Notes under the pieces: generated by a model
The model's input: the letters and a program-made list of their open reading frames with translations, nothing else
Databases searched by the model: none
What the model was told of the DNA's origin: nothing
Position numbers and translations under genes: made by a program
Assembly: GCA_016342345.1 (NCBI GenBank)
Contig: JAEINO010000041.1
Location: 1 to 35,743 of the forward strand
Length of the DNA stretch: 35,743 bases
Direction: 5' to 3'
Source: Pseudodesulfovibrio sp.
GTDB lineage: Bacteria > Desulfobacterota > Desulfovibrionia > Desulfovibrionales > Desulfovibrionaceae
Shown: positions 1-35,743 of the stretch, in pieces
Layout: every line of letters starts with the position of its first letter
How positions within the stretch are numbered: position 1 is the stretch's first letter

Positions 1-89
1 CCTCCTGGGGTTATTTTTGCGGAGATATGCACCTTAAAGCAAGCGCATTTTCTGTCTAGGATTCGCAGCGCACTATAAACTCTACTACG

Positions 90-632
90 ATTTTTGCCTA
101 CTGCCGTGTATCCACTGTGGATCAGAACCCAGAGTCTCAGCAGGATGCTATTCAGAAAGCCTACCCAGATGCTGTGTGTCGTACTGAAAAGGCCAGTGCT
201 ACCACACGTGTTGGTAGACCTGTGCTTGAACTCATTCTTGAAATGATAAGAGAAGGTGACAAGCTGGTAGTTTGGAAGCTGGATCGACTGGCAAGAAACA
301 TGCTGGACCTTCTCAATATCGTGGATGAACTGAAGGCAAAGGGTGCAGCATTGGAAGTACTGGATCAGCACATAGACACTAGTACTGCAAGCGGTGAAGC
401 CTTCCTTCAAATGCTCGGTGTATTCGCTCAGTTCGAAACCAATCTTCGTAAAGAACGACAGATGGCTGGTATCCAGAAGGCCAAGGACAAGGGTAAGTAC
501 AAAGGACGTAAGGCCAGCTACAGTAAGGATCAGATCAAAGTGATGTTAGCTGAAGGTAAGAGCCATGCTGCTATATCCCGTGAATTGGGTTGCTCAACCA
601 AGACCATCCAGCGTGTGAAAGCTACCACATAA
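90..632 (+). CDS. Serine recombinase (resolvase/invertase family), start codon abnormal
   Basis: Site-specific serine recombinase of the Tn3 resolvase/invertase type. The catalytic segment FAYCRVSTVDQ is read from 93, with the nucleophilic Ser in RVST at 111-113. The family arginine region (VWKLDRLARN) and the helix with FAQFE and RKERQ follow, and a C-terminal helix-turn-helix (HAAISRELGCSTKTIQRV) binds DNA. The first ordinary start codon, GTG at 117, lies after the catalytic serine and would make a dead enzyme. The open frame runs back to a TAG at 57 but holds only rare candidates such as ATT at 90 or ATA at 75. Either a non-canonical start is used or the start was lost by mutation. The remaining protein (about 180 residues) has normal family length. 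Confidence 0.8.
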   Translation: MFAYCRVSTVDQNPESQQDAIQKAYPDAVCRTEKASATTRVGRPVLELILEMIREGDKLVVWKLDRLARNMLDLLNIVDELKAKGAALEVLDQHIDTSTASGEAFLQMLGVFAQFETNLRKERQMAGIQKAKDKGKYKGRKASYSKDQIKVMLAEGKSHAAISRELGCSTKTIQRVKATT

Positions 633-898
633 GATGGACTCTCCCGAATGGCGAACATACCTCCTCTGGCAAATTCACCGAATGCGGATAATCGGTGTGA
701 TTGTGTATGAGAAAGTACCTCTTCCCAGTGATAAGTAGACCTCATGTTCACGGTTCGCGGACACCATGTTCACAGAACGCGGATATGCCACTTACCTGTT
801 GTCTTCATTGGAGAATATGCTATAATAATCCCTTCGTGTTTCTGGCCTACTCATACTCATACTCACACTCATACACAATCACACCGGAGGTTACTGGA
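633..898. other. Non-coding stretch with paired 19-bp repeats
   Basis: No convincing gene. Two imperfect 19-base direct repeats of the form CATGTTCAC-N4-CGCGGA lie at 743-761 and 765-783, a 22-base period that places both on nearly the same face of the helix. A short run of ACTCAT-type repeats at 850-875 precedes the ribosome site of the next gene. A protein-binding site or a resolvase-related site is possible but unproven. Confidence 0.35.
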
Positions 899-1237
899 AT
901 GGAAATCTTCTCACGCGAACTTGGATACGAGATTGATCTTGCACAAGGCGATACTGTCTTCTTCGCTCGATATGACTTTGGTGAAGATCATCTGAATCCT
1001 AAAGAAAGTATCTATGAGAATTGGGAATGTCTACCTGCTGCCGACCAGACAGAACTCCGAATGATTCACACTGCCATCTGTGGTCAGCTAGAGAAATACG
1101 CGGCTATCGTCCGCAGGAATGAAAACCGAACACCGACCTATGATGATGGTTCCACCCTTATGCGGATTCACTACCCTACCCTGTTCCCGATGTGGAAAGG
1201 GGAACCGATGGAAAACACCTCACATGCAGGAGTATAG
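899..1237 (+). CDS. Hypothetical protein, 112 aa
   Basis: Not recognised. The start at 899 is set by a strong Shine-Dalgarno (ACCGGAGG at about 882-889). The same frame is open further upstream but only through simple repeats. The protein is acidic, without membrane segments or evident motifs (begins MEIFSRELGYEIDL, ends ENTSHAGV). It lies between the resolvase and an integrase remnant, so it is probably cargo of the left mobile element. Confidence 0.6.
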   Translation: MEIFSRELGYEIDLAQGDTVFFARYDFGEDHLNPKESIYENWECLPAADQTELRMIHTAICGQLEKYAAIVRRNENRTPTYDDGSTLMRIHYPTLFPMWKGEPMENTSHAGV

Positions 1238-1248
1238 GGCTATCTTAG

Positions 1249-1267
1249 CTGCCCATCTCTTGGGCAG
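1249..1267 (+). terminator. Stem-loop after the 112-aa gene
   Basis: CTGCCCA and TGGGCAG form a perfect 7-bp stem with a short loop, 12 bases after the stop at 1237. There is no T-run after it, so intrinsic termination is uncertain. Confidence 0.35.
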
Positions 1268-1270
1268 AGG

Positions 1271-1331
1271 GTGGAGATAGGGTTATATGTATATAATATG
1301 TATATAATATGTATATAGTCCCTATCTCCAC
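1271..1331. repeat. 12-bp perfect inverted repeat around AT-only tandem repeats
   Basis: GTGGAGATAGGG (1271-1282) is mirrored exactly by CCCTATCTCCAC (1320-1331). The 37 bases between are nearly pure A/T with an 11-base ATATGTATATA-like unit repeated about three times. It could extrude as a cruciform or act as a binding or unwinding site. Its role is unknown. Confidence 0.7.
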
Positions 1332-1386
1332 TCTATGTTTAGATTCCATACCTTCATACCCTATACCACTCTAATGAATCTAAGGA

Positions 1387-1521
1387 TTACCCTGTCCAGC
1401 TGGAATAGTCTTTCGTGTATGGGAGAGGGACACGGCGTTTACCAGCCTTGGTCAGATCACCAATAAGTCTGTCCTTCCCTACGATCTCCACGAACTGTCT
1501 AACTTGATGGTGTAACCCCCT
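1387..1521 (-). pseudogene. Integrase remnant (core-binding domain fragment)
   Basis: A 44-codon open stretch with no start encodes VRQFVEIVGKDRLIGDLTKA. This matches in spacing and residues the core-binding segment AQFIEVVGDRPINKYSKVDG of the intact integrase next door. It looks like the debris of a second related integrase on the same strand, left by an earlier integration or deletion. Confidence 0.6.
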
Positions 1522-1638
1522 TTATATCGGCTGAGAAACGGCTTCCATATTCGCCCTGTAAGACATTCTACTGTCCTCAGATGGCGTATGCCCTAGAACC
1601 GAACTCAAGATGCGCTGCAAAGGAAATGCAAGCAACTG

Positions 1639-3357
1639 TCATAGGTGTAGGTGGCTCAGGTCTAAATCACGGTATTGAAGTTTCTGCATGGCCTTACTGA
1701 GCTTCCTTAGAAAGTACCCTCTACCATACCTATCCTTCATACCTCCTGCACTATGGCCTTGAAGGGAATCCATCTGTTCATAGGCAATATCAGAGTCCCG
1801 GCAAGCATCCTCGAAACAATGGCGAAAACTATGAAATGCGTTCTTAGAATGTTTCACAGCTACAGCCTCTAGAAAGTAGCGAAAGTACTTTGAGAAGGGA
1901 GAAGAGTAATAACCATCTTTGCCCATATTTAGATCAGGAAACAGTCGTTTCTCCCCTTCTAGCATCCGTTGCTTTACATGCTCCATGAAGCCCATTGCAA
2001 TGAGTTCCTGATGAACAGGTATGAATCGTATTGAGTTAAAGTTTTTCACCTTCTTATCATCTCCGTCCTCATTGATGTCGAAGTAGTGAACACCCGCCTC
2101 CTCACGTATATCGTCAGTGTACAGTTGGATGATTTCACCAAGGCGCATTCCTGTGAATAGAGCAATCAGGGGAACCCAGTACCGTCCGGTGCCCTTTAGA
2201 GAAGTATCACCGGGATATCTCCACCCTGAAGGAGACTTGCAACCAATATAAGTGGGAGACATAAAGATCGTATTCAACTCTCCTACCGTAAAGGGATCAC
2301 GCTCAGTTCGAGCATGGGCTTTGACCTTCAGCTTCGGTATATCCAGTGGGTTCACAAGGGATTCATCATAGTACTTGCTAATCCACTTCCACAAAGAGAA
2401 CACCAACCCTACCACCTTATTGGCATTGGTAATACTCATAGGCTTGATACCTAACTTGTCTGCCCTGCTTGCGGCTCTCTCTAGTGATAACCCTCTCAAA
2501 TCTTTTTCCTTGTCCCAGTTGGCAGGAAGTTTGAGAATGATATCCCTGAATCTCCGTCCATCAACCTTAGAGTATTTGTTGATAGGACGATCACCGACCA
2601 CTTCTATAAACTGAGCAATACGTACACGATACATATCCTCTGTCTTTGGCCTCCAAGTTCCTTCAATCTTCTTCAGTTTATACCATTTATCCTTAGCATG
2701 TGAGAGTAATGGCAGTAGTGATTCAGGTTCAAGAGCGTGAGTAGCAGGAGTCAAAACAACCTCGCCAGTATTCCTTTCCTTGATAGCTTTAGTTGCATTG
2801 ATAGATACTGCTTGAAGTTCTTTGGCTACTGCCTTGAGGCTTGGAGATTTCTTTTCAAGACGGATACCTGACCATGATAAGACCTCTTCAGCTTCGTCCA
2901 TATAAAATGGTAACACCTTCCCTCTGGCATTAGCCTTGCGATCAACAGTATCCAGATCGTCAGTCAGTTCCTCGTACTCCTCAAAGGTCTGCCTTGGCCT
3001 TTCAAAATCCTGATGGTCCTCGACATCATAAAACTCAGAGTCACGGGTATCCTCATCCTCCTGAAGCAGATGAGCGTAGTAGACCTCACCTACCTTCCTG
3101 ATCTCATCCTGAGAAAGTTCTGTACGTATTGGCTGTGTCTGCTGCTTGAGCCAACGCCGATGTTCCTCAAACCTTTTGTCTACCTCTACGGCAGCTTCAC
3201 GAACCAGCTTCAGAGCCTTGTCGTAATCCTTGGTTTTGAGAGAAAACTTTTCCTCAGTCTTAGGATAGGTAGACTGTATATCTGTGGGGATTGCCGCACG
3301 ATGGTAATAAGTAGCTCCACGGCGGTATAATCGGGTGTGACCGGGCATTGTTTCCAT
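1639..3357 (-). CDS. int: Tyrosine site-specific integrase (DUF6538 N-terminus)
   Basis: Phage/island integrase that cuts and joins DNA at the tRNA-Ser attachment site. The N-terminus (TRLYRRGATYYHRAAIP) matches the DUF6538-type arm domain. The core-binding domain lies at about residues 215-340 and the catalytic domain at about 380-560. Visible catalytic residues are Arg in TGMRLGEII, His and Arg in HSFRH, His in QGHSAGG and the Tyr nucleophile in KDRYGRGY. The ATG at 3357 has AAAGGA just upstream. The gene begins about 90 bases from the tRNA fragment and reads away from it, as expected for the integrase of the left element rather than of the prophage to the right. Confidence 0.92.
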   Translation of the reverse strand: METMPGHTRLYRRGATYYHRAAIPTDIQSTYPKTEEKFSLKTKDYDKALKLVREAAVEVDKRFEEHRRWLKQQTQPIRTELSQDEIRKVGEVYYAHLLQEDEDTRDSEFYDVEDHQDFERPRQTFEEYEELTDDLDTVDRKANARGKVLPFYMDEAEEVLSWSGIRLEKKSPSLKAVAKELQAVSINATKAIKERNTGEVVLTPATHALEPESLLPLLSHAKDKWYKLKKIEGTWRPKTEDMYRVRIAQFIEVVGDRPINKYSKVDGRRFRDIILKLPANWDKEKDLRGLSLERAASRADKLGIKPMSITNANKVVGLVFSLWKWISKYYDESLVNPLDIPKLKVKAHARTERDPFTVGELNTIFMSPTYIGCKSPSGWRYPGDTSLKGTGRYWVPLIALFTGMRLGEIIQLYTDDIREEAGVHYFDINEDGDDKKVKNFNSIRFIPVHQELIAMGFMEHVKQRMLEGEKRLFPDLNMGKDGYYSSPFSKYFRYFLEAVAVKHSKNAFHSFRHCFEDACRDSDIAYEQMDSLQGHSAGGMKDRYGRGYFLRKLSKAMQKLQYRDLDLSHLHL

Positions 3358-3360
3358 GTC

Positions 3361-3384
3361 CTTTCTGTACCACTTTCTTGTACC
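3361..3384. repeat. Direct repeat just upstream of the integrase start
   Basis: CTTTCTGTACC (3361-3371) and CTTTCTTGTACC (3373-3384) form a near-perfect pair 12 bases apart in the integrase leader. A binding site for integrase, excisionase or an operator is possible. Confidence 0.4.
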
Positions 3385-3389
3385 AAAGG

Positions 3390-3434
3390 CAAAATAAAAG
3401 CCTTGAACCCTAGTATGTTACCAAGATTCAAGGC
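3390..3434 (-). terminator. Intrinsic terminator behind the tRNA-Ser 3' end
   Basis: On the minus strand GCCTTGAA pairs perfectly with TTCAAGGC (3427-3434 and 3400-3407) and is followed by TTTTATTTT. It lies 13 bases beyond the CCA end of the tRNA fragment, where a tRNA gene terminator is expected. Confidence 0.7.
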
Positions 3435-3446
3435 ATTTTACTTACA

Positions 3447-3510
3447 TGGCGGAGAAGGAGAGATTTGAACTCTCGAACGAGCTTAACACCCGTTACACGC
3501 TTAGCAGGCT
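3447..3510 (-). tRNA. Partial tRNA-Ser(GCU), 3' part; attachment-site fragment
   Basis: Read on the minus strand the sequence goes from the anticodon arm (CTGCTAA loop, anticodon GCU at 3503-3505) through a long class II variable arm and the T-arm GAGTTCAAATCTC to an encoded CCA at 3447-3449. The D-arm and the 5' acceptor strand are absent: the sequence beyond 3510 does not fit. This is what remains on one side when an element integrates into the 3' half of a tRNA gene. The intact gene should be at the far right end of the prophage, outside the window. The fragment marks the left prophage boundary. Confidence 0.85.
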
Positions 3511-3581
3511 TATGCGCAGATTAATAAAATCATATAAAATCAATGATTTCAACAACTCGCTTTCTCCCCATGTGTATCAAT

Positions 3582-3634
3582 TGTGTCACATCAACCCACC
3601 TTTTCCTGCAAAGTGACACACGAGTGACACACGA
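3582..3634. repeat. GTGACACA repeats next to the attachment core
   Basis: The 11-base unit GTGACACACGA occurs twice in perfect tandem (3613-3623, 3624-3634), and an inverted copy TGTGTCAC lies at 3582-3589. Their location 70-125 bases inside the prophage from the tRNA core fits arm-type integrase sites. The stretch 3511-3659 holds no gene. Confidence 0.5.
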
Positions 3635-3659
3635 ACGGTATTGATCCACGGCCCCTCCT

Positions 3660-4124
3660 TTACCCCACCACCGGCCACTCCACCGCCCCCGGAAATCCCG
3701 CTTGTTGCGGCACATCCCGCAACCCCTGGCGGTACTCTCCCCATGCCGTCTTGCCAGCCTCATCAAGGGGGCAGTCCAGTAATTGTGTCCAATCCGAGGC
3801 CAACAGCAACCGGTCCCGCTCGGCTCGGATTGCATCACCTTCGGCCTCTGTCCTTGCCGCTTCGTCAACAGTGGCCGTGATTATCTCCTCACGATAGACA
3901 AGATCGTCACCCTTCACCCACTGCGTTTCATAGGCGGTGTGGGGTTCGCGGGCGATTGGCCGGGCCAGTTCATTATATCCGAGCGCGTCCCATCGTTCGC
4001 GGGAATACCCGGCTGTTGATACCCTAAATGTTTCCGTCTGTTCTCCCACTTCTCGTGCCTCTTCAACAAATTTCGGAGGGATCACAAGCTGGTCGATGTT
4101 GCCGTCTTTTATCCAAATAGTCAT
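3660..4124 (-). CDS. Tail fibre assembly chaperone-like protein
   Basis: 154 aa. The C-terminal third carries the pattern RAERDRLLLASDWTQLLDCP, followed by W-EYRQGLRDVPQQAGFP and a final WPVV. This is typical of phage tail-fibre assembly proteins (Tfa/DUF4376-like) encoded directly after the fibre gene. The start at 4124 follows GGAGGG. It is the last gene of the late operon, 13 bases after the fibre gene, and probably helps fold or attach that fibre. Confidence 0.8.
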   Translation of the reverse strand: MTIWIKDGNIDQLVIPPKFVEEAREVGEQTETFRVSTAGYSRERWDALGYNELARPIAREPHTAYETQWVKGDDLVYREEIITATVDEAARTEAEGDAIRAERDRLLLASDWTQLLDCPLDEAGKTAWGEYRQGLRDVPQQAGFPGAVEWPVVG

Positions 4125-4136
4125 ATCTGCACCCTC

Positions 4137-5129
4137 CTAGCTTGTGGGCGTTGTTGTGGTTTGTGTGCCGGTGATGGTCCAGTCATTATCATTGCCGGAC
4201 ACGTCATTGCCGAGTGTACCCGCGAGCGTAAAATCGAGATACGAACCGGTGTTACCAAAAACAGTATTCTTCGGCTTGATAGGTTTCCGCTTGTTGTAGG
4301 GTGTGGAGACAAGCTCGTAACCTTCCCATTCACCAATAAGGATTTCATTACCATACCCGGCAGTAGTCCACATGCGATAATATTGATACGACTTTGTTGC
4401 TGGAGTATCCATGGTATAATAAATATCATTCCATGACATCATCGTTGCATTAGTGACAGTATCTAATAAGTCCCAAGTCGAGCCATCGTTGGAGCCACTA
4501 ACAGTCCAATTCTTTGGGGAGTAACTACCGCCACCACCATACTGACCGTCATGATAGATTTTGTATGCTGTAAGTCTTTTTCCATTACCGGCACCAAAAT
4601 CATACTGGAGCTTATCCCCGGCATAATAATAATATAACGGAGCATTTGATCCATCAGCAGGAACACCATCAAAAGCCCTGAATGGAGGCCAAGAGGCATT
4701 GAAATTGGTGCCGCTTGGAGTTCCCCCAGTGAAAGCCTGAGTTGTGTTATCCACAAGCGCAACATCAAAGGTGCCACTTGTCGTCTTGCTAAACTCGCCG
4801 ACTCCAACCAGTCCTTCCACACAAAAAACGTCAGCCCACGCACTGGTCCATTCACCAAAGTATTTTGTCAGAACGTTCTTGATTAGGTCTGCGTAGGTTG
4901 TACCAATCGTGCCGGTGTAGCTGTAGACAGTAGTGCCACCAATAATGACAGTGACGGTTGTGCCATCTTTTTGGATATGGACATGACCGTAAACCAATTC
5001 GCCCGCATCCAGATACCAGAGCGAAATTGTGGCTTGAGTTGGCAAGGTCTGTGTGGTCGAAACTGCTGTGACGATCCCCGCATATGGAATACGATACCTG
5101 CTTCCTCCGATCTCCTTAGGCGTCAACAT
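4137..5129 (-). CDS. Tail fibre / receptor-binding protein with discoidin-like domain
   Basis: 330 aa. The N-terminal half is rich in small and hydroxyl residues with a beta-type pattern. The region from about residue 145 to 265 reads as an F5/8 type C (discoidin-like) carbohydrate-binding fold, with FDGVPADGSNAPLYYYY, LQYDFGAGNGKRLTAYKIY, NWTVSGSNDGSTWDLLDT and YYRMWTT. Threonine- and asparagine-rich repeats follow. The position before the fibre chaperone and at the tail end of the operon supports host recognition at the tail tip. Start ATG at 5129 has GGAGG upstream. Family assignment is by motif; the glycan target is unknown. Confidence 0.72.
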   Translation of the reverse strand: MLTPKEIGGSRYRIPYAGIVTAVSTTQTLPTQATISLWYLDAGELVYGHVHIQKDGTTVTVIIGGTTVYSYTGTIGTTYADLIKNVLTKYFGEWTSAWADVFCVEGLVGVGEFSKTTSGTFDVALVDNTTQAFTGGTPSGTNFNASWPPFRAFDGVPADGSNAPLYYYYAGDKLQYDFGAGNGKRLTAYKIYHDGQYGGGGSYSPKNWTVSGSNDGSTWDLLDTVTNATMMSWNDIYYTMDTPATKSYQYYRMWTTAGYGNEILIGEWEGYELVSTPYNKRKPIKPKNTVFGNTGSYLDFTLAGTLGNDVSGNDNDWTITGTQTTTTPTS

Positions 5130-5131
5130 GA

Positions 5132-5896
5132 CTATGCCTCCATATTCTGCAAGCTGACAATCGACTTGCGGCTGTTGTACCGCTCGACCACAATGCGAAT
5201 CTCCCCGGCTGCGGAGTCAGGGTCAGGCAGGTTCCCATCTGTTTTGTAGCTCGTTGCCAGAACAATTGTACTACCAGCAGGATAAATATGGAACACGTAC
5301 GTACCGTCGTAAGGCAACGTAACGTCAGAGAACTGGCTGTCCACGGTCAGCGTCCACTCGATATGATTGCGGGTCACGGTCAAGTTGGCTAAGTCTGTTT
5401 CAGTTGCTTGTTCACCATCTATATAACCATATACTTGAGCCTCATCACCAAAGACGGTCTGGAGCATGTCAGGGGTATCTGGTCGAAGGGCCAAAAACCC
5501 ATTTTCGGGGGGTTGCCCGAATGCAACTGCCGTGATGTCACTTTCAACCGTTGCCGTCACGGTGATAACCGTCTTTGAATCAGCATAAACAGCCGAAACC
5601 ACGTGACCATAAACCACCGAGCCTTGCGCTATTCTCACAGCCCGACCAACTGTGTAAACGGAAGTATTATCACCGGGCATGGAAAATGCGGTATCCGATT
5701 CATAAATCGGCGTATCGGGATCTTCCGCCCACCATCCGCCAGAGGGCATCCCAGCTTTCAATGTGCCATCGTCATTCATGGCAATGGATAAAAAAGCAAA
5801 AAGGGATTCAAGATACTCGTCAAAGTTATTTTTCCACCCGGTTTGCCCCAGCGGCAGGCTCTTCAAAGCGTTAATTGTTGAGTTGAGGCTAGCCAT
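5132..5896 (-). CDS. Tail tip / baseplate-associated protein, unknown
   Basis: 254 aa, no recognised domain. The first 45 residues are helical (begins MASLNSTINALKSLPLG) and the rest is beta-rich, like fibre-network or upper-baseplate proteins. Its start overlaps the previous stop (TAATG), so it is translationally coupled with the gene at 5896-6735. The context says tail tip; its exact role cannot be read. Confidence 0.7.
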   Translation of the reverse strand: MASLNSTINALKSLPLGQTGWKNNFDEYLESLFAFLSIAMNDDGTLKAGMPSGGWWAEDPDTPIYESDTAFSMPGDNTSVYTVGRAVRIAQGSVVYGHVVSAVYADSKTVITVTATVESDITAVAFGQPPENGFLALRPDTPDMLQTVFGDEAQVYGYIDGEQATETDLANLTVTRNHIEWTLTVDSQFSDVTLPYDGTYVFHIYPAGSTIVLATSYKTDGNLPDPDSAAGEIRIVVERYNSRKSIVSLQNMEA

Positions 5897-6735
5897 TATA
5901 CGACCTCCCTGATAATAAATTTGCTACTATACAATTTGTCAGTTCGATTTTGAGCCTTAGGAACCTTTGTAAACCGACCATAAAAAGTTGTAAAAGCCCG
6001 TTGCTTTTCATGAAGATCAATCAATCTGACAATAAAATCTTTCCTCACTCCACAATGCTTACTCAGATTCAAAAAACGGCCCCATATTTCCGTATCTTGA
6101 ATTGCCTTGAGATCAAACTGGGCAAGATAATATTGCTCTCTGACATCTGTCCAAAACTGACCACCTCGGCTTTCAACTGTGTTGGACGGGTCAACGAGCT
6201 CAAGACTAAAACCATGCGAAAGATTGACCGATGCTTCCCAATGGTTGCAAAGGAACATGCGCCCAAGAAAAAACTCATCATCACCATTGTCGAAGGACAC
6301 CCGCCAGTACAGGTAGACAAGGGACTCGTCGAGAAAGAAGGTTTGTGTGACGCGTGGATAAAATTCCAAATCTTCCTCGTCGGGATAACCGCCCCATCCA
6401 ACATTACCCCAACCACTTTCACCCCAACCAATAATAGGCTCGTAAAGGTTAATCTCTTTTGAATAAACCTCATCAGTACGGGCCGCGTCGGAAAAGGCTT
6501 GAATCTTGACCGTGGCGGATGAAGACAAATTGTGTTCCACAAGCCCCAGAGCAGAACAAAGCGTCGGCTTTGCAAAATCAATATCAATAAAGGCCATACC
6601 GGTACCGTCCGTTTTCCATGCTTTTTTTCTAAGCGTATTAGCCAGATTGGAAACCGGCCAAGCGGATTGCTGAGAAGAGGCAACCAAGGAAGCCAAATCA
6701 AACCGGGTATTATCCCAAAGAAAGGTTACATTCAT
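5896..6735 (-). CDS. Minor tail / tail-tip protein
   Basis: 279 aa. Start ATG 6735 is chosen because it overlaps the previous stop (ATGA) and has GGAG eight bases upstream; an upstream TTG in frame lacks this. The protein is rich in aromatic residues with a Gly-Trp patch (IIGWGESGWGNVGWGGYP, about residues 100-118). It follows the tape measure and hub-like genes, where siphophages encode distal-tail or baseplate parts. No named family can be assigned with certainty. Confidence 0.7.
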   Translation of the reverse strand: MNVTFLWDNTRFDLASLVASSQQSAWPVSNLANTLRKKAWKTDGTGMAFIDIDFAKPTLCSALGLVEHNLSSSATVKIQAFSDAARTDEVYSKEINLYEPIIGWGESGWGNVGWGGYPDEEDLEFYPRVTQTFFLDESLVYLYWRVSFDNGDDEFFLGRMFLCNHWEASVNLSHGFSLELVDPSNTVESRGGQFWTDVREQYYLAQFDLKAIQDTEIWGRFLNLSKHCGVRKDFIVRLIDLHEKQRAFTTFYGRFTKVPKAQNRTDKLYSSKFIIREVV

Positions 6736-7868
6736 GCCCAAAGCTCCATAGTGATTTCTGAATTCTTGTAATCCTCGGAAAACCCAATCAAACGGAAAAG
6801 TCCGTGCTGCCCATGCCGATCAAGTTCAAGGGCCACCGTGCTATGAAGACGAAGCAAGAGGGGCCGCACTTTCGTCTTGACGGTAAGAACTCGCCGGGGA
6901 GCCGAGTACAAGGCAAAGAGCCGGGTCTTGATGGTGTCGGCATCGGCTTCCGTATTCAAGATGGTCTCGCGTGTCCCCATCTCCATGGCCAGGGGGTTGA
7001 AATCCTGAACTATAGGATCTTCCTGGGTAGCCGTGGCCCGAGTCTCCGGCGCGTTCGAGTAGTAGCCAACGTTCACTTTCCAATAATGTCGGTCGAATAT
7101 TTTTTCGGAAAAACCGGAAGGCAAAAGGTCAAGGTCAGTGATGGTCAGGTCGGCTTGGCCTGATGGTTCCTTGAAAGTCCCAATGATGAACGTCCCGTCT
7201 CGATCGAATCCCCACCATCCACCAACAAGCGAAATAATCCGATCAAGGACCGTCGCCACCGATTCATATCCATCGGTGACAAGGTATGCGGTAAATGCAT
7301 TTTCAGTGGCCCAAGCCGACCGCATGGTCAAATCAATTGAAGAAATACCGGCATGACCAAGGGCAGCCCCAAGAAGATTGTCCAGAGTGTCGGCCCCATC
7401 ATACTCGGGGTGTACCTTGCGAAGGCAATCCGTTTGGTAGTCCTGAATCGGAATTGTTACTTTCTGGAAATCCCATGAAGGCCTGCCCATTCGTCCGGTG
7501 AATACGGGTCGGAATTGATTGGTGGCCAGTCCATCAAATCCGAGCTTGATGGTAATTGTCCGCCCTTCCCACTGACGGGTATGAAGAAGATCGTCCAGGC
7601 CACCATCGGCATTGATGACGGTCAAATTACCGAAAGCTGAAGAGGAACGACCGAATACGATTTCTTGCATCGACCGGCGGAACATTGGAACGCCTTCAAG
7701 CTTGGGCTCGTAAAAGATATCTGTCAAATGCGGGTCAATGCTTTGGTCACTCAGATAGATCATCTCAGTGGCAACACTGCCTTGATCCATATAGGCAAGT
7801 TCGATTTCAGCCAGATATATTTTCTGACTGTCCTGACGCTCAAGGTGTTCTTCAAATGTCAAACTCAT
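6732..7868 (-). CDS. Tail-tip hub-like protein, unknown
   Basis: 378 aa. The beta-rich sequence (EEHLERQDSQKIYLAEIELA near the start; ITIKLGFDGLATNQFRPVF near residue 120) resembles uncharacterised distal-tail or baseplate hub proteins of TP901-like and related tails. Its start overlaps the tape-measure stop (TAATG), and it is the first gene after the tape measure, the usual site of the distal tail protein. The function is inferred from position. Confidence 0.68.
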   Translation of the reverse strand: MSLTFEEHLERQDSQKIYLAEIELAYMDQGSVATEMIYLSDQSIDPHLTDIFYEPKLEGVPMFRRSMQEIVFGRSSSAFGNLTVINADGGLDDLLHTRQWEGRTITIKLGFDGLATNQFRPVFTGRMGRPSWDFQKVTIPIQDYQTDCLRKVHPEYDGADTLDNLLGAALGHAGISSIDLTMRSAWATENAFTAYLVTDGYESVATVLDRIISLVGGWWGFDRDGTFIIGTFKEPSGQADLTITDLDLLPSGFSEKIFDRHYWKVNVGYYSNAPETRATATQEDPIVQDFNPLAMEMGTRETILNTEADADTIKTRLFALYSAPRRVLTVKTKVRPLLLRLHSTVALELDRHGQHGLFRLIGFSEDYKNSEITMELWA

Positions 7869-10800
7869 TACGCTACCCCACTGCCATGGAGTACAATCGT
7901 ACCATTCTCCGATGCGTTTCGAAGATCGGGGATAATGGCTTCGGCAACATCATGACCAGCGACTTGAATAATGACAGTCATCGGACCAGAACCACCGAAC
8001 TCGGGGAATTCGCCATTATTGATCTTGTTAAGAATTTCCATGCCGGGACGTGAAACAACCGCTTCACCGGTTTGAACGGTAATGTTGCCCTCGTCATGTT
8101 TGAGAGATTTTGTCAGGTAGCCGCCAGTATGTGCATACGCATTCCCATTACCGGGACCGGTATCTGATGGACCACCACCAGACCAACCAGACATACCACC
8201 TAGCCCATTATTGGAAATAGCACTTCCGGCCTCACCTCCACCGGCCCAAACACTCCCGCCGCTAGTCTGTTGTGGGCCTAAATATCCGGCCAAAGCGTCA
8301 TATATTTCTTTGCCCCCTGGGGTTAACCCCTGAACATCCCATTTCCCGTCACCAAAAAGACCAACTTGACCATTCATAATACGATCCAAATCAACAAGAA
8401 TATCGTCGCCAGCGATGGAATGCATAGCCATAATACTAGAATTACCAAGGCGGCTGATATTGCCCTCAGTTACACCAAAACCGCGCATATAATCCATAAA
8501 TCCTTGAAATTTGGATTGTCCGGTAAACTCATCGTATGTATCTTCAAAAAAGTCTTTGACTCGTTCATTTTTTCTAGCGTCAAATAAATCCATCACTTTG
8601 GAAATACCGAATGAAGCTATTGGAGAAAAAGCCAAGCCAAGTCCAGGGATAGATATTCCAAGAGCGGCCAAAGCTGCAGAAGACAACGCAGAACCATAGT
8701 TGTCATAATCAGATACACCCATCGCATGCGAAACCATTTTTTGACCAAACCCACCAACAAAGCTCGTCATCATCGTCTTTGTAAATGCTTCAAATGAAGC
8801 TTCTCTTGCCATGGATTCAACCGCGCTTTGATCTACCCCATATGCCTCAAGGGATTTTCCGGCTGACATATAATTTGAATACGTTCCATAAGCGGCTTGA
8901 ATCCCTCTGAGCCCCGAAATCATGCCCTGCATTGAAAGCAGATCGTGTACATCCGTCGAAGGCATGGAAGCATTGAAAGGAGTATCAACATGATTACCGG
9001 ATTCGACTGAACTAGTCAGACCATCAAAAAAATCTTGACCACCACCGGACATACCGCCTTGAGAGGCCATAGCCTTTCTAATGCGAGTAGCGTGCCCCCT
9101 CGGAACAACCATTTCACCGGCCTGAAGCTTTGCAAGAAGTTCATCCGGACCGACATCTTCCGCGCCGGAATGAAAAACAGCATCGATGATGTCACCAAAG
9201 AAACCACCCATACTGCCAAGCATGTCGGCTCCAAAAGAAGTAATACCATTTTTGACCCAAGCCCCGGCCATATCTGCCAAAGAATCAGCCATGACCCGAC
9301 GCATTCCCGTCCAAGAACTTTCCCAATAATCTTCAAAATCTCGAAGGTCACCACCCATGACATCAAAGAAAAAATCAGAAGTAGAATCACCCATGCCATC
9401 GAACGCGCCTTCGGAGACATCGGCCAAGGCATCATAATGCGCTTCCCATAATTCAAGCTGGCGGCCATGTTCAGAACGATAGGTTTTTGTAAGCAAAGTA
9501 GCCCGTGCTTTAGAATAATCAAAAAAATCATCGGCAAAAAGAAGCTTGTTCTCAAGTTCGTCTTCCGCAATTTTGTCACGTTCTCGGGAAGCCCAAGCTT
9601 CTATTTTAATGCTATTTTTCGAGGACTTCTTGAGAAGGGTTTCCTTCTTGTTGAGCTTCAGCTTCTCTTCTTCAAAATAACGACCATCAATTTTTTTTGC
9701 TTGCTCAAGATTCTTTTTATCTATCTCCGTTTGCTTTTTACCCCGCTTCTTCCACTCTTCTTCAAGAGCCTTGGTCTCGCCTTCATTGAGTGCAAGAAAC
9801 CACTTATCATAATCAGCTTGAGTAATTTTGCCAGCGTCAAGATACGCTTTAAGCTGATCACGGCGTTTATCGAATTCGGCTTCAATACGAGCCTCACGCT
9901 TTTCAGATTGCTCAGCCGTAATGACAGTCAAATCACGTTCAAAGTCTTCCCATGAACGAAGGCATTTTTTCTTGATGTCCTCATCTTCACCACTTCCACC
10001 AATTCCGCCAGTAGTCATTACTTCCTTTTTGGCTTCCTCCATTGCCACTGTCTTTGCATCAATCAGCCTGAAATCTTGTTCTGCCTGAATACGAGCTTGA
10101 GCGATTCTATCTTGAAGTGCCTTGATACGATTCTGGGAATCTTCAATTTGTTTTTTGATCTCAGGGCCAAAAATATCAACATCTTGACCACGGAGATCGT
10201 TCAAAGCTTCTTGCCTGTTATTAAGAAAAACAAGTTCCTGATTTAGGATTGCACTACTTTTGTCGATATTGGTAATGCCTGCGGCTTGCTTATTGAGTTT
10301 ATCAATTTGCCCCATCGCCGCTGCAATCAAGGTTATAGCGATGCGTGCCTTCGCCCCACCGACAAGTGCGCCTACAATGCCAATTTCTTGAACGACTGTG
10401 GGCAACTTGTTCCATCCCGTAACGGTTGATGAAAAAATCTCTCCAACCTTTCCAGCAAGTGGGGCCATGTGACGAACAAATTCAATTGATTCACCTGCAA
10501 ATTCTGAGAACTGGCCCTTATTCTCTGACACCCATTGAGCAAAAGCACTTGAAACTTCAAGAATCGCGGGGGCCAATTCCTCGCCGATATCCGCTGCGGT
10601 AGCCCTGATAATATTCCTGTCTCTATCCATTTGTGCTTCGAAAGCCTTCCAAGCCTCCATTGCTTCAAGAGTCAAGGCGGTCGCATTTTCCGTTTCTTCA
10701 TTAGCAATATTCAAGGCACGGGCAAGCTCATCGGATCGTTTAGCCAAGACGGGCAAGCTTTTCAGAACCTCTTCACCCTTGAGTCCAAAGCGTCCAAGCA

Positions 10801-12025
10801 CTTCGGCTGCCGAATCCCCCTCGCCAATCATTTGACCAAGGCCTTTAATAAAAGCCTGAAAAACTTCGGTGGAATTCGTTTTAAATGTTTGCCGAAGCTG
10901 CCGGTCGGTCATGCCGGTGATAAGCATCAATTCCTGCATGGAATCGCCACCGCCACGAATGGCTTTATCAATTGCACGGAATGCCCTGCCAACAGAAGAA
11001 CCACCAAGCTCGGCCCGGATACCAAGTGACTTCAATGTCGCGCCCAGGGCAGCGGCTTCAGAACTCGACACACCAAATACCCCTGTGGCTTGGGCGACCT
11101 CTGTGGCCATATGTGCAATCTCTGATTCAGTCGCCGCCATATTGTTACCAAGAGCAACGATAACAGAACCGAGAACTTCAACATTATCGGCGGATTCACC
11201 GGTAACATTCAAAATACGGGCGAGACTCGTAGCAGCTTCTTCACCCGCCAAATCTGAAGCACTTCCCAACATACCCACAGTCTTCACGAACTTGAGAATG
11301 TTGCTCCGGCCCGTAACTCCAAGCTGACCAGCACTTTGAGCAATAGCAAGCAACTCTTTCGTCGCCAGCGGACTTGTCTTTGAAATTTCCTGAATATCCT
11401 CACCCAAAGCATGAAGTTCATCCCCGGTAATGCCAGTTGTCTTTTTCACCCCTATCAGACCAGAATCCAATTCAGAAAATTCACGAACCATCGAAGCAAC
11501 AACTAGGCCAAGCCCCATACCAGCAATTGCATTGCGGAGATTGAAAACACGGTTATGAACACTCTGGAAAGCCCCAACACCGATTCTCTTGAAGTCGCGA
11601 AGTGCGCCGGTCGTATCGCCAAGCTTTAGCCTCAAAACGGCAGTTTCAGTGGCGGACAAGCCAGCAGACCGAGCAATATCTATCAGAGCACGATCTGTGG
11701 CCGCCGCCGCCTTGGTTTGGAGCAACCGGCCTTGGAGTTTGGACAAGTCCTTTTCTGCCAAGCCAGTGACTTTTCTGAATTCCCCGAGATCAACACTAAG
11801 ATTATCAAAGTCTTTGCCCGTCACCTTAGTGGAACGTTGAACCGTTCCGAGGTTGCGGACCAAAGAGTTTACGCCACGCTGTAACTGTTGAGGAGACAAC
11901 GCATTTCCCATAGCATTAGACATGCCTGTAGCGGAGTCTTTTACAATCCGCTGCGCTTGGGTCATGTCGGCTTTTAACTGGGTAATGTCTCCCGCGATGG
12001 TGACGTAAACGCCGGGTATCTTCAT
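7868..12025 (-). CDS. Tail tape measure protein (TP901 type)
   Basis: 1385 aa from the ATG at 12025, which follows AGGAAA and overlaps the upstream stop (ATGA). An in-frame ATG at 12076 is less likely. The region of about residues 190-440 shows the TP901 tape-measure core (GITGDELHALGEDIQEISKT, LAIAQSAGQLGV, LGATLKSLGIRAELGGSSVG). Charged coiled-coil follows at about 600-880. Glycine/alanine-rich hydrophobic stretches near the C-terminus may enter the host membrane. LLAKLQAGEMVVP is a common late motif of these proteins. It sets tail length; at about 1.5 angstrom per residue this predicts a tail near 0.2 micrometre. Confidence 0.92.
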   Translation of the reverse strand: MKIPGVYVTIAGDITQLKADMTQAQRIVKDSATGMSNAMGNALSPQQLQRGVNSLVRNLGTVQRSTKVTGKDFDNLSVDLGEFRKVTGLAEKDLSKLQGRLLQTKAAAATDRALIDIARSAGLSATETAVLRLKLGDTTGALRDFKRIGVGAFQSVHNRVFNLRNAIAGMGLGLVVASMVREFSELDSGLIGVKKTTGITGDELHALGEDIQEISKTSPLATKELLAIAQSAGQLGVTGRSNILKFVKTVGMLGSASDLAGEEAATSLARILNVTGESADNVEVLGSVIVALGNNMAATESEIAHMATEVAQATGVFGVSSSEAAALGATLKSLGIRAELGGSSVGRAFRAIDKAIRGGGDSMQELMLITGMTDRQLRQTFKTNSTEVFQAFIKGLGQMIGEGDSAAEVLGRFGLKGEEVLKSLPVLAKRSDELARALNIANEETENATALTLEAMEAWKAFEAQMDRDRNIIRATAADIGEELAPAILEVSSAFAQWVSENKGQFSEFAGESIEFVRHMAPLAGKVGEIFSSTVTGWNKLPTVVQEIGIVGALVGGAKARIAITLIAAAMGQIDKLNKQAAGITNIDKSSAILNQELVFLNNRQEALNDLRGQDVDIFGPEIKKQIEDSQNRIKALQDRIAQARIQAEQDFRLIDAKTVAMEEAKKEVMTTGGIGGSGEDEDIKKKCLRSWEDFERDLTVITAEQSEKREARIEAEFDKRRDQLKAYLDAGKITQADYDKWFLALNEGETKALEEEWKKRGKKQTEIDKKNLEQAKKIDGRYFEEEKLKLNKKETLLKKSSKNSIKIEAWASRERDKIAEDELENKLLFADDFFDYSKARATLLTKTYRSEHGRQLELWEAHYDALADVSEGAFDGMGDSTSDFFFDVMGGDLRDFEDYWESSWTGMRRVMADSLADMAGAWVKNGITSFGADMLGSMGGFFGDIIDAVFHSGAEDVGPDELLAKLQAGEMVVPRGHATRIRKAMASQGGMSGGGQDFFDGLTSSVESGNHVDTPFNASMPSTDVHDLLSMQGMISGLRGIQAAYGTYSNYMSAGKSLEAYGVDQSAVESMAREASFEAFTKTMMTSFVGGFGQKMVSHAMGVSDYDNYGSALSSAALAALGISIPGLGLAFSPIASFGISKVMDLFDARKNERVKDFFEDTYDEFTGQSKFQGFMDYMRGFGVTEGNISRLGNSSIMAMHSIAGDDILVDLDRIMNGQVGLFGDGKWDVQGLTPGGKEIYDALAGYLGPQQTSGGSVWAGGGEAGSAISNNGLGGMSGWSGGGPSDTGPGNGNAYAHTGGYLTKSLKHDEGNITVQTGEAVVSRPGMEILNKINNGEFPEFGGSGPMTVIIQVAGHDVAEAIIPDLRNASENGTIVLHGSGVA

Positions 12026-12731
12026 GATTGTTTTCCTATGAAGTGAGAAGCCAATTTGCAGACCTTTTCGAAGCAAGTTCGCTTATCTTCAACGCCGAAC
12101 AACTCCATGGCCGAATGAATAGCCAAGTGGTTGATATCCACCATGCTCCCTTTGGGCGAAAGAATAAGTTGATTCCGGCATTTCATAAATATCTCGGTTG
12201 CCTCTTTATTCTCAAACATCAAGTGCGGTATACACTCTTCACACGGAGGGTCATCGCCCTTTCTGTCGTATAGAACCTTGCATGTCTCGCATGATGGGCG
12301 AGTAGGACTTAAAACCCGCTCGGCATGCTCAATCAGTTTTTTTCAACTTCCTCGATCTTTGCAGCGAGGTCTTTCTTCAATTGATCAAGGCAGCGACTCA
12401 AGATGCGCTTGAACTCGATAGAACCACCAACCAATGCCAATTTATTCTTAGCCGTGCATTTGATGGGATTGCCAAGCGCATCTTCCATGTTTTCCCAATC
12501 GGCAATGCAGTAATCCCAGAACAATTCGTCATATTTGTCTTCGTCATGTTCTTGAAATTCATGGCGAACACGCTGTTTATATTCGACTTTGTTTTTGACT
12601 GTCTTCTTCCGAATCTCATTGAAGATGGAATCATTGGCGAGGCGAAGACATATTCGCCCTTCTTCAGGCTTACCCTCAACCAAGTCGAACCACGCACCAG
12701 GATTCAAATCACCGGAAATATCAAATTTCAT
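12022..12731 (-). CDS. Tail assembly chaperone, predicted -1 frameshift fusion (GT-like)
   Basis: The 132-codon upstream frame ends in GAA AAA AAC TGA, which is the slippery heptamer A AAA AAC in the correct phase for a -1 shift (12336-12342). After a shift the frame stays open for 104 codons from 12336 to the stop at 12022, giving a fusion of about 236 aa. The extension carries a CETC...CEEC pair like a zinc ribbon, then a helical C-terminus (HLAIHSAMELFGVEDKRTCF). The layout, between tail tube and tape measure and overlapping the tape-measure start, is that of lambda gpG/gpGT. A separate TTG-started 66-codon gene at 12222 is the alternative reading. Confidence 0.72.
12333..12731 (-). CDS. 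Tail assembly chaperone, upstream (G-like) product
   Basis: 132 aa from ATG 12731, which has AAGGAG eight bases upstream; an in-frame ATG at 12767 lacks this. The N-terminus MKFDISGDLNPGAWFDL and the basic/acidic helical body fit tail chaperones that coat the tape measure before tube polymerisation. It ends on the slippery run, so most ribosomes would stop here and a minority would make the fusion. Confidence 0.75.
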   Translation of the reverse strand: MKFDISGDLNPGAWFDLVEGKPEEGRICLRLANDSIFNEIRKKTVKNKVEYKQRVRHEFQEHDEDKYDELFWDYCIADWENMEDALGNPIKCTAKNKLALVGGSIEFKRILSRCLDQLKKDLAAKIEEVEKN

Positions 12732-12788
12732 ATTAGTTGCTCCTTGTGGGTATGCCGGAGCGGTCACACAACCGCTCCGGCATGATCA

Positions 12789-13235
12789 TTATGTGAGGGT
12801 TTCGACGATTTTTTTGCACGGCCCGGAGCCGGAGAAGTTGAAGCTGACCGATGCAACACCTGACTTGTCGGTGGCAACCTCCTGAGTGAGGATACGAACC
12901 CCCGCATCAGCATCAGATTCAGTATCAGGTGCGTAGTAAACGACCTTGTCACCAACCGTTGTGCTGTATTTCATGTAAAATCTGATATCCTGAACGAGTT
13001 CACCCGAGTCCCAGGCATCTTCGAGAACTTGCTGACCGTTGGCATCTTCGGCGTCCAGGCTGCCGGAAACGGCACCGCTCCACTTTTTCATACCGACATC
13101 AGACTTACCCCAACCATCACCAAAGGAGGTGGTATCAACTTCATCGGTGCTGCGGTTAATGTTCATGTTGCCCATCTCGGCAACGATGTTCGAACCAATT
13201 ACAACTCTGGCAAACCTTCCACTGATAGTGCTCAT
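12789..13235 (-). CDS. Major tail tube protein
   Basis: 148 aa, start ATG 13235 with GGAGG upstream. The pattern with NRSTDEVDTTSFGDGWGKSD, then WSGAVSGSLDAEDANGQ and the C-terminal VSFNFSGSGP, is characteristic of phage tail tube subunits of the TP901-1 type. It sits directly before the chaperone pair, as usual in siphophages, and polymerises into the tail tube around the tape measure. Confidence 0.85.
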   Translation of the reverse strand: MSTISGRFARVVIGSNIVAEMGNMNINRSTDEVDTTSFGDGWGKSDVGMKKWSGAVSGSLDAEDANGQQVLEDAWDSGELVQDIRFYMKYSTTVGDKVVYYAPDTESDADAGVRILTQEVATDKSGVASVSFNFSGSGPCKKIVETLT

Positions 13236-13292
13236 GGTATCCTCCATGATTTTTGAATTACTGAGGAATAACCCTCAAAAACGACTATATAA

Positions 13293-13481
13293 CTACAGGA
13301 GAGCGTCTACTTCGACACAATCCAGCATGGTTTTTTCAGGATCTTCCATTGATCCAATATTCTTCCGATTGACCTTAATTTTGATCACGCTCATGCCTGT
13401 TACTTGCTCGAACTCAACCGCAAGACGAAAGATCTCATCTTCAAATGCTTTCTTTTTGGCTTTTGCCTCATTCACTTTCAT
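13293..13481 (-). CDS. Small hypothetical protein in tail module
   Basis: 62 aa, not recognised. The first half is strongly helical and charged (KVNEAKAKKKAFEDEIFRLA) and the second half probably beta. GGAG precedes the start at 13481, and the gene begins 4 bases after the end of the tail-completion gene, in operon with it. Confidence 0.6.
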   Translation of the reverse strand: MKVNEAKAKKKAFEDEIFRLAVEFEQVTGMSVIKIKVNRKNIGSMEDPEKTMLDCVEVDALL

Positions 13482-13485
13482 GCGG

Positions 13486-13872
13486 TTACTCCACTTCCAA
13501 TTCGAAACGATATTGAATCATGACCTTGAAGGCATCACCGGCAGGAAGAATATGGCCAGGTGTTTCACGCTCAGCCTTGCGGACGTGGTAGCCTTCCACA
13601 ATCAAGTCGCCATTATCAAAAAGGACTTTGCATAATTCATTGAAATCATGCGCCTCTTCATTGCTATCAACATAAAAAACAAAAAGAACCGGAACGCTTT
13701 CTACATCATGATCAAACGCCCCTGGGCGCGTATGTCCACCGGGGGAATAATAAACGCCATAAGGTGTATTGGTTCCCTTCGGAGCCTTGGGAGTGTGCAG
13801 CTTGCCGGTCAAGGCAGTGGACAGAGGCGAACCTTCATATTTGCTGTAAATGGCTTCAAACAGAGCTTTCAT
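13486..13872 (-). CDS. Tail completion / tail terminator-like protein (DUF3168-like)
   Basis: 128 aa. The motif series MKALFEAIYSKY, TPYGVYYSPGG, VLFVFYVDSNEEAHDF and a final MIQYRFELEVE strand match the head-tail joining proteins that cap the tail tube. Position between the HK97 gp10-like gene and the tail tube gene supports this. Assignment is by pattern, not by a unique motif. Confidence 0.68.
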   Translation of the reverse strand: MKALFEAIYSKYEGSPLSTALTGKLHTPKAPKGTNTPYGVYYSPGGHTRPGAFDHDVESVPVLFVFYVDSNEEAHDFNELCKVLFDNGDLIVEGYHVRKAERETPGHILPAGDAFKVMIQYRFELEVE

Positions 13873-13875
13873 GAT

Positions 13876-14241
13876 TTACCCCGCCGCCTGAAAAGCCTGG
13901 ACCGCATATCTAATGCCCATCTCTTTTGCAGGGCTCAAAAAAGGAAGTGCCGGAACCTGCCCGATAATTTTGCCATTACGAATGATGTCATGACCAAACT
14001 CGATCAAATGGGCCTTCGGGTCTGAAGCAAGGACAATATATCCCCCATCCCAATATTTACTTTTTCTTTTCTTGATAGACCTTCGAAGATCTCCTGATTG
14101 ATCCTCAAAAGCCGCTGAACTTTTAGCCTGCTCAACGACGATATCAGCTACTTTTTCAATGTTCGCCTCGACAGCCTGATTAATGTCATCAAGGGCCATG
14201 CCGAAGTCACCAAGATCAACTCTCACCGAACTCTTGATCAT
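13876..14241 (-). CDS. HK97 gp10-family head-tail protein
   Basis: 121 aa. The family shape is visible: a helical N-terminus, SGDLRRSIKKRKS in the middle, then a hydrophobic strand and the YxxxxExG-like segment AHLIEFGHD. The C-terminus is PALPFLSPAKEMG. Its start overlaps the stop of the head-closure gene (TAATG). Confidence 0.85.
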   Translation of the reverse strand: MIKSSVRVDLGDFGMALDDINQAVEANIEKVADIVVEQAKSSAAFEDQSGDLRRSIKKRKSKYWDGGYIVLASDPKAHLIEFGHDIIRNGKIIGQVPALPFLSPAKEMGIRYAVQAFQAAG

Positions 14242-14582
14242 TACGAGACCTCCTTGAATTCAATTTCCGTGGCCATGATTTGAAGTTCTCGGTGCCGCTC
14301 TTCAAAATCAATGGGTGGCCCTTTAATCTCAAATTGACGGTCGCCGAACTGAATACGCATATTGGAAGTCACACCAGCCACATAGCGAACGTGAATACGG
14401 TGGGTGATGGTCCCTTCATCGCGAAGATTGGAAACCGCTTCTTTGCCACTGATGGGCCAGATGGCAGCACGAACAGAGTTGCCATGGGGAACCCATGTAG
14501 CCTTGCCAGTGCCGCCCATGCCGTCGCCGGTATCAGTGGACTTCAGGAAAAAAATTTTATGTCTGTACTTGGCCGCGCCCAT
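14241..14582 (-). CDS. Head closure protein (SPP1 gp16-like)
   Basis: 113 aa, beta-barrel type. The start (KYRHKIFFLKS), the central RAAIWPISGKE, the HRIHVRY segment and IQFGDRQFEIKG are hallmark features of the phage head-tail adaptor/closure family that seals the packaged capsid. Start and stop overlap both neighbours by a few bases. Confidence 0.87.
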   Translation of the reverse strand: MGAAKYRHKIFFLKSTDTGDGMGGTGKATWVPHGNSVRAAIWPISGKEAVSNLRDEGTITHRIHVRYVAGVTSNMRIQFGDRQFEIKGPPIDFEERHRELQIMATEIEFKEVS

Positions 14583-15169
14583 TACACCACCACCGGAATG
14601 ATATGGGCATCAAGAAGGCCATCAACAAAATCGCCAGGGAGTTCGCTCACATCCCGCCCGATGACAAACGCTTCGGGTGCTTCGTACAATCCAGCCACAC
14701 GAATCAGAATCCAAGTCTGAATATCTTCAGGAGTGGTAGCAATAAAATCAGGGGATTCGCCAGTAACCGGCCAGCCCGTTTTAAACTTGATGGTCATCGA
14801 TGCGCCGGTCGGCCATCCGTCTATGGACCGCACAAAGCCGACGAGCTTGTCGGTCACAACTTCGTAGGTTGCCACGTCAAGCGTTGTTTCAACGCCATCT
14901 AAATCGATGACCTTGACAAACTCGACCGATTGCAACGGCGGACGGGGTAGCTCAATCACTTCCATGGTAGCCCAGGCCTCAAGAGTCATTTCATATTCAG
15001 CTTCAACAAATTGCTTTCTCGTCAAAGATTCGCCTTTGCATCGAGCGGCTTTGATGTAAGCCTGAATCAAAGGTTCATCTTCAGCGACAATGCCACGGCA
15101 TTGAAGCTTAGCCATCTCAAGAGAAATGGGTTCTACAACCGGGGATGTTATTATTTTCAAACGTTTCAT
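14582..15169 (-). CDS. Head-tail connector protein (HK97 gp6-like)
   Basis: 195 aa from ATG 15169, with GGAGGGG upstream. The family pattern is clear: PISLEMAKLQCR, a helix with ARCKGESLTRKQF, then LPRPPLQSVEFVKVIDLDG and a closing helical segment that includes DIQTWILIRVAGLYE. It forms the adaptor ring under the portal. Confidence 0.87.
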   Translation of the reverse strand: MKRLKIITSPVVEPISLEMAKLQCRGIVAEDEPLIQAYIKAARCKGESLTRKQFVEAEYEMTLEAWATMEVIELPRPPLQSVEFVKVIDLDGVETTLDVATYEVVTDKLVGFVRSIDGWPTGASMTIKFKTGWPVTGESPDFIATTPEDIQTWILIRVAGLYEAPEAFVIGRDVSELPGDFVDGLLDAHIIPVVV

Positions 15170-15642
15170 TGTAACCCCTCCAAAAAATCTTTGGTCCAAC
15201 CGGACATAGACGTCACGCGGCCCTTGAGTTTACCGGATGACTGAATCCAGCCGTCACGAAAAGTCGAGTAATCACCGTCAAGCGGAGCCCCGGCAACAAT
15301 GATGCGCCTATACCCATGGTCGAGGCCGAAGAGGACACCGAGCAGAGTTGACGATCCTGTTTGACTTGGCCCTTGAAATATTTCGACATGCTCATACCTT
15401 CGATCAAAATAGACGTTGTTTCTGTGCGTAATGAGCGTGAAATCGTTGTTGCCGCCCATTTGATACCGTGTGTCTGTCCAAGCCTCACTCAACATTGTGA
15501 CCGGATGATAGGTCACCCACCACGCGATTTCGCGGGCAAGTCTCGTCCCGGCCTTATTGACCGCCATGAACTCGGCAACAACCTCACCAATTGCGGCAAG
15601 GTCATCGTCGAGGCAGGGGGCATCTCCGCAAACGATTAAAAT
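15166..15642 (-). CDS. Hypothetical phage protein, probable non-ATG start
   Basis: The first ATG is at 15567 (133 aa), but the frame stays open upstream to a TGA at 15646-15648. The extra residues look genuinely coding: ILIVCGDAPCLDDDLAAIGE reads as a hydrophobic beta strand, loop and helix. They overlap the end of the preceding gene. No ATG, GTG or TTG exists there; ATT at 15642 is the best candidate. The longer form is about 158 aa and may be Rossmann-like. The later part has YHPVTMLSEAW and RRIIVAGAPLDGDY. The function is unknown; such genes sit between capsid and connector in several prophages. Confidence 0.6.
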   Translation of the reverse strand: MLIVCGDAPCLDDDLAAIGEVVAEFMAVNKAGTRLAREIAWWVTYHPVTMLSEAWTDTRYQMGGNNDFTLITHRNNVYFDRRYEHVEIFQGPSQTGSSTLLGVLFGLDHGYRRIIVAGAPLDGDYSTFRDGWIQSSGKLKGRVTSMSGWTKDFLEGLQ

Positions 15643-16055
15643 TTTTCACCCGCATCGGCGTTTGCCTTGGCTTCCAGTTCCAAAATGGCTTTAATAAGCG
15701 CAGGTTTCTTTTTGGTTTTGGTATCCACATCAAAGCGGGCTTTGGCATGGAGCCTCAATTCAGATGGTGTCATATGACCGAGTCGGGCTGCATAAAGCTT
15801 GTTGCGGTCAACTGCCACGGCTGGCTTCCCCAAAACGGTCTCTTCTTTTACTTCCGCATCCGTTTTTTCTTTCTCGGCTTTTGCTTCGGCGTCTAATCTG
15901 GCCTTGATTTCAGCCTTAGTTTCCACCAGAAACCCTTTGCTCTTTGCATACTTTGCACACAGATCGGAGACTGCTTTTCCACCGGGTTCAAAATCGTCAA
16001 CGGTCAAACCGTCTTCGCTGAACTTAAACGCCTTTTTAATCTTGATTGTCGGCAT
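15636..16055 (-). CDS. Hypothetical head-region protein with charged coiled-coil
   Basis: 139 aa. It has a long Lys/Glu/Ala helical stretch (EIKARLDAEAKAEKEKTDAE) and a C-terminal segment MTPSELRLHAKARFDVD, then LIKAILELE. That segment resembles small SAP/LEM-like or head-fibre motifs. It follows the major capsid gene by about 60 bases. Exact role unknown; a capsid-decorating or connector-proximal function would fit. Confidence 0.62.
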   Translation of the reverse strand: MPTIKIKKAFKFSEDGLTVDDFEPGGKAVSDLCAKYAKSKGFLVETKAEIKARLDAEAKAEKEKTDAEVKEETVLGKPAVAVDRNKLYAARLGHMTPSELRLHAKARFDVDTKTKKKPALIKAILELEAKANADAGEKF

Positions 16056-16118
16056 GTTTTTTCCTTCAAAGGCGGGGGCTGCAAAACCCCCGCTTATTTT
16101 CTCAATTACTGAACCCGG

Positions 16119-17318
16119 CTAGGACGCGGCGTTCCGGTAATACTTCACACCACCACCGACATCGACGAAATTGCCACCGGAGCGCATGAAGGCCAGGAAA
16201 CCGACCTGTCCTTTCTTGACGTAAGCGGAATCGGTGAAGCGATGGAATGTGATATTCATCACGTCGCGGATGACATACGAAGCCATGTGACCAAACAAAA
16301 TGGACTTGGCGTTTGCAGCCATGACCGCGATGCTCTGGTTGATGGTATATTCGTACCCGTTCAGAGTTGCCGGTGCGCCGCCAACCATGTCAGGCATCCA
16401 CAGGGGGCGACCCTGTGTGTCCTTGATTTTTTTGGCGACCTTCAAGGTAGCATCGTTGAACATCCACCGCGCACCGAGTTCACGGTATGCAGGATCGACG
16501 GAGTGTTCGAGATCGACGAGATCATCGTAAATGAACGTTACGTCCTGACCGGAGGCACCGACCTTGCCCTCACCCGCAGCGGCAACGAGGCCAAGCGGCT
16601 GACCGGAACCGGTACCAATGGTAAAGTGCTTGTTGGTGATGCGACCCAGGCGCGTAACAATACGACCGTTGACGAAAGCCTCGATGTTGACGCTTGAATC
16701 CTGCAAAAGTTCGATAGGAACCGGCACGACCTTGGAACTGTATTTATAAACCGGGAGGGATTTCGTACCAAAAGACATATCGTCGTCGGTTGCCGAAGCA
16801 TTTTCAGCCACGATCTCGCCCTCTTCGGTGGTACCGTCAGAAGTGGGCCAGTTCATCGAGTTGCCCTGTTCGGTTGTGATGACCGTTGCCACTCCGCGCA
16901 TACCGCCGAAAGCCTTGAGCGCGTCAATGACGGTAACGGCAACATCGGTCTGCACTGTGTAGCCACCCTCGGAATCGGTGCCAGTGGACATGGTGTTGTT
17001 AATGGTTTCCCAATCCTGCGCGGTGAGGGCTTTGTCGCCACCCTTGAGCCACTTGGCGAAGAGTTCGTTGGAACTGCCGGGGGCGGAACCCTTGACAACT
17101 TCCTCGACTGCATCGTTGACGACCTTCTCGGCGGCCATGTCCATTGCTTTCTGTTCACGGTCGATGCGATCATCTAAGTTGGTGATGACCTCAAGCAACG
17201 TATCAAGAGAGGCCTTTGCCTCTTCGGGCAAAGCCGCGTCCTTGGGATGCTTGTCCAGGGTGTTGCGGTATTCCCGCGCCTTTTCGTTGCGCTGTTCGCG
17301 CAGTGCTTGAATGCCCAT
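16119..17318 (-). CDS. Major capsid protein, HK97 fold
   Basis: 399 aa. The N-terminal 90 or so residues are a charged coiled-coil scaffold (delta) domain (REQRNEKAREYRN ... TNLDDRIDREQKAMD). The HK97 body follows, with STGTDSEGGYTVQTD, LPVYKYSSKVVPVPIELLQD, a G-loop-like IGTGSGQPLG and C-terminal FHRFTDSAYVKKGQVGF. AAGGAGG precedes the ATG at 17318. The ClpP-type protease just upstream should remove the scaffold during maturation. Confidence 0.95.
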   Translation of the reverse strand: MGIQALREQRNEKAREYRNTLDKHPKDAALPEEAKASLDTLLEVITNLDDRIDREQKAMDMAAEKVVNDAVEEVVKGSAPGSSNELFAKWLKGGDKALTAQDWETINNTMSTGTDSEGGYTVQTDVAVTVIDALKAFGGMRGVATVITTEQGNSMNWPTSDGTTEEGEIVAENASATDDDMSFGTKSLPVYKYSSKVVPVPIELLQDSSVNIEAFVNGRIVTRLGRITNKHFTIGTGSGQPLGLVAAAGEGKVGASGQDVTFIYDDLVDLEHSVDPAYRELGARWMFNDATLKVAKKIKDTQGRPLWMPDMVGGAPATLNGYEYTINQSIAVMAANAKSILFGHMASYVIRDVMNITFHRFTDSAYVKKGQVGFLAFMRSGGNFVDVGGGVKYYRNAAS

Positions 17319-17361
17319 AAAGTCCTCCTTCTGAGCGTTTCATTATGCGAAGCGGGAGCCG

Positions 17362-18126
17362 CTATCGCGGGGTGATATCCAACAGTTTTGCCGACCTTTC
17401 ATAGTGGGCAAAACTGTAATCTTGTATATTCTCAACCGGTGTTGGTTTCGGTTCACTGTTGTTGTCTTTCTGTTCGGCAACCGGAGCCTTGGCATAGGCT
17501 GCAAGGTTCCATTCGCTATTTGCTTTTGGGGATTCGTCGGCAAGGCGGTCAGCAAATCCGAGGTCAACCGATTCCTGCCCGGTCAACCACGTTTCCTCGG
17601 CCATCATATGAATAATGTCCTCAACGGACTGGCCGGTTTCATCGGCGTAGGTTTGAGCCATTGTGCCGTCAACTTTTTCGAGAAGTTCGGCGGTACCGAT
17701 GAAATCGTCGCTATTTCCACAAGCGCAAGTCCAGCCCTTGTGAATCATAATAAAACCACCCTTGGCGATTTCGACCTCATCACAGGCAACGGCAATGAAC
17801 GAAGCCGCACTTGCCGCGTAACCATCAACGTGAGCAATAATCTTGGAACTGTGCGCCCGAATTGCGGCCTCAATGGACCGTGCCGCGAAAATAGCACCAC
17901 CAGGGGAGTTAATGCGTAGATGGATGACCGAAGAGGTAATTGTATTCAATTCCTTAACAAATGATTCCGGGGCAATACCGCCCCACCACTCGGCCTCAAG
18001 TTCGCTCGATACGATCACGTCATAAAGATAAAGGACCGCTTCGTCGCCGTTGACTTCTGCTTTCAAAGGCATTCTTGCCGTAGCCTTTGCATTGTCATGC
18101 ATGAGTTGCATCATTCTGTTATGCAT
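17362..18126 (-). CDS. ClpP-type prohead protease
   Basis: 254 aa from ATG 18126, chosen because AGGAG precedes it and it overlaps the portal stop. A further in-frame ATG at 18186 lies inside the portal gene. The serine-protease core shows INSPGG, the nucleophile in GYAASAAS, His in GFIMIHKGW and an acidic residue downstream (TYADETG). It cleaves the capsid scaffold during prohead maturation. The C-terminal tail is polar and low in complexity, as common in these enzymes. Confidence 0.93.
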   Translation of the reverse strand: MHNRMMQLMHDNAKATARMPLKAEVNGDEAVLYLYDVIVSSELEAEWWGGIAPESFVKELNTITSSVIHLRINSPGGAIFAARSIEAAIRAHSSKIIAHVDGYAASAASFIAVACDEVEIAKGGFIMIHKGWTCACGNSDDFIGTAELLEKVDGTMAQTYADETGQSVEDIIHMMAEETWLTGQESVDLGFADRLADESPKANSEWNLAAYAKAPVAEQKDNNSEPKPTPVENIQDYSFAHYERSAKLLDITPR

Positions 18127-19411
18127 CGCCTTTAGCTCCTTTCTCGGCCCCAGGCACAGGGCGTTGCAGTTCTTCGCCACCTTCAATAGGAGGCAGACCC
18201 TCGGCGGAACGTATCTCGTTAATGGTCATGAAACCGGGTTCCTGCATGGAACCACGGGCCGTGCGGTAAAACTCACCCCGCGTTTTTGTGTCTCCGCGAG
18301 TCAATTCAGACTCGTCAAACCCGGCATAGTGGGAATCACCACGGAAAAGTTTGACTTCCATTTCCTGCTCGATGTCAGTCAAATGGTCGTTGAGTGTGAA
18401 CATCGTGAACCACCGGGCCATTTGTTCAACCCCGGAACCCCACGAACTGTTTTTTGAAGACTCGCCAATCATGACCGGCGGGACACCAAAAAAACGAGCA
18501 ATATCTATCACGCTAAATTGTCGCGTCTCAATCAGCTGAGCATCGCCAGCCGAAAGAGAAAGCGTCTTTGCTTCTCCACCCTCAGTCAAAATCAATGGTT
18601 TGTGGTGGTTAACGGAGCCCGAATAGCGTCGGTCAAGATGATCGCGTAAACGCCCTAGCGCATCAGAGTCCAGTTTCGTTGGATATTGAAGGGAGACTTG
18701 AGACATCATGCCATTTTTGAACAACGCTGCCGCACTCTCCTCGGATGAAAGAGATAGCCCCATTGCCTGCGCTCCAGCCTGGATTGTGGACAATCCGGTT
18801 TTACCATTCCATCCAATGTTCGGAACGTGAAGCATGTCGTCTTGATCCATGAGACTGACAGTGCCATCGTCCCACGAAATTTGATAATAAAGGCGGAAAC
18901 GGTCCACACCGAGCTTGCGATCAAGCCCAAGTTCATACGCATGATATGGTGTGACTTTTAATTTCAGTAGCGGAATAAGTGCCTCAACATCCCCGGAGCG
19001 TTTGCGCAAGATGGCAGCATATCCATCGCCGTTCAAAACTTTTTGAGCCGCCAGAGTCTTCCAGAATGTACTTGCGGTCATATATTCATTGGGCCGCAAG
19101 GCAAGCAGTCTGGCGAGTTTGTGACCCGAAGCGGGGGAGGTTTTATCGCCATCACGCTTGTAAATTTTCACAGGGGCTGAAGCCACTGCCCCGGATATGA
19201 GCCGGACGCATGAAAACACCGCCGAGCAAGTCATCGCAATTGCGGGCGTGACGTTCTTGCCGGAGGCCGTCACGCCCCCCGTAAAAAATGAGTTCCACGT
19301 ATCCACATCAGTAATCGGGAACGTTGCACTTTCGTTCTTGATGGTCGCCAACTTTTCACCAAGTTTCGCAACTTGATCTTTAAGAGCTTGGTTTCTTTTC
19401 CTTCCGGACAT
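18119..19411 (-). CDS. Portal protein (HK97 family)
   Basis: 430 aa. Typical segments are AIAMTCSAVFSCVRLISGAV near residue 60, the YAAILRKRSGDVEALIPL strand, and VIDIARFFGVPPVMIGESS with SSWGSGVEQMARWF. The dodecameric portal forms the DNA entry vertex and binds terminase. Start ATG 19411 has GGAG upstream and follows terminase by 11 bases. Confidence 0.95.
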   Translation of the reverse strand: MSGRKRNQALKDQVAKLGEKLATIKNESATFPITDVDTWNSFFTGGVTASGKNVTPAIAMTCSAVFSCVRLISGAVASAPVKIYKRDGDKTSPASGHKLARLLALRPNEYMTASTFWKTLAAQKVLNGDGYAAILRKRSGDVEALIPLLKLKVTPYHAYELGLDRKLGVDRFRLYYQISWDDGTVSLMDQDDMLHVPNIGWNGKTGLSTIQAGAQAMGLSLSSEESAAALFKNGMMSQVSLQYPTKLDSDALGRLRDHLDRRYSGSVNHHKPLILTEGGEAKTLSLSAGDAQLIETRQFSVIDIARFFGVPPVMIGESSKNSSWGSGVEQMARWFTMFTLNDHLTDIEQEMEVKLFRGDSHYAGFDESELTRGDTKTRGEFYRTARGSMQEPGFMTINEIRSAEGLPPIEGGEELQRPVPGAEKGAKGDA

Positions 19412-19422
19412 GCGGCATTCTC

Positions 19423-21093
19423 CTAAAGGTCTACAAAGGCTTGGGTTGCTTCTTCGTTATCTTCGACGCCAGCCATCAACCGATTCATGCCCATGATATG
19501 AGCAACCACCGGATCAATTTTGTTTTCAGGACGTTCCTTGTTCGGGTAGATGTTGTCCTTTTTATCGGTGTGAGCGACGACATTGGACATGGCCCATTGC
19601 ATCACCGGATCACCGTTGTGATGCCAAGTTCCTGCGAGGATGTGAGCCTCGGTGGTTTTCATGGGTTCTGAAAAATTTCGAACAGTCGCGCCAACCTCGA
19701 TCATGGGAAAACCCTCGGCCATCATGCGCGTGGCAAATTGCGTGGCCTGGAAAGGGTCATAAGCAACCTCTTGAATTTCAAACAAACTCTTGAGTTCAAG
19801 CAGGTCGGTTTCAATAAATTCAAAATCAATGATTGCACCGGGCGTGACGGTCAACCATTCCTCATGATCCCACGTTTGATAATGAGTATTTTCAGGACGT
19901 TTGACCGTTTCCTCCGGCAAATAATACTTGCCAAAGCGATAGATATTCCCACCACGGTCGAAAATTATTTCAAGTGCAGCAAGGTCAATTTTACTGGCAA
20001 GGTCGATGCTTACAACACAAGGACTGCCCCGGAAATCTTCAAGCTGCATTTTGGCATCAAAACACTTCCTATAAGCGACCATGTCCATCCACGCAGTATC
20101 CGCATTCAACCACTGATTGAGATGTTTGCACCGGTTTATGTTCTGCCGGTTTGCATTCTGCGTTGCCTCGCGATGTCTGGCGCGTAAGAAATCCTCGAAA
20201 ACCGATACTCCAAAATTCGGATTTGCTTTTTTCCAGTTCTCGAAATCTTCCCAGTCATCTTCTTCGTCGATGGTGTAAATGATGGCGAAAAGTTCATCGT
20301 TGTCGATTTCACCCTTGAGCATTTTCACGGCTTCGTTGCGCTTGCCATAACAAGGCCCGGACAGATTAGAACCTGCCGTGGTAATAACCACACGCAACGG
20401 TTGTGTCCGTGCGCCCATACCTGTGACCATTGTGTCGTATAGATCGGGCGTTTTGTGTTCGTGATATTCGTCAATAATGGCACAATGCGGACTTGCGCCA
20501 TCACCAGGGTTTCCAATGACAGGTTCAAAACGGCTGCCGGAATCAAGAACATTCAGATTTTTTGCATTGACCTCAACGCCATAATGCGAAGTAAAACCGG
20601 GAACCTTGAGAGCCATTAACCGAGCAGGCCGAAAAACTTCCCACGCCTGCTTTTCAGTTGTGGCTCCGCTATAGACCTCTGCACCGCCCTCGTTGTCCTG
20701 AGTGAACATATACAGGCCGATGATTGCGCCCAATGTACTCTTAGCGTTCTTGCGCGGGATCTCACCATAAAATTCACGGAACCGACGGAGACCGTCGCTC
20801 TTGCGCTTCCATCCAAACAGGCACACAAGGATAAAACACTGCCACGGTTCCAAAATAATTTGACTGCCAGACCATTTGCCTTTGACATGCCGCATGAGTT
20901 CGGCAAATTTACAAACACGTTGACCGGCATCACGGTCAAAGACATAACGCGATTTTTTTTGTTTCTCGCGCTTCAGGTCGTTGAGATGACGCTGACAGGA
21001 AAAACGCACAAGCTCACACGCCGCAATCTTACCGGAGACAACATCCCTGGCATATCTATTGGCTGCGTTTACGTGTGTGCGCTTCTTAGCCAT
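19423..21093 (-). CDS. Terminase large subunit (Terminase_1 type)
   Basis: 556 aa packaging motor and nuclease. The ATPase domain has a Walker A-like GEIPRKNAKST and a Walker B CAIIDEYHEH. The coupling motif TTAGSN follows. The nuclease domain contains the acidic VVSIDLASKIDLAALEIIF and, near the C-terminus, DPVVAHIMGMNRLM. It overlaps the small subunit gene by 8 bases. Confidence 0.95.
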   Translation of the reverse strand: MAKKRTHVNAANRYARDVVSGKIAACELVRFSCQRHLNDLKREKQKKSRYVFDRDAGQRVCKFAELMRHVKGKWSGSQIILEPWQCFILVCLFGWKRKSDGLRRFREFYGEIPRKNAKSTLGAIIGLYMFTQDNEGGAEVYSGATTEKQAWEVFRPARLMALKVPGFTSHYGVEVNAKNLNVLDSGSRFEPVIGNPGDGASPHCAIIDEYHEHKTPDLYDTMVTGMGARTQPLRVVITTAGSNLSGPCYGKRNEAVKMLKGEIDNDELFAIIYTIDEEDDWEDFENWKKANPNFGVSVFEDFLRARHREATQNANRQNINRCKHLNQWLNADTAWMDMVAYRKCFDAKMQLEDFRGSPCVVSIDLASKIDLAALEIIFDRGGNIYRFGKYYLPEETVKRPENTHYQTWDHEEWLTVTPGAIIDFEFIETDLLELKSLFEIQEVAYDPFQATQFATRMMAEGFPMIEVGATVRNFSEPMKTTEAHILAGTWHHNGDPVMQWAMSNVVAHTDKKDNIYPNKERPENKIDPVVAHIMGMNRLMAGVEDNEEATQAFVDL

Positions 21094-21583
21094 TCATCGC
21101 CTCAAATGGGTTTTTACGTTTTCCGCCACCACCAGCCGAACAAACCTTGCCTATACTGGCCGGAGTTAATCCAAAATCTGAAAGCAATGATTGAAGGTGG
21201 CGCATTGCTTCATTGCGCTGAGAAACGGCGGGATTTGACTTTTTCAAAATGCTTTTGTGCATCTTGCCGTCGTCGTCTTTGGTGTATTTGACGCTGAGAT
21301 AAATAGGCCCGTCCTCTTCAATCAGCCGATTCAAAGTTTCAATCTCAGCCAAACGCATTGATGCAAGGGCAAGAGCTTCCGTGAAGCTGGATGAATTCAG
21401 GCCATGCATTTCCAGGCGAGACTTCAAAACACCGAAAAATTCAACCGATTCACGCGGCAACCAAGTCGGAGCCCTCATGCCATCGGGTGCCTGATTTGGG
21501 GCGCAATCGTTCGCACGATCTGAGCGGAAAGTACCCTTTAGAATTTTCATTTTTTCGGGTGTTTTTTTTCTGCCTGGAGCCAT
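21086..21583 (-). CDS. Terminase small subunit (P27 family)
   Basis: 165 aa. The opening KILKGTFRSDRAN, the helical middle and the closing FGLTPASIGKVC are characteristic of P27-type small terminases, which recognise phage DNA for packaging. The ATG at 21583 has no clear Shine-Dalgarno and sits against a promoter-like box, so the true start could be the internal Met at about codon 12. Confidence 0.88.
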   Translation of the reverse strand: MAPGRKKTPEKMKILKGTFRSDRANDCAPNQAPDGMRAPTWLPRESVEFFGVLKSRLEMHGLNSSSFTEALALASMRLAEIETLNRLIEEDGPIYLSVKYTKDDDGKMHKSILKKSNPAVSQRNEAMRHLQSLLSDFGLTPASIGKVCSAGGGGKRKNPFEAMNG

Positions 21584-21584
21584 T

Positions 21585-21612
21585 ATTATATAAGTCCCGG
21601 TTTAATTGACAA
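21585..21612 (-). promoter_or_regulatory. Candidate promoter at the terminase gene
   Basis: On the minus strand TTGTCA (21607-21612), a 16-base spacer and TATAAT (21585-21590) give a near-consensus sigma-70 promoter. Its start point would fall inside the first codons of the terminase gene, which is awkward unless a downstream start is used. The AT-rich gap 21591-21661 holds no gene. Confidence 0.35.
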
Positions 21613-21661
21613 AAAAAACTCTCAATTTTGACAACGTAAAAATTCAGTTGAATATAACGGT

Positions 21662-21862
21662 CTACAGCTTGACGTCTCTAGACTTTTGACCCACCCCCCT
21701 CCAACGTATCAAAACCGCCCGACTGGCATAGCTTTTGACCTTTTCCCAATCCGGCTCTTGGTTCATCATGAAGGCGAAGAACTTGACCCCAAAAATGTAC
21801 CAACTTAACCACCATGCAATGCTAACTTCGGCCCTAATTACCAATGGACCAACGGTTGCCAT
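21662..21862 (-). CDS. Small membrane-associated hypothetical protein
   Basis: 66 aa. ATG 21862 follows GAGG and comes one base after the HNH stop, so the two are coupled. A single hydrophobic, Trp-rich segment (IAWWLSWYIFGVKFFAFMM, about residues 15-33) is followed by a basic amphipathic tail (EPDWEKVKSYASRA). Similar small genes occur beside phage HNH genes; the function is unknown. Confidence 0.6.
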   Translation of the reverse strand: MATVGPLVIRAEVSIAWWLSWYIFGVKFFAFMMNQEPDWEKVKSYASRAVLIRWRGVGQKSRDVKL

Positions 21863-21863
21863 T

Positions 21864-22232
21864 TTATTCGCCTCGGCCCGTCTTCCGGTCATGACAACTC
21901 TTGCAGAGCGGCTGCCAATTGCTTGAGTCCCAAAACTTTTCTTTGTCGCCACGATGCGGAATAATGTGATCCACCACCGTGGCCTTAGTTTTTGGCTTGC
22001 CTTGCTTCTCGCACTCGACACACAACGGGTGCTTTCTCAAGTATCCTTCACGAGCCTTGCGCCATTTGGAATCATAGCCGCGCTTGCATGCGGTTCCCCG
22101 GCGTTCGTCTGTGTGCTTGCGATAAGCCTTCACCTTCTGTTCTCCAATGTGCCTATGAGCGTCGCAGTAACCCGACGGATCGGACGTGGCTCGACCACAT
22201 TGCTTGCAAGGCTTCGGCGGCATTGAAGGCAT
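21864..22232 (-). CDS. HNH endonuclease
   Basis: 122 aa. Zinc-binding cysteines CKQCG and CVECE/CKSCH frame the HNH core VVDHIIPHRGD ... NWQPLCKSCHDRK. HNH proteins beside terminase genes aid DNA packaging cleavage in HK97- and phi12-like phages. The start overlaps the stop of the holin-like gene (TAATG). It precedes terminase, as usual. Confidence 0.92.
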   Translation of the reverse strand: MPSMPPKPCKQCGRATSDPSGYCDAHRHIGEQKVKAYRKHTDERRGTACKRGYDSKWRKAREGYLRKHPLCVECEKQGKPKTKATVVDHIIPHRGDKEKFWDSSNWQPLCKSCHDRKTGRGE

Positions 22233-22474
22233 TAGACTTTCCCCTGTAGCCTTGCGATGTCTTCGGCATTGCGATCACACTTCTCGTCAACTCGCTGAAG
22301 CTGATCCCTGGTGGCGTACTCTTTGGCATTCTCCAACTGACAGGCATGTTGAGAACTCTCAAAACAATCCATGCGCTTCATAATCTGCCCAAGGTCGCGC
22401 TTGATTAGAAACACGGTCAGGCCAAAACACAGGAAAATCACGGCGTACTTGCCGAGTGGTTCGAGGAAGTCCAT
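22232..22474 (-). CDS. Small membrane protein with coiled-coil (holin-like candidate)
   Basis: 80 aa. An N-terminal hydrophobic helix (YAVIFLCFGLTVFLI) is followed by a long charged helix with many Asp/Arg/Lys (RDQLQRVDEKCDRNAEDIA). One transmembrane span plus a soluble helix in a lysis-like module is compatible with a holin or spanin partner but not proof. ATG 22474 is preferred over the adjacent TTG. Confidence 0.6.
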   Translation of the reverse strand: MDFLEPLGKYAVIFLCFGLTVFLIKRDLGQIMKRMDCFESSQHACQLENAKEYATRDQLQRVDEKCDRNAEDIARLQGKV

Positions 22475-22485
22475 CAACGTCCCGC

Positions 22486-22665
22486 TTACTTTTCAGCCAA
22501 GTCGGGCAAGTTGCGCAGATCCTCAGTCTCGACCTCGTATTCTTCCAACGTCGGGACTTCATAACCATCGGCAGTCAGGCGGGCTGTGATGTCGGCGAAC
22601 GTGTAGCCAATCTTGATGGCCGCAGTGATAAACGAAATTATTGCTGTCACGTCTTCCCTCGGCAT
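22486..22665 (-). CDS. Small hypothetical protein, 59 aa
   Basis: The ATG at 22665 follows AGGAGG exactly. The sequence begins MPREDVTAIISFITAAIK, continues with a helix-loop-helix rich in Thr and Asp and ends in PDLAEK. The gene sits tightly between its neighbours (3 bases from the previous stop). Function unknown. Confidence 0.65.
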   Translation of the reverse strand: MPREDVTAIISFITAAIKIGYTFADITARLTADGYEVPTLEEYEVETEDLRNLPDLAEK

Positions 22666-22668
22666 GGC

Positions 22669-23262
22669 TTAGACCTCCTGGCCTGTGAGTTGCACCATCT
22701 TCGACCAGGCATCCGCAATTAGCCGCCGCACTCGGGTTATTTGGCCTCCAAGATCATCGGGCTTGATTTTATATGCCTTCCAAGTTGCGACACTCTCACG
22801 GGCCAGAATCAGCGCGTCCCGCCCCTCGTCAAGGATGGGCGCAACATTATCGACAAGCCACGCGGATTGATCCGGCGGAAGCTCAACAATCAGGTCAAGA
22901 TATTCACCTCGGACGCTCTTGTATGCGATGGTGAGCTCATCCGTGACGGCAATGGCCTGATCCTCTGGCGATAGATTTTTGAGAGCGCACCCCGAGCCAA
23001 ACAAAAGCACACCGGACAAAATAGCCAAGACCAGCAAACAAGAAGGAGAAACAAATCCACCCTTGCCCATCTTGAGCCGGTCGCCCGTATATTTGGTGGG
23101 GGTGCTGCTCATTGCGATCACATCAACAATGCGTTGAAGCAGTGAGACAAGCTTGTTGTCGGTTTCGTTCTTGGTTGCCTTGGCAATGACACTGCACACG
23201 GCCACAGCCGTAGTCAGGGCAAAAAGCCAATTGTTAGCCAGCCAATCGAGTAATGCATTCAT
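22669..23262 (-). CDS. Bipartite membrane protein / lipoprotein-like, lysis-type region
   Basis: 197 aa from ATG 23262 (GAGGAG upstream). Residues 1-30 contain a transmembrane helix (LFALTTAVAVCSVIA). A polar linker follows, and at about residue 65 comes a second, signal-like stretch MGKGGFVSPSCLLVLAILSG ending in LLFGSGCA, which looks like a lipobox. The remainder is a soluble helical domain. It may be one protein, or an internal start at 23070 may produce a lipoprotein from the same frame. The position beside holin-like genes suggests a lysis or envelope role. Confidence 0.55.
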   Translation of the reverse strand: MNALLDWLANNWLFALTTAVAVCSVIAKATKNETDNKLVSLLQRIVDVIAMSSTPTKYTGDRLKMGKGGFVSPSCLLVLAILSGVLLFGSGCALKNLSPEDQAIAVTDELTIAYKSVRGEYLDLIVELPPDQSAWLVDNVAPILDEGRDALILARESVATWKAYKIKPDDLGGQITRVRRLIADAWSKMVQLTGQEV

Positions 23263-23276
23263 GTCGGTTCTCCTCG

Positions 23277-23420
23277 TTACGCATACAGCCACGGGCCGCA
23301 CACTTTACCGATCGCCAAAGAAAGAAGGCGGGCCACCCGAATGGGCAGTCCCGCCCCCCGGAGACGGCAGTAGATGTGAAGCTCGTTAAACGTATGCTGT
23401 AGCCACATTTTTATTCTCAT
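23277..23420 (-). CDS. Small basic hypothetical protein, 47 aa
   Basis: The frame reads MRIKMWLQHTFNELHIYCRL and continues with a basic, hydrophobic helix ending in CGPWLYA. It stops 14 bases before the next ATG. No strong ribosome site is seen and the start is uncertain (several ATG codons between 23435 and 23408). It is the first possible gene of the late operon. Confidence 0.4.
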   Translation of the reverse strand: MRIKMWLQHTFNELHIYCRLRGAGLPIRVARLLSLAIGKVCGPWLYA

Positions 23421-23550
23421 GATGGGCATAATCATATCAACGGGACGCGGGCGCGGACAACAACCGCACAACCACCGCCAGCACCCCGCCAGCACCCCGC
23501 CGAGCTTTTGCAATACGAAAACAGACCGTTTTTTCTCGTTCGATTGGCAT

Positions 23551-23578
23551 AAAAAAAGACCCGCCGGAGAGGCGGGCC
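23551..23578 (-). terminator. Rho-independent terminator
   Basis: On the minus strand a GC-rich hairpin (GGCCCGCC/GGCGGGTC arms) is followed by seven T. It lies 33 bases after the lipoprotein gene and insulates it from the late operon. Confidence 0.85.
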
Positions 23579-23610
23579 TTGATCTGCAATTTATTTATCA
23601 ACGAGGGAAG

Positions 23611-23883
23611 TTAATGCCTCAATAATTCTGATCTTATTTCATCACTGGTGGGCATGACTCTACGATATTCCAAATATCCAAGCCCTATCTCAATCGCCAA
23701 ATCTTGCAGGGTTTCCCAGTCAACTCCGGTTTCTTCCCCTACTGCCATCGCTGCATACTTAGCCCTATAATATAAAACAGTTTCTTCGTCTGCGACTATA
23801 GGACTGACTTCGGTGTTTTCGTGACTGGCAAAACATGCCGTCAACGAACAAATTAAAATAATAGCAAATATAAATTTCCTCAC
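23611..23883 (-). CDS. Small lipoprotein
   Basis: 90 aa from GTG 23883 with AGGGGG nearby. The N-terminus MRKFIFAIILICSLTAC is a lipoprotein signal with lipobox LTAC (Cys17). The mature part is a short acidic helical domain. It is alone between a promoter-less gap and a terminator, in a region that could be expressed from the prophage. A role in the envelope, for example superinfection exclusion, is possible but speculative. Confidence 0.7.
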   Translation of the reverse strand: MRKFIFAIILICSLTACFASHENTEVSPIVADEETVLYYRAKYAAMAVGEETGVDWETLQDLAIEIGLGYLEYRRVMPTSDEIRSELLRH

Positions 23884-23946
23884 AACAGCCCCCTTCTTCT
23901 CTCCGCCAATAACGGAAAAACGAAGGTGGTTGCAAGAAAAACAATT

Positions 23947-24177
23947 TTACTCTGGCGGCGTGGCCGGTGCCCAAGTCCCGGCAATCAACCCATGTACCTC
24001 GCTCTGCGGAATCAACCTCTTATGCACCGGCTTCGTGCTGGAAACCCTCTTGTCACGGATCATCCGTTCGACCGTAGACCTGTCAACACATAGAATTCCA
24101 GCCGCCTCGGTCACCGTATAGAAAGCAGGTAATTTCTTTTCCCGCTTTGCCGGGGTACTTTTACTTTTCTTTTTCAT
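23947..24177 (-). CDS. Helix-turn-helix DNA-binding protein (excisionase-like)
   Basis: 76 aa. A basic N-terminus precedes a MerR/excisionase-type winged helix: FYTVTEAAGILCVDRSTVER, then MIRDKRVSSTKPVHKRLIP. The gene lies 35 bases downstream of the short tyrosine recombinase on the same strand, so it may direct or regulate that enzyme. Confidence 0.75.
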   Translation of the reverse strand: MKKKSKSTPAKREKKLPAFYTVTEAAGILCVDRSTVERMIRDKRVSSTKPVHKRLIPQSEVHGLIAGTWAPATPPE

Positions 24178-24212
24178 CGCTCTTTTCCCTTCCGTCTCCG
24201 GGAAATGAGTGT

Positions 24213-24836
24213 TTATGAATTCATAAAGGCGTCTTGAACATCTTCATCGGCAAATTGAACATAAGCCATCAATGCTTCTTGCGTCTTGTGACCGGTGCAT
24301 CGTTGCAGCACATGAAAAGGCACTTCTTTCCCCGGAACCCAATTAGATGTTAGATAATCAAGCTTCTCCTTTGCGAATGTCTTGCGCATGAGGCCGTGCG
24401 TTCCGATCTTACCCTCAACGCGACGGAACCGCACAGGGGTCACACAGTCGCGCCAGGCTTGAATTCTATCAATGGGCTTATTTCCCTTGGCGCGGCTCTG
24501 AAAAAAGAAATCATCGGGCCGCCAGTAGCCTTGCGCCTTTAAATCTTCAAATTGTGCCATAACATGAGGCACCACATCAGGATGCAACGGGACCGTCCTG
24601 CCGGTAGCCTTACCCGCCTTGCCACCTTTCATACTCTGCCTCTCAACGGCCACGCTTCGCCGTGGCTTTCCATCGTGGATCAAGTCGCGGATACGCAGGC
24701 TCAAAAGTTCGGAAACTCGAAAGCCTGTTTTGCGGCCTAAAAACATCAAAGCCTTTGTCCGCAGCCCATTTGCACCACGCACGGAATTGAATACAAGCGT
24801 CCATTCATTTTTCCCAAGTGGTCGGCAGCCCTTCAT
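24213..24836 (-). CDS. Short tyrosine recombinase, catalytic domain only
   Basis: 207 aa. All catalytic elements are visible: Arg in KTGFRVSELLSLRI, a Lys in the beta hairpin (RQSMKGGKAGK), His-x-x-Arg in THGLMRKTF, His in CTGHKTQEA and Tyr in MAYVQF. There is no N-terminal arm or core-binding domain, so it is about half the length of a usual phage integrase. It lies mid-genome, 21 kb from the tRNA attachment fragment, and may be the prophage integrase, a resolvase or a regulator. ATG 24836 has GAGGG upstream. Confidence 0.83.
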   Translation of the reverse strand: MKGCRPLGKNEWTLVFNSVRGANGLRTKALMFLGRKTGFRVSELLSLRIRDLIHDGKPRRSVAVERQSMKGGKAGKATGRTVPLHPDVVPHVMAQFEDLKAQGYWRPDDFFFQSRAKGNKPIDRIQAWRDCVTPVRFRRVEGKIGTHGLMRKTFAKEKLDYLTSNWVPGKEVPFHVLQRCTGHKTQEALMAYVQFADEDVQDAFMNS

Positions 24837-24926
24837 TCTATAATTCCCTCATTCGCCTTTATTCGCCCTCACTAAATGCCCCAAAGATAACTTAGTAGGG
24901 AACGTTGTATGTTTCATGTTCTGATC

Positions 24927-24957
24927 AAAAAAAAGAGAAGTCGGCTTGACCTTCTCT
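24927..24957 (-). terminator. Rho-independent terminator of the leftward early operon
   Basis: On the minus strand AGAGAAG and CTTCTCT (24951-24957 and 24934-24940) form a perfect 7-bp stem followed by eight T. It comes 12 bases after the stop at 24970. The gap 24837-24926 shows TTCGCC repeats but no gene. Confidence 0.82.
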
Positions 24958-24969
24958 ATCAAAATTTAC

Positions 24970-25179
24970 TTACTGAGCACTCTCGATATATATGTCCAAT
25001 TGAGATTTTGTGGCCCTATATACACCCGCAACCTGTCGAACCTTAAGATCACCTTTCTTGATAAGCGCAACGACTGTCTTTTCGTCCATGCGAAGATAGG
25101 CCGAAAGTTCAGCAAGCGTTTTCAAGTGAGGGCTTTCTTTTTCCAACTCTTCGAGGCGGTGGGTTTTGGCGTCGGTCAT
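24970..25179 (-). CDS. Excisionase-like HTH protein
   Basis: 69 aa. After a charged helix comes KTLAELSAYLRMDEKTVVAL and IKKGDLKVRQVAGVYRATKS, the pattern of excisionase-family winged helices. Its start overlaps the M15 peptidase stop (ATGA). Last gene before the terminator. Confidence 0.72.
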   Translation of the reverse strand: MTDAKTHRLEELEKESPHLKTLAELSAYLRMDEKTVVALIKKGDLKVRQVAGVYRATKSQLDIYIESAQ

Positions 25180-25730
25180 TTGTCCACCACCAGCAAACCA
25201 AGGGTGCCTACATCATGGTTGCGCACATCAAAATGAAACCAAGACATGCCGGGAAAATCTTCAATGCAGGTGATATGTCGGAAACATGGCATTCCAAATT
25301 GCCCGCCCTGCGCGTCGGCCTGAAAGAGTTCTTTGCGCACGGAATGGGCCGAAGTATTCTTGAATTTGAGATCAAAAGCCGCACCGCGTTTGTGCTGGCT
25401 CCGTTTTGCACCGGTCGTACAATTGTCGGGACGCCAGCCGGAAAGGGTACGCTTGCCGCCCCACTTCCAATTATTGACCGTGGCCGAACCAAAGCGTTCC
25501 CGCAATGCGTCCAGGGTCATCAATGCACGAACATCAAATTGTTGCCACAAAATATGCTGACGATCCTTGTATTCCTCAAACAAATCAGGCGGGACAAGTT
25601 CCTTGATTTGGAAATGTTCACACTTATACACCGGATTCTCTCCCTTTTGCGCTTCGATCATGTCAAATATGCCGCCACCGATGGCAAACATGCGGTCGCT
25701 TCTGGCCTGACCATCCAAGTGCAGTCTCAT
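25176..25730 (-). CDS. M15-family peptidase (probable endolysin)
   Basis: 184 aa from ATG 25730, which overlaps the DnaC-like stop (ATGA). The zinc-binding motif SQHKRGAAFDL gives His and Asp seven residues apart, and WFHFDVRN supplies the third ligand. YKCEHFQIKELVPPDLF and VNNWKWGGKRTLSGWRP are typical of phage D-Ala-D-Ala/L-Ala-D-Glu carboxypeptidase-like lysins (Peptidase_M15_3). It would cut peptidoglycan stem peptides. It has no signal peptide. It is in the early leftward operon, while the late membrane-gene cluster shows no endolysin. Confidence 0.83.
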   Translation of the reverse strand: MRLHLDGQARSDRMFAIGGGIFDMIEAQKGENPVYKCEHFQIKELVPPDLFEEYKDRQHILWQQFDVRALMTLDALRERFGSATVNNWKWGGKRTLSGWRPDNCTTGAKRSQHKRGAAFDLKFKNTSAHSVRKELFQADAQGGQFGMPCFRHITCIEDFPGMSWFHFDVRNHDVGTLGLLVVDK

Positions 25731-26515
25731 CTCCGGAAACTTTCCCACTTGAATTCGACCAAAGGTCCGCCATTCTCGCGCAGCCGGTCAACGGATCGGT
25801 TGCCCATGTATATTTCCAGCCCCTCAAGACTCAAATTGGAAACCACCACGCTCGGCAGCATCCGGCCATATCTCCCGTCGAATATATCAAACATCAAAAC
25901 CTTTTCGGCCTCAGTGTTGAACTGAACGCCCACCTCATCGAATACAAGCAAATCAGGTGCGAGAAATTTTGCAAGGATTTGAGACTCGGTAGTCTTACTG
26001 TCACGCCGCCACGTTTCCTTTATGGCATTAACCGCTTGCCGCGCCGTGGTATAAAGAACCTTTAAACCCTCATCGAGCACCTTGTTGCCTATGGCACAAG
26101 CAAGATGCGTCTTGCCTGTCCCAACGGTTCCCATGAATGAAAGACACGTCCCAGTCGCATGGGCATCACTCCTGAAATTCTCGGCATATCCCTTGGCCGT
26201 ATTCAAAGCATATTGCTGCCCGTCATTATCAACCTTGAAATTGCCAAAAGAGGAACAAGCAAAGCGTTTTGGAAACCCGCAAGCATAACGGTTCATCGCA
26301 ACAGCTTTGTTGTGCAGGTTGATTACAACACCCTTTTCGCTGGCCCTTTCTTCAGCCTGACATTTTGGACAACCCTGCACTATATGACCGCACTTGGTTG
26401 CCTCATACTTGCCGTGCTTCGGGCAATGTGCCTCCACCTTCGGCAGAAGACTGCGCCCACCGGTTCCTGCTTTGATCGGCCCATTCGTCCCGTCTTGTTT
26501 CTGCGGAATCATCAT
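25727..26515 (-). CDS. DnaC/IstB-like ATPase, helicase loader
   Basis: 262 aa. An N-terminal zinc element (CPKHGKYEATKCGH ... GCPKC) is followed by an AAA+ domain: Walker A GTVGTGKTHLA, Walker B DLLVFDEVG, sensor SVVVSNLSLEG and the arginine-finger region RSVDRLREN. It should load the host replicative helicase at the phage origin next to it. ATG 26515 has GGAGG eight bases upstream, so the 113-base overlap with the initiator gene seems real. Confidence 0.9.
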   Translation of the reverse strand: MMIPQKQDGTNGPIKAGTGGRSLLPKVEAHCPKHGKYEATKCGHIVQGCPKCQAEERASEKGVVINLHNKAVAMNRYACGFPKRFACSSFGNFKVDNDGQQYALNTAKGYAENFRSDAHATGTCLSFMGTVGTGKTHLACAIGNKVLDEGLKVLYTTARQAVNAIKETWRRDSKTTESQILAKFLAPDLLVFDEVGVQFNTEAEKVLMFDIFDGRYGRMLPSVVVSNLSLEGLEIYMGNRSVDRLRENGGPLVEFKWESFRR

Positions 26516-27269
26516 ATGTCAGCCCTCCAGTGCTTGGCACACCCGGCCCTGTTACCGGCTTCATCTTCAGCCACAGGATATCAAACTGCTTACGCAGCTT
26601 TTCGGTTGAAAGAATATTGTTTTGCCAAAAAGTATCAGCCTGACTCCACCGGATCACCTGTTCGACTTCGACAGGCGTCCGCTTGTCCAGACGAAGCAAA
26701 CGATCTATGTGGCTGGCCCATGTTTGGATATTCGGGATGCGGTGTTTTGGACTTCGTTCCTGAATGAGAAAAAAAAGCAACTCGGAAAGTCTCACCTCGT
26801 CCGTCTCGGACGAGTATTTATTCTTATTCTTATTCTTATTCTTTTCTTCTTTATTCTTATAATTCTTCATTTGTGGCCCCTTGCTGGCCCCTTGCTGGCC
26901 CTTCTGCTGGCCCTTGTGCTGGCCCGCTTGCTGGCCCTTGTCGCTTTCTTCGACTTGGTAAGTTACCCAATTCATTACTTCAAATATGGTATATTTGTTG
27001 GCCCTTTTGATGGCCTTTATCTGGCCCCGTCCGAGCACACTCTTGATACAGTTCCGAACCACCTTCTCGGACAGCCCAAGAGCCTCCGCCCACCGGTTTC
27101 TCCCGAATACAAATTGCCCAGGTTCAAGGTCCACTTGTTGCGATCCAACAAACATTTTACACGGACTATGAGCGGCCTGAAGAAGGCAATAAGACCAGAA
27201 CCCGAGCTGAACGCAATTGAACCCGCTATCACGAGTTTTGCGCCATAATTTTACATATCCTCGGTTCAT
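26403..27269 (-). CDS. Phage replication initiator (winged-helix, contains origin)
   Basis: 288 aa. The N-terminal winged-helix domain (YVKLWRKTRDSGF; QFVFGRNRWAEALGLSEKVV) is that of phage replisome organizers. The middle is a low-complexity linker, GQQ-rich then Asn/Lys-rich, whose DNA is a set of iterons plus an AT-rich block. The C-terminal domain (IQTWASHIDRLLRLDKRTP) probably contacts the helicase loader. The organisation matches lambda O/P: origin inside the initiator gene, followed by a loader gene. Its start overlaps the zinc-protein stop. Confidence 0.82.
   Translation of the reverse strand: MNRGYVKLWRKTRDSGFNCVQLGFWSYCLLQAAHSPCKMFVGSQQVDLEPGQFVFGRNRWAEALGLSEKVVRNCIKSVLGRGQIKAIKRANKYTIFEVMNWVTYQVEESDKGQQAGQHKGQQKGQQGASKGPQMKNYKNKEEKNKNKNKNKYSSETDEVRLSELLFFLIQERSPKHRIPNIQTWASHIDRLLRLDKRTPVEVEQVIRWSQADTFWQNNILSTEKLRKQFDILWLKMKPVTGPGVPSTGGLTYDDSAETRRDEWADQSRNRWAQSSAEGGGTLPEARQV
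26815..26937. other. Probable phage replication origin: iterons plus AT-rich block
   Basis: Five exact copies of TGCTGGCCC lie at 26882, 26893, 26905, 26917 and 26929, with a period of 11-12 bases. Beside them (about 26815-26870) is a pyrimidine/purine block of TTATTC repeats, the likely duplex-unwinding element. More degenerate copies occur at 26995-27026. Iterons within the initiator gene next to an AT-rich tract are the arrangement of the lambda origin. Confidence 0.7.
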
Positions 27270-27475
27270 TCCTTCTCCCGTCTCCGTCCCAAATTATAAC
27301 AATCCACATGACAATACCGCAGAGCGGCCCACTTCTCATTGCTTCGCCTTTTCCCGGTTCTCGGATCGATGCGATAAATTATCCGGTTGCAGTCGCGCCC
27401 GGCACAGACCTTGAAATCTATACCAGACTGTAACTGCCTATGGTCTTGCCGCGTTTGGTCTTGATCTTCGTGCAT
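27266..27475 (-). CDS. Small zinc-binding hypothetical protein
   Basis: 69 aa. Two cysteine pairs, CAGRDC and YCHVDC, flank a basic stretch (YRIDPRTGKRRSNE), suggesting a zinc ribbon. The first 18 or so codons overlap the previous gene and read as unusual Gln/Asp-rich sequence, so the real start may be later or non-canonical. The stop overlaps the initiator start (ATGA). Confidence 0.6.
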   Translation of the reverse strand: MHEDQDQTRQDHRQLQSGIDFKVCAGRDCNRIIYRIDPRTGKRRSNEKWAALRYCHVDCYNLGRRREKE

Positions 27476-27639
27476 GTGATGACGTGCCCCGCTCTCCGCA
27501 AATCATGGATGCGTGATGCCAAGCGCATGCACCCGTACTTGTTCAAAGCTTCAAACTGCGTGATTGTCTTGCCGCTTCGCATATGCGTAAGAATGGCATC
27601 TGCCTGCGGCAATGCTGTAAAAAGGCTACCTTGATGCAC
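27418..27639 (-). CDS. Helix-turn-helix protein (HTH_39-like)
   Basis: 73 aa from GTG 27639, which follows AGGAGG at ideal spacing; longer ATG starts run into the upstream gene. QADAILTHMRSGKTITQFEA and NKYGCMRLASRIHDLRRAGH match the small winged helix HTH_39 found in many prophage early operons. Likely transcriptional or replication accessory protein. Confidence 0.77.
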   Translation of the reverse strand: MHQGSLFTALPQADAILTHMRSGKTITQFEALNKYGCMRLASRIHDLRRAGHVITCTKIKTKRGKTIGSYSLV

Positions 27640-28117
27640 CTTCGGCCTCCTCAATGTATTTGGCGACATTCTCGTCGATTTCATGCTTGCAGTCATAGGC
27701 CAGCGACTTGACATGCTGAATACGCTCAACCCTACGGGGCTGTGTGAGTTCATTGTAAAAGATGTTCAGCGTGTCGTGGTCGTCAAATATTTCTTCGTGC
27801 ATGGTGGCCTTGTCAGGGATGATTTCCTCGCGCTCGGCAACATCCAGACCAATCCGGTCAGCCATGAGCCGGACAAGATCAACCGCCACGTCTCGACGAC
27901 CGGCCTGCACAAGTCGGGAAAACAGATCAAGTATCAAATCTACCGGATTCTGATAGCTGCTATCCTTGTGCGCCGTCTCTTCGGCATATTTGTAAACCTG
28001 TGCCTGACTTCGGCGGCAAACGTCTTTCATCGTGCCCATTCCGAAAATATCCAGACACCTCCGAAAAAACGTACTTGTTTTGTCGATGACTATTTTTGAT
28101 GAGAGCTCGGCAGTCAT
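27626..28117 (-). CDS. Phage regulatory protein candidate (CII-like position)
   Basis: 163 aa. The helical sequence includes VCRRSQAQVYKYAEE and LDLFSRLVQAGRRDVAVDLV. The pattern and its place directly after the Cro-like gene suggest a CII/CP76-type lysogeny regulator, but no certain DNA-binding motif is visible. ATG 28117 has GGAGG upstream. Confidence 0.6.
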   Translation of the reverse strand: MTAELSSKIVIDKTSTFFRRCLDIFGMGTMKDVCRRSQAQVYKYAEETAHKDSSYQNPVDLILDLFSRLVQAGRRDVAVDLVRLMADRIGLDVAEREEIIPDKATMHEEIFDDHDTLNIFYNELTQPRRVERIQHVKSLAYDCKHEIDENVAKYIEEAEGASR

Positions 28118-28150
28118 TTTATAATCGCCTCCGGGTAATCTGATATGGGA

Positions 28151-28351
28151 TTATTGTGTTGCTTGGGACTTTGTTGGTCGCTGATCGCCGTAAATGAAGG
28201 GCCAGAGCTTTTCGAGTGTGTCAGAACGAACAGCCTTACCACTGAGCAATTTTGAAATAGCGGATTGTGATACGTCTGATCTTTTGGCGAGATGGGTCTG
28301 ACTCCATCCCGTGTCAAACAACATTTTTTTCAAGTCGCTTCGTATTTTCAT
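28151..28351 (-). CDS. Cro-like XRE-family regulator
   Basis: 66 aa with a clear helix-turn-helix: WSQTHLAKRSDVSQSAISKL. It is the first gene of the leftward early operon and faces the repressor gene across a short operator region. No Shine-Dalgarno precedes the ATG (TTCCCCTATG), and the predicted transcription start is about one base upstream, so the message may be leaderless. Confidence 0.83.
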   Translation of the reverse strand: MKIRSDLKKMLFDTGWSQTHLAKRSDVSQSAISKLLSGKAVRSDTLEKLWPFIYGDQRPTKSQATQ

Positions 28352-28358
28352 AGGGGAA

Positions 28359-28387
28359 CAATATTCTAACTAGAATTACAAAGTCAA
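28359..28387 (-). promoter_or_regulatory. Leftward early promoter with embedded operator
   Basis: Minus strand: TTGACT (28387-28382), then 5 bases, then the operator, then a weak -10 around 28364-28359. Transcription would begin near 28352 and drive the replication operon. Confidence 0.65.
28363..28376. promoter_or_regulatory. Operator palindrome ATTCTA-N2-TAGAAT (left)
   Basis: A perfect 14-base dyad, ATTCTAACTAGAAT, within the leftward promoter spacer. The same dyad recurs at 30053 and, imperfectly, at 30085. Likely bound by the CI-like and/or Cro-like protein. Confidence 0.72.
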
Positions 28388-28443
28388 CCGCAATATTCGA
28401 GTTGGACTGTGACATGCATTTAACCATGAGGTATCTGCAAGCT

Positions 28444-28830
28444 ATGACAAACTATGAGAAGCTATTAAGCAGCATTGAAAAAATTGCCATTGAGCAATTT
28501 GGAAACCCTACAAAAATGGCTGATTCTTTGGATTTTCCTCAATCAACTGTTTCAAAAATGCTTAACAAAAAATCATGTCCACGCATTGACACAGTCTGTG
28601 AGCTTCTCGACAAACTCAACGCACAAATATTATTCCCAGATGAGCATCAAACAGAACCGCAAGGCTGCATAACGCCAGAAGCAAAGGCCATTGACACCCT
28701 TATCACGGCCATGCGTTCAGGGGGAGCGGTTGACGCGGCTATACGCGATGCGGTTCTTCGACAAATAGAATCTATGTTTGAAAAAAAAGAAAACCCAAAA
28801 GAAAGTGAAGAAAGAAGGTTTGCAAGCTGA
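28444..28830 (+). CDS. CI-like repressor (XRE helix-turn-helix, no peptidase domain)
   Basis: 128 aa from ATG 28444; upstream in-frame starts (28414, TTG 28402) are possible. The HTH is FGNPTKMADSLDFPQSTVSK and is followed by a variable linker and a helical C-terminus (TPEAKAIDTLITAMRSGG) likely for dimerisation. There is no LexA-like Ser/Lys protease, so RecA-triggered self-cleavage is not expected. It is transcribed away from the Cro-like gene and presumably maintains lysogeny at the shared operators. Confidence 0.8.
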   Translation: MTNYEKLLSSIEKIAIEQFGNPTKMADSLDFPQSTVSKMLNKKSCPRIDTVCELLDKLNAQILFPDEHQTEPQGCITPEAKAIDTLITAMRSGGAVDAAIRDAVLRQIESMFEKKENPKESEERRFAS

Positions 28831-29047
28831 AATATATAAATGGAGGCTTATCTATTAATCGTCATAATAGGAATAGCCAATATAGGGGAAAGTCCCAATC
28901 CGGAGTTGGTAAACTAAAGTTGGTTGACTTCGTCTTAGGTATTGACTAGCAATATTTTTGTTTTCAGAATACCTTGCTTTTTTGGCCCACAAATAGCATA
29001 TACTAACTATAGGGCAATTCTGTCCGCCTTAATATATGGAGAGCCGT
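28831..29047 (+). promoter_or_regulatory. Intergenic region with a promoter for the downstream pair
   Basis: No secure gene. TTGACT (28942-28947), 17 bases and CAGAAT (28965-28970) form a plausible sigma-70 promoter about 75 bases before the next start; a second TTGACT lies at 28924. A 40-codon open stretch after the repressor stop lacks a usable start. Confidence 0.5.
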
Positions 29048-29605
29048 ATGCCTCAAGCAGAGCTGGCTTTTATCAAAATATTCAACGAAATCATCGAAAG
29101 TTTAAACACCATTCTGGAAAATGACATGAATGAAATGGACAAGGCACGTGTTATGCGAAAGATAAACTCTGACGCAAAGATGCTGATGTCCATGAACAAA
29201 GCTTATGGCCTGTCTCTTTTGGGAAGCATCGCCGGAGCAAATGGTGACATCCCTAAAATGCATAAAAATCATCAAGTATCTTTGAAATTCAATTCGGACA
29301 TTGTTTTATCAAAAAATTATGCCGTATCAATGCGTGTGTGTGGCCTTTTGAAAGAATCTTACGATTATACCAAACAACTCCTGTCTAAAAATCAGGATGA
29401 TCCCACATTGGTTAATCTTCTTGCCACCCTGTCGTTTGATATGGGCGACGAAAAAAGATACCGAGAACACGCTGAACAATACTATATTATGACACAGGAA
29501 AAGCACCCCAATTGGGCTGATTTTCAAAAAGAAATGAATGAGATCAAAGAGCTTAACAAATTTTGTAGCTCTGCTACGGCGCACGCCTGCATGGTAGGAA
29601 TGTAA
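29048..29605 (+). CDS. Helical-repeat (TPR-like) protein coupled to a MazF-like gene
   Basis: 185 aa from ATG 29048 (GGAG six bases upstream). It is all-helical. The second half looks TPR-like: SMRVCGLLKESYDYTKQLLS, PTLVNLLATLSFDMGDEKRY, AEQYYIMTQEKHPNWADFQK. No catalytic motif is seen. The stop is followed immediately, with no spacer, by the ATG of the PemK/MazF-like gene. The close coupling and its own promoter suggest a two-gene unit expressed from the prophage. It could act as partner or antitoxin, but this is inference. Confidence 0.65.
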   Translation: MPQAELAFIKIFNEIIESLNTILENDMNEMDKARVMRKINSDAKMLMSMNKAYGLSLLGSIAGANGDIPKMHKNHQVSLKFNSDIVLSKNYAVSMRVCGLLKESYDYTKQLLSKNQDDPTLVNLLATLSFDMGDEKRYREHAEQYYIMTQEKHPNWADFQKEMNEIKELNKFCSSATAHACMVGM

Positions 29606-29944
29606 ATGCCTTTGGCTACCGGTGATGTGGTTTTTGCATGGTTTCCCTATCAGGAAGGCCCGGCAGATAATCTACATCCTACAGTTGTTCTTGTGCCCGA
29701 TCTTCCAGGTGGTTCAGCCTTGGTTTGTTGCGTCACCACAAAGAAAAACAGATTTGATAGCTGCATCGAACTTCACCCTGAGGATTTTCTTGGAGGTGGC
29801 ATGGAAACTTGGCCAAGCTACGTACGTCCATACCGTATAGCCACCATTAATACGGATGAAATGCGACGTAAGTTGGGTCAGTTACGGCCAGAAATTATTA
29901 AAAAAATAAAAACACCCATAGAAAAACGACTCACAGACATTTAA
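29606..29944 (+). CDS. PemK/MazF-like protein
   Basis: 112 aa. The fold pattern starts with GDVVFAWFPYQEGPADNLHP and TVVLVPDLPGG, followed by ALVCCVTTKKN, as in MazF/PemK beta-barrel ribonucleases. The C-terminus has RIATINTDEMRRKLGQL, the usual closing strand and helix. MazF-type toxins cut mRNA, but the catalytic residues are not certain here. It is directly joined to the upstream helical gene and followed by a strong terminator, which makes a self-contained cassette between the repressor and the rightward early promoter. Confidence 0.68.
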   Translation: MPLATGDVVFAWFPYQEGPADNLHPTVVLVPDLPGGSALVCCVTTKKNRFDSCIELHPEDFLGGGMETWPSYVRPYRIATINTDEMRRKLGQLRPEIIKKIKTPIEKRLTDI

Positions 29945-29975
29945 TAAAATCCAAAAAGAACTACTCGAAAAATTG

Positions 29976-30000
29976 CCCCGCCCAGGCGGGGTTTTCTTTT
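29976..30000 (+). terminator. Rho-independent terminator
   Basis: CCCCGCC and GGCGGGG form a 7-bp GC stem with a 2-base loop, followed by TTTTCTTTT. It ends the helical-repeat/MazF-like cassette. Confidence 0.9.
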
Positions 30001-30052
30001 ACCCCACTCTTTCATTTTTTCTCTACCAGCTTATATTTTTTTGCCCTTTTTT

Positions 30053-30066
30053 ATTCTAATTAGAAT
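30053..30066. promoter_or_regulatory. Operator palindrome (right, distal)
   Basis: Perfect dyad ATTCTAATTAGAAT, matching the operator at 28363. Its spacing to the next copy at 30085 is 32 bases, about three helical turns, which suits cooperative repressor binding. Confidence 0.75.
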
Positions 30067-30073
30067 TTTCTTC

Positions 30074-30102
30074 TTGACTAAAATATTCTAATGGGAATAT
30101 CG
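30074..30102 (+). promoter_or_regulatory. Rightward early promoter with embedded operator
   Basis: TTGACT (30074-30079), then 5 bases, then the imperfect dyad ATTCTAATGGGAAT (30085-30098), then a weak -10 at about 30097-30102. The hexamer, the 5-base gap and the operator position are identical to the leftward promoter. It should drive the rightward operon and first transcribe the structured leader. Confidence 0.68.
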
Positions 30103-30146
30103 TGATTTCAACAACACGACGAAACCGGAATAGCCTGCGCCACGGC

Positions 30147-30193
30147 CAGCAAGTACGGAGAAAGCGTGGGAATGACCGCCAACAAGTACCGAG
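30147..30193 (+). repeat. Direct repeat in the early leader
   Basis: GCCAGCAAGTACGGAG (30147-30162) and GCCAACAAGTACCGAG (30178-30193) are 14/16 identical, 31 bases apart. The bases 30103-30263 contain no gene with a credible start; one frame reads protein-like through this repeat but lacks an initiation codon. Confidence 0.4.
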
Positions 30194-30263
30194 CACGGAA
30201 AGTCCAGGCAACATGAGGACGCTCGACGGCAGGGAAAGGCGAGGAAGATGGAGACGATAGTTC

Positions 30264-30481
30264 TTTGACAGATGGGTATGGGAAAGGCCCCGACAGCAAT
30301 TATCTAAAGTCCGGCGATAAGCCGGATAGCCTCAGCCAGCAGGACCGCTGCCCGAAAGCAGCAGATAATGGCATAGAGGTACGTCATGCGTACTCCTTTG
30401 GAGTTATTGGGCGCGGCAGTGCGCCCCCCGTCTCCTTGGCTTTGTTGTCGGGGCCTTCACAACCCATACCCATCTATCAAA
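30264..30481 (+). ncRNA. Structured module 1: long outer stem with several inner hairpins
   Basis: Arms 30264-30295 and 30446-30481 pair over 30 base pairs: TTTGA, one mismatch, AGATGGGTATGGG with its complement, a small internal loop, then AAGGCCCCGACA with TGTCGGGGCCTT. Inside are a 7-bp helix ATTATCT/AGATAAT (30299-30305, 30363-30369) that encloses hairpins TCCGGC/GCCGGA and GCTGC/GCAGC, then GTACG/CGTAC (30379-30393), ACTCC/GGAGT (30392-30404) and GGGCGC/GCGCCC (30409-30426). No gene fits. This looks like a large, ornate RNA or a leader with a regulatory fold. Confidence 0.6.
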
Positions 30482-30504
30482 CAAGTTGTAAAGTTCTTTG
30501 AATG

Positions 30505-30602
30505 TTCGGAGATTTGACCGGTCATGGGTTGGCCTTGATCGACACATCCTGTCGATTTGTAAGGTGGGGCGAATTGGTCGCCCCACTGGTCAAGTCTCCG
30601 AA
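30505..30602 (+). ncRNA. Structured module 2: outer stem with two inner hairpins
   Basis: TTCGGAGATTTGACC (30505-30519) pairs with GGTCAAGTCTCCGAA (30588-30602) over 15 positions with a single U-G wobble. Inside are the 7-bp hairpin ATCGACA/TGTCGAT (30538-30556) and the 9-bp hairpin GTGGGGCGA/TCGCCCCAC (30564-30586), giving a multibranch junction. Confidence 0.62.
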
Positions 30603-30604
30603 CC

Positions 30605-30702
30605 GTCGGCACCCCTTGAGGAAGTGTTTGAGCAGACATGCCCTCCTAAACCTGAGGGGCGAGGAATTGAACACCCCTCGCCCCGTCCCAAGGGTTGCCG
30701 AC
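30605..30702 (+). ncRNA. Structured module 3: outer stem with two inner hairpins
   Basis: GTCGGCACCCCTTG (30605-30618) pairs with CAAGGGTTGCCGAC (30689-30702) with one mismatch. Inside are a weaker hairpin (GAGG/CCTC plus GTGTT/GACAT, about 30618-30645) and the 9-bp GGGGCGAGG/CCTCGCCCC (30656-30684). Length (98 bases), layout and the GGGGCGA hairpin match module 2, so the two may be related copies. It ends 20 bases before the first start codon of the operon. Confidence 0.62.
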
Positions 30703-30722
30703 AAATACCAACAGGAGACGGA

Positions 30723-30926
30723 ATGTTTTTAGCCAAGTTCAACACATCCAAAGGACCGGCATCGCTGCCTATAGACAAGGCCACCGTATTGGAAGGGCTA
30801 CGTCTGAATGGATTTAATGGCGGTCACACGGTCCAAGCTATCAACAACTTGAGCCGGGGTATCCCGGTCATAGTTGGAGAATGCATCATAGAAAGAGTCA
30901 GGCGGAATACCCCGCGTTGGAACTAG
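30723..30926 (+). CDS. Hypothetical protein, first gene of the rightward operon
   Basis: 67 aa, ATG after AGGAGACGGA. The sequence includes LPIDKATVLEGLRLNGFNGG and AINNLSRGIPVIVGECII. No family is recognised. Small size and position right after the structured leader suggest an early accessory protein. Confidence 0.65.
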   Translation: MFLAKFNTSKGPASLPIDKATVLEGLRLNGFNGGHTVQAINNLSRGIPVIVGECIIERVRRNTPRWN

Positions 30927-30945
30927 GGAGAATCGGAGATTAATC

Positions 30946-31161
30946 GTGCCAGATTTTGACGCCACTCCTTGCGCCGTCTTCCCGTCACAGGGAGGGAAAG
31001 CACACTCTTTTACGCTCCACGTTTTTCCCGGAGACAGTCGGGAAACATGGACGAAAAACGGGGGCAGTCAAAACAATTTCCGGGTCGCCATCAATTACAA
31101 ATATTACCGGACAAAAGACCGCAAATGGTTTTTTTTACCAGAACCGGACTTGAATGGATGA
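30946..31161 (+). CDS. Hypothetical protein with GTG start
   Basis: 71 aa. GTG 30946 has GGAGA upstream; no ATG is available in frame near the start. The sequence (PDFDATPCAVFPSQGGKAHS ... WFFLPEPDLNG) is not recognised. Its stop overlaps the next start. Confidence 0.55.
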   Translation: MPDFDATPCAVFPSQGGKAHSFTLHVFPGDSRETWTKNGGSQNNFRVAINYKYYRTKDRKWFFLPEPDLNG

Positions 31162-31433
31162 TACGCCAACATGCGCTTGCCCTGCTCGGGCTTGTAGGTC
31201 CGCAAGCGCAGTCCCAAGCCCTGCCAAACCTGCCCCGCGGGACAAAAGTATGGTGGGAAAAAAGCGAAGCCGACGCCGAAAACGTCATGAAATGCGAAAC
31301 CGGAGGCGAAACCATGATCGAGACATCCACCAGAACCGAACCATTTCAGGACGAACACAACGAATGGATGACCTACATCATAGGCAGCAAGCCACCGGTC
31401 CCTTTGTCCGACCTGAAAGCGAGAAGATCATGA
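31158..31433 (+). CDS. Hypothetical protein
   Basis: 91 aa. The ATG at 31158 overlaps the previous stop (ATGA), favouring this start over the longer frame upstream. It includes LPRGTKVWWEKSEADAENVM and FQDEHNEWMTYIIG. Not recognised; member of the run of short coupled early genes. Confidence 0.55.
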   Translation: MIRQHALALLGLVGPQAQSQALPNLPRGTKVWWEKSEADAENVMKCETGGETMIETSTRTEPFQDEHNEWMTYIIGSKPPVPLSDLKARRS

Positions 31434-31771
31434 CAGCCACCTGGACAACCGAATCCATGGAATTTCTCTGCACATCCTGCCACTGGACCGGCCCGGCCAT
31501 TGAACTAAACGGCCTGGCTGAAAACGAATGTCCTAAATGCGGTAGCGTGGCCGTTTCAAAACCGCCCACAACAAGCAAAGGCATCCTGCACCTTGTCACC
31601 CAAGACAACCAGCCATACGGAAGCCACCGCAAATGCTGCGAAAAATGCGGCAAGGGCATCCACAGCATGAAGGGCGTCGAAGCGGGCGAGGCCTACACCA
31701 GCCACCGCCAGTTTTACAAACAGGCCGAATCAAACGGATGGACGGCTTGCACTTCCTTATCTGCGAACTAG
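31430..31771 (+). CDS. Zinc-ribbon hypothetical protein
   Basis: 113 aa from ATG 31430 (ATGA overlap with the previous gene). CTSCHWTGPA ... ECPKCGS forms a zinc-ribbon-like pair of CxxC motifs, and a further CCEKCGKG follows. The frame is open further upstream but there it reads as Arg-rich non-coding sequence. Likely nucleic-acid or protein binding. Confidence 0.65.
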   Translation: MTATWTTESMEFLCTSCHWTGPAIELNGLAENECPKCGSVAVSKPPTTSKGILHLVTQDNQPYGSHRKCCEKCGKGIHSMKGVEAGEAYTSHRQFYKQAESNGWTACTSLSAN

Positions 31772-31784
31772 GAGTAGTAAGATC

Positions 31785-32348
31785 ATGCCTGAATTTATCC
31801 CTATCGAAACATTGTCCTCTCCATGCCCTGGCTGCGGTGGCGTTTTACGCACAACGAAGCAGGTCCAAGACTTTGTAGAATTTGAATGCGAGGGGGCCTT
31901 CTGTGGGGGAGACACTATCCCTCATGAGTATTTCGGCAAAGGGCAACCATGGAGCCAGTACGGTGCATCGTTGGAGATGTTTTTATGCCCCGAATGCTCC
32001 GTTGAAATATACGACATCATTTTGTGCGTTCCCTCATGGTCTGACCATAGTGATCCTCATTTTCTTCACGACGGGTTTGAAATCGCGGATCGAGAGCAAT
32101 TGCTCCAGGTCAAAGCCCAAGAGGAGACTTGGCGATGTGTTCGCAAGTATTGCGTGAATACAAATATGGGTGAGTTCTCGAAAGTATATCGCAGGTTTGA
32201 TTTGCATGTTTGGGGGCCTTTCCTCGTTGGGGAGTACCTCGGAGTTATGTGGAATGAGGCTTCCACTTTTTTGGAGAAGCGCGGCCCCGTGTGTCTTGAG
32301 CATATGAAGGCGTGGGAACAGACAGAAGCAGCCGAGAATGAGAGGTGA
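31785..32348 (+). CDS. Cys-rich hypothetical protein
   Basis: 187 aa. CPGCGG and FCGGD near the N-terminus and FLCPECSVEIYD at about residue 66 suggest zinc binding; the rest is mixed alpha/beta. Not recognised. Part of the same cluster of short metal-binding early proteins. Confidence 0.6.
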   Translation: MPEFIPIETLSSPCPGCGGVLRTTKQVQDFVEFECEGAFCGGDTIPHEYFGKGQPWSQYGASLEMFLCPECSVEIYDIILCVPSWSDHSDPHFLHDGFEIADREQLLQVKAQEETWRCVRKYCVNTNMGEFSKVYRRFDLHVWGPFLVGEYLGVMWNEASTFLEKRGPVCLEHMKAWEQTEAAENER

Positions 32349-32350
32349 AC

Positions 32351-32596
32351 ATGTCAAAAGCATTAGCAAAATTAATTGGTGAAGCCCCGGCGCAGATTCT
32401 GAAAAAACATGGGCTGGCTGTTGTCCCTGAACATCTGGTTGAGCAGCTTGTCCGCGTGAGCGGTGGCGACGACCAGAAGGTCAAGGCTGTGCAATTCATA
32501 ATAGATACACGGATCGAGATTGAAGCGAGTGGAAAGATATCTTTCAGACCTTCGGCGAAACAAAATTTTGATGACGGCTGTTACGGCAACCTTTGA
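32351..32596 (+). CDS. Hypothetical protein
   Basis: 81 aa from ATG 32351, which follows GAGGTGAAC. It is helical and begins MSKALAKLIGEAPAQILKKH. No motif recognised. Confidence 0.58.
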   Translation: MSKALAKLIGEAPAQILKKHGLAVVPEHLVEQLVRVSGGDDQKVKAVQFIIDTRIEIEASGKISFRPSAKQNFDDGCYGNL

Positions 32597-32607
32597 GGGA
32601 GATCGTG

Positions 32608-32868
32608 GTGAACTATATCCAGATCAAGACGGCCCCGACTTACGAGCAGCTCATGGACATGGAGAAAGCTGCCCTTGTTCGCCTGGTCGGTCGTCTCACC
32701 GCCGAATACATCGAGATCCGGGACACGGCCCGTGCCCTAGTCGAGTCCGTTGATCCCAAAAAGCCCGGCGTTACCTACGAGTCGTGGCCGGAAATGGAAC
32801 GACTGGAAAAGCTGCTCGGCATTGATGAGCGAAATGTCAATGAGAATGAGAGGACAGTGGGCAAATGA
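32608..32868 (+). CDS. Hypothetical protein with GTG start
   Basis: 86 aa. AGGGAG lies just before the GTG pair at 32605/32608; a TTG at 32593 is less likely. A long amphipathic helix spans YEQLMDMEKAALVRLVGRLT. Function unknown. Its stop overlaps the next start (ATGA). Confidence 0.55.
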   Translation: MNYIQIKTAPTYEQLMDMEKAALVRLVGRLTAEYIEIRDTARALVESVDPKKPGVTYESWPEMERLEKLLGIDERNVNENERTVGK

Positions 32869-33044
32869 GCAAAACACACTACGAAATACCAGCTATTGAC
32901 GACAGATTTATTCGTGTCGCTTGTCGGAGCCGTGAGTTCCAGAAGTACACCAAAGACCTTGGCCGCGTTGATTGTGCGCGATGCCTCAAGACGGAAGTCT
33001 ACCGCGAGGCATGGGCGAAAATGAAGAAAGAGAATGGAGGCTAG
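32865..33044 (+). CDS. Small hypothetical protein, 59 aa
   Basis: The ATG at 32865 overlaps the previous stop. The protein is basic with a CARC pair (GRVDCARCLKTEVYREAW) that may bind metal. It fits the dense early gene cluster. Confidence 0.65.
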   Translation: MSKTHYEIPAIDDRFIRVACRSREFQKYTKDLGRVDCARCLKTEVYREAWAKMKKENGG

Positions 33045-33050
33045 GCAGAT

Positions 33051-33389
33051 ATGAATGAAATAAAACTTTTCTCCCCCTGCGATAGCTGCCCACACCGGGA
33101 CGTGCCTCACGGTGAATGCCTGTCTTGTACCTTCACCGAGGCCCAGGCGCGGCTCCTTGAACTCGACACCTACGCCAACAAAGCCCTTGAGTATTTGAAT
33201 CTTGAGGACGGAGACAAGGACGCTTTCAAAGAATTGCGCCGCGCCTTCGGCCTTGAAAATCGGTTTGTCTGTGTCGATTGTGGAGACTCTCAAGAATTAC
33301 ATCATCCATTTACGGTCTGCCACGAATGCGGTGGAGACATAGAAACGCGAGTCGTCAAGATTCGGACAAATGTTGGAGGGGCAGTTTAG
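33051..33389 (+). CDS. Zinc-binding hypothetical protein
   Basis: 112 aa. There are two cysteine clusters: CDSCPHRDVPHGECLSC at residues 10-26 and VCVDCGDSQELHHPFTVCHE with CGG at the end. The linker is helical. Two zinc sites are likely; target unknown. Confidence 0.65.
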   Translation: MNEIKLFSPCDSCPHRDVPHGECLSCTFTEAQARLLELDTYANKALEYLNLEDGDKDAFKELRRAFGLENRFVCVDCGDSQELHHPFTVCHECGGDIETRVVKIRTNVGGAV

Positions 33390-34142
33390 ATGTCTATCAA
33401 AACATGGATGGCAAAAGGCTCCATGGCCCTCAATATGATGAATGGGAATCAGACTCAGCATCGCGTCCCAATGAATCCACATCCGCGTCTTGGGTTGCTC
33501 GGGAACGGTGAGGTTATCCGCGACGATTATTTTGTATGGGACTCCCCTCAAGCGGTCTGCCCGATCACTGACAAAGGGATGTACCGCATTATCAGGCAAG
33601 CCCCATATCTTCCCGGCGATGTCGTTTGGGTCCGAGAACCGGGAAAGGTGATCGACGTCAAGGACTACGCCGAAGACGGCATGGATTTGGTTATCGAATA
33701 CAAGGCCGATGGGAAGGGAGCTAATATAGCCGTACCTACTCGCCTGTCCGATATGTGGGAACTCAAATACAAAGATCGGTGGCCCGTTCCTAATTGGGTT
33801 TCCGAGCATCAAGGCATCCCCAACGGCATTTTCAAGGAAGCTGCACGGACATTCCTCAAGATTACTGGCGTTCGCATTGAGCGTATTCAAGACATTTCAG
33901 AAGAGGATGCTTTTGCAGAGGGCATACGCCCATTGCAAGATGGTTGTTACAGACCTGTTTACCCGGCTTTCCTCTTCGGTCCAGACCGTCCGAGCAGTTC
34001 CCATTGCGAACAGACGGCTGTCAAATCTTTCAAAACTCTTTGGGATTCCATCTATGCAGGGTCATGGGAAAAGAATTCATGGGTATGGGTTTACGAATTT
34101 GAACGTACAGACATGCCTGACGGCTGGCTGACGCAAAATTGA
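33390..34142 (+). CDS. ASCH-like phage protein
   Basis: 250 aa. The layout matches a recurrent phage protein with an ASCH/PUA-like fold: GDVVWVREPGKV in the middle, then FLKITGVRIERIQDISEEDA, FAEGI, and the C-terminal FKTLWDSIYAGS and WVWVYEFER. Such proteins are thought to bind nucleic acid; their phage role is not settled. GGAGGGG precedes the ATG, which directly follows the previous stop. Confidence 0.75.
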   Translation: MSIKTWMAKGSMALNMMNGNQTQHRVPMNPHPRLGLLGNGEVIRDDYFVWDSPQAVCPITDKGMYRIIRQAPYLPGDVVWVREPGKVIDVKDYAEDGMDLVIEYKADGKGANIAVPTRLSDMWELKYKDRWPVPNWVSEHQGIPNGIFKEAARTFLKITGVRIERIQDISEEDAFAEGIRPLQDGCYRPVYPAFLFGPDRPSSSHCEQTAVKSFKTLWDSIYAGSWEKNSWVWVYEFERTDMPDGWLTQN

Positions 34143-34154
34143 TAGGCAGTTGTC

Positions 34155-35009
34155 ATGAAAGTTGGAAGCCTTTTTAGCGGTGCCGGATGCGGCGATCTTG
34201 GCCTTGAATGGGCCGGGTTTGAACACGCTTGGTTCTGCGAAACAGATGAATACGCAAGGCAAATTCTCGCCATGCGATGGCCCGGTAAGACGATCTATGG
34301 AGATATCAAGGAAATAGATTTTACTTCGGTCCCATCGGTCGACGTTCTTGCCGGTGGTTTCCCCTGCCAAGATATCAGCACAGCCGGGCCGGGCAAAGGG
34401 ATTCAGGGTGAACGAAGTGGATTATGGAGCGAATATGCTAGAGCCATTGCTGAAATACGACCCCGTTACGCACTCATTGAAAATAGCGCGGCCCTCGTTG
34501 TTAGAGGACTTGATTCTGTCCTCTCCGACCTTGCCGCGCTTGGGTACGATGCGGAATGGCATTGTATCCCGGCGGCCTCCTTTGGCGCACCTCACAAGCG
34601 CGACCGCATTTGGATCGTGGCCTACCCCAACAGTTCAAGACTCAAAGAATACAGCCGGGCCGAGCCAATTCACCAGGAACACCCCGCCGTTGAATGTGGA
34701 AGTGGTGAAACGCCCATTTCCAACACCAAGGGCGACCGGCGGTCTGTGCGGCGGGTCGGGGCATTTTCAACAAATGGAATATTTAAAGCAAGCCGGTGTG
34801 CTGACGGAAGCGGAACGCGCTTCGATGGTTCAGGGCAATGGTGGGAAGCTGAGCCCGGACTGGACCGAGTGGTTGATGGGACTTCCAATCGGGTGGACCG
34901 ACTTAGATGCATTGGTAACGGGCAAGTGCCGCATTGCACCTATTTCATCGGGCGATTGATCCAAGAACACAGCCGCCAAACGTTTTCAAAAGCAGTGGGG
35001 ATGAAATGA
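34155..35009 (+). CDS. DNA (cytosine-5) methyltransferase
   Basis: 284 aa. Motif I FSGAGCGDLGLEWAGF binds SAM; motif IV GGFPCQDIS holds the catalytic Cys. Motif VI is ENSAAL (usually ENV), motif VIII KRDRIWIVAY, and motif X is RCIGNGQVPHCTYFIGRLI. The target-recognition part is short. It probably methylates phage DNA against host restriction. From 34435 to 34959 the same DNA carries a second open frame, described separately. Confidence 0.9.
   Translation: MKVGSLFSGAGCGDLGLEWAGFEHAWFCETDEYARQILAMRWPGKTIYGDIKEIDFTSVPSVDVLAGGFPCQDISTAGPGKGIQGERSGLWSEYARAIAEIRPRYALIENSAALVVRGLDSVLSDLAALGYDAEWHCIPAASFGAPHKRDRIWIVAYPNSSRLKEYSRAEPIHQEHPAVECGSGETPISNTKGDRRSVRRVGAFSTNGIFKASRCADGSGTRFDGSGQWWEAEPGLDRVVDGTSNRVDRLRCIGNGQVPHCTYFIGRLIQEHSRQTFSKAVGMK
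34435..34959 (+). CDS. Overlapping-frame phage protein inside the methyltransferase gene (WPTP type)
   Basis: 174 codons in a different frame from the methyltransferase, with GGAG six bases before ATG 34435. The product reads like a known free-standing phage family: SLLEDLILSSPTLPRLGTMR, SATAFGSWPTPTVQDSKN, FPTPRATGGLCGGSG, and GGKLSPDWTEWLMGLPIGW. The family is usually seen beside or fused to phage cytosine methyltransferases. Whether both frames are made here cannot be decided by reading, but the ribosome site and intact motifs support it. Confidence 0.5.
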   Translation: MLEPLLKYDPVTHSLKIARPSLLEDLILSSPTLPRLGTMRNGIVSRRPPLAHLTSATAFGSWPTPTVQDSKNTAGPSQFTRNTPPLNVEVVKRPFPTPRATGGLCGGSGHFQQMEYLKQAGVLTEAERASMVQGNGGKLSPDWTEWLMGLPIGWTDLDALVTGKCRIAPISSGD

Positions 35010-35142
35010 AAGAAGCAACAAAGGCAACAAGCACGAAGCCTGCCGCCTTTATCCAATCCGTCGGGAACGCCTTAATCTCGATCTTCCAGTTTCCACTCTC
35101 CGTTGGGGCTTCGGTTGCAGGCTGTATACGATTCATTTCCAC
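34945..35142 (-). CDS. Possible small membrane protein on the opposite strand
   Basis: 65 aa, begins MEMNRIQPATEAPTESG. A hydrophobic helix AAGFVLVAFVASFIS lies in its second half. The ribosome site is weak and the 3' end overlaps the methyltransferase gene. It would follow the minus-strand zinc gene. Low certainty. Confidence 0.3.
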   Translation of the reverse strand: MEMNRIQPATEAPTESGNWKIEIKAFPTDWIKAAGFVLVAFVASFISSPLLLKTFGGCVLGSIAR

Positions 35143-35290
35143 AAGCGCAAGCTACGCCGAACTCCCAACGAGTTTTGTTAATTGGATGATGGGAAACAGT
35201 GACCCCACGGCCACACTTGCAATCAGCCAACAAGATCGGATGCCCGGTCACTTCATGAGGTCCAACATCGAAAACAAAATCTTTGGTCAT
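35072..35290 (-). CDS. Small zinc-finger-like protein, opposite strand
   Basis: 72 aa from ATG 35290 (AAGGA seven bases upstream). Two pairs, CKCGRG and CACGNES, suggest a zinc site, and the composition is protein-like (HEVTGHPILLAD; TRWEFGVA). It would be the only minus-strand gene in the rightward operon. A competing plus-strand frame exists over the same DNA. Confidence 0.5.
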   Translation of the reverse strand: MTKDFVFDVGPHEVTGHPILLADCKCGRGVTVSHHPINKTRWEFGVACACGNESYTACNRSPNGEWKLEDRD

Positions 35291-35376
35291 AAAAAATCCT
35301 TCGTTTAGAGGGTTAATCAACACAAAGGAAATGCATGTTGTGTGCCAAAAAAACGCACTATCAGCAGGGAGTGGCC

Positions 35377-35667
35377 ATGAAAGAATTTTGGAAGAATGAA
35401 GACGGCAATAAGCCCGAAGATATTATCAGCGAAGAAGAGGTTGAAAGCGTCCACGGCTATGCACAGTTCGGCCCGTTTCACACCAAGCGCGAGATCATCA
35501 ATCGCGGGGTTCTGAAATGTGCCATGGGCTACCACCAAGGGAATACTGCTCGGCATATCCTGCACGACCACGGATTGATCGACTGCATGTATGGCGAGGG
35601 TTACAGGCTCACAACCAAGGGCCGTGCCTACTTAGTTGCCACTTGGAATATCGAATCGATCAACTAA
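35377..35667 (+). CDS. Hypothetical protein, winged-helix-like C-terminus
   Basis: 96 aa from ATG 35377 (GGGAGTGG upstream). The second half, ARHILHDHGLIDCMYGEGYR then LTTKGRAYL, looks like a winged helix. Function unknown. Confidence 0.6.
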   Translation: MKEFWKNEDGNKPEDIISEEEVESVHGYAQFGPFHTKREIINRGVLKCAMGYHQGNTARHILHDHGLIDCMYGEGYRLTTKGRAYLVATWNIESIN

Positions 35668-35687
35668 TCCGCAATGGAGTGATGAAA

Positions 35688-35743
35688 ATGAGTGAAGTTA
35701 ACAGACCAGACGAAAAACGAGACACGCCACCACCGGCACCGGG
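35688..35743 (+). CDS. Partial CDS at the window edge
   Basis: An ATG at 35688 (or 35682, same frame) follows GGAG. The first residues are polar (SEVNRPDEKRDTPPPAPG) and the gene runs off the end. Cannot be identified. Confidence 0.5.
   Translation, partial: MSEVNRPDEKRDTPPPAP

What the first reader, a model, noticed from the sequence alone, without database searches (positions are those of the whole stretch)
30264..30702. Array of three multibranched inverted-repeat structures behind the rightward early promoter
Between the operator-controlled promoter (30074) and the first gene (30723) there is no credible gene. Instead there are three successive modules, each a long outer stem (30, 15 and 14 bp) around two or more perfect inner hairpins. 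Modules 2 and 3 are the same length, share the layout and both carry a 9-bp GGGGCGA hairpin. The direct repeat AGTTCTTTGA flanks module 1 (30259-30268, 30492-30501). Outer stems with a G-U pair point to selection on RNA rather than DNA. Possible roles are a put-like RNA antiterminator (as in HK022), a free ornate phage ncRNA (compare GOLLD/ROOL as a class, no sequence match claimed), or a decoy. A small MITE-like insertion is the alternative for module 1.
Basis: partly seen in the sequence, partly recalled or inferred. Interest (0 to 1): 0.85.

Follow-up and report, generated by a model that had tools for sequence, protein, structure and literature searches.

The report
Phage boxA leader carrying exchangeable structured RNAs
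The start of this virus's early message carries a conserved RNA fold not found in the public RNA library, followed by ribosomal-RNA-style "boxA" signals and swappable folded RNA cassettes, which suggests that these viruses borrow the host's ribosomal-RNA transcription machinery to make noncoding RNAs of their own.

Summary
The three structured modules are real: the segment folds far better than shuffles (z -11.1), is single-copy in its genome, and reaches no Rfam gathering score. (1) Upstream, at the inferred transcription start, lies a conserved 138-nt RNA domain (30107-30244), which a covariance model finds in seven genera of the host's family (sorted by eye); covariation is strong (0.307 against 0.084 shuffled, 25 sequences). 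(2) The repeat AGTTCTTTGA is a boxA like that of a sister species' rRNA operons; it follows the domain in 12 of 19 loci. Behind boxA stand folded RNAs: tRNA-Ser, tRNA-like or ornate. Natural experiments separate the parts: L055 has the domain but neither boxA nor module; L103 has boxA plus module about 3 kb from its domain; L026 and L103 share an identical 132-nt 3' flank around unrelated cargo; two G233 loci differ by one module. Best reading: an rRNA-operon-like, boxA-protected noncoding-RNA locus behind an early-leader RNA, perhaps put-like. MITE: rejected. No transcript data; what the RNAs do is open.

The parts
30052..30099 (.). operator-like dyads (TATTCTAATTAGAAT 30052-30066; TATTCTAATGGGAATA 30084-30099) around the promoter
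   Evidence: repeats D4/I5; comparable dyads by eye in most of the 20 upstream stretches printed (weak in L058 and G077), with differing sequences
30074..30103 (+). sigma-70-like promoter (TTGACT at 30074, predicted); transcription start inferred at about 30107
   Evidence: consensus scan (11 sites found in 28000-35743, 8.3 expected, so the scan alone is no evidence); the sequence conserved in relatives begins at 30107
30107..30244 (+). conserved 5' RNA domain (model R2) with covarying helices
   Evidence: 111.3 bits with R2, of which it is a training row; covariation score 0.307 vs 0.084 shuffled and 0.010-0.058 slid, 25 sequences
30260..30268 (+). boxA 1, core GTTCTTTGA (followed by CAG)
   Evidence: resembles boxA of rRNA operons in G001, same genus; 12 of 19 domain loci have the motif within 80 nt of the domain's end
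30270..30475 (+). module 1: stem-closed multibranched RNA, 29 bp in the closing stem
   Evidence: 2 of 40 shuffles give as long a closing stem; relative in G019, 71% over the module
30428..30436 (+). CCGTCTCCT in module 1, complementary to the Shine-Dalgarno region of the first gene
   Evidence: also in G019; no comparable complement in the 9 other loci tested
30493..30501 (+). boxA 2, core GTTCTTTGA
30504..30603 (+). module 2: 16-bp closing stem, inner hairpins
   Evidence: 8 of 40 shuffles give as long a closing stem
30605..30702 (+). module 3: stem-closed, with hairpin GGGGCGAGG/CCTCGCCCC
   Evidence: relative in G019 (68% local); only weak resemblance (43-52%) to the last module of L025, L026, G023
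30713..30721 (+). AGGAGACGG, Shine-Dalgarno region of the first gene
   Evidence: complementary to 30428-30436
30723..30926 (+). first gene of the rightward operon, 67 aa, no Pfam or PHROG match, 73% identical in G019

Best explanation
The rightward early transcript of this temperate phage starts with a dedicated leader RNA (30107-30244) and then carries an rRNA-operon-like noncoding locus: boxA, a long closing stem around a folded RNA cargo, a second boxA, two more stem-closed modules, then the genes. BoxA recruits host NusB and S10 and lets RNA polymerase cross several hundred untranslated nucleotides without Rho termination (inferred from boxA biology). The closing stems act like the leader-trailer helices around rRNA: they fold the cargo and let RNase III-type enzymes release it (inferred). 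The cargo is a stable noncoding RNA (inferred), and related phages exchange it: tRNA-Ser, tRNA-like or ornate RNA sit in the same slot (shown by sequence). The 5' domain is a separate element, also present in phages without boxA or modules (shown by sequence); a put-like, cis-acting antitermination role is my best guess for it (about 0.4).
For: Structure above chance in the window and in most relatives. BoxA identity: the rRNA leader of G001, same genus, reads GTTCTTTGAGAG and GGTCTTTGACAATTAAATAG, its 16S-23S spacer AGATCTTTGACAG; published gammaproteobacterial consensus GYTCTTTAANA (PMC5725501, passages). Position: motif G[CT]TC[AT]TTG[AG] in the 80 nt after the domain in 12 of 19 loci, expectation 0.006 per locus (relatedness ignored). 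In 11 of 14 boxA sites folded, a closing stem of 9-32 bp starts 0-11 nt after boxA and closes a unit of 87-344 nt. Slot content: tRNA-Ser(TGA) by ARAGORN right behind boxA at two loci of G009 and in L026. BoxA goes with modules: L055 has the domain, no module, no boxA, 44 nt to its gene; L100-L102 likewise by eye; L103 has the domain without boxA and, about 3 kb downstream, GATCTTTGACA plus a module. Cargo exchange: L026 and L103 have 132/132 identical nt from the 3' arm on and a shared 24-nt 5' arm (96%), but the enclosed 98 and 146 nt show no match at E 0.001; two loci of G233 differ by about 144 nt directly after boxA and are 99% identical over the next 236 nt. Recombination-type genes downstream in 5 of 11 relatives tested. 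Leader-trailer helix and boxA in rRNA: PMC10250234 (passages).
Against: No transcript data. In other host genera the domain is followed by structured RNA without a recognisable boxA (G135, G087, L097, L098). The boxA motif alone is common: GTTCTTTGAMA occurs 11 times in the host genome against 9 for the reversed pattern. In 3 of 14 sites (G233a, L026, G012) the predicted stem behind boxA spans 355-445 nt and is no clear unit (in L026 a tRNA starts there all the same); what follows boxA in G012 is undetermined. Closing stems are often matched by shuffles: 8 of 40 for module 2, 10 G009a, 13 L026, 5 G023, 11 G012, 25 G233a, 14 G233b, 5 L025, 4 G065, 3 L056, 2 module 1; 0 of 40 only for G030 and the two of G019. 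The stretch after the domain is not unusually stable in L056 (z -1.2), G009a (-1.4), G087 (-1.6) or G077 (+1.8). Module-level covariation is weak: module 1 vs G019a has 7 compensatory and 5 one-sided changes but 17 broken pairs; vs G019b 9, 8 and 37. In the window's own rightward operon no recombination gene was found among the proteins tested, so 'early' rests on position and relatives. RNase III processing and Nus binding are untested.
Confidence: 0.6

Rival explanations
1. The whole leader, 5' domain plus boxA plus modules, is one cis-acting antitermination or anti-Rho device (put- or nut-like); the modules are structured spacers that keep Rho off the RNA and are not released as products.
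For: Position behind the operator-type promoter, boxA; strong folding in the window.
Against: Cargo is exchanged for unrelated sequence including a tRNA; the domain occurs without modules (L055, L100-L102) and in L103 the module lies about 3 kb from the domain.
Confidence: 0.2
2. The modules are tRNA-derived or tRNA-mimicking RNAs that act in trans on host translation or as decoys for host tRNA-cleaving defences.
For: tRNA-Ser in the slot at three loci; tRNA-like units with T-arm-like hairpins in G023 and L026 (by eye; the tRNA-Sec score of G023, 21.8 bits, E 2.8, is chance level).
Against: No tRNA call in the window nor in the other module-bearing loci scanned (except G135, whose tRNAs lie further downstream); module 1 shows no tRNA features by eye.
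Confidence: 0.1
3. Module 1 is a cis-acting translational regulator: CCGTCTCCT (30428-30436) pairs with the Shine-Dalgarno region AGGAGACGG (30713-30721) of the first gene.
For: 9-nt perfect complement in the window (p 0.013) and 10-nt in G019 (0 of 300 shuffles); CCGTCTCCTT is kept in both module-1 copies of G019.
Against: No comparable complement in the 9 other loci tested (longest 0-6 nt), so at best specific to this cargo; mononucleotide shuffles only.
Confidence: 0.08
4. A MITE or other dispersed insertion, with AGTTCTTTGA as target-site duplication.
For: Long inverted repeats flanked by a 10-bp direct repeat.
Against: Single copy in the genome; the repeat is a boxA that stands in front of unrelated cargo in other phages.
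Confidence: 0.02

Closest known systems
rRNA operon leader (boxA, leader-trailer helix, RNase III release)
   Same: boxA of the host genus's type; for module 1 and several relatives a long stem closing around a folded RNA directly after boxA; a second boxA between units; tRNA as content in some relatives.
   Different: Phage operon, cargo of about 90-340 nt with unknown function, no rRNA; release by RNase III untested.
boxA upstream of CRISPR arrays (noncoding transcripts protected from Rho)
   Same: boxA in front of a long untranslated RNA.
   Different: Cargo is no CRISPR array (one sub-threshold CRISPR-repeat match outside the modules, E 0.79). Known here from passages of PMC12691694; the original paper was not held.
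HK022 put RNA
   Same: Structured RNA at the start of an operator-controlled early transcript.
   Different: put is about 70 nt, two stem-loops, one copy near each of PL and PR (PMC9378689, passages); this domain is about 120-185 nt, found once in the window; no sequence comparison with put was made.
GOLLD and ROOL RNAs
   Same: Ornate noncoding RNAs of phages and prophages, often near tRNA islands, tRNAs sometimes inside GOLLD (PMC12286853, passages).
   Different: No match at gathering score in the window or in the leaders of 11 relatives scanned that way; smaller; units stand behind a boxA.
lambda nut sites
   Same: boxA in an early phage leader.
   Different: The predicted fold puts a long closing stem, not a short boxB hairpin, next to boxA; no N-like protein recognised in the genes tested.

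Membership tests
boxA (NusB/S10 site) | Sequence agrees with rRNA boxA of the host's kind | tested here: met
   GTTCTTTGACAG vs GTTCTTTGAGAG, GGTCTTTGACAA and GATCTTTGACAG in the rRNA leader and spacer of G001, same genus; own genome and three other genomes of the genus gave no 16S match, so one sister species only
boxA (NusB/S10 site) | On the transcribed strand ahead of untranslated RNA | tested here: met
   Same strand and place in 12 of 19 domain loci; absent in L055, where the gene follows directly. Direction of transcription is inferred
boxA (NusB/S10 site) | Binds NusB-S10 and blocks Rho | not testable with these tools
   needs biochemistry
rRNA-type leader-trailer unit | Closing helix longer than 17 bp around the cargo: module 1 | tested here: met
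   29 bp predicted; also G019 32 and 24, G030 30, L025 22, G065 24, L056 23
rRNA-type leader-trailer unit | The same for modules 2 and 3 | tested here: not met
   16 bp and 13 bp
rRNA-type leader-trailer unit | RNase III cleavage in the helix | not testable with these tools
   needs RNA ends in an rnc mutant
HK022 put | About 70 nt, two stem-loops, a copy near each early promoter, antitermination without protein factor | tested here: inconclusive
   Position fits the 5' domain; size and copy number differ (one R2 match in the window); no comparison with put sequence, activity untested
GOLLD / ROOL and other Rfam families | Covariance-model match over gathering score | tested here: not met
   0 in the window; L020/L023/L025/L026 only a tRNA outside the leader; 0 in seven further loci
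tRNA | ARAGORN call | tested here: not met
   0 in the window; met for the slot in G009 and L026
lambda nut | Small boxB hairpin next to boxA and an N protein | tested here: inconclusive
   Predicted folds only: stems of 29 and 16 bp start 1-2 nt after boxA; no dedicated N search beyond Pfam and PHROGs of neighbouring genes
MITE | Dispersed copies | tested here: not met
   One copy in 4.15 Mb; the two other hits are the element's own arms

The most novel reading that the evidence does not exclude
Temperate phages of Desulfovibrionaceae carry an RNA cargo bay: a boxA-plus-closing-stem scaffold that repeats the logic of the rRNA operon, into which noncoding RNAs (tRNAs, tRNA mimics, ornate RNAs) are swapped as cassettes, an RNA counterpart of the accessory-gene hotspots of phages, placed so that the cargo is among the first things made after induction or infection.
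Probability: 0.4. Interest if true: 0.87.

Novelty: new variant of a known kind. Interest (0 to 1): 0.73.

Why it matters
It adds a covariation-supported RNA domain in phage leaders and a second, modular noncoding-RNA locus whose parts move as units. If the cargo RNAs are made, phages would be using the host's rRNA antitermination machinery to produce noncoding RNA among their first products, and the swapped cargo gives a ready list of natural variants to test. It also ties ornate phage RNAs to a transcription mechanism and gives a searchable signature (boxA followed at once by a closing stem).

Tried and rejected
Rfam: nothing in the window at gathering scores; in 29950-31000 two sub-threshold matches (E 0.79 and 1) to the hairpin at 29972-29997, outside the modules. 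The 5' domain of G023 looked like a cobalamin riboswitch to the eye (motifs recalled), but no Cobalamin match appeared up to E 10: rejected. A basic, arginine-rich frame over about 30102-30260 (an N-like protein) was considered and rejected because the frame is not kept in G009 and G030 (by eye). Phage collection: no match (very near records may be left out there). G216 match: intergenic sequence between redox-enzyme genes by eye, chance. L059, Streptomyces: chance by eye. Of 29 places in 25 of 348 genomes with R2 at E <= 0.05 I kept 15 places in 13 genomes by eye; two in G063 are undecided (a related half-domain); 12 were dropped, 8 after reading them (L080-L083, E 0.029-0.041) unread. G045's weak R1 match was a different, coding place. 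L057, L099 and L060 repeat G023, G077 and G012 and were counted once. A pattern for boxA plus L025-type cargo found nothing.

Ascertainment: G009 and G030 were first found by blastn with a query that contains boxA; G012, G023, G065 and G233 with model R1, which contains boxA; all were found again with R2, which does not. L025, L026, L055, L056 and L058 came from patterns without boxA. Training rows match R2 by construction, and alignments A9 and A10 are fitted to R2's structure.

Full report
WHAT IS THERE. The three modules are at the stated coordinates and are far more structured than chance: 30264-30702 folds at -225 kcal/mol against -150.3 +/- 6.7 for 100 dinucleotide shuffles (z -11.1), and 30100-30730 has z -10.4 with 20 shuffles. 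The segment is single-copy in a 4.15-Mb genome, has no match among 50,697 phage records, and reaches no Rfam gathering score. The window is a phage: terminase, major head, tape measure and integrase families match. Its genus is Pseudodesulfovibrio by inference: two genus relatives, G023 and G012, are the same sequences as L057 and L060, whose titles name it.

A CONSERVED RNA DOMAIN AT THE INFERRED TRANSCRIPTION START. A search of 36 genomes of the genus found relatives of two different parts. G019 carries modules 1 and 3, a second module-1-like unit and the same first gene. G009 (two loci) and G030 share instead the stretch ahead of the modules, about 30115-30270. Pattern scans of viral contigs and of 84,980 species genomes added L025, L026, L055, L056, L058 and repeats of G023 and G012. 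A covariance model of the domain without boxA (R2, 11 sequences) gave 29 places in 25 of 348 genomes of the order at E <= 0.05; I accept 15 places in 13 genomes, seven genera, all of the host's family (two more undecided, 12 dropped, 4 of them unread). A pattern for the GAGCACGG variant of the domain added L097-L102 (L099 repeats G077) and a cargo pattern added L103. On 25 distinct sequences 92.1% of cells pair, 10 of 16 pairs show changes on both sides, and the covariation score is 0.307 against 0.084 for shuffles (0 of 500) and 0.010-0.058 for slid structures; on the first 19 it was 0.329 against 0.100. The alignment is fitted to the model, so the share of paired cells is favoured; relatedness can lift the rest above shuffles; the slid controls keep relatedness. 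Upstream of the 20 loci printed there is a TTGAC-type hexamer (TTGCC in G087) and, by eye, in most an operator-like dyad (weak in L058 and G077). The operators differ in sequence, so one leader RNA appears to serve different immunities.

BOXA. Right after the domain lies G[CT]TC[AT]TTG[AG] in 12 of 19 loci tested (expectation 0.006 per 80 nt); relatedness is ignored in that figure, and the motif alone is not rare (11 GTTCTTTGAMA in the genome, 9 for the reversed pattern). G019, which lacks the domain, has it too. The window's own genome and G004, G006, G009 gave no 16S match (the search also missed 5 of 14 controls), so this rests on one sister species. The gammaproteobacterial consensus is GYTCTTTAANA (PMC5725501, passages); boxA binds NusB-S10, and such complexes protect rRNA, phage and CRISPR transcripts (PMC12691694, passages).

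MODULES ARE CASSETTES THAT GO WITH BOXA. I folded up to 450 nt after 14 boxA sites of 12 loci. In 11 a closing stem of 9-32 bp begins 0-11 nt after boxA and closes a unit of 87-344 nt; in G233a, L026 and G012 the predicted stem spans 355-445 nt and is no clear unit, though in L026 a tRNA starts about 3 nt after boxA. Stems of 22-32 bp occur in the window (module 1), G019 (two), G030, L025, G065 and L056, with 0-5 of 40 shuffles as good; the shorter ones are matched by 5-25 of 40. The stretch between domain and gene is more stable than shuffles in most loci, but not clearly in L056, G009a, G087 and G077. The content differs: an all-against-all comparison of 17 loci gives matches in 15 of 136 pairs and seven groups. 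G009 (two loci) and L026 have tRNA-Ser(TGA) there. L026 and L103 are identical over 132 nt from the 3' arm onward and share the 24-nt 5' arm at 96%, but the 98 and 146 nt in between show no match; L025 and L026 show the same with a 24/24 arm; two loci of G233 differ by about 144 nt directly after boxA, a stem-closed unit, and are 99% identical over the following 236 nt. L055 runs from domain to gene in 44 nt without boxA or module. In L103 the domain runs into its gene without boxA, while boxA (GATCTTTGACA) and module stand about 3 kb downstream. In other hosts (G135, G087, L097, L098) structured RNA follows without a recognisable boxA, and L100-L102 have the domain alone. So the domain and the boxA-module unit are separable.

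HOW IT MOST LIKELY WORKS. Shown by sequence: conserved RNA domain; boxA of rRNA type; stem-closed, exchangeable RNA units. Gene context: of 11 relatives tested, five have recombination-type genes downstream (RecE-like in G030 and L025, SSB and a weak Sak4-like match in L055, RecT-like in G087, Gam-like in G064), the others families of unknown function or nothing; in the window itself the rightward genes tested gave a cytosine methylase, one PHROG of unknown function and otherwise weak matches or none. Inferred: the transcript is early; boxA lets polymerase cross the untranslated units; the closing stems fold and release them like rRNA leader-trailer helices, which in E. coli need more than 17 bp and are cut by RNase III (PMC10250234, passages); the 5' domain acts like put RNA, which works in cis at early transcripts (PMC9378689, passages). 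What the released RNAs do is open. GOLLD and ROOL, ornate phage RNAs near tRNAs (PMC12286853, passages), are closest in kind, not by sequence.

A SIDE LEAD. Module 1 holds CCGTCTCCT, a perfect complement of AGGAGACGG ahead of the first gene; G019 keeps CCGTCTCCTT in both module-1 copies and has a 10-nt match to its own first gene; 9 other loci have nothing comparable. This may be a regulatory pairing peculiar to this cargo.

NOVELTY. Ten literature searches (open-licence PubMed Central only) listed no paper on this domain or on boxA-led modules in such phages by title and abstract; subscription papers were not searched. The parts are known kinds (boxA, phage noncoding RNA); the arrangement as exchangeable cargo is, as far as these searches reach, new.

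Noticed in passing
window 30946-31433: The second gene of the rightward operon is split over two overlapping frames in the window, whereas G019 has an uninterrupted 161-aa ORF at the same place; real decay or assembly error, not resolved.
   Followed up: no
window 29606-29944: MazF/PemK-like toxin gene just upstream of the promoter, followed by a terminator-like hairpin at 29975-29992 (the scan finds no more terminators than shuffles).
   Followed up: no
L021 and L022 (G009, two places): Two loci in one genome share an identical 112-nt tRNA-Ser cassette and, by eye, the following genes, but have different operators and upstream regions, as if the immunity region had been exchanged.
   Followed up: partly
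L033:1501-1522 (G000 C18): A further boxA-like GTTCTTTGACAATTAAATAAGC in the host genome outside the window, followed by hairpins by eye; perhaps another boxA-led RNA.
   Followed up: no
L072 and L086 (G063): Two copies of what looks like a half version of the 5' domain, with CTAGGCCGTAG and GGCAAGTAGGC; undecided relatives.
   Followed up: no
L088:2694-2864 (G135): tRNA-Pro and tRNA-Ser genes about 0.35 kb after the end of the 5' domain.
   Followed up: no
L025, L056, L103 cargo: Shared ends GGCGGCGTGGAA ... AGACACGC ... GCCGGAGTAGCG(C/A)CCGGCC with variable middle parts; a recognisable ornate cargo family.
   Followed up: partly
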